From Rhodothermaceae bacterium (GTDB lineage: Bacteria; Bacteroidota; Rhodothermia; Balneolales; Cyclonatronaceae), in NCBI GenBank assembly GCA_020201275.1, contig JAIVHB010000137.1, forward strand, positions 1 through 62,217: 62,217 nucleotides of DNA. Reading direction: 5' to 3'. This document shows positions 1 through 62,217 of this stretch, one piece after another. Position numbers and translations under genes: made by a program. The notes under the pieces are model-generated. The model ran no database searches, was not told the DNA's origin, and saw only the letters and a program-made list of their open reading frames with translations. How positions within the stretch are numbered: the stretch's first letter is position 1; each line of letters begins with the position of its first letter.

Positions 1-1311
1 GATTCCGACAGCAAGCAGCTTACTCGAATTTATGGTGTCTCTTTTCCCAAGAAATCGATGCTCGACGAGTACCTGTTGTTGCTTGAAGAAGCAAAAAAGC
101 GCGATCACAAGAAGCTGGGGAAAGAGCTCGGCATCTATATGATCGACAGTATGATCGGCACCGGGCTGCCTGTGTGGCTTCCAAACGGGACCATTCTGCG
201 GCGCACCCTTGAGGCTTTCCTTCGTGATGAACAGGCTAACAGGGGTTATCAGGAAGTAATAACACCGCATATCGGAAATCTCTCCCTCTACAAGACATCC
301 GGCCACTATCCCTACTATGCCGATTCACAGTACGATCCGATCAAGGTCGACGATGAAGAGTATCTGCTCAAACCCATGAACTGCCCGCATCATCACCGGA
401 TTTACTCCAACAAGATGCACAGTTACAGGGATCTGCCGGTGCGGTTGTCAGAATTTGGCACAGTGTACCGCTACGAACAGTCCGGTGAACTCACTGGCCT
501 GACCCGTGTGAGGGGCTTTACCCAGGACGATGCCCATATTTACTGTACCCAGGACCAGCTCAAGGATGAGATCAAAAACTGTATTGAACTCACACAACTT
601 GTGTTCAAAACATTCGATATGCCGGTCGACATCCGCCTCTCTTACCGCGACGACGATGAGACTAAGTTCGGGGGTGATGCCGAATACTGGGAACGTGCCC
701 AGAAAGAGATCCGGGAAGTGGTCGATGAAATGGGCCTCGAATATACGGTTGCCCTCGGGGAGGCCAGTTTCTATGGTCCCAAAATTGACTTTATCATTCG
801 TGATGCAATCGGGCGTAAATGGCAGCTTGGAACTGTGCAGGTCGATTATGTAATGCCAGAACGGTTCGACCTCACCTACGTTGGTGCCGACAATCAGAAA
901 CACCGCCCGGTCATTATTCACAGGGCCCCGTTCGGATCGATGGAACGGTTCGTAAGCATTCTAATCGAACATTTTGCAGGGAATTTCCCACTGTGGCTTA
1001 GTCCGGTTCAGGCAGTTCTCATTCCGGTATCCGACGCCTTCAATGAGCTGTGTGAAGACTATCTCAAAGCGTTAAAAAAAGAAGGCATGCGTGTTGAAAT
1101 TAATGACCGAAGTGAGCAAATTGGGGCCAAAATACGTGAGGCTGAGACATCCAAGGTTCCCTATATGCTCATTGTGGGTGACAAGGAGAAACAGAACAGG
1201 TCTGTTTCCGTTAGAAAACACAGAAAGGGTGATATTGGCCAGTTCACACTTACCGATTTTATTAATCGTCTGAAAGACGAAATCAACAACAAAGCACTAC
1301 CCGATAACTAA
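1..1311 (+). CDS. thrS: Threonyl-tRNA synthetase, 3' part (5' end outside window)
   Basis: Charges tRNA-Thr with threonine in the cytoplasm. The reading frame is open from base 1; the residues before the first ATG at 58 (ending RIYGVSFPKK) already match the family, so 58 is not the real start and the TGS and editing domains lie upstream of the window. Visible are the class II catalytic core: the zinc site with MNCPHH near 376-393, motif 2 (TRVRGFTQDDAH, about 505-540), motif 3 (HRAPFGSMERF, about 919-951) and the C-terminal anticodon-binding domain after about 1000. The core is full length and undamaged. It is followed after 17 nt by infC, the usual thrS-infC-rpmI-rplT order, suggesting one transcript. 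Confidence 0.97.
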   Translation, partial: DSDSKQLTRIYGVSFPKKSMLDEYLLLLEEAKKRDHKKLGKELGIYMIDSMIGTGLPVWLPNGTILRRTLEAFLRDEQANRGYQEVITPHIGNLSLYKTSGHYPYYADSQYDPIKVDDEEYLLKPMNCPHHHRIYSNKMHSYRDLPVRLSEFGTVYRYEQSGELTGLTRVRGFTQDDAHIYCTQDQLKDEIKNCIELTQLVFKTFDMPVDIRLSYRDDDETKFGGDAEYWERAQKEIREVVDEMGLEYTVALGEASFYGPKIDFIIRDAIGRKWQLGTVQVDYVMPERFDLTYVGADNQKHRPVIIHRAPFGSMERFVSILIEHFAGNFPLWLSPVQAVLIPVSDAFNELCEDYLKALKKEGMRVEINDRSEQIGAKIREAETSKVPYMLIVGDKEKQNRSVSVRKHRKGDIGQFTLTDFINRLKDEINNKALPDN

Positions 1312-1317
1312 CCAATT

Positions 1318-1331
1318 GGAGTCTATCTATC
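1318..1331 (+). promoter_or_regulatory. Ribosome binding site and non-canonical AUC start of infC
   Basis: GGAG at 1318-1321 lies 7 nt before an ATC at 1329. No ATG, GTG or TTG sits in the infC frame between the thrS stop and the conserved IF3 N-terminus. In bacteria infC commonly starts with AUU, AUC or AUA, and IF3 represses its own synthesis by rejecting such codons. The same autoregulation is inferred here. Confidence 0.75.
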
Positions 1332-1862
1332 GCAAAGTATTATAAACCAGTACGAGACGAAAACAGGGAGCGGATCAATGAAGAAATCACCGCTCTGAAA
1401 ATCCGGTTAATTAAACCTGATAATGAACACGTCATAGTTTCCCGGGACGAGGCACTTCGTATTGCCGAGACCAGTAACCTCGATCTGGTTGAGGTTGCCC
1501 CGAATGCAGCCCCTCCTGTCTGCCGCATCATGGATTACGGGAAGTTTCAGTTTGAAAAAAGGAAGAAAGAGAAAGAGGCAAAAAAGAAGCAGCACGTAAT
1601 TTCTGTGAAGGAACTGCGATTCAGGCCTCATACCGACGACCACGACTACGATTTCAAAATTCGACATGCCCGCAAATTCCTGGGTGAGGGCAATAAAGTT
1701 AAAGCAACTGTTCAATTCCGGGGCCGCGATATTATCTACAGCGACAAGGGCCGCGAGCTTCTCGATCGCTTCTCAAGCGATCTGAGCGATGTGAGCAAAA
1801 TCGAATCGGCGGCCATGCTTGAAGGCAAGCGGATGTCAATGATCCTGACACCGGCCAAATAG
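1329..1862 (+). CDS. infC: Translation initiation factor IF-3
   Basis: IF3 binds the 30S subunit, keeps it apart from 50S and proofreads initiator tRNA and start codon. The first ATG in frame (1530) falls in the middle of the conserved segment VCRIMDYGKF, so it cannot be the start. Upstream codons give RINEEITALKIRLI and LDLVEVAPNA, the expected IF3 N-terminal domain. Starting at ATC 1329, with GGAG 7 nt before it, gives 177 residues, the usual family length. A lysine-rich linker (about residues 73-85) separates the N- and C-terminal domains; the C-terminal domain ends with MSMILTPAK. It lies between thrS and rpmI. Confidence 0.95.
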   Translation: MAKYYKPVRDENRERINEEITALKIRLIKPDNEHVIVSRDEALRIAETSNLDLVEVAPNAAPPVCRIMDYGKFQFEKRKKEKEAKKKQHVISVKELRFRPHTDDHDYDFKIRHARKFLGEGNKVKATVQFRGRDIIYSDKGRELLDRFSSDLSDVSKIESAAMLEGKRMSMILTPAK

Positions 1863-1943
1863 CAAAGAATTATTGAGTCGTAGTTGATTTTATCGTATTT
1901 TGTGGGCTTCCGCGAAAATAATGTTAACGCATAGATTTTTGAC

Positions 1944-2141
1944 ATGCCCAAGATGAAAACCAACAGTGGTGCTAAAAAACGTTTCCGCTTTACCGCCAGT
2001 GGTAAAGTGAAGCGCAAGAAAGCTTTCCACAGTCATATTCTAACCAAAAAAAGCCCGAAGCGGAAACGCAATCTGAGAACGGCCACCCTCGTGCACCCCA
2101 CGAACATGACCGCTATCAAAGAGCTGTTACCAAACGGATAA
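1944..2141 (+). CDS. rpmI: 50S ribosomal protein L35
   Basis: A small basic protein of 65 residues with the typical start [14 protein letters not shown] and the motif [14 protein letters not shown]. It belongs to the large ribosomal subunit. It lies 81 nt after infC and 26 nt before rplT. The intervals before rpmI and rplT are where L20-responsive control structures occur in other bacteria, but I could not model one here. Length and sequence are normal for the family. Confidence 0.97.
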
Positions 2142-2167
2142 TTTTAACTCACTAAAAGACCAGAAAA

Positions 2168-2515
2168 ATGCCACGTTCCTCAAATAATGTGGCTTCCCGT
2201 CGCCGTCGCAAAAAGATATTAAATGAAGCGAAAGGTTACTGGGGTTCCAGAAGCAAGGTCTACAGCGTTGCAAAAAACGCTGTCGAGAAAGCTCTTCAAT
2301 ACCAGTACCGCGACAGGAAAGCCAGAAAACGCGAATTCAGAAAACTCTGGATAATCCGGATCAATGCCGGTGCAAGACTCAACGAAGTATCCTACTCCCA
2401 GCTTATGGGGGCCATGAAAACCAAAAACATGGAGATTAACCGGAAAGTGCTTGCCGACCTGGCGCTTCATGAACCGGAAACATTCGCGGCCATCGTAAAA
2501 CAGGCCGTTAACTAG
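2168..2515 (+). CDS. rplT: 50S ribosomal protein L20
   Basis: This 115-residue protein binds 23S rRNA early in large-subunit assembly. The sequence has the arginine-rich N-terminus ([20 protein letters not shown]), the [15 protein letters not shown] segment and the C-terminal globular part with INAGAR and [10 protein letters not shown]. In several phyla L20 also represses its own operon. The gene is followed at once by a strong intrinsic terminator, which separates the infC-rpmI-rplT unit from pheST. Confidence 0.97.
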
Positions 2516-2533
2516 TTTCCCATTTGCTCGTTA

Positions 2534-2571
2534 AGCCGGCAGTAATCAAATCTACTGCCGGCTTTTTTTTT
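2534..2571 (+). terminator. Intrinsic terminator after rplT
   Basis: AGCCGGCAGTA (2534-2544) pairs perfectly with TACTGCCGGCT (2553-2563) around an 8-nt loop and is followed by an unbroken T run. It sits between the rplT stop and the pheS start, so it ends the ribosomal protein operon or acts as an attenuator for pheST. Confidence 0.9.
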
Positions 2572-2590
2572 ACAACCGATATAAAGCAAT

Positions 2591-3586
2591 ATGGCTACCG
2601 AACAGATTTTGAAGGAAATCCGGGAATTTCCGATCACCACACCGACCGAACTTGAAGAGTTCAGACTTGCCTTTCTATCAAAAAAAGGAAAAGTAGCAAC
2701 CCTTTTTGCCGGAATGGGCAAACTTCCACCTGAACAACGGGCTGACTTCGGCAAGCAGGCAAACGAAGTTAAACAGATTGCCCAGCAAAAATTTGAGAAC
2801 GCACGCGACACCCTCGAACAGGGCAAGGCCTCATTTACCTCAGCCCGCGACGATATATCACTGCAGGCTCCGCGGCAGCAGCTTGGGTCGTTGCACCCGC
2901 TTACACAGACCCTTGACGAGATAAAAAGCGTATTCTTCCGGCTTGGCTTCTCTATTGCATTTGGCCCGGAGCTGGAAGATGATTTTCACAATTTTTCGGC
3001 ACTCAATTTTCCTCCCGAACACCCGGCCCGCGACATGCAGGACACATTCTATGTTCGTAAGGATGTTGAAAACCCCCGAAAGGACCTTCTGCTCAGAACA
3101 CATACTTCGCCGGTTCAAATCCGCAAAATGCTGGAACAGAAGCCTCCGATACGCTCAATTATGCCTGGTCGTGTTTACCGTAATGAAGCGGTTACCGCCA
3201 AATCATACTTCCTGTTTCATCAGGTTGAAGCCCTGTATGTAGACAGAAATGTGACCTTTGCCGAACTAAAGGATACGCTCATCATCCTTGCCGAAATGAT
3301 TTTCGAAAAGGAACTGAAGTACAGAATGCGTCCCTCCTTTTTCCCTTTTACCGAGCCCAGCCTGGAAATGGACATCTGGAACCCGGTAAAGAACCAATGG
3401 CTCGAAATTCTCGGAGCAGGTATGGTGCATCCCAATGTACTTCGCTCCGTGAATCTGGACCCCGAGGAATACACAGGCTTCGCGCTTGGCATGGGTATTG
3501 AACGCATCGCCAAACTGCGCTACGAAATAGGCGACATCCGTACCTTTTACGAGAATGATGTGCGGTTCCTCGACCAATTTGTTTAA
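2591..3586 (+). CDS. pheS: Phenylalanyl-tRNA synthetase alpha subunit
   Basis: Catalytic subunit of the (alpha-beta)2 enzyme that charges tRNA-Phe. The N-terminal coiled coil (about residues 1-85) is followed by the class II core: motif 2 around GRVYRNEAVTAKSY and motif 3 in GFALGMGIERIAKLRY near the C-terminus. At 331 residues it has the usual length and no damage. It starts 20 nt after the rplT terminator and is followed after 27 nt by pheT. Confidence 0.97.
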   Translation: MATEQILKEIREFPITTPTELEEFRLAFLSKKGKVATLFAGMGKLPPEQRADFGKQANEVKQIAQQKFENARDTLEQGKASFTSARDDISLQAPRQQLGSLHPLTQTLDEIKSVFFRLGFSIAFGPELEDDFHNFSALNFPPEHPARDMQDTFYVRKDVENPRKDLLLRTHTSPVQIRKMLEQKPPIRSIMPGRVYRNEAVTAKSYFLFHQVEALYVDRNVTFAELKDTLIILAEMIFEKELKYRMRPSFFPFTEPSLEMDIWNPVKNQWLEILGAGMVHPNVLRSVNLDPEEYTGFALGMGIERIAKLRYEIGDIRTFYENDVRFLDQFV

Positions 3587-3613
3587 CCCCTTTCGATTGT
3601 ATTATTACCGTTT

Positions 3614-5863
3614 ATGAAAATTTCCTACAACTGGCTAAAACAGTATATCGACATCGATTTAACAGCTGAACAAGTTGCTGAATCACTAACTCTTACAGGA
3701 CTTGAAGTAGAAGAGATCGAACATATTGGCAGCAACTTCAATGGTATTGTTGTCGGTGAAGTGCTTTCTGTCAGGCCACATGAAAATGCAGACCGCCTTA
3801 CCGTTTGTACCATGAATGCGGGCACGGGTACAAATCTTCAGATTATTTGCGGGGCACCCAATGTAAGAGCCGGGCAGAAGGTGCCTGTGGCCATGGTGGG
3901 ATCTGTACTGCCAATCAAACTGGAGGACGGCAGTAATCTGGTCATCAGAAAAGCCAAAATCCGCGGTGTGGCATCAGAAGGTATGATTTGTGCTGAAGAC
4001 GAACTCGGCCTTGGCGACGATCACTCCGGCATCATGGTGCTTAGCCCTGACATTGAACCGGGAACACTTGCTGCCGTAACTGGTCATCCGCTCAAACTGC
4101 CGGATAACCCTTCTGCAGGTCATACCTCTACGATTGCCGACCGGATAGATATCAGCATTGAAAACCCTGACAAATGTTATCGCTATGTCGGGATGATGGT
4201 TGAGAATGTTACGGTCGGCCCGTCGCCTGACTGGCTTCAGAACCGGCTCAGGGCTATAGGCCTTAGGCCGATCAACAATGTGGTCGATGTTACCAATTAT
4301 GTGATGTATGAATTCGGGCAGCCGCTGCACGCGTTCGATTACGAGCGGATTTCTGGTAAAACCATCGTTGTTAAAGACTACAACCGTGAAATCCCGTTTA
4401 CAACGCTCGACGATAGTGAGCGAAACGTTCCCGCAGGCGCAATTTTCATATGCGACGGTGATAAACCTGTTGCTATTGGAGGAATCATGGGCGGGATAAA
4501 CTCCGAAATTGCCGATACCACATCAACGGTGTTCATCGAGAGTGCCAGCTTCAATCCGGTTAGTGTTCGAAAGACCTCAAAATCACTAACCCTGCAAACC
4601 GATTCCTCCTACCGCTTTGAACGAGGGGTTGATCCGAATATTACCAGAATAGCCGCGGCCAGATGTGCCGATCTGATAGCAGAAATATCGGGCGGCACCA
4701 TTATCGACGGTACTACTGATGTGTATCCAAATGAAATCAAACCTTTACAGGTTAATCTCCGGCCTTCTTTTCTGAAACGGATACTTGGTACTGAAATCGA
4801 AACCGATACTGTTACCGCCATTCTGCAAAGGCTCGGCTTCCAGCCGGATAACAAGGGAACCGTAATTGAGTGCCTGGTTCCCACCTTCAGACCGGATGTA
4901 ACCATGGAAATCGACCTTGTTGAGGAAGTCGCCCGGATTTACAACTACAACAATATCCCCACAACGGGTCGAATTGCATTTTCAAAACCATCCCTTCTTC
5001 CAAAAGAAGAAACGTTCCAGGCGCTGCTTCGCGATACGGCAAAAGCCATGGGGTTCCAGGAAATCTATACCAACTCCCTTCTCCCCGATCAGGTAGCCGC
5101 TACATTTACGGATGCTGATCACCTGCTTTCTACGCTGAACCCCATCTCCAAAGACCAGTCGCTGCTCAGGCCCACACTTGGCTATGGATTTCTTAAAACT
5201 GTAGCCTACAATTTCAACCGTCTTGCCGAAGGTGTTCGCCTGTTCGAACTGGGAAACATATTTACAAAGACCGGCAATGGAACGTACCACCAGGGTATCC
5301 GGGAAGAGGCCGTTCTGCTGCTTGGTGTAGCGGGCCAACGGTCGCGTGAGCACTGGACATCACCTGCTGCAGATTATACAGTTCACGACCTGAAATCCGC
5401 TTTTGAGGCCATTGCACGAAAACTCCGCCTGCATTTTGAACAGGATGTAACAGAAAACCGGATCAACTACACCTGCTCCGGCATGGCGCGCCCGGCCTAC
5501 TACGGTGAGCTTAATGTTCCGGCACTGCAGGGCCTGTACTATCAAAATGATGTACTCACGTACAAGCCGGTACCAAAATATCCGCCATTCGATTTCGATT
5601 TTGCAGTTATTGTAAGCAACACAGTGGCGGCGGGCGACCTTGAAAGTGTAACCAGGAAAGAAGCGGGGCCCCTGCTCAGCAGCCTGGATGTTTTTGATAT
5701 TTTTGAGGGTAACCCCTTACAGGACAATGAGAAAAGCGTTGCTTTCAGACTTCGTTTTATTGATGATGATAAAACATTGACTATCAAAGATGTACAAGCT
5801 ATTATTGGAAAAATTCTTGGCAAGCTCGAAAAAATGTATAATGCGAAGCTGAGATCTCAATAA
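3614..5863 (+). CDS. pheT: Phenylalanyl-tRNA synthetase beta subunit, probable internal in-frame deletion
   Basis: Partner of PheS; carries the tRNA-binding and editing domains. Visible are the N-terminal EMAP-type tRNA-binding domain (about residues 40-150), the B3/B4 region, B5, the catalytic-like core and the C-terminal FDX-ACB domain starting near KYPPFDFDF. At 749 residues it is short for the family, usually near 800. The gap is at about residues 150-153 (nt 4060-4072): DIEPGT runs straight into LAAVTGHPLKLP, skipping the roughly 35 residues that normally contain the conserved GLTPNR-x-D motif. The reading frame is kept. The next gene starts 10 nt after the stop. Confidence 0.93.
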   Translation: MKISYNWLKQYIDIDLTAEQVAESLTLTGLEVEEIEHIGSNFNGIVVGEVLSVRPHENADRLTVCTMNAGTGTNLQIICGAPNVRAGQKVPVAMVGSVLPIKLEDGSNLVIRKAKIRGVASEGMICAEDELGLGDDHSGIMVLSPDIEPGTLAAVTGHPLKLPDNPSAGHTSTIADRIDISIENPDKCYRYVGMMVENVTVGPSPDWLQNRLRAIGLRPINNVVDVTNYVMYEFGQPLHAFDYERISGKTIVVKDYNREIPFTTLDDSERNVPAGAIFICDGDKPVAIGGIMGGINSEIADTTSTVFIESASFNPVSVRKTSKSLTLQTDSSYRFERGVDPNITRIAAARCADLIAEISGGTIIDGTTDVYPNEIKPLQVNLRPSFLKRILGTEIETDTVTAILQRLGFQPDNKGTVIECLVPTFRPDVTMEIDLVEEVARIYNYNNIPTTGRIAFSKPSLLPKEETFQALLRDTAKAMGFQEIYTNSLLPDQVAATFTDADHLLSTLNPISKDQSLLRPTLGYGFLKTVAYNFNRLAEGVRLFELGNIFTKTGNGTYHQGIREEAVLLLGVAGQRSREHWTSPAADYTVHDLKSAFEAIARKLRLHFEQDVTENRINYTCSGMARPAYYGELNVPALQGLYYQNDVLTYKPVPKYPPFDFDFAVIVSNTVAAGDLESVTRKEAGPLLSSLDVFDIFEGNPLQDNEKSVAFRLRFIDDDKTLTIKDVQAIIGKILGKLEKMYNAKLRSQ

Positions 5864-5873
5864 TCCGGTTATC

Positions 5874-6125
5874 ATGGCAGATAACAAACATCCTTCATAC
5901 GACGAAATGGAACAGACCCTGGTAAAAATTCACAGGGAGCTAAATAAACTGCGGGCAAGATGCGAACAGCTTCACGGGCAGAACGAAAAGATGCGAAGTG
6001 AACTCACTGAATTGAAAACCCGTGGTAAAAGCTTTTTTGACGGCATGACCGAGAAAGACCGCATGGCCTGTAAACAGCAGATCAGCAATCTCATCAGCCG
6101 TATTGACACCTATCTACCTGAATGA
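5874..6125 (+). CDS. Small coiled-coil protein upstream of zapA
   Basis: This 83-residue soluble protein has no signal peptide. A long heptad-type helix (about residues 12-50, rich in E, K, L and R) is followed by a short second helix. It starts 10 nt after pheT, and its stop codon overlaps the zapA start by 4 nt, so the two are probably translationally coupled. Small coiled-coil genes in this position are common next to zapA, and a ZapB-like partner role in Z-ring assembly is possible. That is inference from position and shape only; no family motif is recognised. Confidence 0.8.
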   Translation: MADNKHPSYDEMEQTLVKIHRELNKLRARCEQLHGQNEKMRSELTELKTRGKSFFDGMTEKDRMACKQQISNLISRIDTYLPE

Positions 6126-6436
6126 TCATGAAATCGATAAAAGTCAGCATCCTGGGCCGTCAGTATCCGTTGCGGGTTAACGAAGCGGACGTCGACATGA
6201 TGTATGAAATAGCAGCCTATGTGGATGAACGCTTCCGCACTTTCAAGAAAGAGCTCATCAACCAGAACGATACCACGATAATGGTACTTGCCTGCCTCAG
6301 CATTGCCGAAGATTATTTCGTGGCAAAAAACAAGGCTAACGGCCCACAGCAATCCGATAAAGCACTCCCTGAGATTAATTCGTCGCTGAATCAACTTTTA
6401 GCTGAAATTAAATCTCTAAATCACGATATTACATAA
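6122..6436 (+). CDS. zapA: Cell division protein ZapA
   Basis: ZapA bundles FtsZ filaments at the division site. The 104-residue sequence has the family's N-terminal head (SIKVSILGRQYPLRV), the segment DVDMMYEIAAYVDERF and a C-terminal helical region suited to coiled-coil dimerisation. Two starts are possible: ATG 6122, overlapping the previous gene by 4 nt, or ATG 6128, which gives MKSIKV and looks more typical. The structured RNA that follows is in the position where many bacteria carry the 6S RNA gene. Confidence 0.9.
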   Translation: MIMKSIKVSILGRQYPLRVNEADVDMMYEIAAYVDERFRTFKKELINQNDTTIMVLACLSIAEDYFVAKNKANGPQQSDKALPEINSSLNQLLAEIKSLNHDIT

Positions 6437-6472
6437 AGCCAGTATGGCTTTATATTCGATCTTTTAAATATT

Positions 6473-6652
6473 ACCGGTGAGGCAGACTTATCGGGCATAG
6501 CATGAACGATAACTATAAGAAAGGGAGCTCATCTTTAGTTGGCAATAACATGCCTCAATCCTTTGGATTAGTGGACGTTAGACCCAATTAAGCGGGTTCC
6601 CACCGTGTTAAGATACGGTTCTTTGCTAGCCCCTGCTTTACCGGTTTTTTTT
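6473..6652 (+). ncRNA. ssrS: Probable 6S RNA
   Basis: The 250-nt gap between zapA and ymdB has no credible ORF but is strongly structured. ACCGGTGAGGCAG (6473-6485) pairs over 13 positions, with three G-U pairs, with CTGCTTTACCGGT (6633-6645), closing a rod of about 170 nt that ends directly in a run of eight T. Inside on the 3' side are two hairpins: GACCC (6581-6585) with GGGTT (6594-6598), and ACCGT with ACGGT around 6602-6620. Size, long closing stem, open middle and location right after zapA fit 6S RNA, the sigma70-holoenzyme regulator. The assignment rests on structure and synteny, not on a covariance-model match. Confidence 0.6.
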
Positions 6653-6682
6653 CCGAACCGGCCGGTAATCCGGCTTTTTTTT
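6640..6682 (+). terminator. Tandem terminator hairpins after the 6S-like RNA
   Basis: ACCGGTT (6640-6646) can pair with AACCGG (6656-6661) across the T run, and GCCGG (6661-6665) pairs with CCGGC (6670-6674) followed by T8 (6675-6682). The second is a simple intrinsic terminator just before ymdB; the first overlaps the closing stem of the RNA. Confidence 0.7.
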
Positions 6683-6686
6683 ATCC

Positions 6687-7499
6687 ATGTCAAAACAGAT
6701 TAACATTCTTTTTATCGGCGATATCGTCGGTGAACCCGGTCTCGGTATCGTCGAAACCCTGCTCCCCTCACTACGCAGCAAATACAAGGCTGATTTCATT
6801 ATTGCCAACGGCGAAAATTCCCATGAGGGAATGGGGCTTAACGAAGAGATTGTTAAAAATCTGTATTCCCATGGGGTTGATGTAATTACCGGTGGCAATC
6901 ACAGCTTTGCCAAATGGAAGATATACCCCTACATGAAAACCGACCCAAATCTTCTCAGGCCCATGAACTATCCGAGAGGTGCACATGGTTTCGGATATGG
7001 TATTTATCCGGTAAACGGTACAGCTCTGAAAATTGGGGTGATTAATCTGCAGGGACGAACTTTCATGCAAGCCATCGACGATCCCTTCCGCACAGCTGAG
7101 TGGGTAATAGATAAAATCAGGGAAGAGACCAATATCATTTTTGTGGATTTCCATGCAGAAGCCACTGCAGAAAAAATGGCATTTGGCTGGCACGTTGACG
7201 GTCTGGTTTCAGCCGTAGTTGGAACCCATACCCACATTCCAACCAACGATGCCCGTATTTTGCCCAAAGGAACAGGATATATCACCGATTCCGGCATGAC
7301 CGGATCCTACAATTCGGTAATCGGTATGGAAAAAGATGTGGCGATAAAACGCTTCCTTCTCGGTACACCCCACAAATACAGTGTGGCCAATGGCGATAAC
7401 AGGTTTTCAGGTGTGTTGGTAACCATAGATACAGAAACGGCACATTGCACGTACATTGAACCTGTACTGTTTCCTGCATTCAGAAACTCAAAAGATTGA
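6687..7499 (+). CDS. ymdB: YmdB-family metallophosphoesterase
   Basis: This 270-residue dinuclear-metal phosphodiesterase belongs to the TIGR00282 family; members hydrolyse 2',3'-cyclic nucleotides in vitro. Metal-site residues are visible: D12 in FIGDIVGEPG, E43 and N44 in NGEN, N71 and H72 in GGNHSF, the DFHAEATAEK block (about 153-162) and GTHTHIPT (about 178-185). Length is normal. The family often neighbours rny and zapA; no rny is seen here. The stop overlaps the next gene's ATG by one base, suggesting coupled translation with the ABC ATPase. Confidence 0.93.
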   Translation: MSKQINILFIGDIVGEPGLGIVETLLPSLRSKYKADFIIANGENSHEGMGLNEEIVKNLYSHGVDVITGGNHSFAKWKIYPYMKTDPNLLRPMNYPRGAHGFGYGIYPVNGTALKIGVINLQGRTFMQAIDDPFRTAEWVIDKIREETNIIFVDFHAEATAEKMAFGWHVDGLVSAVVGTHTHIPTNDARILPKGTGYITDSGMTGSYNSVIGMEKDVAIKRFLLGTPHKYSVANGDNRFSGVLVTIDTETAHCTYIEPVLFPAFRNSKD

Positions 7500-8185
7500 T
7501 GGATACCCTTCTGCAGGCTACAAACCTGATTAAGGATTATAAGTCCAAAGACGGCATTTCAACTCTCAGGGTGCTCGACGGGGTCGATATAAGCATCACA
7601 CGGGGAAGTATTATTTCCATTACCGGTGCAAGCGGTTCGGGAAAAAGTACACTGTTGCACATACTAGGCGGGCTAGACCGGCCAACAACCGGGGATGTTC
7701 TGTTCAGAAAGACCAACCTGAATGACCTCAGCGATGACAATCTGGCCGGTTTCAGAAATAAAAATCTCGGATTCATCTTTCAATTCCACCATCTTCTTCC
7801 CGAATTTACAGCCATCGAAAATGTTATGATGCCCGGGCTCATAGGCGGGGGCAGCATCGAAGAATTGAGAGGCAAAGCCTCTGACCTCCTCGGTAAATTC
7901 GGTCTTGTAAACAGGCAGGACCACCGCCCTTCTGAACTTTCGGGTGGGGAACAGCAGCGGGTTGCCGCAGCACGCGCGCTCATGAACGACCCTGATCTGA
8001 TTCTTGCCGATGAGCCTACCGGTAACCTGGATGACAAAAATACGGATGGCATGCTCGATCTCCTGTTTTCGCTTCGCGATCTGGATGAGATGACCCTTGT
8101 AATGGTTACTCACGACTTAAAGATAGCCGACCGGTGCGACGAACAGTTTGTACTGCACAAAGGGCAGCTTCGATTCAATGAATAG
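7499..8185 (+). CDS. lolD: LolD-type ABC transporter ATP-binding protein
   Basis: ATPase subunit of the LolCDE/MacB class, which in LolCDE powers release of lipoproteins from the inner membrane. The sequence has Walker A (GASGSGKST, about residues 42-50), the Q-loop ([12 protein letters not shown]), signature LSGGEQQR, Walker B ([12 protein letters not shown]) and the switch histidine (MVTHD). ATG 7499 gives 228 residues; a TTG one codon earlier is less likely. No LolC/E-type permease gene is in the window, so the membrane partner must be elsewhere. A related FtsE/MacB-type ATPase cannot be excluded. Confidence 0.88.
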
Positions 8186-8344
8186 GTAGCAAAGTTGACA
8201 GGTTTTAAAATTGACAGAACCGAATGCAGGAAATGAACAGGACGAAGACCTACTCGGAATCAAACCGATTACTGTTGCAACAGGACCAAAACAGTGATAA
8301 CTTTAGAACTTTTGAAATTGACAGCACGAAAATATTTTAACTGA
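8186..8344 (+). promoter_or_regulatory. AT-rich leader with repeated TTGACAG motifs
   Basis: Three TTGACAG copies occur at 8195, 8211 and 8318. The last two lie inside a near-perfect 15-nt direct repeat, TTTTAAAATTGACAG (8203-8217) and TTTTGAAATTGACAG (8310-8324), 107 nt apart. TTGACA resembles a sigma70 -35 box, but no convincing -10 box follows. The region lies just upstream of the TPR membrane protein and may carry its promoter. Confidence 0.35.
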
Positions 8345-9043
8345 ATGACAAACAAGCCAAAATCCAGACAGAGTCAGCCCGTCGACAGCGATGCGCTAAT
8401 AACCTATTATGCCATTGTAAGTATTTGGGTTAAAAATAATCTTACCCTTGTTATTGGGGCAACTGTTGGAGTAATTGCTCTCATATCGATTGGTATTTTC
8501 ATGTATACAACCTCTCAGGCCAATGAACGGACGGCTGAAGAGTTGCTTGGCTTTGCAGAAATCAAATTCAGTGCCGGCGAGTATGAAGCCGCACTTTTGG
8601 GCGATGATCAGACATTTACAGCCGGTTTTTCCGAGCTCATAGACACATACCCTCGTACGAAGGCAGCAAACATGGCCAGGTACTACGCTGCTGTAAGTGA
8701 ATTCAACCTTGATAATTACGAATCTGCCCTGCTTTATATTCATGATTTCAATCCACCATCAGGCATAATGGGTGTTGGACCTATAACGCTGCATGGTTCA
8801 ATTCTGATGAGCCTGGAGCGCTACAACGAAGCAGTTCCGGTATTCAAGAAAGCAGCAGAATGGGATGAGAACTCTTCCACCACCCCCTATAACCTTCTTA
8901 TGGCCGCCGAATCTGCTCTGCTTGCAGGAAATCACAGCCAGGCTGAAGACTTTGTGAGCCAGATTGTAACACGTTATGAAAACAGTGCGGCAGCTACCAG
9001 GGCTCAAAAACTGAGAGGCAAGCTCGTAACTATGGGTTCGTGA
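8345..9043 (+). CDS. TPR-containing membrane-anchored protein
   Basis: This 232-residue protein has one N-terminal transmembrane segment (about residues 33-53) after a short polar tail, then a periplasmic region of TPR-like helical pairs (NMARYYAAVSEFNLDNYESAL, then ERYNEAVPVFKKAAEW, then AGNHSQAEDFVSQI). This architecture matches the YfgM/TPR family that often associates with the Sec translocon or envelope chaperones. It ends in a 258-nt convergent gap. The role is inferred from architecture only. Confidence 0.85.
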   Translation: MTNKPKSRQSQPVDSDALITYYAIVSIWVKNNLTLVIGATVGVIALISIGIFMYTTSQANERTAEELLGFAEIKFSAGEYEAALLGDDQTFTAGFSELIDTYPRTKAANMARYYAAVSEFNLDNYESALLYIHDFNPPSGIMGVGPITLHGSILMSLERYNEAVPVFKKAAEWDENSSTTPYNLLMAAESALLAGNHSQAEDFVSQIVTRYENSAAATRAQKLRGKLVTMGS

Positions 9044-9196
9044 AGACGGGCGTATTTACCTGTTACAGTTACTGAAATCAGTTAAACGATTTTTGCATTT
9101 CTATTCCGCGGGCAGTTCTGTGTTTGCATCTTAATGGGATGAATCTGCCCATTTCAAACCGGCCTTTCTAGTATTAGAATTTTTTGATATAGGAAC

Positions 9197-9295
9197 ATGG
9201 CAGAATCCGCCCGGTACAAAGAATCAGTTAGCTACTATAGCACTTCGTTTCAAATGACGAACATAATGAAAAGATACCCCCTGACGGCAGCATAA
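9197..9295 (+). CDS. Possible 32-residue small ORF
   Basis: In the gap between two convergent genes, ATG 9197 opens a 32-codon frame, preceded by AGGA 6 nt upstream. The peptide (MAESARYKESVSYY...) has no recognised motif, no signal peptide and no transmembrane segment. The rest of the 9044-9301 gap shows only a weak AATGGG/CCCATT hairpin near 9134-9153. Chance occurrence is quite possible. Confidence 0.2.
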   Translation: MAESARYKESVSYYSTSFQMTNIMKRYPLTAA

Positions 9296-9301
9296 GACCC
9301 T

Positions 9302-10018
9302 TCAATTTTCCCGGGACTGACCAAATGCCGCCGGACTGATCAGAATTTCCTCAACTACAGCACGTACAGACAGGTTCATCAGCATATCGGCAATCCGTGC
9401 TACATCCATCGGATCTATCAGTGTTTCAATTTCACGATCATCACCATCCCATGAGCCGGAAGCTGTAGCTCCCAGGTTAATTGCGGTAACGGCCACATCC
9501 TGCCCGGCCAGCGTTACCCTGAGTGAGCGGGTATAGCCGAGAAGACCGTGTTTTGATACCGCATAAGCCGGGCTGCGTTCGATTCCAACCAGCGATGCGA
9601 CCGAACAGATGTTAACGATCAAACCGGGGCTGTTATCGATAATCAGAGGCAGAAACCTGTCAGTAGCGGCTACAGCCGTAAGAACATTGGAATTGAACTG
9701 ACCGGTGTAGTCCTGAATGCTTGTGGATTTGAGGTTTTTTTGGATGTAGACCCCGGCATTATTAATTAAAACGGCGGGTTTAAACCCTTTTGGCAGCTGT
9801 AACCGGTTAACTTCGTGTTCATCTGTAAGATCAACAGTTATCATATGAGTTGCACATCCGGTATCCCTGCATTTGGCCGCAACATCCGCCAATCGATCCG
9901 TATTACGACCGATCAGTAAAAGCGGGTTTTTCCGTACTTTTGCAAAATACTGAGCCATTGCCGACCCGATTCCGCGGCTGGCACCGGTAATGATGATTCC
10001 GGCTTCGTGCGAAATCAT
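9302..10018 (-). CDS. Short-chain dehydrogenase/reductase
   Basis: This 238-residue classical SDR is an NAD(P)-dependent oxidoreductase of unknown substrate. The dinucleotide-binding motif GASRGIG (about residues 13-19), NNAG (about 86-89), the catalytic Ser in ICSVAS and YAVSK (Tyr and Lys, about 154-158) are all present. It starts 3 nt after the queE stop, so it is the third gene of a queD-queE-SDR operon. The position suggests a link to pterin or deazapurine metabolism, but that is only context. Confidence 0.9.
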   Translation of the reverse strand: MISHEAGIIITGASRGIGSAMAQYFAKVRKNPLLLIGRNTDRLADVAAKCRDTGCATHMITVDLTDEHEVNRLQLPKGFKPAVLINNAGVYIQKNLKSTSIQDYTGQFNSNVLTAVAATDRFLPLIIDNSPGLIVNICSVASLVGIERSPAYAVSKHGLLGYTRSLRVTLAGQDVAVTAINLGATASGSWDGDDREIETLIDPMDVARIADMLMNLSVRAVVEEILISPAAFGQSREN

Positions 10019-10021
10019 GGA

Positions 10022-10549
10022 TCAGCGTACCCCCAGAAATTTGTGCGTCTGCAGGCTGATACCCCAGCGTGGGTTTTTCTTAACGTAATCAACGATAAGT
10101 GGCATCGAGCCGGGAGTATCCCACTCCGGCTGCAGCAGATGGATTGCCCCCTCCGGGCATTTTGAGGCCTCTTCTTCGGCCCATTTCAGATCTTTCTTTG
10201 TAAGCACCACCACTTTCAGCTCATCCACATATGCGTAGATCTCATCAACCGGTTTCTTGAAACGCTTGGGAGAAAGGGTAACCCAATCGAGATGTCCGCT
10301 GACCGGCGAGGATCCGCTGGTTTCGATGTGAACTGCCAGATGTTTCTCTGTGTCCCAGCTATCTTTTACATCGCACCACCAGCATTTAACATCACATCCG
10401 GCGGTGCGTATGAAATAAGACGCTTTTCCGGTATGATATCCTTCGCCCTGAATGGTAAAAAAATGCTCCATCACAGGGTATTCAACAAGCAGGATGTCTT
10501 GCTCAAGAACTGATAAAACAGAACTGTTTTTGTATTCCGGATGATGCAC
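10022..10549 (-). CDS. queE: 7-carboxy-7-deazaguanine synthase, probable internal in-frame deletion
   Basis: QueE is a radical SAM enzyme that converts 6-carboxytetrahydropterin to CDG in preQ0/queuosine synthesis. The cluster motif CDVKCWWC (C52, C56, C59) is intact, as are the C-terminal LQPEWD and LQTHKFLG segments. At residue 70 WDTEKH is joined directly to LAVHIETSG (nt about 10337-10346). The family normally has some 40 residues between them, including the GGEP motif that contacts SAM, so this product is probably inactive as written, although the frame is open. The GTG start at 10549 lies 4 nt after queD; ATG at residue 27 (MEHFFTIQGEG) is a possible alternative. Confidence 0.88.
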   Translation of the reverse strand: MHHPEYKNSSVLSVLEQDILLVEYPVMEHFFTIQGEGYHTGKASYFIRTAGCDVKCWWCDVKDSWDTEKHLAVHIETSGSSPVSGHLDWVTLSPKRFKKPVDEIYAYVDELKVVVLTKKDLKWAEEEASKCPEGAIHLLQPEWDTPGSMPLIVDYVKKNPRWGISLQTHKFLGVR

Positions 10550-10553
10550 AATT

Positions 10554-10943
10554 TTACAGATTTTTATCGGTGTATTCGACCCAGCTGTCGGGCGTTTCCC
10601 ATACTGTAACGGTCAGGTCGATGCCGGCAGGTATACGTTTCCGGGTCTCTTGATGAATGTATTCGGCAATGCGTTCGGCTGAAGTAGCAACCTGCAGAAC
10701 ATCGTTGAGTACGGCATGATCAAAACCGCCCTTTTCAACATCCTTGCCGGCCCATTTCAATTCATGGAAATCACAAACCATGTCGGGGGAAGCCAGGTAT
10801 TTGGATGGATTGAGCTTGTGCGATTTGGCCGATACACGCACCCGGTATGTATGTCCGTGCATGCGGCCGCATTTGCCGTCATAGCCCTCAATAAAGTGGG
10901 CCGAATCGAATTTGAATTCTGTATTTAAAGTCCAGGTAGGCAT
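10554..10943 (-). CDS. queD: 6-carboxy-5,6,7,8-tetrahydropterin synthase
   Basis: QueD (PTPS/QueD family) makes 6-carboxytetrahydropterin from dihydroneopterin triphosphate, one step before QueE. Zinc ligands H16, H29 and H31 (SAHF and HGHT) and the catalytic Cys C25 (GKCGRMHGH) are visible, together with the conserved FDHAVLND and WETPDSWVEY. ATG 10943 gives 129 residues; a TTG four codons upstream is possible but less likely. It is the first gene of the minus-strand queD-queE-SDR unit. Length is normal. Confidence 0.93.
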   Translation of the reverse strand: MPTWTLNTEFKFDSAHFIEGYDGKCGRMHGHTYRVRVSAKSHKLNPSKYLASPDMVCDFHELKWAGKDVEKGGFDHAVLNDVLQVATSAERIAEYIHQETRKRIPAGIDLTVTVWETPDSWVEYTDKNL

Positions 10944-11149
10944 TCCGGTTTGCAAAGTTAAAGCCTTAATGAATAACTTTAAAAGATACGAAATATCATG
11001 GAAACGTGAATTTTCGATTTACCGAAAACGGTCTGGTATCTTGAAATTCCAATGGTGTTCCACCAGATCAACTATCGATAGTATAATCGGGGCATCTGCC
11101 GGGTGCTGTAAGCCCGAAAAGCGGGAGTGGTACTCCGATCAATTTTCAA

Positions 11150-12505
11150 TCAGAATACAGGATTCAGGCGGACCCAGAAAACCGGGGTTCCGAGAATGTC
11201 GGCAGCCTGCCAGGCAAGTTCAAATCTGATCACACTAAAATTAACACTCACCCCCACGTCGGTTTTTACATCGCCGAACCGGAAACTGCCAAATCCTGAT
11301 ACGGGATTTTTACTGTTTATTTCATTGCTGTTAACCCAACCGAAATCGGCAAAAAGACTATAGTAGATACGTTTTAAATGAATCCAGTCATTATCCCATC
11401 GCTGATGTCCCTGCCAGTTACCCATCATCAGTTCTACATTCGACAGCAGCATTCTTTCACCTGTTATACTTTTAAAGGGATGTGCCCTCAAAGTTCCTAC
11501 CCCACCCAGAGCAAAACTGCGCGGTATCTCATCTCCGGTTACTGATCCGGCCCGGAAGCGGGCTTTCAATGCCGACAACCGGTCAATCTTCACGACTGAC
11601 CGCAATTCTGCTTCATAGCGGTTATGCCTGTAATCGGTAGCGAAATTATCGAAATCGCCAAGCTGAACGAAAAGATCGCCGGCCAGTGAAAAATTACGAA
11701 GTTGCATGAAATCATCCTGATTGTAGTTCAAGGCATATACAAACGACTGATACCGCCCTTCACTGATACCCGGATTCGGCCGGACATGGCTGCGGCCCCC
11801 GAACAAGTTGAATGATGTGTTTGCCCCGAGTGAATCATATTCATCTACCCTGAACGATATAGTATGATCAATCCATGCCGATTGCCTGTACACTATATAT
11901 GCGTTAACACCCCGGCGGTTGTAGTAATCCATAAAATCATATCCCGAGAAGAATGAAAACAGACTGTTCTCGGTGAAACCAAGCCTCCACTGATCGTCGG
12001 AATCGGTTGTATTGTGATATTCGGCTCCCAGTTTGAACCGTTTTTTTGAGCCGAATACCCGCTCAAGGCCGAAACCGAAATTGATCCGGTTCCGTGCGAA
12101 AGCATAATCGGCGAAACCGTAGGGACGCACTTCACGATACTCACTCCAGTTGAGCTGATCCATCCTGACTCCAATAGTAAGGCCATCTACACGGTTAAAA
12201 CGAACACTCTGTAAATTCGGCAAAAGAGTTGAAAGGCCGGGATAGTTACTGTAGCCATAAAGATCACGTTTCCGTGTATCGATCCCACCGTGCAAGAGCA
12301 CACGATCGCGTTGCTTTTTCAGATTATCACTGAACCGGGCCGGGCTCAATATCTCCTGAATGGGTTTGGTAAAAAAGGGATCATCATCAAACGGGTCTTT
12401 TTCATCGTCGGAAGTCTGAGCCACAGCTGTTGCTACTAGCAACAGACAGACAATTGGCGTTAGCAGGAGTTTATATAGCATCAGTATGCGGGATTTGAAT
12501 TCCAT
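11150..12505 (-). CDS. Outer-membrane beta-barrel protein (surface-antigen/Omp85-like)
   Basis: The 451-residue precursor has an N-terminal signal peptide (hydrophobic stretch about residues 9-29, cleavage likely after VAQ). The mature part alternates short polar and aromatic strands and ends in a terminal Phe (NPVF), the classic outer-membrane insertion signature. ALGGVGTLRAHPF near residue 343 resembles the L6-like motif of Omp85 and surface-antigen barrels. No POTRA domains are visible, so it is not BamA. It may be a barrel-only transporter or a lipid-related outer-membrane protein. It shares its strand with the SpoIIE-type gene 45 nt upstream. Confidence 0.8.
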   Translation of the reverse strand: MEFKSRILMLYKLLLTPIVCLLLVATAVAQTSDDEKDPFDDDPFFTKPIQEILSPARFSDNLKKQRDRVLLHGGIDTRKRDLYGYSNYPGLSTLLPNLQSVRFNRVDGLTIGVRMDQLNWSEYREVRPYGFADYAFARNRINFGFGLERVFGSKKRFKLGAEYHNTTDSDDQWRLGFTENSLFSFFSGYDFMDYYNRRGVNAYIVYRQSAWIDHTISFRVDEYDSLGANTSFNLFGGRSHVRPNPGISEGRYQSFVYALNYNQDDFMQLRNFSLAGDLFVQLGDFDNFATDYRHNRYEAELRSVVKIDRLSALKARFRAGSVTGDEIPRSFALGGVGTLRAHPFKSITGERMLLSNVELMMGNWQGHQRWDNDWIHLKRIYYSLFADFGWVNSNEINSKNPVSGFGSFRFGDVKTDVGVSVNFSVIRFELAWQAADILGTPVFWVRLNPVF

Positions 12506-12550
12506 GTTTCATACGTAATCAGTCTTGCTGTGTTACATCAACGGAGGTTG

Positions 12551-14632
12551 TTAGCGGCCATTCTTTATCTTTCGAATCACTGCAATCGTAATGTCATCGT
12601 GCAGAGGGTCAGAATCTGTCCAGGATGCAGCCAGGGCAACCAGTGTCTCGATAATTTCCTGAGAAGTGAGCGATGCCGACTTGCGGAAAGCATCTACTAT
12701 TCGCCCGGTTTCCAGCATCTGCCGCTGATGGTTGAACGCCTCGGGCAGGCCGTCGCTGAAGACGAGCATGGTATCACCTTCCTCCATACCGATAGTCTGT
12801 TCGCAATACGGATAGTCGGGCTTGCTTCCGAGCGGGAGCCCCTTCAACACAATATGGTCAATTTCCCCGGTTTTTTCCCTGTAGATGATCGCCGGTGGCA
12901 TCCCAGCCGAGGTTATTTTAATATGATCGTGTTCAAGCCTGAGCAGGGTCATGCTCATATAGAGCATTCTGATATTCATGTTCTTGATACCAACCGAGAT
13001 TTTTCTGAGCAGATCGAGGTTACCGGCTTCCCCGGCGAAGGTCTGAAAATAGCTTTTAGCTGTGGCTACTACCATACCGGCTTTAAGGCCATGGCCGGTA
13101 GCATCACCCAGGGCAACTGTTAGCGATCCGTTCAATCCATTTGAAAAGTCATAATAATCGCCGCCCACTTCTGTTGCTGTAGTCATATGAAAGGAAACGT
13201 CATAGCCGTCGAACCGCGGCTTACGGGTAGGAAGCATTGAAAGCTGCAAATTACGTGCCTCTTCCAGTTCCCGGGTTTTTCGTTGGTTATCAAGTTCCAG
13301 AATTTTTCGGTCCATTACCTGCTGCTGATTGAGCCTTTCCTGTTCTATCGCTTTTATTGACAGCTCCCGCACTTCGACAAGCTTTGTTGCCAGCCGTTTA
13401 TTGGTAAGAGCAACACTGCGCGAAAGGGAAACCGACATGGCAAGCAGCAAACCGATGGTTCCCGTCATGCCATACAGCTCCTGAATTCCCGCGATCAGAT
13501 CGTAATTAATGAGTGTGATGATCGCCTGGCAGGTAGTGAACAACGCTATCCCAAATCCGAATATCCAGGCTCCCTCCTTTTTGCGTACAACGGCCACCAC
13601 CACCACCCGAATTATTTCTATGTAAAACGCCATTAATACAAAGTCCATGATGATTTCACTGTACAATGGCGAATTAAGAGTGAAAAAAGCCCGGTATACC
13701 GCATCCGCTACCATTATGGCTGTAAAAATCCAGAACTGTTTCGGCACGAATTCATAGAAAAGTGCATATGCAAACCGCATGAAATAGATGATCGTTGCAG
13801 CCCGCATCAGTAATTGAAACTGCAGCAACGTTATCACCTGATTTCCTGATATCGCAAAACCGATCTGGTAATTCAGGAAGTTGAGTACCGCAAAACTTCC
13901 AGTAAATAGTGCATAGTACAGATTCTCTTTCTTCCTCCTGTAAAAGACAAACAGCAATAGGTGTACCACACAAAAAACGATAAGGATGCCGCTGAAAAAG
14001 GCCTGGTATATGGTATACAACCTGGTTTGTTCAAAGGTGGCATCAATATGGTGATTGGCATCCTGAATAATATACCTGAAGCCGGCATGCAGCCCCCTCT
14101 GGTGGTAATACTCATAATTGTGGCTGGAGTACCGAACAGCCAGAACATGCTTTCCGGGATATTTCAGTGTAAATATGCGCGGCTTACGCTCATGATGTGA
14201 TATTTCCTCGCCGGGAGTATTTCCCACCCTGCCAAATTCGTATAGTTGTTCACCGTCAAGAAACACCTCGGCTGCACCATTCTGAGTTATGACTTCAAGT
14301 GAGAGCGGATAGCCGACAATCGAGGAATCGGCGTTTATTACAAGCCTGAACCAGCCAATACCTGTCCATTCTGCAAACTGAAGATCGTTTACAGTGATGC
14401 TGGTAGATACCTGTTCCCAACCGCTGTCATCAAATTCAGGTAATCTCCAGTCGGGATTATCGCCGGGCGCATAATTCCAGCTGCTTGGCAGGGGTATAAC
14501 CCGGTAGGGATTGTCGAGGCTGGTTCGCGACACATCTACCCTTGCGTCAAATTGTGATGCCGGGGCCGTTGCCGTCAAGATTAACAGCAGTAGTACAGCA
14601 ACAACAGTTTTAAATGTGAACCTGACAGCCAT
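12551..14632 (-). CDS. Membrane receptor with C-terminal SpoIIE-type PP2C phosphatase (7TMR-DISM)
   Basis: The 693-residue sensor-effector has a signal peptide (1-26), an extracytoplasmic beta-rich DISM-type sensor domain (about 27-195), seven hydrophobic segments (about 205-410), a coiled-coil linker (415-460) and a SpoIIE/RsbU serine phosphatase domain (465-690) with GGDYYD, GDATGHGL and the final DDITIAVI metal-binding residues. Such proteins usually dephosphorylate an anti-sigma-factor antagonist (STAS protein) in response to an external signal. No STAS or anti-sigma kinase gene is nearby, so the target is unknown. A DUF4097 gene lies 9 nt upstream on the same strand. Confidence 0.9.
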   Translation of the reverse strand: MAVRFTFKTVVAVLLLLILTATAPASQFDARVDVSRTSLDNPYRVIPLPSSWNYAPGDNPDWRLPEFDDSGWEQVSTSITVNDLQFAEWTGIGWFRLVINADSSIVGYPLSLEVITQNGAAEVFLDGEQLYEFGRVGNTPGEEISHHERKPRIFTLKYPGKHVLAVRYSSHNYEYYHQRGLHAGFRYIIQDANHHIDATFEQTRLYTIYQAFFSGILIVFCVVHLLLFVFYRRKKENLYYALFTGSFAVLNFLNYQIGFAISGNQVITLLQFQLLMRAATIIYFMRFAYALFYEFVPKQFWIFTAIMVADAVYRAFFTLNSPLYSEIIMDFVLMAFYIEIIRVVVVAVVRKKEGAWIFGFGIALFTTCQAIITLINYDLIAGIQELYGMTGTIGLLLAMSVSLSRSVALTNKRLATKLVEVRELSIKAIEQERLNQQQVMDRKILELDNQRKTRELEEARNLQLSMLPTRKPRFDGYDVSFHMTTATEVGGDYYDFSNGLNGSLTVALGDATGHGLKAGMVVATAKSYFQTFAGEAGNLDLLRKISVGIKNMNIRMLYMSMTLLRLEHDHIKITSAGMPPAIIYREKTGEIDHIVLKGLPLGSKPDYPYCEQTIGMEEGDTMLVFSDGLPEAFNHQRQMLETGRIVDAFRKSASLTSQEIIETLVALAASWTDSDPLHDDITIAVIRKIKNGR

Positions 14633-14641
14633 CAGCTTTGG

Positions 14642-15676
14642 TTACGGATTACCCGGGGTTAATACGATCTCGGCATTGCCAATTTTCGTGAACAGATTGA
14701 TCGTTGTTCCTCCACCATTTATCTCACCATCCACCTCATTATTCTTTCTCACCCCCCTGAATGACGACCACTCGCTCATTTTAGTTTGAGTACCTCTCAT
14801 CACCACGTCAAGGCCAACACCTGCTGGCAGACTTGCAATCACATCGCCGGCCAGGGTTTGCAGGTACAAGCCCTCATCAACAGAAATCATATGCACATTA
14901 ATACTGCCACCATTTGATTCCGCCAAAAGGCTGCCATCCATTTCGCTGGCATTTACATGTCCGCCCCTTGTTTTCACTTTTACCGAGCCCTTAACATTTT
15001 GGAGATTTATGTTTCCCCCGGCCGACAGGCACATGAGTGTACCGGTATATCTTTCGATAGTAATGTTCCCCGCCGATGTAAGAACCCGACCGTTGCCCCG
15101 GCTACGTTCAATAAGAATATTCCCGCCACCGGTCCTGATATCATGTGTAGAGCCAAGGCCTGCAGCCCGAATATTGCCATAACCTGTTTTCAGGTTTACT
15201 TCCATGTAAGGCGGGGCGTACACGATAAAAGAAATCTCATGCCCGCCTGCCGCACCAACCCGTGTACCTCTTGGCGGCTCAACATTAACAGTTACATCAT
15301 TCCTGTTCTGAACCACAATCATCCGGTGTTCGTCCCTTCGCGATTCGCCCCAGAAGCTGAAAGAACGCTTAACATACATTTCAATCCTAACTTCATCGCT
15401 GTCGGTATCCCTGAACGTAATGTCGCCCATAACATTACTGATCTGAACCGTTCCGGGGCCACTCAAGCGGAAGACTTCAAGGCGGGTTGGATCCTGAGGG
15501 ACATTACTGGCTGATGGGTTATCTGATTCACACCCGCTACATGACAAATACAAATTCGTAACCGGTGGTGTTTCAGATAGTGACGGGAATGCGGTTAGAA
15601 TCAGGAACAGAAAAGTCCAGACCACTTTTCGAGCGAAGATGATATTAGAAGTAGCTGCAGTCCGATTATTTGTCAT
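14642..15676 (-). CDS. DUF4097-like envelope protein with beta-helical repeats
   Basis: This 344-residue protein has an N-terminal hydrophobic stretch (about residues 18-34) that may be a signal peptide or anchor. The main part is made of short repeated beta strands (GGGNILIERS, SAGNITIERY, AGGNINLQNV, GGHVNASEM, GGSINVHM), the pattern of the DUF4097/adhesin family. It is predicted to be extracytoplasmic. It precedes the DISM-SpoIIE gene by 9 nt, so the two are probably cotranscribed. The function is unknown; in other bacteria this family accompanies anti-sigma-factor or stress loci. Confidence 0.8.
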   Translation of the reverse strand: MTNNRTAATSNIIFARKVVWTFLFLILTAFPSLSETPPVTNLYLSCSGCESDNPSASNVPQDPTRLEVFRLSGPGTVQISNVMGDITFRDTDSDEVRIEMYVKRSFSFWGESRRDEHRMIVVQNRNDVTVNVEPPRGTRVGAAGGHEISFIVYAPPYMEVNLKTGYGNIRAAGLGSTHDIRTGGGNILIERSRGNGRVLTSAGNITIERYTGTLMCLSAGGNINLQNVKGSVKVKTRGGHVNASEMDGSLLAESNGGSINVHMISVDEGLYLQTLAGDVIASLPAGVGLDVVMRGTQTKMSEWSSFRGVRKNNEVDGEINGGGTTINLFTKIGNAEIVLTPGNP

Positions 15677-15920
15677 GCACTTGCAAATGAATTGAAATGT
15701 TGCAACAATTTCTGATGTAGATTGAACTCACTACGAAACAGGTTCCATTTTGTTGCAGTTCTGCAGCACCTGAACAGCCGTCATTAATCCTGCAGATTCA
15801 CAGCCATGAATATGCAGTAAACCTGTGCCTCAGTACATAATAATTTGAATTGAAACTGCCCGATAAAACTTCCATATAGCTTAAAATCCGGCGAAATTCG
15901 ATCCCGAAGACCAGGTCGAT

Positions 15921-16460
15921 TTATTTCTGAAAAACAGATATCAGGAATCTAATGTGCTCCGGCAACTCAGTATTAATAAGATTGGCACCTTCATAAATAT
16001 CTTCCCGGCTTACATTTTCAGCAAAGCGTTTGTCTTTCATTTTTTTAGTTACCGACTTTGGCTGCATATCTTCAAAACCGTTCGGCCGCATCAGTGAAAC
16101 AGCGTGCATAAATCCGCTTATTTCGTCGCATGCGAACAGGTACCGTTCAATAACCGAATGAGGTTTTTTACCTGTCCTTTCAGGGGCATGCGAACGAATT
16201 GCCCCGGTTACGGGCTCAGGCAGGCCGAATTCAGGAAAAATATTTTCCAGTGCATGGTTGGGATGTTCATCAGGAAATTTCTCCCAATCAAGATCGTGCA
16301 GCAGTCCTGCGGTCCACCAGTCCTCAATTTCGGATTCACTGAGGCCAAGATTTTGAGCATATGCCTCCATTGCAGAGGCGACCATCTCACAATGATGCCG
16401 GAGGTTTTCATTATCAATGTAAGTGGCAAGCAGTTTCCGGCTTTCTTCTCTGGTAAGCAT
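15921..16460 (-). CDS. HD-domain hydrolase
   Basis: This 179-residue protein has the HD-superfamily metal-binding pattern: an N-terminal His (about 22-23), the paired LLHDLDWE (about 53-60), a third His in HPNHAL and D in ACDEISG. Members act as metal-dependent phosphohydrolases on nucleotides or related substrates; the substrate here cannot be read from sequence. The gene stands alone, with 244 nt of featureless sequence upstream and the MFS locus further upstream on the same strand. Confidence 0.88.
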   Translation of the reverse strand: MLTREESRKLLATYIDNENLRHHCEMVASAMEAYAQNLGLSESEIEDWWTAGLLHDLDWEKFPDEHPNHALENIFPEFGLPEPVTGAIRSHAPERTGKKPHSVIERYLFACDEISGFMHAVSLMRPNGFEDMQPKSVTKKMKDKRFAENVSREDIYEGANLINTELPEHIRFLISVFQK

Positions 16461-16523
16461 ATCGATTAATTTTTTTGATTTATAGGTGCTGTTTACTGAA
16501 TAAAGCCCGTTTTATTTAGGGTG

Positions 16524-17743
16524 CTATCCTGTTTCCAGCTTCAGCATGTCGGATGATTCCGGTAATGTTAATGACAATACTGTTCCATACAGGATGATGA
16601 AAACCAGTACCATTATCAATACCTGCAAGCCGGCTGCATCTGCAATAAATCCCAGGGAGGCTCCGACCAGGGTGAACAGACCTACAATTGTATTGCTCAA
16701 CGCTACATAGGTAGGTCGGTCCCTTTCGGGTGTGGCATCAACCAGATAGGTTTTTCTGCCAAGGCGAACTGCGGCCTGGCCGAATCCTGCAAAAAAGAAG
16801 ACGAAGGCAAACCAGATATCGCGGTGGAAATATTCGGGCAACCAACCCAAAACCAATGCCAGGATACCGGCAAACGCCCCGATGAATCCTCCAAGTATGA
16901 GTACAATATGACTCTTTTTATCGGCAAAACGACCCCAGAACGGACTACTGACAACCATCGCAAGACTGCTTGCAACAACAAAAAATCCCAGTGAGCCGGC
17001 CCCTGTACCCGTGAGTTCACGGGCATAGAGCGCATAGAAGGGTACCGCGAGCTGTAAACCGAGCAAAAGAGAACGAACCATCACAAATTTGCGGAAACCG
17101 GGCTCCGTTTTCAAATAATGTAATCCGGCTGCTGCCTCTTTCAGGGCATTCCGGCTACCCCCCGTTGCGCCATCTGTTTCTTTAAGCCGGCGAACAGGGC
17201 CAGTAATCCGCCCGCGGCAGCACGCACTGATAAAAGGGTACCCCGTTTCCCTTTCGGAATCGTTTTTGCCAGAACATCCTTAAAACTTACCGAGCCAACC
17301 CCACTTGCCATACTGAATACGGCCAGAAGAATCACAACCAGGATGCCAGATGTTAATCCGTTGAAAAGAAGCACCGATGGAACCATCAGCCCGAGAGATG
17401 CGGCCTGTGCAACCCCGGCTGCAACCCAGAACCACTTCCTTTTGCTGAATGCACGTATGTAACCTGATACGGCAAGTTGTGGAATTAGAGCACCTCCCCT
17501 GTGCACGGGTACAAGAAAACCGGATAATGAGGCTGGTGCCCCTGCAGATGCGAGCAGCCATGGGAGTACAAGACCGGGACTGGCAACAACTTCAGCCAAT
17601 TTGGTTAATGATCCGTTTGCCGCATTCAGGAAAAAGTTGCCCGGGGCTTCACGGCAAGCGCTTTCGGGTATCTCCTCACAGGCATTATCGGTTTCCTCAG
17701 TAATGTATTCGTAGACTTTTTCAGTTACTTTACTGCTGTTCAT
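16524..17743 (-). pseudogene. MFS transporter, split by an internal deletion
   Basis: Two open segments, 17741-17141 and 17114-16524, are the two halves of a 12-helix major facilitator. The join is not a simple homopolymer slip. The frame of the second half can be read back to about nt 17183 as LKETDGATGGSRNALKEAAAG, the normal inter-domain loop and next helix of this family. The first half ends at GGLLALFAG. The family has some 35-40 residues (about TM6) between these points, so a block is missing and the frame changes. The first half starts best at ATG 17743, overlapping the CHAD gene's end by 14 nt. The downstream fragment's ATG 17114 is internal. The substrate is unknown. Confidence 0.85.
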
Positions 17744-18635
17744 CCAGGTTGTAGTATAGGTCGGTGTATAATTCAAGGTAATCGGAGCCATCCCTTTTCA
17801 GCAGCTGTGATATTCGGAGAAGTGCCTTATTTCGCAAATTCCTTTTTTCCTTTTCTATCTGAACGATCATTCTGTTCCAATCATCGTAAAATGATGCATC
17901 AATACTGTATCTGCCCCAGCTTTCCAGATCCTGCATATCGTTGAACTGGCCCAGCAGTTCAGTATGCAATGATATTGATCGATTATATGCCTTCAGTTCG
18001 GGGCTTAGACCTGCCATCAGTTCTGTGTGATACTGGATCTTCTTGCATCGTTTGCGTAATTCGTGAAGATTTTCCGGATTTTTGCTGAACAGGGACTTAT
18101 CGAGTTGCCGCTTAGACTTCTCATATGCAAGGATAAGACCTTTTTCAAGATCAAAAAGATTCAGATCTACCGGAACAAGTTCTGTGAGTTTACTTTTTGA
18201 TTGTTCAATCGCTGCTGCCAGGTCAGCCATCACACCACTTCGTTTAATGGAATTCAGCATTTCATCTCTTCTGGCAACTGCGAGATCAAGCAGTGATTTA
18301 AATTCACCCGGTTCATCAGATATTGCCATGATACTGCCTACCCTTACACATGCAACCCTTCCGGCAGACAGCGTGCGTGAACAATCCCGCCAAAAATGAT
18401 TCCAGTATCGCGATGATTCAGGAACCAGCGGGAACAACAGGGCGGCAATGGATCGCAATCTTTTATAGCTTTTCCGGATTTCATGAATAGCAGTTATGGG
18501 GTCATTCTCATACTCAGAGGCAAGAAACAGCACTTTATCACTATGGTAACTTAAAGCCTGCGTCAAGTCTGCAGTCAATTCATCCGGCTTATCCAGCACG
18601 TATGATTTCCTTTTCCCGGCCATTTCAGATTTCAT
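17730..18635 (-). CDS. CHAD domain protein
   Basis: The 301-residue all-helical protein has the conserved histidine/basic pattern of CHAD domains: HEIRKSYKRLRS (about residues 51-62) and its second-half counterpart LHELRKRCKKIQYHTEL (about 188-204). CHAD domains bind polyphosphate through these basic surfaces. No CYTH phosphatase domain is present. It is divergent from the GCS2-CBS gene and overlaps the start of the MFS gene by 14 nt, so it is probably cotranscribed with that transporter. Confidence 0.88.
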   Translation of the reverse strand: MKSEMAGKRKSYVLDKPDELTADLTQALSYHSDKVLFLASEYENDPITAIHEIRKSYKRLRSIAALLFPLVPESSRYWNHFWRDCSRTLSAGRVACVRVGSIMAISDEPGEFKSLLDLAVARRDEMLNSIKRSGVMADLAAAIEQSKSKLTELVPVDLNLFDLEKGLILAYEKSKRQLDKSLFSKNPENLHELRKRCKKIQYHTELMAGLSPELKAYNRSISLHTELLGQFNDMQDLESWGRYSIDASFYDDWNRMIVQIEKEKRNLRNKALLRISQLLKRDGSDYLELYTDLYYNLDEQQ

Positions 18636-18773
18636 TTTTAAATATGCATCAATATTGAATCATAAATAATATCTTCAAAAAAAATATATCTTAAAAAAAA
18701 GAGCTCTATATCCGGTGCAGTGTATCAGGATAATTGCCGGGACAGGGATAATGCTCACACTAAGGATCATGAT

Positions 18774-20669
18774 ATGTCAGGTCACATAACCACCGATCCC
18801 GATGTACTGAGATCTTTTACCAAGAAATTGCTAAGGGATCTTGATGCACTTGGTGTGTTGCTTGAACAGCGATTGATAGAAGAAGACAAAACCCGGATCG
18901 GAGCTGAGCAGGAGCTGTTTCTGGCCGACCAGCACCTGCAGCCTTATCCCTGTAATATTGAACTTCTTGAGAAAATTAAAGCGAAGCATTTCACTACTGA
19001 ACTTGCCCGGTTCAATATGGAAATCAATCTTGATCCCCTCGTTTTTGAGTCAAACTGCCTGTCGAAACTGCATAACAATCTGAACGAAAATCTTCAAATA
19101 GCGGCAAGTCACGCCCAGGAACTGGAATGCCGGCTCATCCTTATAGGATGCCTGCCGACACTGAGAAAATCGGATCTGGATCTTCGGTATATAACCCCTG
19201 CTTTGCGTTACAAGGTATTGAACGAAGCACTCTGCCACCATCGGTCGGAGCAGCACGAACTGAACATAAAGGGTACCGATGAGCTGCATATCAAGCACGA
19301 TTCTGTAATGCTTGAAGCCTGTAATGCAAGCTTCCAGGTGCATTTTCAGGTTAGACAGGATGATTTTGTCAATCTATATAATATCGCACAATTGGTTGCC
19401 GGGCCCACACTGGCGGCGGCGGCTAATTCACCGTTTCTGTTTGGACGCAGGTTGTGGCACGAAACACGGATAGCGGTTTTTCAGCAGTCAATCGATATCA
19501 GAAAACCGGGCACCTATGTAAACCATCAGGAACCACGTGTCGGTTTTGGCACCAAGTGGATACGCGACTCCATACTCGACATCTACCGTGAAGATTTGTC
19601 GCGATTTCGTGTGATTATGGGGTTACCCGACCTGCCGGACTCACTTGATCAGGTGAGAAACGGAGAAACTCCAGCACTGAAAGCCCTTCAGCTGTTTAAC
19701 TCAACCGTTTACCGCTGGAACAGGCCGTGTTACGGAATTACCGACAACAAACCTCACATCAGGATTGAGAACCGTGTTCTGCCCTCAGGCCCGACACCGG
19801 CCGATGAGACAGCCAATGCCGCCTTCTGGTTTGGTCTGATTAACGGTATAGCCAAAAAATATGGCGACATAACCGGTCTGATTGATTTTGCCGAGGTTCG
19901 AGCCAACTTCGTGGCAGCTGCACGCCGCGGACTATTAGCCCAGTTCAAGTGGTTTGACGGCAAGTACCTGTCTGCCCAGCACCTGATTCTCGACAACCTC
20001 ATCGGATTGGCGGAAGAAGGCCTGCAGGCAAGCAATCTCAATGAAGCCGATATCAGAACATATCTTGGCATAATTGAAACCAGGGTCAGAAACAGCCGGA
20101 ATGGGGCCCTCTGGCAGCTTGAGTCGTGGAACAATCTGAGCCCGAAATACAATGAGTTCGAAAAAAGTCTCTACATGACCCAGGCATACCACGAAAATCA
20201 TGTTAATGATGTACCGGTAGGAGAATGGCCGGGTATTAAACCACATGTCGTAAAAACCAAAAAATCAAGAGCAATGAAGATCGAGCAGATAATGTCGCGG
20301 GATGTTTTCAGCCTTCACGAAGACGATGTGATTGATCTGGCTGCCAATATCATGGAGTGGAGAAAAATCACCAGCATACCGGTGATCAACTCAAAGGGTG
20401 TACTCACCGGTCTGCTCACGTACCGCTACGTGATAGAGCTGCTTAACAAACTGAGCCGTGGTATACTGTCTGAGCAGGAACTGCCCGTTAAGGCACTGAT
20501 TAAGGGCAGTGTCATCTCTGTTGAGCCAGACACACTGATCAAAGACGGGCTTGAACTTATGATTGAAAACGACCTGATCTGCCTGCCGGTGGTTCAGGAC
20601 CACAAACTCGTTGGAATTGTTACCCGTAGCGACTTTCTGCGGGTACTAAGCAATCTGATCGATTCCTGA
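18774..20669 (+). CDS. Glutamate-cysteine ligase-like protein fused to a CBS domain pair
   Basis: The roughly 631-residue protein (ATG 18774, with AAGGA 13 nt upstream; a GTG at 18720 would add 18 residues) has a GCS2-type amidoligase domain over its first 450 residues (IGAEQELFL, NMEINLDPL, IRIENRVLPSGPT), followed after a linker by a tandem CBS pair (EQIMSRDVFSLHEDD and VKALIKGSVISVEPD to the end). GCS2 enzymes join an amine to a glutamate gamma-carboxyl; CBS pairs sense adenine nucleotides. The true substrate is unknown; glutathione synthesis is possible, but no glutathione synthetase is nearby. It is transcribed away from the CHAD gene. Confidence 0.85.
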   Translation: MSGHITTDPDVLRSFTKKLLRDLDALGVLLEQRLIEEDKTRIGAEQELFLADQHLQPYPCNIELLEKIKAKHFTTELARFNMEINLDPLVFESNCLSKLHNNLNENLQIAASHAQELECRLILIGCLPTLRKSDLDLRYITPALRYKVLNEALCHHRSEQHELNIKGTDELHIKHDSVMLEACNASFQVHFQVRQDDFVNLYNIAQLVAGPTLAAAANSPFLFGRRLWHETRIAVFQQSIDIRKPGTYVNHQEPRVGFGTKWIRDSILDIYREDLSRFRVIMGLPDLPDSLDQVRNGETPALKALQLFNSTVYRWNRPCYGITDNKPHIRIENRVLPSGPTPADETANAAFWFGLINGIAKKYGDITGLIDFAEVRANFVAAARRGLLAQFKWFDGKYLSAQHLILDNLIGLAEEGLQASNLNEADIRTYLGIIETRVRNSRNGALWQLESWNNLSPKYNEFEKSLYMTQAYHENHVNDVPVGEWPGIKPHVVKTKKSRAMKIEQIMSRDVFSLHEDDVIDLAANIMEWRKITSIPVINSKGVLTGLLTYRYVIELLNKLSRGILSEQELPVKALIKGSVISVEPDTLIKDGLELMIENDLICLPVVQDHKLVGIVTRSDFLRVLSNLIDS

Positions 20670-20712
20670 TTGAACATCATCTCAGCTTCCGGCTTTGTTT
20701 CAACAACAGTAT

Positions 20713-22023
20713 TCAGACGGCCTTAACAACGAGGATGGTCTCATCATCGGAATGACCGCCGGCCTGACTGTACTCTGATACGGCTGATGAAATGAGAGCG
20801 GCAATTTCTTTAGACGGTTTGTCGGCGGCCTGGCGGATCAACGCTATCAGGTTCTCTTCACCAAATTCGTTTTCTTTTTCGTCTTCGGCCTCCACTATCC
20901 CGTCCGAAAAAATCACCAGCACATCACCCTTCTGCAGATAACGTTCACCGCTGTGATAGGTTATCTCATCGGTAAAGCCGATAACCGGACCTCCTGTTTT
21001 TAGCCGTTCCATAATACCCGACTCTTTTCTGAAAAGTACGGGCGGTATGTGTCCGGCATTCACATACGACAGTTTCCGGTCGGATGTATTGTAGGTTGAG
21101 AAAAAAAGTGTGGCATACTGATCCACATCGGTATCGTTGATGATAATGCGGTTCAGTTTATTGATGATGTCGACCGGACTGCTGAACATATCAAACAGTG
21201 CTCTGAGTGACGCCCTGATTGAAGCCATTAGCAGTGCTGCCGGCAGGCCCTTTCCGTTCACATCACCCACAACAAGTCCGGTTAAACCGCTTGTGCTGTT
21301 CAGGATATCGTAGTAATCGCCCCCGACCTCGTAGGCCGGTTCAATAAGCGCTCCTATTTCAATGCCATTAATACGCGGTGCATGCTCAGGCCAGAACCTC
21401 ACCTGGATTGCCCGGGCAAGGGATATCTGCTCTTCAAGCCGTTTTTTCTCGATTACTTCCTGTATCAACCGCTCCTTTTCGATTGAGATCGCCGCCTGAT
21501 TGGCGAGCATCTGGAAAAGTGTGATTTCAACTTCTTCAAAATTCCCGGATCTTTTTTTGTTAATGGCTTCCAGGATGCCAATTACCTCCCCGCCGGAATT
21601 CACCATAGGTACACAAAGAACATTCCTTGTTTTGAAATCACCCTCGGTAATGTCGCCCAGGAACCGGTCATCTTTGCTCACATCGTTAACAAGCAGAGGT
21701 TTACCATTAACGGCAACCCATCCTGCAATTCCGCTGCCACGCGGAATCTTTTTCCCGAATATCTCTGAGCCAGACGGCCCGGTTGGTACTGTAATAATCA
21801 GTTCTCCGGTATCCCTGTCGAGTAACATCAATGAACTCGCTTCGGCATCCATCAATAGTTCCGCCGCATCCATGATGGTGGCAAGCAGCGACCGCAGATC
21901 CATTTTGGAATTGATGCGGGCGATGAGGTCGAATACAACGGATAGCTCCGCCCTGCTGTCGTGTACAGTTTTTTTCAGTCCCCTCGATACTTCCAATGCA
22001 GATTCCACTTTATTCCCGTTCAA
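20713..22023 (-). CDS. GAF domain protein with SpoIIE-type phosphatase (RsbU-like)
   Basis: The 436-residue cytoplasmic protein has an N-terminal helix, a GAF sensor domain (about residues 30-185), a short coiled coil and a SpoIIE/PP2C phosphatase domain (about 200-436) with GGDYYD, GDVNGKGL, FSDGIVEAED and the closing DDETILVV. It probably dephosphorylates a STAS-type antagonist in a partner-switching pathway. The indicated start is TTG 22023; a GTG five codons on is an alternative, and no ATG is close. It is the second SpoIIE-type phosphatase in the window, after the membrane-bound one at 12.6-14.6 kb. Confidence 0.9.
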   Translation of the reverse strand: MNGNKVESALEVSRGLKKTVHDSRAELSVVFDLIARINSKMDLRSLLATIMDAAELLMDAEASSLMLLDRDTGELIITVPTGPSGSEIFGKKIPRGSGIAGWVAVNGKPLLVNDVSKDDRFLGDITEGDFKTRNVLCVPMVNSGGEVIGILEAINKKRSGNFEEVEITLFQMLANQAAISIEKERLIQEVIEKKRLEEQISLARAIQVRFWPEHAPRINGIEIGALIEPAYEVGGDYYDILNSTSGLTGLVVGDVNGKGLPAALLMASIRASLRALFDMFSSPVDIINKLNRIIINDTDVDQYATLFFSTYNTSDRKLSYVNAGHIPPVLFRKESGIMERLKTGGPVIGFTDEITYHSGERYLQKGDVLVIFSDGIVEAEDEKENEFGEENLIALIRQAADKPSKEIAALISSAVSEYSQAGGHSDDETILVVKAV

Positions 22024-22046
22024 ATTAATATTGGCAGATTCAACAC

Positions 22047-22673
22047 CTATATTTTTAATGCAAGGTGTATTCCGTCGCGCACAGGTAACATTACATTCAC
22101 CAGGTTTTCATTAGCCTGAATTGCTTCATTGAGTTCATGAACCACTTTTCCCTTACGGTCGCCTGAATCCCTTACTTTACCACCCAGCCAGGCGTTGTCT
22201 GCAACGAAAATACCACCTTTTTTCAGTAAAGGAAGACAATTTTCATAATAGTTGAGATAGTTTTCCTTGTCGGCGTCGAGAAAAATGAGGTCAAACCACG
22301 GGTCGAGGCGGGCAATCGAATTCAGGGCCTCACCAAATTGGATATCGATTTTATGATCAACACCCGATTTCTGAAACAATGGTTTAGCCAGGTTGATATA
22401 TTTCATATTACTCTCACAGGTTATCACCCTTCCATCTTCGGGTAGTGACAGCGCCATAGCAAGTGTGCCGTAACCGGTAAACATACCAATTTCAAGTACC
22501 CTCCGGGCTGAAGTGGCATGTATGAGAAAACGAAGCAATCCGGCAACAACAGGACCGCTGAGCATGTCGTCATACTGCAGGGATGAACGCGTAACCTGTA
22601 CAACATCGCCCAGGATACTCTCATCAACACCGTGGTATTTAGCCGCATAATCCTGCATATCTTTTTCTTCCAT
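22047..22673 (-). CDS. Class I SAM-dependent O-methyltransferase
   Basis: This 208-residue protein is of the caffeoyl-CoA/catechol O-methyltransferase type. Motif I VLEIGMFTGYGTLAMA (about residues 58-73), motif with TCES (about 85-88), the metal/substrate region FLDADKENY (about 131-139) and VADNAWLGG (about 157-165) are present. It would methylate a hydroxyl group on a small molecule. It lies 23 nt upstream of the GAF-SpoIIE gene on the same strand and is divergent from the acyltransferase gene. The substrate is not evident. Confidence 0.92.
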   Translation of the reverse strand: MEEKDMQDYAAKYHGVDESILGDVVQVTRSSLQYDDMLSGPVVAGLLRFLIHATSARRVLEIGMFTGYGTLAMALSLPEDGRVITCESNMKYINLAKPLFQKSGVDHKIDIQFGEALNSIARLDPWFDLIFLDADKENYLNYYENCLPLLKKGGIFVADNAWLGGKVRDSGDRKGKVVHELNEAIQANENLVNVMLPVRDGIHLALKI

Positions 22674-22823
22674 TCAACCCTGTAAATGAACTGTTTGCTT
22701 TAGATTTTCTGTTAACAACGTACAAAAAATGCTGAACATTGAAACAGGGGAAATAGTAAGTTGCCAGTACCAACAACAGATTATATGGATTTTCCAACAT
22801 AACTGATCAAAGTGCTTCTATAA

Positions 22824-23525
22824 ATGTCAAAAACAGCCACTGCTGATGCCGGCGCTCCAGAAACGGGTTTCATTGATGCGCGTGAATCCCGCCCGTTCAT
22901 GTTTTTGTTCAGGATCTACACCAGATTCCTTTTTAAACGGCGTTTCAGAAATGTCTACGTAGTGAACAGTTATACCCCGCGGAACAACAGATCAACACTT
23001 TATTTCATGAACCATGCTTCCTGGTGGGATGCATTGATTCCGTTCCTGCTCAATGAATATCTGTTCAGGCAGCATGCCAGGGCAATGATGGATATCCGTC
23101 AGTTGCAGAAATACCCGTTTTTCAGGAAAATTGGTGTCTATTCTATCGACCGTGAGAATGCCCGCAGTGCCCTGTTTACATTGGGAAAAACCCGTGAATG
23201 GCTCAATAAGGGAAATAACAGTATTTTTCTGTTTCCGCAGGGCAGCATCAAAAGCGACTATGAACCCCTGAATTTTGAGCATGGCATCGGATGGCTCGCG
23301 AAACAGTGCACAAAGTGCGATATAGTGCCACTGGCAATTCACATAAATTTTGTAAGGGGCGACAAACCTGACCTGTTTATGAAAATCGGCAAACCGGTAC
23401 ATTTCGAATATGCAGCAGACAAGAAAATTATCTCTGAAGTTTGCCGCATCGGGTTAGCCGAGATTTTGTACGAAATCAGGAACCAGGCATATGACGAAGA
23501 AGCCGTTTTGCCTGTATTCCTGTAA
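22824..23525 (+). CDS. PlsC-type lysophospholipid acyltransferase family protein
   Basis: This 233-residue acyltransferase has the catalytic NHASWWD (H-x4-D, about residues 55-61), the FFRKIGVYSIDR block (about 95-106) and FPQGSIK (about 142-148), where EGT is more usual. The family transfers acyl groups to glycerol phosphates or other acceptors. The neighbours, a CrtC-like hydratase and a membrane glycosyltransferase, raise the possibility that it acylates a carotenoid glycoside rather than a phospholipid, as CruD does in green sulfur bacteria. That link is inference. Confidence 0.85.
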   Translation: MSKTATADAGAPETGFIDARESRPFMFLFRIYTRFLFKRRFRNVYVVNSYTPRNNRSTLYFMNHASWWDALIPFLLNEYLFRQHARAMMDIRQLQKYPFFRKIGVYSIDRENARSALFTLGKTREWLNKGNNSIFLFPQGSIKSDYEPLNFEHGIGWLAKQCTKCDIVPLAIHINFVRGDKPDLFMKIGKPVHFEYAADKKIISEVCRIGLAEILYEIRNQAYDEEAVLPVFL

Positions 23526-23609
23526 CCTGTACAGTCATCAGAAGGCGGTTGCAACCCGGTTACTGCAAGGCGAACCGTAGTTGGTATATAGCAATACGTC
23601 TTATCTGAT

Positions 23610-24707
23610 CTACCAGGTCCAGCGATAGAGTGCCGGGTTTTTCTGTACCCAATGCGGTGGTTTCTCTTTGTACAAATAGCGCATGTTCACAAGCGGCCGG
23701 AACAATCTGCTGTGAATGCGGGCCGGATGAATATATTCGCTGATGCCGCGCGCTGTTTCAATCAATGATGCATCATTCGATTTGATAATAGCATCTGAAA
23801 TAAATCGGTAGTAAAAGGGGCCGGAATCAACAACTTCACTCATCTGTATGGTTGCTTCAGCGTTTTTCCCTTTCAATATTATTTTTCTGGCTGAGGGAAG
23901 CAGAAACAGATTTGTCTGGTAATCCTCAAGCCTTGCTTCATCAAAAAAGTATTCCACACCGGAATTATCACTGTTGATAAACCATGCGCGGTTGTCGGCG
24001 TCGTTTTTCCGGTTCATTATGTAATAAACCAGTGTTCCGGAATTCATATGGACTCTGCCCCAATACCAGTTCCTGAATTCATTTTTCATAGGTTCCAGCC
24101 CCAGATTGTGGTCATGATAACCCCTGCCGTTCACATTGTATTTTTTCACGGGATGTAACCGGCTTGTTATTTCGATTTCCCCGGTAACCCCGGCCGAGGG
24201 CAGGGTCATATTCCATTCATGAGCCGGCTGCTCCGGTTGATCAGGAATCTGAAACAGGTTGCCGGGTGTCTGGCATCCTGTGAAGCATAACCTGCCCTTC
24301 AGCGTATCGCCACCCGGCAGATTTTCATCGAGAACTATCCAGTATACAAGATTATTCCCCTCCTGTGCGAAATGGAAACCCGAACCGCCGATGTTCAGTT
24401 TTTTACCGTTTTCATTCCAGCTGAAATCGGATTTATCATACTCACTAAGGGAGTAGAACACGGGTTTACCGTTCTCATATACTGAGATGCTTAAAGCCGG
24501 GTGTTCATTTGCTTTTGCGGAGGATCTGGTTTCGGAGTTTTCCCAATTATCAATATACCCGGGAGAAAAAGGACATCCATCATAAAAAATAACAACAATA
24601 TGCAGGGCATTCACGCGGTCAAATATATCAAAGTACCACCACTCGTAGCTCCCGCTATTTTCTTTACACCGCCTGAAATCTTTTTTATAGTTACTGGTAA
24701 TAATCAT
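23610..24707 (-). CDS. CrtC-like carotenoid 1,2-hydratase family protein
   Basis: The 365-residue protein belongs to the hydroxyneurosporene synthase (CrtC)/AttH lipocalin-like superfamily. The hallmark EWWYFDI occurs at about residues 22-28 and the second-domain motif GRGYHDHNLG at about 194-203, followed by FRNWYWGRVH. CrtC adds water to the terminal C-1,2 double bond of acyclic carotenoids; other family members act on different hydrophobic ligands, so the substrate is not certain. No signal peptide is seen. It is convergent with the acyltransferase gene and divergent from the glycosyltransferase gene. Confidence 0.8.
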   Translation of the reverse strand: MIITSNYKKDFRRCKENSGSYEWWYFDIFDRVNALHIVVIFYDGCPFSPGYIDNWENSETRSSAKANEHPALSISVYENGKPVFYSLSEYDKSDFSWNENGKKLNIGGSGFHFAQEGNNLVYWIVLDENLPGGDTLKGRLCFTGCQTPGNLFQIPDQPEQPAHEWNMTLPSAGVTGEIEITSRLHPVKKYNVNGRGYHDHNLGLEPMKNEFRNWYWGRVHMNSGTLVYYIMNRKNDADNRAWFINSDNSGVEYFFDEARLEDYQTNLFLLPSARKIILKGKNAEATIQMSEVVDSGPFYYRFISDAIIKSNDASLIETARGISEYIHPARIHSRLFRPLVNMRYLYKEKPPHWVQKNPALYRWTW

Positions 24708-25059
24708 ATTTAATCGCCAGATATTAAAACAGAATTTTTTGTGTGCGGATTTACGTTTATACAGCGAACTTCACGAACTCCACGGGCAAAAAGTCATAAC
24801 TGTCTGTTGTGATCAGAAATCTTCAATTTCGGCAACGAAACGTTACTTTGTATGTGTTAATTCTCCGGTTTGTATGATGCAAACCGGCCGCAGCATGTCA
24901 TTCAAATATATCTTAAAAAAGAATCAACCTGAATATTAACTTTTTGGATACCGGTCGATAATGCCTTTTTTCCATGTATAAAACAGACCAACAGACATCC
25001 GGCAAAACAAAAAAAATGATGGTTACATTCGGTCATCACATACAATTTCCACCAAAAAT
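24708..25059. other. 352-nt intergenic region with one strong hairpin
   Basis: This is the divergent spacer between the CrtC-like and glycosyltransferase genes. It contains a perfect hairpin CCGGTTTG (24865-24872)/CAAACCGG (24880-24887) with a 7-nt loop and no T run. A 66-codon GTG frame (24739-24939) covers it but has no recognisable protein features. The AT-rich ends next to both genes probably carry their promoters. Nothing else is recognised. Confidence 0.4.
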
Positions 25060-26229
25060 ATGACTTATCTCCTTATAGCATCCAATCTGATTCTGCTTGC
25101 CATTTCCTTTAACCTGATCAGGAACCGTTTTTTATTCAAACCGCTGTCTTCTGTACCCAACACCCGGCTAAGAGGCCTGCCTGCGCATTCGTATCCTTCT
25201 ATCAGTGTTTGTATTCCGGCTCGTAACGAAGAAAACAATATCGGCCGCTGCGTTGAGTCACTTCTAAACCAGAAATATGCATCATTTCAGATTCTTGTAC
25301 TTGATGACAATTCGGAAGACGGTACCGGAATTGTTCTTGATGCGCTGCAGAAAGACCATCCGGAGAAGCTTAACGTTTACCGGGGGCGCCCCAAGCCTGA
25401 CGGCTGGCTTGGCAAGCAGTGGGCCTGCCAGCAGCTGTCGGAATATGCAACCGGCGATCTGCTCATATTCGCTGATGCTGATACCTGGTTCGAGACGGAC
25501 GTTCTTATGAAAACAGCCTCGGCTTTTACAAACTACGGTGCTGACATGATTACAGTCTGGCCGCGCCAACACCTTGAATCTTTCTGGGAGAGACTACTTA
25601 TTCCATTGGTATACTATGCATTAATTGGTTTTTTACCAACCCACTACACGTTCCGGAAGCCACTTTGGATGCCTGCTATTTTCTACGGTAAGTTCGCTCA
25701 CCTTTTTGCAGCGGCATGCGGGCAGTTCCTCGCTTTCCGGTCTTACGCCTATCACCTGATCGGAGGGCACGAATCAGTTAAAGCTGATGTGGTTGAAGAC
25801 GTAGAACTGGCCAAACTTTTCCGGAAAAACAAGCTGCAGGTTCTGATGCTGCATGGCATGGGATCGGTGAATTGCCGAATGTATACAAATCACCGGGAAA
25901 TCAGGGAAGGTTTCCGGAAAAATTTTCTTGCCGGCTTCGGTTACAATCTGCCGATTTTCATCATTTCCGCCATTGGCCATATTATCGTTTTTGTTCTTCC
26001 CTTTGTGGTTCCATTCATTACTACTGATCCCACTACCCTGCTGATGTCGGTATCGGCTGTAACTCTGATTCTGCTTCATCGCCTGTTGCTGGCCTCCTGG
26101 TTCAGATGGAATAAGGCCTATGCATTTATTCATCCGCTGGCCGTTCTCTGGTTTCAGTATCTGGGAATTGTCGTTCTTGCCGATTACCTTCTAAAACGAA
26201 AAATAACATGGAAAAACAGGCCAATTTGA
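25060..26229 (+). CDS. Membrane-bound family 2 glycosyltransferase (CruC/CrtQ/HpnB-like)
   Basis: This 389-residue GT2 enzyme has an N-terminal transmembrane helix (about 1-20), then a GT-A fold with CIPARNEENNI, VLDDNSEDGT, the DXD-type ADADTW, the PDGWLGKQWACQQL segment shared with HpnB/CrtQ-type enzymes and VVEDVELAKL. A C-terminal pair or trio of membrane helices (about 300-380) follows. It probably moves a sugar from a nucleotide donor to a membrane lipid or isoprenoid. Carotenoid glycosylation is a reasonable guess given the CrtC-like neighbour. The start is ATG 25060. Confidence 0.85.
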   Translation: MTYLLIASNLILLAISFNLIRNRFLFKPLSSVPNTRLRGLPAHSYPSISVCIPARNEENNIGRCVESLLNQKYASFQILVLDDNSEDGTGIVLDALQKDHPEKLNVYRGRPKPDGWLGKQWACQQLSEYATGDLLIFADADTWFETDVLMKTASAFTNYGADMITVWPRQHLESFWERLLIPLVYYALIGFLPTHYTFRKPLWMPAIFYGKFAHLFAAACGQFLAFRSYAYHLIGGHESVKADVVEDVELAKLFRKNKLQVLMLHGMGSVNCRMYTNHREIREGFRKNFLAGFGYNLPIFIISAIGHIIVFVLPFVVPFITTDPTTLLMSVSAVTLILLHRLLLASWFRWNKAYAFIHPLAVLWFQYLGIVVLADYLLKRKITWKNRPI

Positions 26230-26284
26230 GGGGTGCTATTTTGGATTACAGAACAGTAATGTATATTGCTGACAACAGGATCTG

Positions 26285-27232
26285 ATGAATTCCCTGATCA
26301 AAAAATATCTGCACTATCTCAAGGTCGAAAAAAACGCTTCGCCTCACACTGTCCTGTCCTACAAAACAGATCTGATGCAGTTCAGTTCATACCTGGTCCA
26401 CCAGTCGTCCGCACCGTCTTCGGATGTCATAGATGTGAATACAGTTGACCGCTCATCCATCAGGATGTGGCTGGGCCGGCTGTCGGCCGATGGCCTTAAC
26501 CGCAGTACAATAGCGCGCAAGGTTGCGTCCCTCCGCTCCTTCTTCAAGTTCTGCTTTAAAAGGGGGTACATCGATACAAATCCAGCCCAGCTTCTCATTA
26601 TTCCCAGGCAAGGCAAGCGCCTGCCCCATACTGCTGATGAGAATTCTGTACAAGCCATGCTCAACAGCATCGCACCGGAGTCTGCCATTGAGAGGCAGAA
26701 CAGAGCTATTCTGGAGTTATTTTATGGGTCTGGCATCCGCCTGGCCGAATTGATCCAGCTGAATGCAGATGATATTGACTTTACCAGAAAACAGTTGAAG
26801 GTGACAGGAAAGGGAAACAAAGAGAGGATTGTTCCAGCCGGCGAGCAGGCCCTCATGGCCTTACGGGAACACCTTCAGACCCGGCTAGCGATACTCAATG
26901 ATGACACCGTTCCGGCAGATTCCAATGCAATGTTCATTACCGCCCGTGGCCTGAGAATATACCCGCAGGCTGTTCGCAAAATGGTGAAAAAATATATGAG
27001 CCTTCATACCGAGTGTGAACAGAAAAGTCCGCACACCCTGCGTCACAGTTATGCCACACACATGCTCGATCATGGTGCCGACATCCGTGTTATTAAAGAG
27101 CTGCTTGGGCATTCCAGCCTTGCTGCTACCCAGGTCTATACCCATACCGGTATCGACAGGCTCAAACAGGTTTATGACAAGGCCCATCCACGAGGCCAGA
27201 CAGAGGAAAAACAGTCACAGAAAAAGAGGTAA
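26285..27232 (+). CDS. xerC: Tyrosine recombinase of the XerC/XerD family
   Basis: This 315-residue recombinase would resolve chromosome dimers at dif with FtsK. The N-terminal SAM-like DNA-binding domain (about 1-95) is followed by the catalytic domain with the full set R152 (GSGIRLAEL), K176, H250 and R253 (HTLRHS), H276 (LGHSS) and nucleophile Y285 (VYTHTG). The absence of an integron- or phage-like context and the position just before hpf favour a housekeeping Xer protein. XerC cannot be separated from XerD by sequence inspection alone. No dif site was recognised nearby. Confidence 0.88.
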   Translation: MNSLIKKYLHYLKVEKNASPHTVLSYKTDLMQFSSYLVHQSSAPSSDVIDVNTVDRSSIRMWLGRLSADGLNRSTIARKVASLRSFFKFCFKRGYIDTNPAQLLIIPRQGKRLPHTADENSVQAMLNSIAPESAIERQNRAILELFYGSGIRLAELIQLNADDIDFTRKQLKVTGKGNKERIVPAGEQALMALREHLQTRLAILNDDTVPADSNAMFITARGLRIYPQAVRKMVKKYMSLHTECEQKSPHTLRHSYATHMLDHGADIRVIKELLGHSSLAATQVYTHTGIDRLKQVYDKAHPRGQTEEKQSQKKR

Positions 27233-27238
27233 ATACTT

Positions 27239-27535
27239 ATGAAAACTACATTCACATCCAGACATTTTGAAGCCAGTAATCGGTTACATGACTATTCTGT
27301 GAAAGCAGTAGAAAAGCTAGAAAAATTTTTTGATGGAATCATCGACTGTGATATTGTTCTGCAACCCAATGAAGATCATGACGAACCCAATCAGGCCGAA
27401 CTGATTGTTAAAGTACCCAATGACCTGTTAAATGTATCTGAAACGGCTGCTACCTATGAACAGGCCATGCTAAAGGCGGTTGATACGATGAAACGACAAC
27501 TCATCCGCTACAAAGAAAAACGATTCGCAAAATAG
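27239..27535 (+). CDS. hpf: Ribosome hibernation promoting factor (short form)
   Basis: This 98-residue protein has the HPF/RaiA beta-alpha-beta-beta-beta-alpha fold (FTSRHFEASNRLHDYSVKAV at the start, YEQAMLKAVDTMKRQLIRYK at the end). It binds in the 30S mRNA channel and stabilises inactive ribosomes in stationary phase. It lacks the C-terminal dimerisation domain of long HPF, so another factor would be needed for 100S formation. It lies 6 nt after xer and 7 nt before hprK, forming one probable operon. Confidence 0.92.
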   Translation: MKTTFTSRHFEASNRLHDYSVKAVEKLEKFFDGIIDCDIVLQPNEDHDEPNQAELIVKVPNDLLNVSETAATYEQAMLKAVDTMKRQLIRYKEKRFAK

Positions 27536-27542
27536 GACGGCC

Positions 27543-28571
27543 ATGCCTTTTGGTAAACACACCCCGGTTCCCAAGCGTGATAAAATCAGTGTTGAATTTC
27601 TGGTACGCCAGATTCAGAAATCCGTAAATATCGAACTTGAGGCCTGTGCCTCAGGAGCAACGTGCGACAACCGCTTCGTTACGGAACAGGAACTGCACCG
27701 TCCCGGACTGGCTCTCACCGGTTATGTTGAACACTTTACCTACCAAAGAATTCAGATTCTCGGGAATACGGAGTGCGACTTTCTTATGGAAATGCCTCCC
27801 GATAAACAGCGGGAGGCATTTTCAAACCTCGTGAATTACAATGTGCCGGTTATATTTCTGACCAATGGCAACAGCATTGGCGAACCGCTTATGAATATGG
27901 CAGATGAAGCGGGTATACCGATTTTCAGATCTCCCATTGAAACAACCCGTTTCATGTTTCTGCTCCGCGACTTTCTCGATGACCAGTTCGCCATGCAGAC
28001 AGTAGTACATGCATCTATGGTCGATGTATATGGTATCGGAATACTGATTGCCGGGAAATCGGGAATCGGGAAAAGTGAAGTTGCTCTTGACCTGGTTGAA
28101 CGCGGGCATCGGCTGGTGGCCGACGATGTGGTTATCATCACCAAAAAGAACAATATCCTGATAGCCGCTGCTACAGAAATGAGCAAACATTTTATGGAAA
28201 TCAGGGGACTTGGCATTGTTGACGTCATGTCGATGTTCGGAATCAGGTCGGTAAGGTACCAGAAACGGGTTGAGGTGGTGGTAGATCTTTACCTATGGGA
28301 TCAGGATGAACAGATTAACCGCACCGGCCTGGAACATGATGAGGTGAACATTCTGGATGTAAATGTTCCGATAATCCATCTGCCGATAACACCCGGAAAA
28401 AACATCACTGTTATAGCCGAAGTAATCGCAATGAACCATTTACTCTCGCATTACGGCTATGATGCCGCAAAAGCCTTTCAGGAAAAGCTCAGAAAGAAAA
28501 TTGACGACAAATCGAGAACTAATAAGGGTCTCAGGCGTGCCATCGATTATTTTGAGGGTGATTTTGAATAG
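27543..28571 (+). CDS. hprK: HPr kinase/phosphorylase
   Basis: The 342-residue protein has the HprK N-terminal domain (1-145) and the P-loop catalytic domain with Walker A GKSGIGKS (171-178), the RLVADDVV segment and the signature MEIRGLGIVDV (about 220-230). In Firmicutes it phosphorylates Ser46 of HPr to govern carbon catabolite repression. Many FCB bacteria have HprK without a full PTS, where its target is unknown. No HPr gene is in the window. It is the last gene of the xer-hpf-hprK group. Confidence 0.93.
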   Translation: MPFGKHTPVPKRDKISVEFLVRQIQKSVNIELEACASGATCDNRFVTEQELHRPGLALTGYVEHFTYQRIQILGNTECDFLMEMPPDKQREAFSNLVNYNVPVIFLTNGNSIGEPLMNMADEAGIPIFRSPIETTRFMFLLRDFLDDQFAMQTVVHASMVDVYGIGILIAGKSGIGKSEVALDLVERGHRLVADDVVIITKKNNILIAAATEMSKHFMEIRGLGIVDVMSMFGIRSVRYQKRVEVVVDLYLWDQDEQINRTGLEHDEVNILDVNVPIIHLPITPGKNITVIAEVIAMNHLLSHYGYDAAKAFQEKLRKKIDDKSRTNKGLRRAIDYFEGDFE

Positions 28572-28681
28572 TAATTCCGGGAACAAGATTAAGATTAATT
28601 AATATCATTAGGGATACGAATAGTAATAACGACATATTTTTGCTATCATTAGCGAATAATATGACTCTCTAAATTGAAGGC

Positions 28682-29550
28682 ATGCTAGACAACTACTACT
28701 ATTTCGATAAAAACGCCTGCGAATTTAAAAAAGTAGAGTATAATCCAACCGAAAGAGTTGTGCATACAATAAGTCTCTGGTTTTTAACAGGGCTTGTCAT
28801 ATCCGGGATTATCATTGCTTCACTTTCTACAGTGGTTGGACAGAACGCGACAATGAAATCTATCGCAGTGTGCTTGGCATGGAGCCTATCCCCTACGATG
28901 AAAGGCTTGCCGGGGCTGGCGGGGCCGATATCTATAACCGGTTCGATGGATACAGCAACGAAGCATCTGAACTTCTGAAATGGTCGGCAGCCAACCTGGA
29001 GACCCTTGAGCGCCGCATTGGTATACAAAAGCTTAGTCTCGACGAGATCAAATCTATTTATAACAATAATCAGCAACGGCTCAGCCATCTGCCGGTTATG
29101 CGACCAGTCGACGGAATGATACTTAGCAATTACGGTATGCGAATGCACCCGGTTCTGAAAATGCGGCTCATGCACGAAGGAATGGATTTCAGAGCCAATA
29201 TTGGAACTCCTGTTTTCGCAACGGGTAATGGCACTATTCGTTTCTCCGGGAACCGTGGAACGCTCGGTCTGCTAATTGAAATTGACCACAGCCACGGATA
29301 TATAACACGATACGCACACTTGTCGAAGCTGGAGTCTGGCATCCGGCCGGGCACCAAAGTGAACCGTGGCGACCTTATTGGTTATTCAGGTAATTCAGGC
29401 AGGGTATCCGGGCCCCATCTCCATTACGAAATCCTGAAGAATGGCCGTAGTGTAGATCCTATCCAGTATCTGTTTACAGACATCACCCCTCAGGAATATC
29501 TTCTCTATAAAAGAATGGGTGAGGAAGACTACTACGCAGTCAACGAATAA
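28682..29550 (+). pseudogene. M23 metallopeptidase, split by an internal deletion
   Basis: A membrane-anchored LytM/M23 endopeptidase of the FCB type that would cut peptidoglycan cross-links. The first frame (from ATG 28682) gives a short cytoplasmic tail and one transmembrane helix (about residues 32-50). The second frame gives the periplasmic domain with zinc ligands in HEGMDF and GPHLHYE. Read backwards, the second frame gives TERDNEIYRSVLGMEPIP from about nt 28840, normally preceded by a coiled coil of some 35 residues after the membrane helix. Here the helix runs directly into it in another frame. ATG 28870 of the second ORF is internal. As written, no full-length protein can be made. 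Confidence 0.82.
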
Positions 29551-29654
29551 CAGCATTTCTAAAGCTTCCGGCCGATGTATGATGCCGGAAACAATGCCGC
29601 CCATATAGTCTTTCAGAACGGCCTGGATGTGATTGACCAGATCCATTACTGAAT

Positions 29655-29688
29655 ATAAAAAAGGCCCCCGATTTATACCGGCGGCCTG
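29655..29688 (-). terminator. Intrinsic terminator of the response regulator gene
   Basis: Read on the minus strand, AGGCC...CCGG, a short AT-rich loop and CGG...GGCCT are followed by six T. It lies about 75 nt downstream of the response regulator stop. A separate TTCCGGC (29566-29572)/GCCGGAA (29584-29590) hairpin lies after the M23 gene, without a T run. Confidence 0.75.
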
Positions 29689-29761
29689 AAATATCATTGA
29701 ACCTGAGTTATATAGAAGAATTTCCGCTGTCGGTTCAGCGGTCTGGCTGTTTAGAATTGTA

Positions 29762-30445
29762 TCAAACGTTCAATATAAAACCCTTTTTACGCACAGTCTG
29801 CAGATAGTTTTTAGGGCTGATCTCCTTGATTTTCTTCCTGAGATAACTCATATACACATTAATGTAGTTCGTCTTGGTGTCGAACTTGATTTCCCAAACA
29901 TTTTCAGCCAGTTCTTTGCTGTCTATTATCCTGTTGGGGTTTTTCAGGAAATAGGCCATCAGGTCGAACTCACTGTTGGTCAGAAATACGTTACGGCCGT
30001 TGACCATGAATTCCCTTTTGATGAAGTCCATGGCGAAATCACCGAGTTCGATAACTTCATTGCCTTTTCCACTCTTGTACCGGCGTGTTATCGCTTCTAT
30101 GCGGGCCAGGAGCTCTTCATTTTCAAATGGTTTGGTCAGGTAATCATCTGCACCGAAATCGAGGCCGTTAACCTTGAAATTAACAGTATTGTAGGCACTC
30201 AGAATAAGCAACGGAGTATCCACATTGTGATCCCTGATGAATTTACAGACCTCAAGCCCGTTTTTATCGGGCAGCCCGAGATCCAGAATGATACAATCAA
30301 AACTTTCTGTAACGGCCATTTCTTCACCGCGTGTTCCATCTTCGACTGCCACCACAGTATAGCCATTTCTGGTAAGAACACGATCAAGAAGGGTTCTTAC
30401 AATATCATCATCTTCAACAACCAGTATTTTCATTGGTTTACTCAT
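29762..30445 (-). CDS. OmpR-family response regulator
   Basis: The 227-residue two-domain regulator has a receiver domain (1-120) with acidic residues E11 and D12, phosphoacceptor D55 in CIILDLGLPD and K105 in LTKPF, followed by an OmpR/PhoB winged-helix DNA-binding domain (about 130-227) with SEFDLMAYFLKNP and YINVYMSYLRKKI. No sensor kinase gene is adjacent, so its signal is unknown. The upstream 140 nt to the esterase gene is AT-rich and probably contains the promoter. Confidence 0.93.
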   Translation of the reverse strand: MSKPMKILVVEDDDIVRTLLDRVLTRNGYTVVAVEDGTRGEEMAVTESFDCIILDLGLPDKNGLEVCKFIRDHNVDTPLLILSAYNTVNFKVNGLDFGADDYLTKPFENEELLARIEAITRRYKSGKGNEVIELGDFAMDFIKREFMVNGRNVFLTNSEFDLMAYFLKNPNRIIDSKELAENVWEIKFDTKTNYINVYMSYLRKKIKEISPKNYLQTVRKKGFILNV

Positions 30446-30585
30446 GAATTAATCAGCTTTAAATTCCTTCAGCTCAAGCTGTACGGCGATAATATAATTA
30501 AAATATTTTAAGAATATTAAAGTAGTTTTTTCCCGTACTAAACAGGTTCAATTACAAATATTAAAATTGGTTCCCGTTTTGATTA

Positions 30586-31287
30586 CTATTTTTTAATATT
30601 TGCGGAATTATATCCATTGGAAAGCAACCATGTGAGGATACCGGTAACCTGACCAGGTTTAAGGCCGTGCCCGCCCTGGTGAGTTAATTCGGTTACATCA
30701 ATACCCGCTTTTACAAGCCCTTGCATCTCACTGGCCTGCGCACCGAATTCAACCATACTATCGTTTTTGCCGTGAACAGATAATACCCTGATATGCTTCC
30801 CTTTTTTTATCCGCCCTTTGAACACTTCCGATTTAAACCTTCCGCCAATCATGATCAGATCGTTTGTATGTTTATACCGGCTGAACGCAAAATAACCTGC
30901 GAGATAGGCACCCATGGAATAGCCCAATACACAAACCCGGTCAATACGCAGATGGGGTACAAGCCCATCGATCAACCCCTGAATGAACTCGGAGGTATAC
31001 TCCAGCGATTTGATGAAAGATCCCTGCTTGCCATTGTATACATACCAGGAATAGCCCCATTTCCCGCGATATTCTGCATCACCGAGATTGACATACGGGC
31101 CCTGAATAAACAGGTGGTATGCCCTTATTTCCTGCAGCTTTTTCATTTGCTGCTGGAACGTATCCATATTCTGGCCGAATCCGTGAAGATAAACAATCAG
31201 AGGCTTGTCACCTAGCGTTCCGGTCTCTATCAACCGGTATGGTACTTCAACTTTGAATGATGTTTTCCCGCTAATCAGAACTTCCAT
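30586..31287 (-). CDS. Alpha/beta hydrolase (carboxylesterase type)
   Basis: This 233-residue enzyme has the nucleophile elbow GYSMG (Ser about residue 124), an oxyanion region LHGFGQN, an acid residue in VHGKNDSMV and the catalytic His in GGHGLKP. The size and motifs fit the YpfH/phospholipase-carboxylesterase group. No signal peptide is seen, so it is predicted to be cytoplasmic. The substrate is unknown. It is divergent from bioB across a 266-nt gap with no recognised feature except probable promoters. Confidence 0.85.
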   Translation of the reverse strand: MEVLISGKTSFKVEVPYRLIETGTLGDKPLIVYLHGFGQNMDTFQQQMKKLQEIRAYHLFIQGPYVNLGDAEYRGKWGYSWYVYNGKQGSFIKSLEYTSEFIQGLIDGLVPHLRIDRVCVLGYSMGAYLAGYFAFSRYKHTNDLIMIGGRFKSEVFKGRIKKGKHIRVLSVHGKNDSMVEFGAQASEMQGLVKAGIDVTELTHQGGHGLKPGQVTGILTWLLSNGYNSANIKK

Positions 31288-31553
31288 AAAAAGAGTTTCG
31301 GAATTTTTGGCAAATATAGTGAATAGTTGCCCATACTCTCTACTGATTACAATGAATTTCCGATATTTCAGCCGGGTGTACAGTGTTTAGTGATGCTGCA
31401 GCCGGCCCGAACAGGTAAATGCATGCACAATGATTGGGCGGCTGGCCTTCAACATGCAAATTTTAACGAATTCAAAAGTAGCATTGAATTTTCCGTCTAT
31501 ATCATGTTACTTTATGTCTCTTCAAATAACGTTATCAACCTACCGCCTTTGAC

Positions 31554-32534
31554 ATGTCAGAAATACGCACAGACTGGACCAAATCCGAAATAGAAGAAAT
31601 TTACAACACTCCGCTCATGGAGCTCATCTACCGTGCTGCCACGGTACACCGCGAATACCATAACACAGGCGAGGTTCAGGTGTGTACGCTACTGTCGATC
31701 AAAACGGGTGGATGTCCTGAAGACTGCTCCTATTGCCCGCAATCGGCCCTATACCAGACGGAAGTGGATGCTGAACCGCTGATGCAGCTCAATGAAGTAA
31801 TTGACTCCGCCATGCAGGCTAAAGCCAGCGGAAGTACTCGTTTCTGCATGGGTTCCGCCTGGAGAAACGCCAGAAGCAACAAAGATTTCGACAGGGTAAC
31901 AGAGATGATCAAAGCGGTTAATTCAATGGGCCTGGAAGTATGCTGTACCCTGGGTATGCTAACCGAAGAACAGGCACTGAAGCTCAAACAGGCCGGGTTG
32001 TATGCCTATAACCATAACCTCGACAGCGGGGAAGATTTCTACGAAAAAATCATCACAACACGTACCTATAACGACCGGCTTACAACACTTGAAAATGTAC
32101 GGAAAGCCAACCTCTCGGTTTGCTGCGGTGGCATAATAGGTATGGGTGAATCAGACGGCGACAGGCTCGACTTGCTCCATACGCTTGCCACACTGCCAAA
32201 ACATCCTGAATCTGTACCCATCAACGCATTGGTAGCCGTTAAGGGAACACCAATGGAGGGTCGTGAAAAAGCAACGGTCTGGGAAATGGTCAGAATGATT
32301 GCCACAGCCCGCATTGTAATGCCGGCATCCATGGTCCGGCTGTCGGCCGGTCGTGTCGATATGCCAGTATCGGAGCAGGCACTATGCTTTATGGCCGGAG
32401 CGAACTCCATTTTTGCGGGTGAAAAACTGCTGACTACACCGAACAATGAATCCGATCAGGATAAAATGATGTTCGGGTTGCTTGGTCTTGAACCCAGAAA
32501 AGCATTCAAGGAAGAACTTGAAAAAATATCCTGA
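31554..32534 (+). CDS. bioB: Biotin synthase
   Basis: Radical SAM enzyme that inserts sulfur into dethiobiotin, the last step of biotin synthesis. The [4Fe-4S] motif CPEDCSYC has cysteines at 54, 58 and 61. The conserved residues for the auxiliary [2Fe-2S] cluster are in [18 protein letters not shown] and VRLSAGR, and [12 protein letters not shown] matches the family. 326 residues is normal. It converges with bioA; the other bio genes (bioD, bioF) are not in the window. Confidence 0.96.
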
Positions 32535-32566
32535 GGCTTGCCGGCTTCTATTTTTTGCCCCGGATA

Positions 32567-33865
32567 TTACAGATGCAGCGAATTCAGCACATCCGGGATA
32601 GTTTTATAGATGCCTGATAGTTGATCTTCTGTGATAATATAGGGGGGCATCAGGTAGAGTGTGTCTCCAAGAGGCCTGATAAGGATTCCTTTTTCAAGAA
32701 ATTTTTTCCTGAGAACGGGTGCGATTTCATTCATATATCCGCTGTTACCTCCGGTTTTTACCTGCCAGGCTGCAATAGTACCACATATGCGAAACTTCCC
32801 GACCTGCTTCATCTCCATCAGGTGTCCCGCATTTTTTAAATGTTTAGCCGCCATACCGGTGAACAGTTCCGGATTATCCCTGAGCAATCCCGTCGACGCC
32901 AAAGCGGCTGCACATGCCATCGGGTTGGCTGTGTAGGAGTGGCCATGGAAAAATGTTTTACTGCGGTCATCACTATAAAACGCATCATAGATCTTTTCCC
33001 GGGCAACTGTTACCGAGAGTGGCATAAAACCGCCGGTAATGCCTTTTGAAAGGCATATAAGATCGGGAGACACACTTGCGCCTGTCGATGCAAACCAGTG
33101 CCCCGTACGGCCAAACCCTGTCATCACCTCATCAAAGATCAACAGTATATCGTGATCGTCGCAAACAGACCTGATTTTTTTTAGGAATTCGGGCCTGCAC
33201 ATGTTCATGCCTCCCGCACCCTGAACCAGCGGTTCAATTATTACGGCCGCGTGTCTGCCTTCGTGTTCATCCAGCAGCTGTTTCAATTGAGCGAGGCTCT
33301 GTTCCTCCTTCTGTTCAACACCGGTATCCCCGATCCAGGTAGACGGATAATCAATAAAATCGGTGTGGAAGAGCAGGTCGCTGAATGGCCTGGTAAAAAT
33401 CCCCCTGCTTCCGGCCGACATGGCACCAATGGTATCGCCATGGTATGCGTTCTCAAATGCAATGAACCTGTTTCGTGATTGAATCTCGCGGTTGAAATAG
33501 TACTGGCAGGCAAGTTTCAAGGCTACTTCTACCGCTGTGGAGCCATTATCTGAGAAAAAAACGTTGTTCAGGCCGGGAGGAAGCAGATCGGCAAGTTGTT
33601 CTGCCAGTTTTTTGGCGGGATCATGCGTGAACCCGGCAAAAAGTACATGTTCAAGTTTAAGGGCCTGCTCATAAATTGCTGCGGCGATCACGGGGTTTGC
33701 ATGTCCGTGTATGTTTACCCACCAGCTCGAAATGGCATCCAAAATCCGGTTGCCCTTGTTATCAATAAGATAAACGCCCTCCCCCCTTGTAATGTGTACA
33801 GGCTCAGGATCCGTTTTCGTATGAGTAAACGGATGCCATATAGTAACTTTTTTGTTTTCAATCAT
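32567..33865 (-). CDS. bioA: Adenosylmethionine-8-amino-7-oxononanoate aminotransferase
   Basis: PLP enzyme that makes 7,8-diaminopelargonate with SAM as amino donor, two steps before biotin. Fold-type I features are visible: WHPFTHTK at the start, the substrate region ISSWWVNIHGHANP, FSDNGSTAVE, LIFDEVMTGFGRTG (PLP Asp) and the Schiff-base Lys in LSKGITGG. 432 residues is normal. It converges with bioB with only 32 nt between the stops. The peroxiredoxin gene lies 36 nt upstream on the same strand. Confidence 0.96.
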   Translation of the reverse strand: MIENKKVTIWHPFTHTKTDPEPVHITRGEGVYLIDNKGNRILDAISSWWVNIHGHANPVIAAAIYEQALKLEHVLFAGFTHDPAKKLAEQLADLLPPGLNNVFFSDNGSTAVEVALKLACQYYFNREIQSRNRFIAFENAYHGDTIGAMSAGSRGIFTRPFSDLLFHTDFIDYPSTWIGDTGVEQKEEQSLAQLKQLLDEHEGRHAAVIIEPLVQGAGGMNMCRPEFLKKIRSVCDDHDILLIFDEVMTGFGRTGHWFASTGASVSPDLICLSKGITGGFMPLSVTVAREKIYDAFYSDDRSKTFFHGHSYTANPMACAAALASTGLLRDNPELFTGMAAKHLKNAGHLMEMKQVGKFRICGTIAAWQVKTGGNSGYMNEIAPVLRKKFLEKGILIRPLGDTLYLMPPYIITEDQLSGIYKTIPDVLNSLHL

Positions 33866-33901
33866 CAGAAAGTGAACTGTGATGAAGAACGCTATGAAAG
33901 C

Positions 33902-34305
33902 TCAGCGGGAACCGGCTTCGGTAACCGTCAATCTGGATGCCGCTTCTTTAGCAGCGTCGAAATCGGGTAAATCACTCGGATTTTCAAGCACTTCTGCATT
34001 GCTGCTGAAACATCCTTGTTAAAGTCGCTTAACAGAGTAAAATTGAGCTCTTTGGAATTTTTGAATTCTTTGAGCGTAAAAAAACTGTCGACACTAATGC
34101 CTAATACCTCAACATTCATTTCCAGATAAGGTGAAAGATCATCGCGTACGTAACACAACTCTTTGGTACACGTGCCAGTGAAAGCAAGGGGGAAAAAGAG
34201 CAGAAGAACGTTCTTACTGCCCTTAAAATCGGATAATCTTACATCGTTGCCTTCAGTATCTTTGATCTGAAAGTCGGGAGCATTGTTACCGGTTGCCAAA
34301 TTCAT
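33902..34305 (-). pseudogene. AhpE/Bcp-type peroxiredoxin, split by an internal deletion
   Basis: A thioredoxin-fold peroxidase. The N-terminal two thirds are intact, including the peroxidatic Cys in FTGTCTKELC and SVDSFFTLKEF. After NFTLLSDFNKDVSAA the frame breaks: the continuing ORF ends in unrelated residues at 33928, whereas the next frame reads AEVLENPSDLPDFDAAKEAA to a stop at 33902, exactly the expected C-terminus. About 30 residues normally between them (the YG...FGMKG...RAAFVVD block) are absent, and the frame changes at about nt 33994-34003. As written the enzyme is truncated. Confidence 0.85.
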
Positions 34306-34438
34306 TCCAAAAATTATATGTTTGTTTCGGTTTAGAAATCGAACTGTTTCTCAACGTGCAATGGCGATATTTATCATGCTAATGGTCGACCTCTGAGCAA
34401 ATTTTAACAACAGAGACAGTCCGAGGGTTCATTCCCGT

Positions 34439-35056
34439 TTACAATTTGTGGATGCCATAGAACATCAATCCACTGCCCCACGCAAAAACAAGCTGATAGG
34501 CCCAAAAGAAATCTACGGCCTGTAATGAAGGGTCGGCAAGCCTGATCGCCCACATCAGAATATAGCCTGCAAGAAGAATCAGAAGTCCGGAAACCACAAT
34601 AAGGTATTTTTTGTCTCTTGTCAGGAATAGACCGTACATAAGCAGCGCAACCATAATACTTCCACCCTCATAGATTCCCAGCAATATCTCTTTTAGAAAG
34701 ATGGTATTTACAACCATAGCATAAAAGGGAATAAGCAGCAGGGGAATCCAGCAAAAAAGAACAGGAAACCGGGTAATTGCAGGTTTGGCATTACGGATCA
34801 GGAAGATAAGACCGCTCATACCAACAGCAACTGCACTTACCCTGTTCCATTCCATAAACAGTTGGGCTGCATCTTTATAAGTATCGGTATCAAGAATCAA
34901 TTGATAGTTGAGCGACAGTGATGCAAGGAAAAAAAGCAGACAGGCAACTGCAAATGCACCATACTCGGGTTGCCCCTCGGAATTGATATACCTGCGTCTG
35001 AATACCAATATACCGGCCATCAAAACAATACTCAGCAACAGACCTGCCCAGTTCAT
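34439..35056 (-). CDS. Multi-pass membrane protein of unknown function
   Basis: The 205-residue hydrophobic protein has about six or seven predicted transmembrane segments separated by short loops (for example CLLFFLASLSLNY, AVGMSGLIFLI, VLFCWIPLLLIPFYAMVV, YLIVVSGLLILLAGYILM). No catalytic or transport motif is recognised. It stands alone between the peroxiredoxin and DinB-like genes. The 133-nt gap on its 3' side shows nothing notable. Confidence 0.75.
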   Translation of the reverse strand: MNWAGLLLSIVLMAGILVFRRRYINSEGQPEYGAFAVACLLFFLASLSLNYQLILDTDTYKDAAQLFMEWNRVSAVAVGMSGLIFLIRNAKPAITRFPVLFCWIPLLLIPFYAMVVNTIFLKEILLGIYEGGSIMVALLMYGLFLTRDKKYLIVVSGLLILLAGYILMWAIRLADPSLQAVDFFWAYQLVFAWGSGLMFYGIHKL

Positions 35057-35087
35057 ATTCCAGGAGATTTGAATGCTGTTTTACCCA

Positions 35088-35564
35088 TCATTTCCGGTCG
35101 CTGATTGCAAGTACACGTTCTGCCACCTGTTTCAGCTGGGACCTCTCGAAGTGCAACATTTCATCAAGAAGCATGTGTATATTTTTATCTTTGCCACGAA
35201 TGTTAACCGTTCTGTTCAGATCTGCCGGTGTAACCTTTTCGAGCATGGAGATAATCGCAGCACGGTGTTTAATAATTTTCTCGAGAACGCGGTCTACACT
35301 TTTCCCCTCAATCTGATCGGAAGTGAACGATTTACGGAAATCTTCCTGCTCGGGTGCCGCTTCCCTTCTACCGGAAATAATATGTTGAATGGCCAGGCGA
35401 AAATGGTTCTGTTGCGCGTGATCTATGAGGGCAACCATTTCGAGTATGGAGTGTTTGCCCCCCGGTTTCTCATCATAGGGAACACTGTTTATTACATACT
35501 TCAGTGCTTCGACCTCATCCTGCAGATAGGCCGCATCCTCCACCAATTTTTTAAGCTGATCCAT
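35088..35564 (-). CDS. DinB-like four-helix protein
   Basis: The 158-residue protein is predicted to be all helical, with the DinB/YfiT-like pattern of dispersed metal-binding histidines (ALIDHAQQNHFRLA about residues 46-59, MLLDEMLHFERSQLKQVAE about 130-148). DinB-superfamily members bind a divalent metal and often act as thiol-dependent transferases or hydrolases. The substrate is unknown. It lies 42 nt after the NuoI-like gene on the same strand. Confidence 0.7.
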   Translation of the reverse strand: MDQLKKLVEDAAYLQDEVEALKYVINSVPYDEKPGGKHSILEMVALIDHAQQNHFRLAIQHIISGRREAAPEQEDFRKSFTSDQIEGKSVDRVLEKIIKHRAAIISMLEKVTPADLNRTVNIRGKDKNIHMLLDEMLHFERSQLKQVAERVLAISDRK

Positions 35565-35605
35565 ATACCGGAATTATTGGCCCCTGCAGGACCTGCCTGT
35601 ACCGT

Positions 35606-36283
35606 TTAGCTGGCAGATGGGGTGTCCTCGTTTCTTTGGGCCTCGAGCATTTCAACCAGCGACAGGGATGTATCCCATTTGCTGTCGCGGTTACGAACTG
35701 AGTGGATGTTGTTTTCTTCGGGGAAATTCCAGAACTGGCCGAACTGGCGGTTCCGGTAATCACGCAGGAATTCGAGGCGTTCTTTAAGTTCTTCTTTGGG
35801 TTTGAGCAGTTTTTCTTTGTCATAAATCGCCTCACCCCGGGACTTGAAAACCAGATCGTAGTCTTTGCTCATAACAATGGCCTCTTCAGGACATACCTCT
35901 TCACAGAATCCGCAGTAAATGCATCTGAGCATGTTGATTTCAAAAAAGGTCGGATAGCGCTCCTTGGGGTCTTCAGAGTTTTCCGAAGCCTGCATACTTA
36001 TGGCCAGCGGCGGGCAGGCCCTGGCGCATAGTCCACAAGCAACACAGCGTTCTTTGCCATTGTCTTCAACAAGCACGGGCCGGCCTCGGAAAATGGCTGG
36101 CGGATCCCATTTCTCTTCGGGGTACATCATCGTAAACTTCGGCTGGAACATTTGCTTAAGGGTGTACCAAAGCCCCCTGAATACTTCAGGAAGGTAGATG
36201 CGTTCCAGAAAATTCAGTTTACGCTCTTTATCGTAGTTCTGATTTAATGCGTTTACGACCGGTTGTTCGAGATCCTTAGCCAT
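35606..36283 (-). CDS. nuoI: NuoI-like 4Fe-4S ferredoxin subunit of NADH-quinone oxidoreductase
   Basis: The roughly 225-residue protein has two 4Fe-4S motifs, [12 protein letters not shown] and [12 protein letters not shown], in the spacing of complex I subunit NuoI, and the typical flanks [20 protein letters not shown] and [20 protein letters not shown]. It would pass electrons towards the N2 cluster. ATG 36283 (MAKDLEQP) is preferred; a TTG 13 codons upstream is possible. No other nuo gene is near, so it is either split from its operon or belongs to a related ferredoxin-containing complex. Confidence 0.88.
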
Positions 36284-36370
36284 TTCTTGTTGTTTATGTA
36301 CCGTTGTGTTCACAATGTGCAAAGATAATGGGTTGTGCCATCACGATCAAAGCAAAACAGGAGCACTAAT

Positions 36371-37675
36371 CTATTTTTGCTTGAAAACCATGGTAACAGG
36401 CACTCCGCGAAACGAGTATTTTTCACGAAGCTGATTTTCAATGTAACGTCTGTAGTGCGGTGGAAGATCCTGCGGGTTGTTCATGAAGAATGCAAAAACA
36501 GGGGGGTTCTGTTTGACCTGTGTGGCATAGGTAATCTTTAGTGGTTTGCCCCTGGCAAATGGCAGGGGTCTGTTCTCAAGCGTTTCCCTGATAAATTCGT
36601 TCAGCTGGGCGGTACTGATTTTTTTATTGCGTTCTGCCAGAACCTCGTCTGCCAGTTCAATAACCTTATAAATCCGTGTTTTGTTGAGCGCCGAAATGGA
36701 TACAACCGGAATGTACTCCAGGGTTTGCAGCCTGGTTTTGATAGCCAGTTCGAATTCCCTGAAGGTATTGGTCTCTTTTTCGACCAGATCCCATTTATTG
36801 ATCGCTATGATGATTCCCTTGTTAAACTTTTCGGCCTCGGCAAGTAATCTGATGTCCTGGGCTTCGAGACCCTGAGTGGCATCGATCACCATGATTACAA
36901 CATCGCTTTCGCGGATAGCACGGTGGGTGCGGATGGTACTGTAAAATTCGATGTTCTCTTTGACCCTGGTTTTGCGCCTGAGCCCGGCCGTATCTACAAG
37001 TATATATTTTTTTTCCTGGTACTCCAGCAGGCTGTTGATGGAGTCGCGGGTAGTTCCGGCAATATCGGTTACTATGCTGCGCTCATCCTTAAGCACAGCA
37101 TTCACAAAACTGCTTTTACCCACATTCGGCCGTCCTATGATCGCAAGTTTCGGATAATCGCTGTCTTCTTCGGGCGTTTCTTCAGGCAACAGCTCCACTA
37201 AACGGTCCATAAGTTCGCCTGTGCCCATGCCGCTCACCGAAGAGACGGGAAAAAGATCTTCGAAACCGAGGCTGTAAAATGAGGATGAATTCCATCTTCT
37301 CTCCTCGTTATCTGACTTGTTTGCAACAACTATTACGGGTTTTTTCTGTTTGCGAAGGATGTCGGCCACATGTGTATCGAGATCGATCAGTCCATGCTCC
37401 ACATCCACCAAAAAAAGTATTACATCGGATTCTTCGAGTGCTATATGCACCTGCTCTCTGATTCCAGCAAGCATTACATCCGGATTGTCGGGCACATACC
37501 CTCCGGTATCGATAACGTTGAATGTTTTTCCATTCCAGAAAGATTCACCGTAATGCCGGTCGCGGGTTACACCGGATTCATCGTGAACGATTGCCACACG
37601 CTGGCCTATCAACCTGTTAAATAGTGTGGATTTACCCACGTTTGGTCTTCCTACTATGGCGACAACTGGCAACAT
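36371..37675 (-). CDS. der: Ribosome-associated GTPase Der (EngA)
   Basis: An essential GTPase for 50S maturation. The 434 residues contain two consecutive G domains, each with a P-loop GRPNVGKS (about residues 8-15 and 182-189), DTGGY/DTAGL switch motifs and NKSD/NKWD specificity motifs, followed by the KH-like C-terminal domain (about 350-434). Length and motifs are complete. It is divergent from a small membrane protein gene with only 21 nt between the start codons. Confidence 0.97.
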   Translation of the reverse strand: MLPVVAIVGRPNVGKSTLFNRLIGQRVAIVHDESGVTRDRHYGESFWNGKTFNVIDTGGYVPDNPDVMLAGIREQVHIALEESDVILFLVDVEHGLIDLDTHVADILRKQKKPVIVVANKSDNEERRWNSSSFYSLGFEDLFPVSSVSGMGTGELMDRLVELLPEETPEEDSDYPKLAIIGRPNVGKSSFVNAVLKDERSIVTDIAGTTRDSINSLLEYQEKKYILVDTAGLRRKTRVKENIEFYSTIRTHRAIRESDVVIMVIDATQGLEAQDIRLLAEAEKFNKGIIIAINKWDLVEKETNTFREFELAIKTRLQTLEYIPVVSISALNKTRIYKVIELADEVLAERNKKISTAQLNEFIRETLENRPLPFARGKPLKITYATQVKQNPPVFAFFMNNPQDLPPHYRRYIENQLREKYSFRGVPVTMVFKQK

Positions 37676-37696
37676 GTTCTTTTGTATTCCGTGTGA

Positions 37697-37996
37697 ATGG
37701 CTTATTTTGATTTGAAATCTACGGAAATATTTGACGACTTTGACATCCGGATCCTGCTTATGATACAGAGCCTATACCTTGAATTCGGTTTTATCGGATC
37801 CATTCTGATCCTGATATTCGTCTTTTTCTGCTTTGTGTTCTGGATTGCGGGTATTTCCGGACTGGCCGATCAGAAACATTCCAAAAATCCGAACCTTAAG
37901 ATCGTTCTGAGCATATTCATCCCCCCTTTTCCAATCGTCTGGCTGGTTTACGATATGTACAGACAGAACCGGCGGCTCAAAGGCAAAGATCTTTGA
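37697..37996 (+). CDS. Small membrane protein of unknown function
   Basis: The 99-residue protein has two predicted transmembrane segments (about residues 27-50 and 66-82) and a positively charged C-terminus (RQNRRLKGKD), suggesting both ends are cytoplasmic. No family motif is recognised. Its start lies only 21 nt from the divergent der start, so the two promoters must overlap the opposite gene or the spacer. It is followed by a repeat-bearing gap. Confidence 0.65.
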   Translation: MAYFDLKSTEIFDDFDIRILLMIQSLYLEFGFIGSILILIFVFFCFVFWIAGISGLADQKHSKNPNLKIVLSIFIPPFPIVWLVYDMYRQNRRLKGKDL

Positions 37997-38075
37997 GTCA
38001 TCTCAGGCTGGCTTAATGATTTTAAAGATAATTAAGCCTGGTTTCGGGTGAGATATTTCAGATATCAGTGACATA

Positions 38076-38197
38076 CTTCCAAATCACTTCGCCGTTCAAA
38101 TGTTCTATTGTTCACTTGTTCCCTAATTCGAAGCATGCTAACGGCACCACCGGTGTCACCTATTTAATTGTGTAGCCCCGAAGGGGCGAAATTAGTG
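38076..38197. repeat. Intergenic repeat, copy 1 (GAAC octamer module plus GCCCC hairpin)
   Basis: Two modules lie between the small membrane protein and the UvrD-like gene. The first (about 38076-38121) carries GTTC at 38094, 38102, 38110 and 38118, an exact 8-nt period, next to CAAATCACTTCGCC. The second is a hairpin GCCCC (38175-38179)/GGGGC (38183-38187) followed by GAAATTAGT. Both modules recur at 49.8 kb in opposite orientation and different order. The hairpin module looks like a REP-type palindrome. The second module lies just past, and touches, the 3' end of the helicase gene. Confidence 0.7.
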
Positions 38198-38199
38198 GC

Positions 38200-40245
38200 T
38201 CAGGATGACGGACCGGCACCTAATTGCGGCAAGGCCGGCTTTTCATGTTTTTCGGGCAGTGACGGGGACTCCTTTTCTTCAACCAGCATCCAGGGTTCCA
38301 GAATTTTATCGCTGATGGTATCAATAAACCGGGAAGGTTTTGTGAAGAACTCCCCGTAGACCGACTGCTGCAGAACAGGATAGGTAATGTATAGCTGCTC
38401 TCTGGCCCTGGTAACAGCCACATAGAGAAGCCGGAGCTCCTCGTCCAGGTCCTCATCCAGCTCAAGCGCATAGCCGCTTGGAATAACGCCATCAAGGCAC
38501 TGTATAATGAAAACGTGTTCCCACTCCAGCCCTTTCGCCGAATGGATAGTGCTCAAAATCAACGGCTCCTCGTCTTTTTTACCGGGTTCAGAATCCACAA
38601 CGGTAGCTTCAATCGGATCGAGAACGAGATCGTCGAGAATCTGCTGATACCGGCTGAAATTGATGCAGATGCCTGAGAAGGATTCCAGGTCTTTCAGCCG
38701 TTTGGGATAGTCGTCAAATTTTTTCTCGCATACTGGTTTGTAATATGCAATGATGCGTTCCACCGCCTCACCCGGGGTGGTTTCCTCACCGCGGATCGAC
38801 TGAAGCAGTGCAAACAGTTTCGACAGGTTCTCCCGGTACTTGCCCGAAACGATTCCGGAATCCAGAATCTGATCGGTGTTACGGTTGGCGTTTATCCAGT
38901 CGATCAGTTCGCCGGCCGTTTTTGGGCCGATCCCGTCGACCAGTGTGAGTACCCTGTTCCAGGCTATGGCATCATCCACGTTAACAACCACCCTGAGGTG
39001 CGCAAGAACATCTTTAATATGGGCCGCCTCCGAAAATTTCTGGCCGCCGTACTTCACATACGGGATTTTCCTTTTCCCGAGTTCGATTTCCAGATCAAAT
39101 GAATCGCGGCTGTTTCTGAACAGAACGGCCACGTCGTTCAGTGAAATTTCCTGCTCACGCAGATTCAGGATCATCTGGGCTATAAACCGGGACTGCTCAC
39201 GTTCATCCGAGGCTCTGACCAGTGCAGGCAGCTCCCCTGCTTCCCTGCGTGTAAACAGCTTTTTCTCGTATTTCTTCTTTGCAAGCTCCAGTACATTATT
39301 GGCCAGAGTCAATACGTTGCCTACAGACCTGTAATTCTCTTCCAGTTTAATGATAGCCGTATCGGGATAGATTTCGGGGAACTGCATGATGTTTCTGTGA
39401 TCGGCACCCCTGAAAGCATAGATACTCTGGGCATCGTCGCCCACCGCCATCACATTCCGGTGTACAGAGCTGAACAGCTTAACCAGGTCGGCCTGCAGGG
39501 CGTTTGTGTCCTGGTATTCGTCGACAAGCACGTGCCGGTTTGCTGCTGCCACCTCATTTCTGACCTCCGCATCGGTCTGAAGCAGATTTAGCGTATAGAC
39601 CAGCAGGTCGTCGAAATCCATCACCTTATTCTGAAATTTATAACGGCTGTACACTTCCGCGAGCTGTTCAATCCGGTCTATGTGTACCAGGAACTGTTCG
39701 TAGCGGCTGCTGACCACCTCATGCAGAGACAAACGCCTGTTAACAGCAGTGCTGATGATGCCAAGAAGTGAATTTTTGTTTGGAAAGCGCTCACTAAGTT
39801 TATTGAATTTAAGCTCCGTACGCAGCAGCTGCAGCACATCGAGGGCGTCGGATGTATCGATTATGGTGAAATTTTCAGGGAAACCCAGGCGAGATGCATA
39901 CCGGTGCAGAATGGTATTGCAGTAATAGTGAAATGTCCCCCCCCGGATCCTGTGGCAGCGTGCGTCGAGAATGGCGGATGCTCTGTCAAGCATTTCACGC
40001 GATGCCCTGCGGGTAAATGTGAGAAGAAGTATGGATGAGGGATCGACGCCCGATTCGATCAGACGCGACACACGGTAAACAAGCGTGCGGGTTTTCCCGG
40101 TTCCCGCGCCGGCAATTACAAGCGATGACCCTCTGTCGAACATCACGGCCCGGAGCTGCTGTTCATTCAGCAATTCGGCGTATGGTATGGTAAAATCGGC
40201 GGCTGTGTGCCCTGTATCGTCCCGGCGCAAAACAAACTTTTTCAT
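38200..40245 (-). CDS. UvrD/PcrA-family ATP-dependent DNA helicase
   Basis: The 681-residue superfamily 1A helicase has Walker A AGAGTGKTRT (about residues 45-54), motif Ia (TFTRRASREM), Walker B VDEYQDTN (about 238-245), motif III GDDAQSIYAFRGAD, motif IV EENYRS, motif V STIHSAKGLEWEHVF and motif VI YVAVTRAREQLYI. It unwinds DNA 3' to 5' in repair or replication restart. It is shorter than E. coli UvrD (720) and has a proline-rich tail (PSLPEKHEKPALPQL). UvrD, PcrA and Rep cannot be told apart by inspection. Confidence 0.93.
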   Translation of the reverse strand: MKKFVLRRDDTGHTAADFTIPYAELLNEQQLRAVMFDRGSSLVIAGAGTGKTRTLVYRVSRLIESGVDPSSILLLTFTRRASREMLDRASAILDARCHRIRGGTFHYYCNTILHRYASRLGFPENFTIIDTSDALDVLQLLRTELKFNKLSERFPNKNSLLGIISTAVNRRLSLHEVVSSRYEQFLVHIDRIEQLAEVYSRYKFQNKVMDFDDLLVYTLNLLQTDAEVRNEVAAANRHVLVDEYQDTNALQADLVKLFSSVHRNVMAVGDDAQSIYAFRGADHRNIMQFPEIYPDTAIIKLEENYRSVGNVLTLANNVLELAKKKYEKKLFTRREAGELPALVRASDEREQSRFIAQMILNLREQEISLNDVAVLFRNSRDSFDLEIELGKRKIPYVKYGGQKFSEAAHIKDVLAHLRVVVNVDDAIAWNRVLTLVDGIGPKTAGELIDWINANRNTDQILDSGIVSGKYRENLSKLFALLQSIRGEETTPGEAVERIIAYYKPVCEKKFDDYPKRLKDLESFSGICINFSRYQQILDDLVLDPIEATVVDSEPGKKDEEPLILSTIHSAKGLEWEHVFIIQCLDGVIPSGYALELDEDLDEELRLLYVAVTRAREQLYITYPVLQQSVYGEFFTKPSRFIDTISDKILEPWMLVEEKESPSLPEKHEKPALPQLGAGPSS

Positions 40246-40467
40246 AGCCTGAAATTAGGAATATGATCTGTATATGTAAAATATATATGCTGCTATAATT
40301 CATATTAATTCCGGCACAACCGTACGCAAAAAACCACTGAAAGAACGGGTTGAACGCGGGCTATGTTTTTAAGGGTGGATTCTCCTATTTTCAGCATTCC
40401 GTTATTTCACTCACTGCAGCTTCAGCGAAACATCTTCTGACGAGAAAAGCCATGCTGATTAAATTAT

Positions 40468-41121
40468 ATGACCATGTTTGATGAACCGATTATCCATGCG
40501 ACCAACGCCGGATGGATTGAGGTAATCTGCGGCGGCATGTTCAGCGGAAAGACTGAAGAGCTGATCAGGCGTGCAAGGCGTGCACAGATTGCAGGACAGC
40601 AGGTTATTGTAGTGAAACCGGCCATAGACAAGCGCTACCATGAGGAGATGGTGGTATCGCACAATGAAAATGCCCTGCCCGGAACCGTTGCCGAAACTGC
40701 CGATCAAATAATACTGCTGGCCGGGAGTGCCCGTGTAGTGTGTATTGATGAGGCGCAGTTTTTCGACAACAGGATGGTGGAAGTGGCCACCGATCTTGCC
40801 AACAGTGGAAAAAGGGTTATCATAGCGGGGCTCGACATGGACTATCTTGGCCGGCCTTTCGAGCCTATGCCCCACCTTATGGCTGTTGCCGAATATGTGA
40901 CCAAACTGCATGCCATCTGTGCTGAAAGTGGTATGATTGCCAATTTTTCGCAGCGCATTGTGGAAAGCAGCAGCCGCATACTCGTTGGTGAGGCCAATGC
41001 ATACGAACCCCGGTCAAGGCAGTGTTTCCGGCCGCCGCTTGACAAGCCCAGAGGTACACCTCTGAAAACGATTCATGTAACAAAGAACGAAAAAAAACAA
41101 AAATCAGAACCAGAAAACTGA
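40468..41121 (+). CDS. tdk: Thymidine kinase, altered zinc site
   Basis: A type II thymidine kinase that phosphorylates thymidine to dTMP for salvage. Walker A is in GGMFSGKTEELIRR (about residues 22-35), Walker B/catalytic in CIDEAQFFD (about 92-100) and the lasso region near AYEPRSRQCF. In homologues the lasso is tied by a Zn site of two CxxC pairs. Here one Cys of each pair is replaced (ICAES and RSRQC), leaving one Cys per pair, so zinc binding is probably lost or altered. Length (217) is normal. It lies 3 nt before the nucleoside transporter, so uptake and phosphorylation are coupled. ATG 40474 is an alternative start. Confidence 0.92.
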   Translation: MTMFDEPIIHATNAGWIEVICGGMFSGKTEELIRRARRAQIAGQQVIVVKPAIDKRYHEEMVVSHNENALPGTVAETADQIILLAGSARVVCIDEAQFFDNRMVEVATDLANSGKRVIIAGLDMDYLGRPFEPMPHLMAVAEYVTKLHAICAESGMIANFSQRIVESSSRILVGEANAYEPRSRQCFRPPLDKPRGTPLKTIHVTKNEKKQKSEPEN

Positions 41122-41124
41122 CAA

Positions 41125-42365
41125 ATGGATTTATTACGTGGACTGTTGGGAATGGCTTTCCTCATCGGGCTGGCGTTTGCATTAAGCAATAACAAGCGTG
41201 CGGTTAGCTGGCGGCTTGTTGCTATTGGCATCGGCATACAGGTAACGCTTGCACTTTTCATATTAAAAGGCCGCTTCATGGCCGATTATTTCGCCCCGTT
41301 GGGATGGCCAAAGGATGCTTTCAGTTTTCTGTCATCCCTTTTTGTGCGATTGCTTGATTTCACGATAGAGGGAGCGCGATTTATATTCGGCGATCCATTC
41401 TCTACCACTACGGCATTCTTCAGTTTGTTGTAAGAATCATGGCCCGGGGAATGCAGAAACTGATGGGCATATCAGGGGCTGAATCGCTGTCGGTTATTGC
41501 CAACATCTTTGTGGGTCAGACAGAGGCACCGCTTATCATTAAGCCCTACATCGAGAAAATGACCAAGTCGGAGTTGCTCGCGGTAATGACAGGCGGCATG
41601 GCCACTATAGCCGGAGGTATAATGGCAGCCTACATACAGATGCTGGGCGACTCCTATGCCCAGTCGCATGATCTCGCCCTGGAAGTGGGGCGTCAACTGT
41701 TTGCCGAACATCTGCTGGGTGCAAGCGTAATGGCGGCTCCTGCGGCACTGGTCATCGCAAAAATACTCTACCCTGAAACCGGTAAGCCTGTAACGGCCGG
41801 CGAAGTGAAGGTTGAGGTCGAAAAGACGGATGCCAATGGCATTGATGCCGCGGCAAGCGGTGCTGCCGAGGGCCTGCGACTCGCCCTGAATGTAGGTGCC
41901 ATGTTGCTGGCCTTCATAGCCATTCTCGCCATGTTCAACAGCATGCTCGGCTGGGTTGGCGACATCACGGGTCTTACCGCCGCCGCTCCCGATTTTGACC
42001 TGTCGATACAGACCCTGCTCGGCTATATTTTTTCGCCCCTCGCATTCATCATCGGCATACCCTGGGAGGATGCCCTGCAGGTGGGTTCGCTTATAGGAAC
42101 AAAGGTGGTGCTCACCGAATTCATCGCCTATATTGAACTGTCTCAACTGGTGCTCGACCAGGTACTCACGGAAAAAACCATTTTCATGGCAACATTCGCG
42201 CTTTGCGGATTTGCCAATTTCGCCTCCATTGCCATTCAGATCGGCGGCATAGGCGGGCTGGCACCCTCACGCAAGAGTGAACTTGCCCAGTTCGGGATTA
42301 AGGCAGTGGTTGCCGGTACCCTGGCAAATTTAATGACGGCGACCATAGCTGGCGTTCTCTACTGA
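41125..42365 (+). pseudogene. nupC: CNT/NupC-family nucleoside transporter, split by an internal deletion
   Basis: A Na+- or H+-coupled concentrative nucleoside symporter. The first ORF (41125-41433) has the N-terminal helices and ends FIFGD followed by non-homologous residues. The second frame (ORF ATG 41439) can be read back to about nt 41394 as SILYHYGILQFVVRIMARGMQ, the standard start of the core, followed by SGAESLSVIANIFVGQTEAP and the C-terminal GFANFASIAIQIGG. Some 25-35 residues normally between FIFGD and this point (with the AFQVLPTIIFF-type segment) are missing, and the frame changes. ATG 41439 is internal, not a real start. It lies 3 nt after tdk. Confidence 0.85.
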
Positions 42366-42525
42366 ACCGGTCTCATATGCTCTTTGGCAGCCGTGGGGCG
42401 GCACCGTCATTACACTAATTGTGTGTGATCATCGTTCAGAAAGTGTCATTATTTATAAATGGCAGCAGTTCGTATTTTAATCAGCTGAAAACTTTTCCTA
42501 TTAACCTAATAATCAAAGATTATTC

Positions 42526-44399
42526 ATGGAAGGCAGACTACTCAAAGCAGCAATGCTGCTCACATTTTCATTTTTAACCCTCACATCCTGTGCATCATTA
42601 AAGAGTACTTCCGATGCAGACAAATCTGATGTTGTTGGTGAAGTAAACGGTGAATCGGTTTCCTGGCAGGAATTGATGCAAAATTATCAACGCAATCCGG
42701 CAGAAGCCGATACTGCCGATGCGATCGACATCGAAGACCTTACTGATTTTCTGGACCTCTATCTTGATTACCGCGCAAAGCTTGCGGCAGCCGGGGATGC
42801 CGGTTATTTTGAAGATGAATCCATCACTTCTGAACTGAACCAGTATGAAATGCAGTCGGTTTACCCTTACTGGATGGAAAACAGGATCAAAGATGAACTT
42901 CTGCAGGAATTGTATGAGCGGGCATTCGAACAAATTCATGTGTCCCACATCCTGATCAGGGTCGACGACAACCCGGCTCCCAGCGATACGCTCAACGCCT
43001 GGAATAAGCTGATGGAGGCCCGTGAACGTTTTCTTGCAGGCGAGGAGTTTGATGAGCTTGCCCTCGAATATTCGAGTTCGGACCGCGGCAGGAGCATGGG
43101 CGGCGATATCGGTTTTTTCAGTGCGGGACGAACCGTTAAAGAGTTTGAGGATGTTGCCTATTCTACCCCGGTTGATGATGTTTCCATGCCATTCAGAACC
43201 CAGTTTGGCTATCATATGCTCTATGTGAAAGAACGCAGGGAAAGGGAGCCCGAAAAGCTGTTCTCCCATATCTATTTCGAGGGTGACGCAGATGTGCAGG
43301 TAACTCTTAATCGTGCAGGCGAAGTGGTAAAGAAGCTGAATGAAGGAGCATCCTGGGTTGAGATGGTGAGAGAGTATTCCATAGACCAGTCATCGATACC
43401 TCGCAACGGCCAGATCGGGTGGATTCAACCCGGACAATATGCGGCCAGGTTCGACTCCACGATTATGGCATTGCAAAGTCCGGGCGACATTACCGAAGCG
43501 TTTCAAAGCGAGTACGGTGTACACATCGTAAAACTGGACTCCATAAAAACCTATCAGAACGATGCCCAGTTGCGTTCCGAGCTGGAAGAAATGCTCAGGA
43601 ATCTTCCCAGATACCGGAACACCAGGGGAACGGCCATCCAGCAGGTCAGGGCATCGGGCAATGCTGAATTTAATACCGAAGCCAGGAGTGAAATTTCCGA
43701 TAAGGTTAGCGGAACTCCCGGAATTTCATTCAGTAGCCTGGAATGGGAAGAAGGCTTCCAAAACAAACCCTTTTTTACCATTGATGGTACCACCTACACT
43801 GTTTCCGATTACTTTTCATGGCTCGAAGAACGGTGGGAGCAGGAGCAGACCCCCATCTACTCAGTACCCAGTATCTTGACGGTCTGGTGGTATTCAAGAT
43901 TACAGAAGATTCGGTCTGGAACTATGCTGCCATTGATACAGCCGCCCTTGAACGTCTCTTTGAAGGGAATACGGATCGTTACAGGTTCGAGCGCAGGTAC
44001 GAATTCTACCGGTTTTCTGCCGCCCATGACTCGACGATTAACAAGGGTATTGCCATGTTTGAAAGCGGTGTTCCTGTCGACAGCCTGATCGGGCAAGTCC
44101 AGGGACTCACAATACGCAGGGATATTGTAACCAACCTTGATGAGCATCCGCTTACCCTGCTTTCCGATCTGGAAGAAGGCGGATACACCGAACCATATAC
44201 GTTCCGGGCACGCCGTAATCTGCTGTTGCTTCAAACCATTCATGAGCCGCGGCAGATGACGTTTGAAGAAGCTTACCACAGGCTGGTATCCGATTATCAG
44301 CCGATACGTGAGCAGGAATGGCTGCAGACTCTCAGACAGCGGTATTCCGTAAAAACACATCCAGAAAAACTTCAGGAAATTGTCTCTGAACGCTCATAA
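42526..44399 (+). pseudogene. PpiC-type peptidyl-prolyl isomerase lipoprotein, split by a probable deletion
   Basis: Starts with a lipoprotein signal (LTLTSC lipobox, Cys about residue 22), so the product would be anchored in the periplasm. Two parvulin (PpiC) domains follow: HVSHILIRVDDNP... to FGYHMLYVKERR (about 140-235), then HIYFEGDAD... to YGVHIVKLDSIKTY (about 245-345). Near nt 43845-43870 the frame stops being meaningful and another frame (from about 43866 to 44399) gives YLDGLVVFKITEDSVWNYAA and a plausible C-terminal helical domain. A block of unknown size is probably missing, because the two frames do not simply overlap in family-like sequence. First gene of a five-gene envelope cluster. 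Confidence 0.75.
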
Positions 44400-45252
44400 G
44401 ATATTAGTGCCGTTGGTTGTGATTTCAGGCCTGCTGCTATCATGCAAGCCTGAAATCCACGAAACCACCGACGAGGTGATTGCCAGAGTGGGTGATTCCA
44501 GATTGTATCTGAACGAAGTATTTTATCAGGTCCCGGCTCTTTTACTGGAGCATGACTCCCTCGCGACCCTCGAGAAATTCAGAAATAACTGGATACGCCG
44601 CGAATTGCTGCATCAGGAGGCCATACGTCTTGGGCTCGACAAAAACCCCACCATAGAAAGCAAGATTGAAACATTTAAAAAAGATATCCTTGCACAATCA
44701 CTGCTCGATCATATGATCAGCCAGTCGGGCGATATCCAGGTTACGCGGCAGGAAGCAATTGCTTATTACGAAACCCATAAAGACCAGTTCAAGCTGAATG
44801 AACCATATATCCGATTCCGGCACCTGAGTGCTGCAAACATGCAGGATGCTGAAAATGCCCGGCAGGATCTGCTCAGGGGTATCAGCTGGGAAAACGTGGT
44901 CGAGCGTTATGCCATTAACAAACAGGATGCACTGCGTGATGCGACCGTATTCCATCCCCTTTCACTCAGCCTGCAGAATGCACCGCCCCTCGATCAGTTT
45001 ATTCGAAGAATGGGTATAAATGAAATTTCCCCAATACAACGGATCGGAACTCGTTATCAATTCGTTCAGCTCATAGAAAGGAAGAGTGAAGGCGAATTGC
45101 CCGATCTCACCTGGGTATTGGATCAGGTTGAAGACTGGCTGCTTCTCGATAAAAAACGCAGGCTGATATCATCCTACGAACAGCAAATAATCAGACGGGC
45201 TCAGGCCAACAAAGAGATTCACCTTCCGGATATTAACCATACAAATGAGTAA
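44380..45252 (+). CDS. SurA/PpiC-like periplasmic chaperone lipoprotein
   Basis: The 290-residue lipoprotein (LLLSC lipobox, Cys about residue 22) has an N-terminal SurA-like helical chaperone region (about 30-130) and a degenerate parvulin-like domain (about 150-235). The usual PpiC consensus is largely lost, so it may be a chaperone without isomerase activity. Its start overlaps the end of the preceding gene by 20 nt and its stop abuts the next ATG directly. Probable role: outer-membrane protein folding. Confidence 0.82.
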   Translation: MSLNAHKILVPLVVISGLLLSCKPEIHETTDEVIARVGDSRLYLNEVFYQVPALLLEHDSLATLEKFRNNWIRRELLHQEAIRLGLDKNPTIESKIETFKKDILAQSLLDHMISQSGDIQVTRQEAIAYYETHKDQFKLNEPYIRFRHLSAANMQDAENARQDLLRGISWENVVERYAINKQDALRDATVFHPLSLSLQNAPPLDQFIRRMGINEISPIQRIGTRYQFVQLIERKSEGELPDLTWVLDQVEDWLLLDKKRRLISSYEQQIIRRAQANKEIHLPDINHTNE

Positions 45253-46614
45253 ATGATAAACAAGCTAACAATGCGAACCTCAATACGACTGCTGTTGCCT
45301 CTGCTGGCGCTAATTATAATTTCGGGTACGGCAAATGCACAGAATCCAACGGTTTCTGATAAAATTGTAGCTGTTGTTAACCAAAACATCATCCTGAAAT
45401 CGGAAGTGGACGACCGGCTGCGGGAATTCCTTTCAGTTAATCAACAGGTGCCCTATACCGAAAGTCTCTGGTACGATATGCTCGAGTCTATGGTCGATAA
45501 TTTTGTGTTGTTTGAACAGGCAAAAATCGACTCTATCGTGGTCAGTGACGATATGGTTAACCGTCAGCTCGACCAGCGCATACTTCAACTTGTACAACAG
45601 CTGGGAAGTGAGCAGGAGCTTGAGAAAATGCTGGGAAAAAGTATACCCCAGATCCGTCAGGAGTACAGAGGTCAGTTCAGGCAGGAAATCATGGTTGAAC
45701 GCCTTCGTGAAATGCAACGGGGCAAAATCCAGATAACCAGGCCGGAGGTTGTTGAGTTTTTCAGATCCATACCCACCGACTCCCTGCCTATGATACCGGA
45801 AACGGTGGAGCTGGCTCAAATAGTTTCCATCCCACCCCCTCTCGCTGAAGCCCGCAATCTGGCATACAATAAGGCGGTGGCCCTTCGTGATTCCATTCTC
45901 AACCACGGTGCTTCAATAGAAGACCTGGCCCGGCGATACAGTGACGGCCCTTCGGGACCTGATGGCGGATTACTCCCGATGATGCCGATGAGTGACCTTG
46001 TGGCGGAGTTTTCGGCTGCCGCTGCGGCGCTTGAGCCTGGAGGCATATCGGAGGTAGTGGAGACGGAATTCGGATTTCATATCATCCGGCTGAACAGGCG
46101 CGTTGGCGACAGGATTGAAACCAACCACATTTTGGTACAGGTATCCGGCGACCAGCTTGATGAGGAATTCTCCGTTAATCTGCTTGAAACCCTGCGGGAC
46201 AGTGTTCTTACCCATGGTGCCAGCTTCAGTGCCCTGGCCCGGCGGCATTCCGACGACAAGATGACCGCACCCGCAGGCGGTCGGCTCATCAACCCCCAAA
46301 CCGGTGAGCGCAGAATCATAATCAGCCAGCTTGACCCCGCACTTTACCGTTTAGTACTTCTGCTTGATGAGCCCGGCGAAATAAGTCCGCCGCGCAGCTT
46401 CACCATTGATGAAAATAAAAAACGTGCTTACCGAATTGTAAATCTTCTGAACCGGATACCCGATCACAAGGCCAATCTGGAACAGGATTATGATTTGATA
46501 GAACGTATTGCACTGAACCAGAAACAGACCAGGGAACTTGCTAAATGGCTGTCAGGATTACGTGAGGAAATTTATGTGGAATACAAAATCACCAACCCCT
46601 ATGCCAGCCGATGA
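45253..46614 (+). CDS. surA: SurA-type peptidyl-prolyl isomerase
   Basis: The 453-residue periplasmic protein has a signal peptide (about 1-29, cleavage after ANA), the SurA N-terminal domain (DKIVAVVNQNIILKSEVDDR, about 36-55) and two parvulin domains (about 170-285 with VSIPPPLAEARN...; 290-385 with NHILVQVSGDQ...). SurA escorts outer-membrane proteins through the periplasm. The ATG follows the previous TAA directly, and its stop overlaps the moxR ATG (ATGA), so the cluster is translationally coupled. Confidence 0.9.
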   Translation: MINKLTMRTSIRLLLPLLALIIISGTANAQNPTVSDKIVAVVNQNIILKSEVDDRLREFLSVNQQVPYTESLWYDMLESMVDNFVLFEQAKIDSIVVSDDMVNRQLDQRILQLVQQLGSEQELEKMLGKSIPQIRQEYRGQFRQEIMVERLREMQRGKIQITRPEVVEFFRSIPTDSLPMIPETVELAQIVSIPPPLAEARNLAYNKAVALRDSILNHGASIEDLARRYSDGPSGPDGGLLPMMPMSDLVAEFSAAAAALEPGGISEVVETEFGFHIIRLNRRVGDRIETNHILVQVSGDQLDEEFSVNLLETLRDSVLTHGASFSALARRHSDDKMTAPAGGRLINPQTGERRIIISQLDPALYRLVLLLDEPGEISPPRSFTIDENKKRAYRIVNLLNRIPDHKANLEQDYDLIERIALNQKQTRELAKWLSGLREEIYVEYKITNPYASR

Positions 46615-47627
46615 GCGGATCTGAACAACCTATGGAGAGTACCACAAAAACCACCGAGAAAACGGCTGCTGACTTCTTTACTCACTTCAATGAACTGAGA
46701 ACTGAAATTGCCAAAATAGTTGTTGGGCAGCAGGATATTGTAGATCAACTGCTCATCTCACTGTTTTCGAAGGGACATTGCGTACTGGTGGGTGTACCGG
46801 GCCTGGCCAAAACACTGCTTATCCGGACCCTTTCGGAAACGCTGAACCTTAATTTCAGCCGTATACAGTTCACTCCCGATCTGATGCCTGGCGACATTAC
46901 CGGTACCGAAATTATCGAAGAGGATATGCAGACCGGGCACAAAAAATTCAAATTCTTCAAAGGCCCGATCTTTGCTAATATCATTCTCGCCGACGAAATA
47001 AACCGGACTCCCCCAAAAACACAGGCTGCCCTGCTTGAAGCAATGCAGGAGTACCATGTAACGGCTGCCGGAACGACCTATAAGCTGGATAAACCGTTTT
47101 TTGTGCTGGCTACACAGAACCCGATTGAACAGGAAGGCACCTACCCCCTGCCTGAAGCTCAGCTCGACCGTTTCATGTTTAATCTGTGGCTTGATTACCC
47201 CTCATTCGAAGAAGAGATGGATATTGTGAGCCGAACTACATCTGCCGGTATCACTGAAGTGCGGCAGATACTTACAGCTGATCAGATAACTGAATATCAG
47301 AATCTGACCCGGGAAGTTCCCGTACCTGAAAATGTACTCAATTATGCGGTAAAACTGGTGAATATGACCAGGCCTGCAAGCAGTAATACACCGGATTTCA
47401 TAAAGCAATACATCACCTGGGGTGCAGGGCCAAGGGCATCGCAATACCTCATTCTTGGGGGTAAAACCAGGGCCCTTTCAAAAGGTCGTTTCAATGTTAC
47501 AGAAGAGGATATACGCAGCCTTGCCATTCCCGTTTTGCGGCACCGAATTGTAAATAACTACGCAGCGGAGGCCGAGGGCCTTACTACTGAAGTACTTATT
47601 CGTCAATTGCTAGATTATTCCGGATAA
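46611..47627 (+). CDS. moxR: MoxR-family AAA+ ATPase
   Basis: The 338-residue AAA+ protein has Walker A GVPGLAKT (about residues 59-66), Walker B/sensor region ILADEINRTPPKTQAALLEAMQE (about 124-146), sensor 1 ATQNPIEQEGTYPLPEAQLDRF and the C-terminal lid domain. MoxR proteins act as chaperones for maturation of enzymes or envelope complexes and are usually encoded with DUF58 and VWA proteins. Here a large VWA-like membrane protein follows 24 nt downstream, but no DUF58 gene is seen. Confidence 0.93.
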   Translation: MSGSEQPMESTTKTTEKTAADFFTHFNELRTEIAKIVVGQQDIVDQLLISLFSKGHCVLVGVPGLAKTLLIRTLSETLNLNFSRIQFTPDLMPGDITGTEIIEEDMQTGHKKFKFFKGPIFANIILADEINRTPPKTQAALLEAMQEYHVTAAGTTYKLDKPFFVLATQNPIEQEGTYPLPEAQLDRFMFNLWLDYPSFEEEMDIVSRTTSAGITEVRQILTADQITEYQNLTREVPVPENVLNYAVKLVNMTRPASSNTPDFIKQYITWGAGPRASQYLILGGKTRALSKGRFNVTEEDIRSLAIPVLRHRIVNNYAAEAEGLTTEVLIRQLLDYSG

Positions 47628-47651
47628 TATAAACGCTGACCCGACACCATA

Positions 47652-49769
47652 ATGCCAAGAGGGATCGATACACCGGAACAGATTCTGCTGCTGCTTTTTT
47701 CCCTCGTTGCGTCCATTATCTTTTCCTGGTGGACCTATCGCGGCAACCAAGGGCTTACTCCGGGCAGGATGTGGCTGCTCACCATTCTCAGAGGGTCAGC
47801 ACTTTTTCTGCTCATACTGCTTTTGTTCAATCCGGTGATTCGTAAAACGAATATCCTTGTCGATAAACCGGCTATTGGTATACTTCTGGACAACAGCAGA
47901 AGTGTTACAGTGGCCAAAGGTGATTATGAAGGTGAAAGCAGCTACAGACAAGCACAACGGGGATTGGCCCCTGATGATACCTCGGAGGTGAGTTTCCGGT
48001 TCTACGGCTTCGACAACGACGTATTTCGACTGCCTGGAAGAGAACCTGATCTCGATGGCACTTCAACAGATATAAATCTTGCCTTGACGGGTATTGTTCA
48101 GTCTGAGCCGGATCTTAAAGCCATCATTCTTTACTCTGACGGTATTTTCAATCGCGGACGCAACCCTGCCGCTACAGTATCACAGCTTGGTATCCCGGTA
48201 ATTACGGTGGGTCTTGGCGATACAACAAGTATGCGCGACCTGGTGGTGAGAAGCATTAATGTGAATGAAACTGGATATAAAAACACTGAAACACCGATCA
48301 TTGCCGAAATACTAAACGACGGTTTTCCGGATACTTCTTTTGAGATTCAACTCAGAAAAGACGGGGTAGTTATCGACCGGCAGTCCATAACTACAGCATC
48401 TGAGCGCAGCGTTCATCGTGTGCAATTCAACACTAAGCTGACTGAGACGGGGCTTCTGCGTTATGAAATTCTTATTCCGGAACTGCCCGGTGAATTTACG
48501 CCAGCCAATAACCGGGCCAGCGGCACCATAAATGTGCTTGATGATCAGCTTCGTGTTCTGCACATCGCTTTTGAAATCCATCCCGACATAAGCGCATTCC
48601 GAAACCTGCTTTCAACTGATGAAAATATTAGTCCGGCCATGCTGAACTGGTACGGAGGTGAAAAATTTTCCGGAGGAGGTATCACCAACAGGCCCGATTC
48701 TGTAGACCTTCTGATTCTGCACGGATATCCTAACCGTAATCTGTCTGCTGCCATTAAAAATGAGGTCCAGTCACTAATTAATGAGTTACCCATATTGCTG
48801 CTTACTACACCGGGTTCAGACAATGTTACTCTCACGGATGATATGGGAAACAGACTTCCTGTCATTACAAACAGGTCTGCAGGAAATTCTGGTATTCAGC
48901 TTTTTGCCGTTGAGGCCAACAGTGATCACCCGGTAATGGAGCTTCCCATTACTGACCTTACACGAACGCCGCTTCTCAGGGCGCCTGTAACCGGTATCGA
49001 ACCGGGTATAGGTGTTACGGAACTGTTCCGTGCCCGTTTGAGGAACCAGGAAACAGATGCGCCCGTAATCACATTGCGCACGGTCGGAAACAGGAGAATT
49101 TCACAGGTTAATGCCTTTGAACTGTTCCGCTGGTTTCAAAGCACGAATCAGGAGCATCGTGAGTATATGGCAGCACTGCTTAGCAACCTGGTCAAATGGA
49201 CATCCAATGAACCCGACAACCGCCTGTTGACCATTTCTCCGGCCCGCCCGGTATTTGACGAAAATGAGCAGATACGATTTGAGGCAACCCTTCGTAATGA
49301 GAGTGGAGATTTTGAGTCAGATGCCCTCATTGAGATTACCGTGACCAAACCTGATGCACAGCCGGGTACTTATACCATGACCAACCGTGGCCTCGGGCGC
49401 TATGAATTACAGATACCCACCATGCCAGCCGGTACTTATCGCTATGAAGCGCTTGCACGAAAAGGAAATACCAGGATTGATGAACAGTCAGGCACTGTGA
49501 ATGTGAGTGAAACCAACCTGGAATACATCGACACCCGCCGGAATGATGAGCTGCTGGCATGGATTGCCGGTCAGACCGGTGGTACCTTCATACCCTATGA
49601 CGAAGCGGACCGCCTGCCGGCAATACTGCGTGATCTCAATGTACTTGAGGTTGTAACCACAGAATTCACGACCGACACTCCGTTGTACCAATCGCCTGCC
49701 TGGTTCATACTGCTTATCGTACTTCTGACTATAGAATGGATTATACGTAAACAGGCGGCACTGGTGTAG
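47652..49769 (+). CDS. Large VWA-like membrane protein downstream of moxR
   Basis: The 705-residue protein has two N-terminal hydrophobic segments (about residues 10-25 and 45-62), a von Willebrand A-like region (AIGILLDNSRSVTVAKGDY, IILYSDGIFNRGR about 85-200), a long beta-rich extracytoplasmic part with CARDB/Ig-like repeats (LNDGFPDTSFEIQLRKDG; RFEATLRNESGD) and a C-terminal transmembrane helix (about 680-697). Such proteins accompany MoxR/Bat-type modules linked to stress or envelope functions. The MIDAS motif (DxSxS) is present only as DNSRS. Function unknown; it is cotranscribed with moxR. Confidence 0.8.
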   Translation: MPRGIDTPEQILLLLFSLVASIIFSWWTYRGNQGLTPGRMWLLTILRGSALFLLILLLFNPVIRKTNILVDKPAIGILLDNSRSVTVAKGDYEGESSYRQAQRGLAPDDTSEVSFRFYGFDNDVFRLPGREPDLDGTSTDINLALTGIVQSEPDLKAIILYSDGIFNRGRNPAATVSQLGIPVITVGLGDTTSMRDLVVRSINVNETGYKNTETPIIAEILNDGFPDTSFEIQLRKDGVVIDRQSITTASERSVHRVQFNTKLTETGLLRYEILIPELPGEFTPANNRASGTINVLDDQLRVLHIAFEIHPDISAFRNLLSTDENISPAMLNWYGGEKFSGGGITNRPDSVDLLILHGYPNRNLSAAIKNEVQSLINELPILLLTTPGSDNVTLTDDMGNRLPVITNRSAGNSGIQLFAVEANSDHPVMELPITDLTRTPLLRAPVTGIEPGIGVTELFRARLRNQETDAPVITLRTVGNRRISQVNAFELFRWFQSTNQEHREYMAALLSNLVKWTSNEPDNRLLTISPARPVFDENEQIRFEATLRNESGDFESDALIEITVTKPDAQPGTYTMTNRGLGRYELQIPTMPAGTYRYEALARKGNTRIDEQSGTVNVSETNLEYIDTRRNDELLAWIAGQTGGTFIPYDEADRLPAILRDLNVLEVVTTEFTTDTPLYQSPAWFILLIVLLTIEWIIRKQAALV

Positions 49770-50050
49770 CCCAAGTGAACAGTTGAACATGTGAACAATA
49801 GAACATTTGAACGGCGAAGTGATTTGGGAGGATGTTACTGGTAGCTACTAATTTCGCCCTCAAACGGGCTACACTATTTGGGAGATGACATAGCTGCACC
49901 CTGTAGAAATAATATAAATCGCTACATCGCTACGTCGTTGAATCTTATGAATCGATAAATCAAAAACGTGCATATCAAACCGCGATTATTCCACCTGAAA
50001 GAGGTTGTATAAAAAAGATGTCACTGGTAACACATCTGTCACTGGTAGCG
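49770..50050. repeat. Intergenic repeat, copy 2 (GAAC octamer module, hairpin, TGTCACTGGTA repeats)
   Basis: The 392-nt gap after the VWA-like gene holds three repeated elements: five GAAC units with an exact 8-nt period (49777, 49785, 49793, 49801, 49809) leading into GGCGAAGTGATTTGG, a hairpin GCCC (49856-49859)/GGGC (49866-49869) preceded by TACTAATTTC, and TGT(C/T)ACTGGTA at 49833, 50019 and 50037 (the last two in an 18-nt tandem). The first two modules match copy 1 at 38.1 kb in inverted orientation. The stretch from about 49880 to 50010 shows nothing recognised. The terminator at 50077-50117 occupies the end of the gap. Confidence 0.75.
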
Positions 50051-50076
50051 CAAGCCTGCTCATCTTGCTTCAGTTC

Positions 50077-50117
50077 AAAAAAAGTAACGCCGGCCCCTTT
50101 GTAGAGAAGCCGGCGCT
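50077..50117 (-). terminator. Intrinsic terminator for the minus-strand gene at 50.2 kb
   Basis: On the minus strand CGCCGGC (50109-50115 region) pairs with GCCGGCG (50088-50094 region) around a 14-nt loop and, after a short spacer, is followed by seven T. It lies 45 nt downstream of the coiled-coil membrane protein stop. Confidence 0.75.
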
Positions 50118-50161
50118 CTGTAATTCATCAGGCAAGAGGTTACCCTTTTATGTACTGCCTG

Positions 50162-51424
50162 TTATTTTTTGACAGGTGCTGTTTTGTTGCGTTGGGCAAC
50201 AAGAACCACGATCAGTACAATAACTATAAGTCCCAGAATTCCAATCAGGATCCATGACAACGATGAAGTTGGCTGGGCCTGGGCGTTCCAGTTGGCGAGC
50301 TTTCTGTCAATGGTCGCGACATTCTCATATGTGAGTATTTCGCTGTCGATCAGGAACCCTTGCCAGTTGACCTTAATATCATTGTGCCAAACGTTGGCAA
50401 AGCGCTCGTATGATTGCAATTCATCATCACTTCCGCCGTCTGCCTCGAGCCTTGAAAGAGCAGAATCAACATAGTTGTTCAATCCGGTGTAGAAGCTGAC
50501 GGGATCATCAAATGATGCAATTTCGATGTTGCGGCTTTCAAATGCTGCGGCAAGAGATCTCCAAACCGACTGGCTCACACGTTGACGCCAGCGATCGATG
50601 CCCTCGTTAATTTCAGTCAGTCTGTTTTCACGTTGTGCCGAGGGAGTATAGATCATGGCAAGTTTGGGACCTATGTTGACCCATACTTTTTCAAATTCGA
50701 CCTGTACCGCTTTCAGGCGCAGAAAATCAGCTGCAGACAACTGCGTATTTGTATCGATAAAACTGATGTTACCTTCAACCACTGAGTTGATGTGGCCAAG
50801 TACATTTTCTACATCGACACGCAGGCCCAGTTCTTCACGCTCAGCACGGCTGAGGGAAGCCAGGTTCAGCCTGTCGTAGCTCACGAAAACGGAGTCGACC
50901 ATAGAAAGGATCAGTTCATCGCGCTGGCGGAGCTGATCGCGCAGCTGACGGGCAGCGGCAGCGTTGGCATTGCGTGAACGGGTCATACGATCCAGTTCGG
51001 TACGCAGTGAGTCGGCTTGTACCAGATTCAGCTGAACCTGTTCGGATAGTTCTGCCAGCTGACGTTCGAGTTCCATCACATTACCGCTCTGTTGCTCGAT
51101 ACGGGTAACATAATTATAACTCGTCTGGGTGATGTCACGCAACCGGTTCAGTGAAGCTGTAAGGGTTTCAGGATACAGCAGATTGTTCATCAGATCGCTG
51201 TGTTCCCCGTAGGTTGCACCCATCTGGTCAATTTTGTTTAACAGTTCCTGTACTTCTGCTGAAGTGGTTGCTGTTTTAAGACCTTCGTGCACTTCGGCAT
51301 ACTCACGGTCGAAATTCTGTTTTATCTCGTAATCGGACTGGACTTGAGCCTGGGTATTCATGCTCAAACCGATCAGAAAAACGAAAGATAAAACCGTAAT
51401 ACTAAAACGATTTGGATAAGTCAT
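50162..51424 (-). CDS. Coiled-coil envelope protein with C-terminal membrane anchor
   Basis: The 420-residue protein has a signal peptide (about 1-26, cleavage after AQA), a largely helical middle with long heptad stretches (about 45-170, with IEQQSGNVMELERQLAELSE and LRTELDRMTRSRNA), further helices to about 370, a C-terminal transmembrane segment (ILIGILGLIVIVLIVVLVAQ, about 393-412) and a short basic tail. No family is recognised. It follows the 155-residue lipoprotein gene by 23 nt on the same strand, so the two are probably cotranscribed, perhaps as an envelope pair. It ends in a clear terminator. Confidence 0.8.
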   Translation of the reverse strand: MTYPNRFSITVLSFVFLIGLSMNTQAQVQSDYEIKQNFDREYAEVHEGLKTATTSAEVQELLNKIDQMGATYGEHSDLMNNLLYPETLTASLNRLRDITQTSYNYVTRIEQQSGNVMELERQLAELSEQVQLNLVQADSLRTELDRMTRSRNANAAAARQLRDQLRQRDELILSMVDSVFVSYDRLNLASLSRAEREELGLRVDVENVLGHINSVVEGNISFIDTNTQLSAADFLRLKAVQVEFEKVWVNIGPKLAMIYTPSAQRENRLTEINEGIDRWRQRVSQSVWRSLAAAFESRNIEIASFDDPVSFYTGLNNYVDSALSRLEADGGSDDELQSYERFANVWHNDIKVNWQGFLIDSEILTYENVATIDRKLANWNAQAQPTSSLSWILIGILGLIVIVLIVVLVAQRNKTAPVKK

Positions 51425-51447
51425 AGTTCAAACAGTTTAAATGGTTT

Positions 51448-51915
51448 TTAAATAATTCCGTCTTTCGTCAAATCATAGGAACTACCGGTTCCGTCGAGCA
51501 GCTGTATTACCGGATTTCTCTGGTTGAAGGCAGGGCTCTGAATACCGTTCTCATTGATTTTGATGTGTTTCACTGAACGTAATTCACCTTCACGCGGCTG
51601 CATCACATATACATTAATAAAGCCGGGTGCGGTAACGAAGTAAAATCCGTCGTGGCTGCGGATAAAGCGTACTTCAGATACATTCAGATTAGGGTTGGTT
51701 CGCCGCTCAAAATCACGAAGTGGCATAACGTTAAAGCTTAATCCGGTTCTTGGATCACTCACTTTACCGTCGCTGTCCGGTTGAGCAACCGTTTCAATTG
51801 GTGATGCAAAATCGACATTCTGGATTTTGACCGTGGCACCACATGCGCTAAGCATGAACAGGGCTGCAGCCATCATCACAAAATTCACATTGCGATATGA
51901 TTTTCTCAGGTTCAT
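51448..51915 (-). CDS. Lipoprotein of unknown function
   Basis: The 155-residue protein has a lipoprotein signal (LSAC lipobox, Cys about residue 25). The mature part is predicted to be mixed beta and hydrophilic, with FYFVTAPGFINVYVMQP and a C-terminal YDLTKDGII. No family is recognised. It is the first gene of a likely two-gene unit with the coiled-coil membrane protein. The 252-nt AT-rich region upstream (51916-52167) probably carries its promoter. Confidence 0.78.
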   Translation of the reverse strand: MNLRKSYRNVNFVMMAAALFMLSACGATVKIQNVDFASPIETVAQPDSDGKVSDPRTGLSFNVMPLRDFERRTNPNLNVSEVRFIRSHDGFYFVTAPGFINVYVMQPREGELRSVKHIKINENGIQSPAFNQRNPVIQLLDGTGSSYDLTKDGII

Positions 51916-52167
51916 TGTTTTGTCTGGAATTTGTTATGGTTTGTTTAGAAAAAAATAGTTTTAAAAACCGTCCTGACTTTCAGTTTAATGCCTGGCATAT
52001 GTTGCTCGCCCCCAACATTAAGTTAACAATTTAATGAAATTAATGGTTTTTCTAAAGAATCATTAATATTTAGGGCAACTGAATGACCGAAACCAGAAAT
52101 CGGACCGAAATTTTAATGAATAGTATCTTGAGTGTCTGGTTCTCAAATTCCACTTTACTATTCTACT

Positions 52168-52710
52168 TCAATATTTAAGCAAGGTGTGAACGAGGGCACC
52201 CTCTTTTAAATTTTTCATCCCGCTTAAAAAAGTGAGCTCAAGAATAAATGAGTATCCGATAACCTCACCGCCAAGTTTTTCCACAAGTTTGGTGGCAGCG
52301 CTTGCCGTTCCCCCTGTCGCTATCAGATCATCGTGTATTACAACACGGTTACCTTTGATGATGGAATCGGCATGAATCTCTACCGAATCGGTGCCATATT
52401 CAAGCTGGTAAGTTGCAGAAACCGTTTCACCAGGCAGCTTATTAGGTTTTCTGATGGGAATAAACCCGGCATGAAGATCCATGGCAAGTGTTGTACCAAA
52501 GAGGAAACCGCGCGACTCAAGGCCCACAATCAAATCCACATTTTTATTCAGAAACGGTTTTGCGAGCAGCCTGGATGTAAGATTCAGGGTATCGGCATTT
52601 TTCAGAAGTGGTGTTATATCCTTGAAAATGATTCCCGGTTTTGGAAAATCGGGGATATCACGGATATTCTGCCTGAGAAAATTGAGAGCGGATTCTTCAA
52701 AATTTATCAT
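52168..52710 (-). CDS. apt: Adenine phosphoribosyltransferase
   Basis: Makes AMP from adenine and PRPP. The 180 residues contain the type I PRTase features: IRDIPDFPKPGIIFKDITPLL near the start, GLESRGFLFG, and the PRPP-binding motif VVIHDDLIATGGTASAA (about residues 119-135). The start is ATG 52710, divergent from tadA across 65 nt. Length is normal and no damage is seen. Confidence 0.96.
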   Translation of the reverse strand: MINFEESALNFLRQNIRDIPDFPKPGIIFKDITPLLKNADTLNLTSRLLAKPFLNKNVDLIVGLESRGFLFGTTLAMDLHAGFIPIRKPNKLPGETVSATYQLEYGTDSVEIHADSIIKGNRVVIHDDLIATGGTASAATKLVEKLGGEVIGYSFILELTFLSGMKNLKEGALVHTLLKY

Positions 52711-52775
52711 ATTGTAGCCTGTTCTGTTTAATGCACAAATGATACCACTTTTAACGTAAACAGAAAATCATACCA

Positions 52776-53252
52776 TTGAATAACCTGCAGCAATTTAAAC
52801 TTCATGATATCAATATGGGTCATGCGCTCAGGGAGGCTGAAAAAGCCTTTGCCATCGGGGAGATACCGGTTGGTGCCGTCGTCGTTCTTGAAGGGCGGAT
52901 TATCGGCCGCGGGCACAACCAGGTTGAATTGCTGAAGGACCCAACAGCCCATGCCGAGATGATTGCCCTTACTGCAGCCTGTGCCACGCTCGGTGAAAAA
53001 TTTCTTGACGGTTGTACACTATATGTTACCCTTGAACCCTGCCCGATGTGTGCCGGGGCTTCCGTCTGGACACGGATTAAACGTATCGTATACGGTGCAG
53101 CCGACCCCAAGGCAGGAGCATGTGGTTCGTTGTTCAATATCGGATCGAATAACAAGCTGAACCACAGGGCCGAAATTATTCAGGGAATACGTGAGGCTGA
53201 ATGCGAGGATATTCTGAAGCGTTTTTTCAGGGATAAAAGAGACAGTTGTTAG
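52776..53252 (+). CDS. tadA: tRNA-specific adenosine deaminase
   Basis: Converts A34 to inosine in the anticodon of tRNA-Arg(ACG). The cytidine-deaminase fold has the zinc ligands H59 (HAE), C89 and C92 (PCPMC) with catalytic E61 (TAHAEM). The TTG start at 52776 gives 158 residues with the expected leader before ALREAEKAF; ATG 52815 would remove part of the first helix. It converges with nadD with 4 nt between the stops. Size is normal. Confidence 0.95.
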   Translation: MNNLQQFKLHDINMGHALREAEKAFAIGEIPVGAVVVLEGRIIGRGHNQVELLKDPTAHAEMIALTAACATLGEKFLDGCTLYVTLEPCPMCAGASVWTRIKRIVYGAADPKAGACGSLFNIGSNNKLNHRAEIIQGIREAECEDILKRFFRDKRDSC

Positions 53253-53256
53253 AACG

Positions 53257-53841
53257 CTAACTCCGGTACAGACCCTCTTCAGATATGATTTTAATGACAC
53301 CTTCCGGAATATATTCACCTGACAATACCCCATCGGAGGCCATCCTGCGGATTTCGGTAGCTGAAATGTCAAGCGGTTCGTGTTTGATGTACGTGACCCG
53401 GCCTTCAAATTCCGCAGGCAGATCAGGCCTTGAAAAACCCGGCCTCTCCGCCACGATCAGGTCAACTTGATCAAGTATGTCTTTGTATCTGTACCATCCG
53501 GTAAATTCTGCAAGGCTGTCACCTCCCATACAAACTCTTATAACCGAACCGGCAGCCGAACGCTTCAAGTGCATAAGTGTATTCCAGCTGTACGAGGGTA
53601 CAGGAAGCCAGCTCTCCAGATCTGACACTTCAGTATGGCCGATGCCGCTGAACGCCACCCTGGCCATTCTCAGACGAATATCATAGCCCGACAGGTCATC
53701 ACTTTTATGCGGCGGTACAAAAACGGGAATAACAACCAACCGATCGATAAGGCCCGACAGAAGAAATGATTTTGCTATGCTGATGTGACCGTGATGCGGG
53801 GGATCAAATGACCCGCCCATTACACCAACCGATTTATTCAC
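53257..53841 (-). CDS. nadD: Nicotinate-nucleotide adenylyltransferase
   Basis: Joins NaMP and ATP to form NaAD in NAD synthesis. The nucleotidyltransferase motif GGSFDPPHHGH is near the N-terminus and the second ATP motif is ISATEIRRM (about residues 160-170). GTG 53841 (VNKSVGVMGG) is the best start: it overlaps the bamD stop by 8 nt, which suggests coupled translation; a TTG ten codons upstream is also open. The length from the GTG, 194 residues, is normal. Confidence 0.93.
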   Translation of the reverse strand: MNKSVGVMGGSFDPPHHGHISIAKSFLLSGLIDRLVVIPVFVPPHKSDDLSGYDIRLRMARVAFSGIGHTEVSDLESWLPVPSYSWNTLMHLKRSAAGSVIRVCMGGDSLAEFTGWYRYKDILDQVDLIVAERPGFSRPDLPAEFEGRVTYIKHEPLDISATEIRRMASDGVLSGEYIPEGVIKIISEEGLYRS

Positions 53842-54658
53842 GGGACGACAGCTGCTGAGAGGCGCGTGCAAAGCTTACCCTGGCTACATCATAATATGCC
53901 TCGGCTCTTGACCTGTTTTCGCCCCTTGGGAATACCTGGATATAGCGAAGGTAGGAATCAATAGCCATTTGATATCTCTCGGGCTGGCGCTCCTCGACCG
54001 AATTATCAGCATAGATAATGTATGCGTTTATCTGATCGACCAGTGCCTGTTCTGCCCATTTTGTTTCGGGATAGTTGTCGAGAACCAGTCCGTAATAAAT
54101 GGCTGCGGCATCATACTGCCTCATCCTCATGTAGAGATCGGCACCACCATACATTTTCCTGGCCTGACGGTTTCTGAGATCGTCGATATACTCCATTGAC
54201 TCAGCTACGTATCCGGAATTCGGATAACGTGACACGAACAGGTCGAACAACTCAAGCGCCTGCCTGCCGTTGGTTTGATCAAGATTGTAACGGGGTGTAA
54301 TCCTGTAATAGCTCAGCGCTTCTTTGAATTCGGATTCAAGCCGGTTTTCAACCCGCGGATAGTTGGTGTAGTGCCTTCTGTACTCTGTGGCCGCGATGAG
54401 GTATTCGCGGTTATTAAAGTAACTTTCGGCCAGGTAAAACTGGGCTTCACTGGCAAATTCGGTGCCTCTGGCAATACTCAGTACGGTCTCGAATGCACGG
54501 GCCGCATCGCCATAACGGCCTCTTTCGTACTGGTTCACTGCCTTTTCAAAGGCAATTTCAATCGTATCACCGGGCCTGATGAGGGATTTGGAACTGCAGG
54601 ATGCGAGAATAAATCCAGCAATGAGAAGTGAGAAGACGAGTCTGATAGAAGAAAACAT
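53834..54658 (-). CDS. bamD: BamD-type outer-membrane assembly lipoprotein
   Basis: The 274-residue lipoprotein has an ILASCSS lipobox (Cys about residue 21) and several TPR helical pairs: AFEKAVNQYERGRYGDAARAFETV (about 36-59), SEAQFYLAESYFNNREYLIA, and a C-terminal pair. BamD is the essential lipoprotein of the BAM complex that inserts barrels into the outer membrane. A related YfiO-type TPR lipoprotein cannot be excluded, but size and context fit BamD. It is cotranscribed with nadD. Confidence 0.88.
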   Translation of the reverse strand: MFSSIRLVFSLLIAGFILASCSSKSLIRPGDTIEIAFEKAVNQYERGRYGDAARAFETVLSIARGTEFASEAQFYLAESYFNNREYLIAATEYRRHYTNYPRVENRLESEFKEALSYYRITPRYNLDQTNGRQALELFDLFVSRYPNSGYVAESMEYIDDLRNRQARKMYGGADLYMRMRQYDAAAIYYGLVLDNYPETKWAEQALVDQINAYIIYADNSVEERQPERYQMAIDSYLRYIQVFPRGENRSRAEAYYDVARVSFARASQQLSSRE

Positions 54659-54676
54659 TAATATCGGTTTGTTTGG

Positions 54677-55666
54677 TTATTTATCCCGGGTCTTTAACTG
54701 ATTGAGCAGGGCTTTTATTTCATCCTTAAATAGTGAACCGGCAAATTTATCGAGATGTGAGATGGCATTCAAGTAATGAACTTCTACTGCTTTCTGCGCC
54801 TCGTCAATTACACCAAGCTCAAAATACAGGTTTATTACCTTATTAACCTCATCCTGAGAGTTTTCTTTGAGCTGCAGAATACGAAGCAACTCCGATTTTT
54901 GAACCCTGCCTGCCTTCTGAAGTGCAAGAATGCTCAGCCATGTTTTTTTACCCTCAAATATGTCGCCACCCACTTTTTTCCCGAACTTGTCGGGGTCACC
55001 TATGGCATCGAGGAGGTCATCCTGAATCTGAAATGCGATGCCGGCCTCCATCCCCACCACTCCGGCGTCATCCACCTGCTCCTTTCCCGCACCTGCAACA
55101 ACGGCACCCATCTGAAGCGAGCACGATAACAACTGGGCCGTTTTGCCGCTTATCATGTGCAGGTATTCATCAATGGAAACCTCCGTACGGTCTTCAAAAT
55201 CGAGATCCATGGCCTGACCTTCGCAGACGATGCGGACGGCATCATAAAACAGCTGATGAAGGTGATGGTATTGCTCCTTTGTGTAATGATTGTCGGTACC
55301 GTATGTGTTCAGCTGGTCGTATGCGATGGCAAACAGTACATCGCCCGAGAGTATGGCAACCGATTGATTCCATCGCGCATGTACGGTAGGGCTTCCTCTT
55401 CTTGAGTCAGCCCGGTCCATAATATCGTCGTGGATCAGGGTAAAGTTATGAAGCAGTTCAACACTCATGGCCGCAGGGATGGCATCTTCAATGGTACCTC
55501 CGTTCAAACCGCAGCCCAGCAAAGTGAGCCGGGGACGGATCCTTTTCCCGCCGAGACCGAGCGCGTATCGCAATGGTTTGTAGAGCGATTCGGGTTCATC
55601 CGGAATGGGGATGCTGCCGATGGCATTTTCGATTAACTGAGTCAGTTTGTCGGTTGTTGAATGCAT
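54677..55666 (-). CDS. Trans-type polyprenyl diphosphate synthase
   Basis: Elongates isoprenoid chains from IPP and an allylic diphosphate. The first Asp-rich motif DDIMD (D80-D84), followed by RADSRRGSPTVH, and the second motif DDLLDAIGD (about residues 214-222) are present, together with GKRIRPRL. The bulky residues before the first motif do not allow the product length to be told with confidence (farnesyl, geranylgeranyl or longer). It lies 3 nt upstream of bamD's transcription unit and 3 nt downstream of idi, so isoprenoid genes form one operon with idi. Confidence 0.93.
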   Translation of the reverse strand: MHSTTDKLTQLIENAIGSIPIPDEPESLYKPLRYALGLGGKRIRPRLTLLGCGLNGGTIEDAIPAAMSVELLHNFTLIHDDIMDRADSRRGSPTVHARWNQSVAILSGDVLFAIAYDQLNTYGTDNHYTKEQYHHLHQLFYDAVRIVCEGQAMDLDFEDRTEVSIDEYLHMISGKTAQLLSCSLQMGAVVAGAGKEQVDDAGVVGMEAGIAFQIQDDLLDAIGDPDKFGKKVGGDIFEGKKTWLSILALQKAGRVQKSELLRILQLKENSQDEVNKVINLYFELGVIDEAQKAVEVHYLNAISHLDKFAGSLFKDEIKALLNQLKTRDK

Positions 55667-55669
55667 TGG

Positions 55670-56689
55670 TCAGATTGTGTCTGTTGTTCTTCTGATGTGC
55701 CGGATGCCGGCTTCACCAAACGAGGTGCAGCCGATAAGGCAAAGGGCAATCCTGCTGTCAGCCTGCCATCGGGCAAGCAGACGCTCGAGACCATCCCTCC
55801 CGTTTTCGGCAAGTGCTTTCATCACAGGCTGGGCAGATGCCGAAAAATCGGCTCCAAGTGCGCAGGATTTAACGATATCAAGACCGGAACGGATACCGCC
55901 TGAAGCGATCAGGCCAAAACTGCGTGACCGCAATGAACGCATCTGCAGCAGGCAATCTACTGTAGGAATACCCCATTCGTCGAATACCGATTCTGTTTCC
56001 GTTCGAAGGCTCTCTACCCTGCCCCAGCTGGTACCGCCTGCCCCTGCAACATCGATCACGGAAACGCCGGCATCGAGCAGGCGCCCTGCAACGGCCGCCG
56101 ATATTCCGGCACCGGTCTCTTTTACAATTACAGGTACATCCGACATAGCTGCCAGTGAGGCTATACCTTCGAGAACGCCCCTGAAGTTCACATCCCCTTC
56201 GGGCTGCAGCAGTTCCTGGAGCGGATTCAGGTGAACAATAATGGCATCGGCACCGATTGACCGGGTCAGTATGTCGACCTGGTTGCGCGAGAGGCCGCCA
56301 ATAAGCTGTGCACCGCCAATATTACCTGCAATAAAGGCCGTAGGGGCATGTTTCCTGACAATGGAAAAGGAATCTACCAGTGCCGGCTGCTCAAGCATGG
56401 CCCGCTGAGATCCGACCCCCATTGGCAGATTGTTATCCTCACAAAAGGATGCCAGCACCGCATTGTATTCCGATGCACGGTCGTAGCCGCCCGTCATCGA
56501 TGAGATGAGCAGCGGGTATGAAAAAGCACGTCCGAGCAGGGTGGCTTCCAGCGAAATTTCATTCAGGTTCACCTCGGGCAGTGCATTGTGCAGCAGTTCA
56601 ACCGATTCCAGTCCGGAACTTTTCCTGTAACCTGCAAGGCCGGCAACGGTCAGGTCTACATGGTCTTTTTTCCTGCGGCTTATGTCCAT
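55670..56689 (-). CDS. fni: Type 2 isopentenyl-diphosphate delta-isomerase
   Basis: An FMN-dependent enzyme that interconverts IPP and DMAPP. The 339 residues contain the RKKDHVDLTV start, the TGGYDRASEYNAVLA region, GVGSQRAMLE, NIGGAQLIGG and the substrate/FMN motifs IVKETGAGIS, DVAGAGGTSWGRVE and IASGGIRSGLDI. It lies 3 nt before the polyprenyl synthase and 5 nt after the SDR gene. Type 2 isomerases are common in archaea, Gram-positive bacteria and Bacteroidota. Confidence 0.95.
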   Translation of the reverse strand: MDISRRKKDHVDLTVAGLAGYRKSSGLESVELLHNALPEVNLNEISLEATLLGRAFSYPLLISSMTGGYDRASEYNAVLASFCEDNNLPMGVGSQRAMLEQPALVDSFSIVRKHAPTAFIAGNIGGAQLIGGLSRNQVDILTRSIGADAIIVHLNPLQELLQPEGDVNFRGVLEGIASLAAMSDVPVIVKETGAGISAAVAGRLLDAGVSVIDVAGAGGTSWGRVESLRTETESVFDEWGIPTVDCLLQMRSLRSRSFGLIASGGIRSGLDIVKSCALGADFSASAQPVMKALAENGRDGLERLLARWQADSRIALCLIGCTSFGEAGIRHIRRTTDTI

Positions 56690-56694
56690 ATGAG

Positions 56695-57426
56695 TTAAAT
56701 AAGATAGGATCCGCCATTCACATGGATGGTTGTACCGGTAATGTGCAGCATCTTTCCACCCGCAACCGCCGATACCACTTCGGCCACATCAGACGGCTGA
56801 GTGAGCTCGGGCACGGCAAGGCCCTTCATCACATGCTCCTTGCCGTACAACCGGATGGCATCGCGGGCCATATCCGTTTCGATAAACCCCGGCGCGATGG
56901 TTACAGCTGTAATTCTGTGACGGGAATATTCGCGTGCAACTGACTTGGTAAAGGCCGTAAGGGCGGCCTTTGATGCGGCATAATCGGCGAAATCACCTGT
57001 ATCGCCACGATAGGCAGCACGTGAGGCGATATTGATGAGTATTCCGTTTTCCCGGCGTATCCATTCGGGCAGTACCCAACGCGTAAGCATTGCCGGTATG
57101 GTATAGTTGACCAGCATCGTTTTCGATGAGTGTGCAACCCAGCCGGCATCGTCTTTCAGAAGGTCGAATCCGTTGGCTATACCGGCATTATTTATGAGCA
57201 CGCCGGGTGCATTGCCGGAGTTCAGTACCGGTCTGAGCCTGTCGGCAACCTCATCCGGATTGAAGAAATCTACTTTTACAGCGGTAAATCGCGGATGGTC
57301 AAGCAGTTCAGCGGGTATGGGGGATTTACTGTGCGTACCTGTTACCGTGAATCCCATGGCAAGCAGTTTTTCAGCGATGGCCCGGCCAATCCCCCTAGAC
57401 ACCCCGGTAACCAGGGCCTGCTCCAT
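56695..57426 (-). CDS. Short-chain dehydrogenase/reductase (FabG-like)
   Basis: The 243-residue classical SDR (start ATG 57426, MEQALVTG; an upstream start would overlap the DUF2480 gene) has the NAD(P) motif TGVSRGIG, NNAG, the catalytic Ser in IASRAAY and YAASK, and the C-terminal HVNGGSYLI typical of FabG-like reductases. The specific substrate is unknown. It lies between DUF2480 and idi with very short spacers, so it belongs to the same minus-strand operon. Confidence 0.9.
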   Translation of the reverse strand: MEQALVTGVSRGIGRAIAEKLLAMGFTVTGTHSKSPIPAELLDHPRFTAVKVDFFNPDEVADRLRPVLNSGNAPGVLINNAGIANGFDLLKDDAGWVAHSSKTMLVNYTIPAMLTRWVLPEWIRRENGILINIASRAAYRGDTGDFADYAASKAALTAFTKSVAREYSRHRITAVTIAPGFIETDMARDAIRLYGKEHVMKGLAVPELTQPSDVAEVVSAVAGGKMLHITGTTIHVNGGSYLI

Positions 57427-57436
57427 ATGGTCGTCA

Positions 57437-57961
57437 TTATTCAACAGCTTCAGCCGTTTTGTTTTTGGATTTTCTGTATACGGGTACAAAAGAACAGGCC
57501 TCTCCGTACATCAGCCGGTCGACAACCGGCAGCAGTCTGTTGGCGGCACAAAGATATACACCCGGAGGCATCTGTACATCACTGCATCCTTTGAGAAGCA
57601 CTCGTTTACCGGCAAAACGGCTCCAGTCTTCATTCTCGAGACCTTTGCGGTAGGCCTCGAGATAGACATCCGGGCTGTTGCCGTACCAGACATTCCTGGC
57701 TATTCCAGCAGCATAGGTTGCAACCAACATGTATGCCCAGGATGCGATAATGGCATCGGTAGAACAGAAGACCGCCAGATTTTTATCGCGGTACTTTTCC
57801 CAGTCGTGCCGGTCGAGGGCTTCCCGGAAATCCTTTTCACGCAGTACATATTCCATGTACAGATAATCCTTCAGATCGAACTCGGCAACGGGTGCCGGAT
57901 CCTTGTAGGTCTTCAGGTCGATGGTAATCAGGCCTGATCTGGCCACTTTATTATCAATCAT
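57437..57961 (-). CDS. DUF2480 family protein
   Basis: The 174-residue soluble protein matches the DUF2480 pattern: NKVARSGLITIDL near the start, FDLKDYLYMEYVLREKDFREALDRHDW, STDAIIASWAYMLVAT and MPPGVYLCAANRLLPVVDRLMYGEACS. DUF2480 is largely restricted to Bacteroidota and relatives and frequently occurs near SUF genes; a role in Fe-S assembly is suggested only by that association. It is followed by the SDR (10-nt gap) and preceded 40 nt away by the IscA-type gene. Confidence 0.88.
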   Translation of the reverse strand: MIDNKVARSGLITIDLKTYKDPAPVAEFDLKDYLYMEYVLREKDFREALDRHDWEKYRDKNLAVFCSTDAIIASWAYMLVATYAAGIARNVWYGNSPDVYLEAYRKGLENEDWSRFAGKRVLLKGCSDVQMPPGVYLCAANRLLPVVDRLMYGEACSFVPVYRKSKNKTAEAVE

Positions 57962-58001
57962 TTTAACCTGCTGATGATCATGTTAATCAATTTCCTGTTT
58001 T

Positions 58002-58337
58002 CTATACAGCGAACGACTCTCCACATGAACAGGTTCTTGTGGCATTGGGATTCACAAAATGGAACCCTTTGCCTTCAAACCCATCGGTGTAGTCAAGTTC
58101 GGTACCGGCCAGGTAGAGGAAACTGCGCATGTCGACAACAATTCTGACACCGTTGCTTTCAAATTCCTTGTCTTTTGTGCCGGCCGGAAGCTCTTCCTTC
58201 TCAAAGTCGAGCTGGTAGGTCAGGCCTGAACAACCACCACCGGCAACACCTATACGCAGCGGCACATTTTCGCCGATAGCATCATTCTGCCTTATTTCAG
58301 CCAGCCTGCCTGCCGCTCTTTCAGATATAATTATCAT
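58002..58337 (-). CDS. sufA: A-type iron-sulfur carrier (SufA/IscA/ErpA family)
   Basis: The 111-residue HesB-family protein begins MIIISERAAGRLAEI and has the three conserved cysteines C36 (GGGCSG), C103 and C105 (CSCGESF) that hold the cluster. The ORF is open to 58529, but the added upstream residues do not look like family sequence and overlap the nfu gene, so ATG 58337 is the real start. It receives Fe-S clusters from the SUF scaffold and passes them to targets. The exact subtype is not distinguishable. Confidence 0.93.
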   Translation of the reverse strand: MIIISERAAGRLAEIRQNDAIGENVPLRIGVAGGGCSGLTYQLDFEKEELPAGTKDKEFESNGVRIVVDMRSFLYLAGTELDYTDGFEGKGFHFVNPNATRTCSCGESFAV

Positions 58338-58362
58338 AGTGTTATAGCCTGTACATTCCGGA

Positions 58363-58911
58363 TCAGATGCTTTGAATAGAAATTTCGGGATCGATCCTTC
58401 TGACCATGCTTTCGATGGCAAATAGTGTTCCGGTTGTAGCGGTCGGGCATGTACCACATGCACCCTGATAGTGCACTTTAAGTACATTATTTTCAAGGCC
58501 CATAATTTTGAGTCCGCCACCGTCGGCAAGCAGGTACGGACGCACCTGTTCGTCGAGCATCTGGTTTATCTGGTCGAGACGGGGGTCGTTCGACGCTTCC
58601 TTGCTGATATGCACCTCTTCATCATCCGTTTCCAGACTTTCGACGGCTGTAGCCTCACGAATGGGTTGTGCCAGGAGACGAAGGAGTTCATTCCAGTCTG
58701 CGGTACCATCCTGGGTAACGGTTACGTAACGGTCAACATAATAGACCGAGATTACAGAGGGAATTTTGAACAATTCGGATGCAAAAGGATCTTTTTCGGC
58801 CTGTCCGGATTGTTCGTATGAACGGGTAATGCCCTGTGTCAACGGTTCGCGCAGTACAAACCGCATAGCGTTGGGGTTTGGTGTTCTTTCTATTTCAGCT
58901 ATTTTCGGCAT
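58363..58911 (-). CDS. nfu: NfuA/Nfu-type Fe-S carrier
   Basis: The 182-residue protein has an N-terminal Nfu_N-like domain (ERTPNPNAMRFVL at about 7-19) and a C-terminal NifU-like domain with CGTC (about 156-159, in GACGTCPTATTGTLFAIESM). The two cysteines bind a [4Fe-4S] cluster at a dimer interface. It works after the scaffold in Fe-S delivery. It lies 31 nt after sufU and 25 nt before sufA on the same strand. Confidence 0.93.
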   Translation of the reverse strand: MPKIAEIERTPNPNAMRFVLREPLTQGITRSYEQSGQAEKDPFASELFKIPSVISVYYVDRYVTVTQDGTADWNELLRLLAQPIREATAVESLETDDEEVHISKEASNDPRLDQINQMLDEQVRPYLLADGGGLKIMGLENNVLKVHYQGACGTCPTATTGTLFAIESMVRRIDPEISIQSI

Positions 58912-58942
58912 GGTTTTTCTGTTTTATATCGTATGGACCTTT

Positions 58943-59401
58943 TTATTCTGTGCTGACTATGCGTTCGCCTTTCAGGGCCGCATCGAGCGTATGCCAGGCA
59001 AGCGTGGCGCATTTTACTCGTGCCGGAAGGTCTCTTACGCCGGCAAAAATCTTTAGCCTTCCGAGATGATTGGGTTCGGCATCCGGATCGAGTTTTCCGG
59101 TACTCATCTTGTGGAATTCATGAAAAAGGGTTTCAACTTCATCAATCGGTTTGCCTTTTACCATGGTGGTCATCATCGAAGCCGATGCTTTTGAAATGGC
59201 ACATCCGTCGCCTATGAAGCTCACATCCACCACTACATTATTCTCGTCTACAGTCAGGTACACATCGAGTTTGTCGCCGCACAGCGGATTATCGCCGTGG
59301 GCCATGTGGCTGTGCCCTTCCAGTACCTTGTAATTTCGGGGCTTTTTATTGTGATCGAGAATTACATCCTGGTAGAGGTTTTTGGTGTGTGTATTAAGCA
59401 T
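58943..59401 (-). CDS. sufU: SufU scaffold/sulfur acceptor
   Basis: The 152-residue protein has the SufU residues C41 and D43 (NPLCGDK), C67 (GDGCAIS) and C131 (RVKCATLAW) and the insert between C67 and C131 that separates SufU from IscU. In Gram-positives SufU is the zinc-bound sulfur acceptor for SufS. Its first 8 nt overlap the end of sufS, so the two are coupled. Confidence 0.95.
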   Translation of the reverse strand: MLNTHTKNLYQDVILDHNKKPRNYKVLEGHSHMAHGDNPLCGDKLDVYLTVDENNVVVDVSFIGDGCAISKASASMMTTMVKGKPIDEVETLFHEFHKMSTGKLDPDAEPNHLGRLKIFAGVRDLPARVKCATLAWHTLDAALKGERIVSTE

Positions 59402-60650
59402 CGAACACCTCTATTACTTTCCTCACGCCGGCAACGAGCCGGTCGATCTCTTCGGTGGTATTGTAGAAGGCAAATGATGCCCTTGTGGTAGCTGGTATAC
59501 TGAAACGCTCCATAACCGGCTGTGCGCAGTGGTGACCTGTTCTTACGGCAATGCCTTCTCCGTCGAGAATGGTACCCACATCGTGCGGATGTACACCATC
59601 GATCACGAACGACACAAGTGAGGCTTTATCCTTTGCTGTGCCGATGAAGCGTACCTGCGGGATCTCACCCAGTTTGCGGGTGGCATAGTCCAGCAGCATG
59701 TTTTCGTAATTTCTGATGGCCTCTTTACCAATACTGTTGATGTAGTCGGCAGCCGCTCCAAGCCCGATGGCCTGGGCGATTGGCGGGGTACCTGCTTCAA
59801 AACGATAAGGGAGTTCGTTATAGACAACCTTATCGAATGATACGCTCAGAATCATGTCGCCGCCTGAGCGGTAGGGGCGCATCTGTTCAAGCAACTCCTG
59901 CCTGCCGTACAATACGCCAATGCCAGTTGGTCCGTACATTTTGTGACCGGATATGGCATAGAAATCACACCCAAGATCCTGCACATCTACAATTTCGTGT
60001 GGTGTGGCCTGGGCTCCATCAACAATTACCGGGATGTTTTTCCGGTGCGCGGCTTCCACAATCTTTTTGACGGGATTGATGGTACCCAGTGCGTTGGAGA
60101 TGTGGTTAACGCCAACAATGCGGGTGCGGCTGGTCAGGTAATCGTCCAGATTGTCGAGTATAATTTCGCCGTTGTCGTTGATTGGCAGCACCCTGAGCTT
60201 TGCTTTTTTGCGCTCACACAGTATATGCCATGGTACAATATTGGAGTGGTGCTCGAGATGGGTAATGAGTATCTCATCCCCTTCATTAAGCCGTTCCTCT
60301 ACGAAACTGCTTGCAACCAGGTTTACGCCATCGGTGGTGCCGGAGGTAAAAATAATCTCTTTCAGGCTGGAAGCGTTCAGAAAAGCGCGAATTTTCTCTC
60401 TGGCTTCCTCATACAATCCTGTGGCTTCCTGACTGAGGGTATGAACCCCCCGGTGTACATTGGAGTGGTGAAACTCATGGTAGCGTTTCACCGCATCGAT
60501 CACCTGCCTGGGCGACTGGCTTGATGCAGCATTGTCGAGGTAAGCGAGCGGCATTCCATTGATCATGCGTCCCAAAACAGGGAAATCATCCCTGATCTGA
60601 TCCACATTCAGAGTTGCGGTATTTCGTACTGCTTCGGAGGTTTGAATCAT
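59394..60650 (-). CDS. sufS: Cysteine desulfurase SufS
   Basis: A PLP-dependent enzyme that takes sulfur from cysteine as a persulfide. The 418 residues contain YLDNAASSQSP at the start, the PLP lysine in ISGHKMYGP and the catalytic Cys in RTGHHCAQP near the C-terminus; SufS-type (group II) features fit. The start overlaps the sufD stop in an ATGA arrangement. It pairs with SufU downstream. Confidence 0.96.
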   Translation of the reverse strand: MIQTSEAVRNTATLNVDQIRDDFPVLGRMINGMPLAYLDNAASSQSPRQVIDAVKRYHEFHHSNVHRGVHTLSQEATGLYEEAREKIRAFLNASSLKEIIFTSGTTDGVNLVASSFVEERLNEGDEILITHLEHHSNIVPWHILCERKKAKLRVLPINDNGEIILDNLDDYLTSRTRIVGVNHISNALGTINPVKKIVEAAHRKNIPVIVDGAQATPHEIVDVQDLGCDFYAISGHKMYGPTGIGVLYGRQELLEQMRPYRSGGDMILSVSFDKVVYNELPYRFEAGTPPIAQAIGLGAAADYINSIGKEAIRNYENMLLDYATRKLGEIPQVRFIGTAKDKASLVSFVIDGVHPHDVGTILDGEGIAVRTGHHCAQPVMERFSIPATTRASFAFYNTTEEIDRLVAGVRKVIEVFDA

Positions 60651-61972
60651 ATTACATTTTCAACTGCTGTTTCGGCAAGTATAAGTTCTTTAACATCCTT
60701 CTCGAGGTGGTTACGCAACGATTCGACGGGGATATTTTCAATCACGTCGAGCGCGTACCCGTGAATCAGAAGCTGCTGCGCACGCTGTGTTGTAAGGCCA
60801 CGGCTTTTCATGTAGAACATTTCATCCTGCGAAAGCTGGCCTATGGTTGCACCGTGGCTGCACTTCACATCGTCGGCAAAGATCTCAAGCTGAGGCTTGG
60901 TGAATACAGTGGATTTTGGCGAGAGCTGTAGGTTCCGGTTTTCCTGGAATGCGTTGGTTTGCTGGGCATCTTTGCGAACAAAAATCTTGCCGTTAAAGAC
61001 GGATTCTGCAGAACCGTTGGCAATGGTTTTATGCAGCTGATGACTCGTGCAATTCGGTTTCTTGTGATCGAGAATACTGTGCGTATCGGAGATTTGCGAG
61101 CCGTTCACCATAGAAAGCCCGTCGAGTGTTGCGTGGGCATTTTCGGCATCAATGAGAGCGAGCGGTTCATTGCGGAACAGCGCTGCGCCGAGTGAAATGG
61201 TGTATGAATTGAACGTACTGCTTCTGTTCAGGTACGCGGCGACCCGGCTGATATGCGCGGCGTTGAGACTTTCACGCTGAACTTTAACATGCAGGATGTG
61301 GGATTCATCATACAGGTAAGCTTCCGTTACCGCATTGTTAAAATAGAGGCCGTTGCCGATGCCCACAAAATCTTCGATCACCGTGGTGTCGCTGAAGCGG
61401 TCGGCTACAATCAGGCACCTTGGGGAGGCATGAAATGCATTTGTATCGGTGCTCAGGTAGAGCAGATGTACAGGAGCATCCGGCTTCATCTCTTTTGGGA
61501 TGTAGATGAAGGCGCCTTCCTCGAAGGTTGCAGTGTTAAAAGGTACGAACACATCGTTTTCGTAGTTAGCGACCTTTCCCAGATGCTTGCTTACAAGATC
61601 GGGATGATTTTTTGAGGCCCCTGCAAGCGTGTCGATAATCATTCCGTCAGGCAGGGCGCTTGTATCAGAAAGGTGGGGCATATAGCGACCGTTAACAAAG
61701 GTTAAACGGCTCCCTTCTGCCTCATCAAGCCTGTATGCCTCGATATCCTCCATCGAAAGCGTTTCATCTGCGGCACGTGCGAAGTTATTCCGGGTAATCT
61801 GTCTCAGGCTGGTTGTTCGCCAGTCTTCCATGCGGCTGTTCGGGAAAGGAAGTTCGTGTACCATCCCGGCGGCTTCGGCCCGCAGCTGACCAGTAAAGCC
61901 ATTGGTATTCACCTCTGGTTTGTATGTATTCAGAAGATCTGCAAGGTAGGTTGATTCAGTTCTCACACTCAT
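60647..61972 (-). CDS. sufD: Fe-S cluster assembly protein SufD
   Basis: The 441-residue component of the SufBC2D scaffold. The beta-helical core with [13 protein letters not shown] and [19 protein letters not shown], and the terminal region with [26 protein letters not shown], are typical; SufD lacks the SufB cluster cysteines. Its start overlaps the sufC stop, again in ATGA fashion, so sufC-D-S-U are tightly coupled. The sequence is complete. Confidence 0.95.
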
Positions 61973-62217
61973 TTCTTCGCTTCTCCGTTTACCATGGTTT
62001 CTTCTTTGAGCCAGTCGTAACCCTGGTCTTCAAGTTCATGTGCCAGTTCTTTAGTACCTGATTTTACAATCCTGCCTTTCACAAGTACGTGTACAAAATC
62101 GGGCGTAATATAATTGAGGATACGCTGATAGTGTGTTACAAGGAGCACAGCTTTTTCGTCTGTCTTGATTTTGTTGATGCCGTGTGAAACGATCCGTAGC
62201 GCATCAATGTCGAGACC
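61969..62217 (-). CDS. sufC: Fe-S assembly ATPase SufC, 3' part (5' end outside window)
   Basis: Only the last 82 residues are inside the window: [14 protein letters not shown] (after Walker B), the switch His in [10 protein letters not shown] and the family-typical end region [22 protein letters not shown] followed by GYDW. It is the ABC-type ATPase that drives the SufB-SufD scaffold. Its stop overlaps the sufD start by 3 nt. sufB would be expected just beyond the window edge. Confidence 0.95.

Follow-up and report, generated by a model that had tools for sequence, protein, structure and literature searches.

A 102-bp block missing from a bacterial pheT gene: a highly probable draft-assembly artefact

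The beta subunit of bacterial phenylalanine--tRNA ligase (PheT; family TIGR00472) contains a conserved (G)LTPNR-x-D block between its tRNA_bind and B3/4 domains, which, from PheRS structures, we take to be the second half of the B1 domain. In the PheT studied here this block is absent as assembled, and solved bacterial PheT chains have about 33 extra residues at the corresponding site (in 2rhs_B, query residue 154 corresponds to residue 154 and query residue 160 to residue 193). Apparent damage to genes has also been described as a product of assembly: Cooley and Wright 2024 (PMC11017572) report spurious pseudogenes in public bacterial assemblies and ascribe them to assembler, platform and coverage.

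The gene lies in a 62,217-nucleotide stretch of a Rhodothermaceae draft assembly, hereafter the window. All losses were measured against G001, the single genome of the same genus that was compared. The gene and its two internal joins are:

3614..5863, + strand: pheT, phenylalanine--tRNA ligase beta subunit; 749 codons, reading frame open throughout, two internal losses
4066..4069, + strand: join 1 in pheT; 102 bp (34 codons, including GLTPNR) absent relative to G001
5482..5486 (~5485), + strand: join 2 in pheT; 54 bp (18 codons) absent relative to G001

The product is recognizable as PheT. It scored 673.3 bits against TIGR00472, above the curated cut-off of 402.65, and its Pfam domains occur in the expected order (tRNA_bind, B3_4, B5, tRNA_synthFbeta (core-like), FDX-ACB), with the core-like match covering profile positions 2-163 of 214 only. 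An open reading frame at 2591-3586, named pheS from reading its sequence, lies 27 bases upstream of pheT, in keeping with a pheS-pheT neighbourhood. The protein is 85-91% identical to that of G001 over two aligned pieces, and the differences between the two genes fall predominantly at the third codon position (62, 41 and 329 at positions 1, 2 and 3, respectively).

At join 1, DIEPGT runs straight into LAAVTG: residue T151 (4064-4066) is followed immediately by L152 (4067-4069) in an intact frame, as a sequence-only reading of the window had described. That reading also held that about 35 residues with GLTPNR normally separate the two flanks, which the comparisons bear out, with 34 codons at the site in G001 and the block present in 80 of 80 relatives. 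The stretch found in G001 and absent from the window is PFSQIHSSYEDYVFEIGLTPNRPDASCHIGVARD (102 bp, 34 codons), and the 40 bases on either side of the join are identical to G001 at 30 and 32 positions. Neither a degenerate pattern nor a protein search located a second or moved copy of the block in the window's assembly, the protein search returning only the truncated pheT of the window; relocation or duplication elsewhere in the genome was rejected on these grounds. We read the absence of the block as an assembly fault rather than as grounds for placing the protein in another family. The 54-bp loss at ~5485 is additional to what the sequence-only reading had noticed.

The block is general among relatives. 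It was seen in 28 of 29 relatives' PheT loci, G001's included, the remaining locus (L029) being cut by a contig end. A scan of relatives' contigs found a TPNR-type motif at the site in all 80 loci, a set that includes G001's own record (L036); 67 of 67 came from the first script and 13 of 13 from loci that its filter had missed and that were treated separately. Of 198 genomes from the phylum, 197 matched a 141-amino-acid fragment spanning the site, and among the matches listed, all but the window's own run across it; G098 alone gave no match to this fragment. The comparison with related PheT proteins proposed in the sequence-only reading thus turned up the shortened form in no relative with a readable site. 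Relatives other than G001 bear out the pheT loss only.

Two of these relatives' loci are unusual in themselves. In L029 (positions 1-43, genome G041) the contig starts inside pheT, and its initial stretch ends in TGTATAAGAGACAG, which we take to be the end of the Nextera adapter; the contig end is probably adapter contamination. In L017 (319-3300), from G050 of the same order, the PheT reading frame is 994 codons long and includes an in-frame DUF559 domain of ~100 residues (PF04480, 1.4e-25) within a ~170-residue insert between the GLTPNR block and B3/4. The open frame there in G033, a genome of the same genus as G050, is only 811 codons.

Losses of this kind are not confined to pheT. About 85 kb of the window's assembly (the window and contigs C4, C6 and C8) was compared with G001, the window being aligned with G001 contigs C2, C133, C18 and C152. 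With a criterion fixed once the first losses were known (50-170 bp lost, at least 28 of 40 bases identical on each side), the window's assembly showed 14 sharp losses of 54-156 bp and G001 none in the same alignments, all measured against this one congener at a DNA identity of ~77-88% per stretch. Nine losses (54-129 bp) lie in the window, four (146, 156, 66 and 72 bp) on C4, one (68 bp, in sucC) on C6 and none on C8 (L123), where one 102-bp candidate was dropped because one flank matched at only 24 of 40 bases. Besides those in pheT, the losses in the window are:

10338..10339, - strand: join in a queE-like gene (10025-10612); 129 bp including GGEP absent, in frame; Pfam Radical_SAM match lost
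17185..17186, - strand: join in a transporter-like 441-codon open reading frame; 109 bp absent, splitting it into two frames
28577..28578, no strand: intergenic join; 55 bp absent
28839..28840, + strand: join near the 5' part of a peptidase-like gene; 106 bp absent, out of frame
33999..34000, - strand: join in a peroxiredoxin-like gene; 88 bp absent, out of frame
41394..41395, + strand: join in a nupC-like nucleoside transporter gene; 91 bp absent, out of frame
43859..43860, + strand: join in a gene for a PPIC-type (SurA-like) peptidyl-prolyl isomerase; 91 bp absent, out of frame

The names queE, mrpD, nupC and sucC come from reading the sequences and, for the first three, also from Pfam matches. 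Several losses remove conserved sequence: the Radical_SAM match gone from the window's queE is kept in G001's, mrpD loses the conserved PPLSGFWAK, and sucC loses the conserved core LAGGQPANFLDVGGGANVE. The losses are unevenly spread, since neither the final 10.6 kb of the window (aligned with G001 C18 and C152) nor ~3.1 kb aligned from C1 (L116), with its two long genes, showed any. Near the peroxiredoxin-like gene, window positions 33870-34001 span 130 bp between matched stretches as opposed to 834 bp in G001, a shortening of ~700 bp; the 88 bp lost at 33999 may thus belong to a more extensive loss.

Contigs C2, C3 and C7 (L117, L118 and L122) lay outside the G001 comparison, and C5 (L120) was dropped before the count as a tandem-repeat region; its repeat, at ~1923-3837, consists of ~225-bp units, and the region is repetitive in G001 too. 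The window itself contains dispersed short repeats at ~38064-38212 and 49773-50063, partly inverted copies of each other, with dozens of matches across G001 contigs and similar families on C6 and C8.

Thirteen of the 14 losses are in coding sequence. Six are in frame (102, 54, 129, 156, 66 and 72 bp) and seven break the frame (109, 106, 88, 91, 91, 146 and 68 bp). By our own arithmetic, at least six of 13 would be in frame by chance with a probability of ~0.24 if each had a one-in-three chance. The losses are indifferent to reading frame, as would be expected of an artefact, and the in-frame outcome of the pheT loss is a one-in-three event. Past its break, nupC differs from G001 over 321 codons 11, 6 and 127 times at positions 1, 2 and 3, and third-position changes likewise predominate in the fragments of the transporter gene and of the isomerase gene, each side being conserved in its own frame. 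Judged by these substitution patterns, both flanks of the losses are under purifying selection. In decayed genes such conservation would be expected only if the damage had happened very recently.

The joins are nearly blunt. In all 13 joins analyzed by script (the sucC join on C6 was excluded), the split point was ambiguous by just 0-4 bases, so no long overlap produced them. Around join 1, no direct repeat of at least 12 bp occurs within 3900-4250, and repeat-mediated deletion was rejected on this ground and for the near-bluntness of the joins. A sequencing adapter at a join in the window was likewise discarded, as the Nextera end TGTATAAGAGACAG was not matched with up to one mismatch anywhere in the 62,217 bases. 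Coverage loss driven by base composition was set aside as well: the G+C content of 13 lost stretches ranged from 0.33 to 0.65, with no consistent direction relative to the flanks. No Ns were found in the nine stretches of the assembly that were checked (the window and C1-C8).

We conclude, with a probability of roughly 0.94, that the pheT join is a draft-assembly artefact in which ~102 bp went unassembled and the flanking sequences were joined directly; the usual block is almost certainly present in the organism's true pheT. The sequence-only reading had preferred an assembly error because the gene is essential, and the comparison with G001 supports this preference on independent grounds: losses recur in unrelated genes on the window, C4 and C6, are absent from G001 by the criterion given above, disregard reading frame and have conserved flanks. 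That the join is blunt and a stretch is missing suggests that two contigs were set adjacent by read pairs and the bases between them dropped. Short stretches of ~50-160 bp between contigs would have been left unsequenced as coverage gaps, and read pairs would have placed the flanking contigs side by side, giving scaffold gaps of unknown bases (N-runs). Such gaps may at some later stage have been closed up or stripped of Ns, dropping the lost bases.

A point against an artefact is that both pheT losses and that of queE are in frame, which alone could suggest selection. If the deletion were real, the PheT of this lineage would still charge tRNA while lacking the latter half of the B1 domain, and the open frame, the predominance of third-position changes and the loss of whole codons at both joins are all consistent with that. 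Yet no relative with a readable site has the deletion, and the assembly contains a further 12 losses in this size class, seven of them gene-breaking, so that we consider it very improbable. That a free-living bacterium should possess a working PheT truly devoid of both the conserved latter half of the B1 region and the 18-residue piece near residue 624 is scarcely credible. Another alternative is a recent, genome-wide decay by deletion, a mass pseudogenization in which pheT was one victim. It would account for the number of losses, and undegraded flanks would fit a very recent process, but it would require sucC, nupC, queE, mrpD and pheT all to have been broken at once in a genome rated 95.74% complete, by deletions of a narrow size range with nearly blunt ends; we regard it as extremely improbable.

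Strain mixtures cause local misassembly, and the window's genome is a 253-contig draft, in which a minority strain or a graph error could have given a short path. Graph assemblers join on overlaps, however, whereas here the joins are blunt, give or take a few bases, and the assembly has no alternative long copy of pheT; a mixture of strains is therefore an unlikely source of the losses.

The shortened protein does not represent a novel type of PheT, and nothing known of PheT is changed by it. The value of the finding is as a quality warning on the window's draft assembly. By rough extrapolation from 14 losses in ~85 kb to a genome of 3.42 Mb, there may be several hundred silent losses in the draft, of which roughly one-third to one-half would be in frame and thus invisible to frameshift checks, despite the 95.74% completeness rating. 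Short proteins or missing motifs from this assembly cannot safely be given a biological reading without the reads.

Compared with bacterial PheT as described by TIGR00472, the window's protein is alike in domain order and in a score well over the cut-off, and differs at two sites, after residue 151 (34 codons absent) and near residue 624 (18 codons absent); we ascribe both losses to assembly. Like the spurious pseudogenes described by Cooley and Wright 2024 (PMC11017572), the losses in the window would be apparent gene damage arising from assembly. The damage described there includes frameshifts and internal stops, whereas that in the window consists of blunt losses of 54-156 bp, both in and out of frame.
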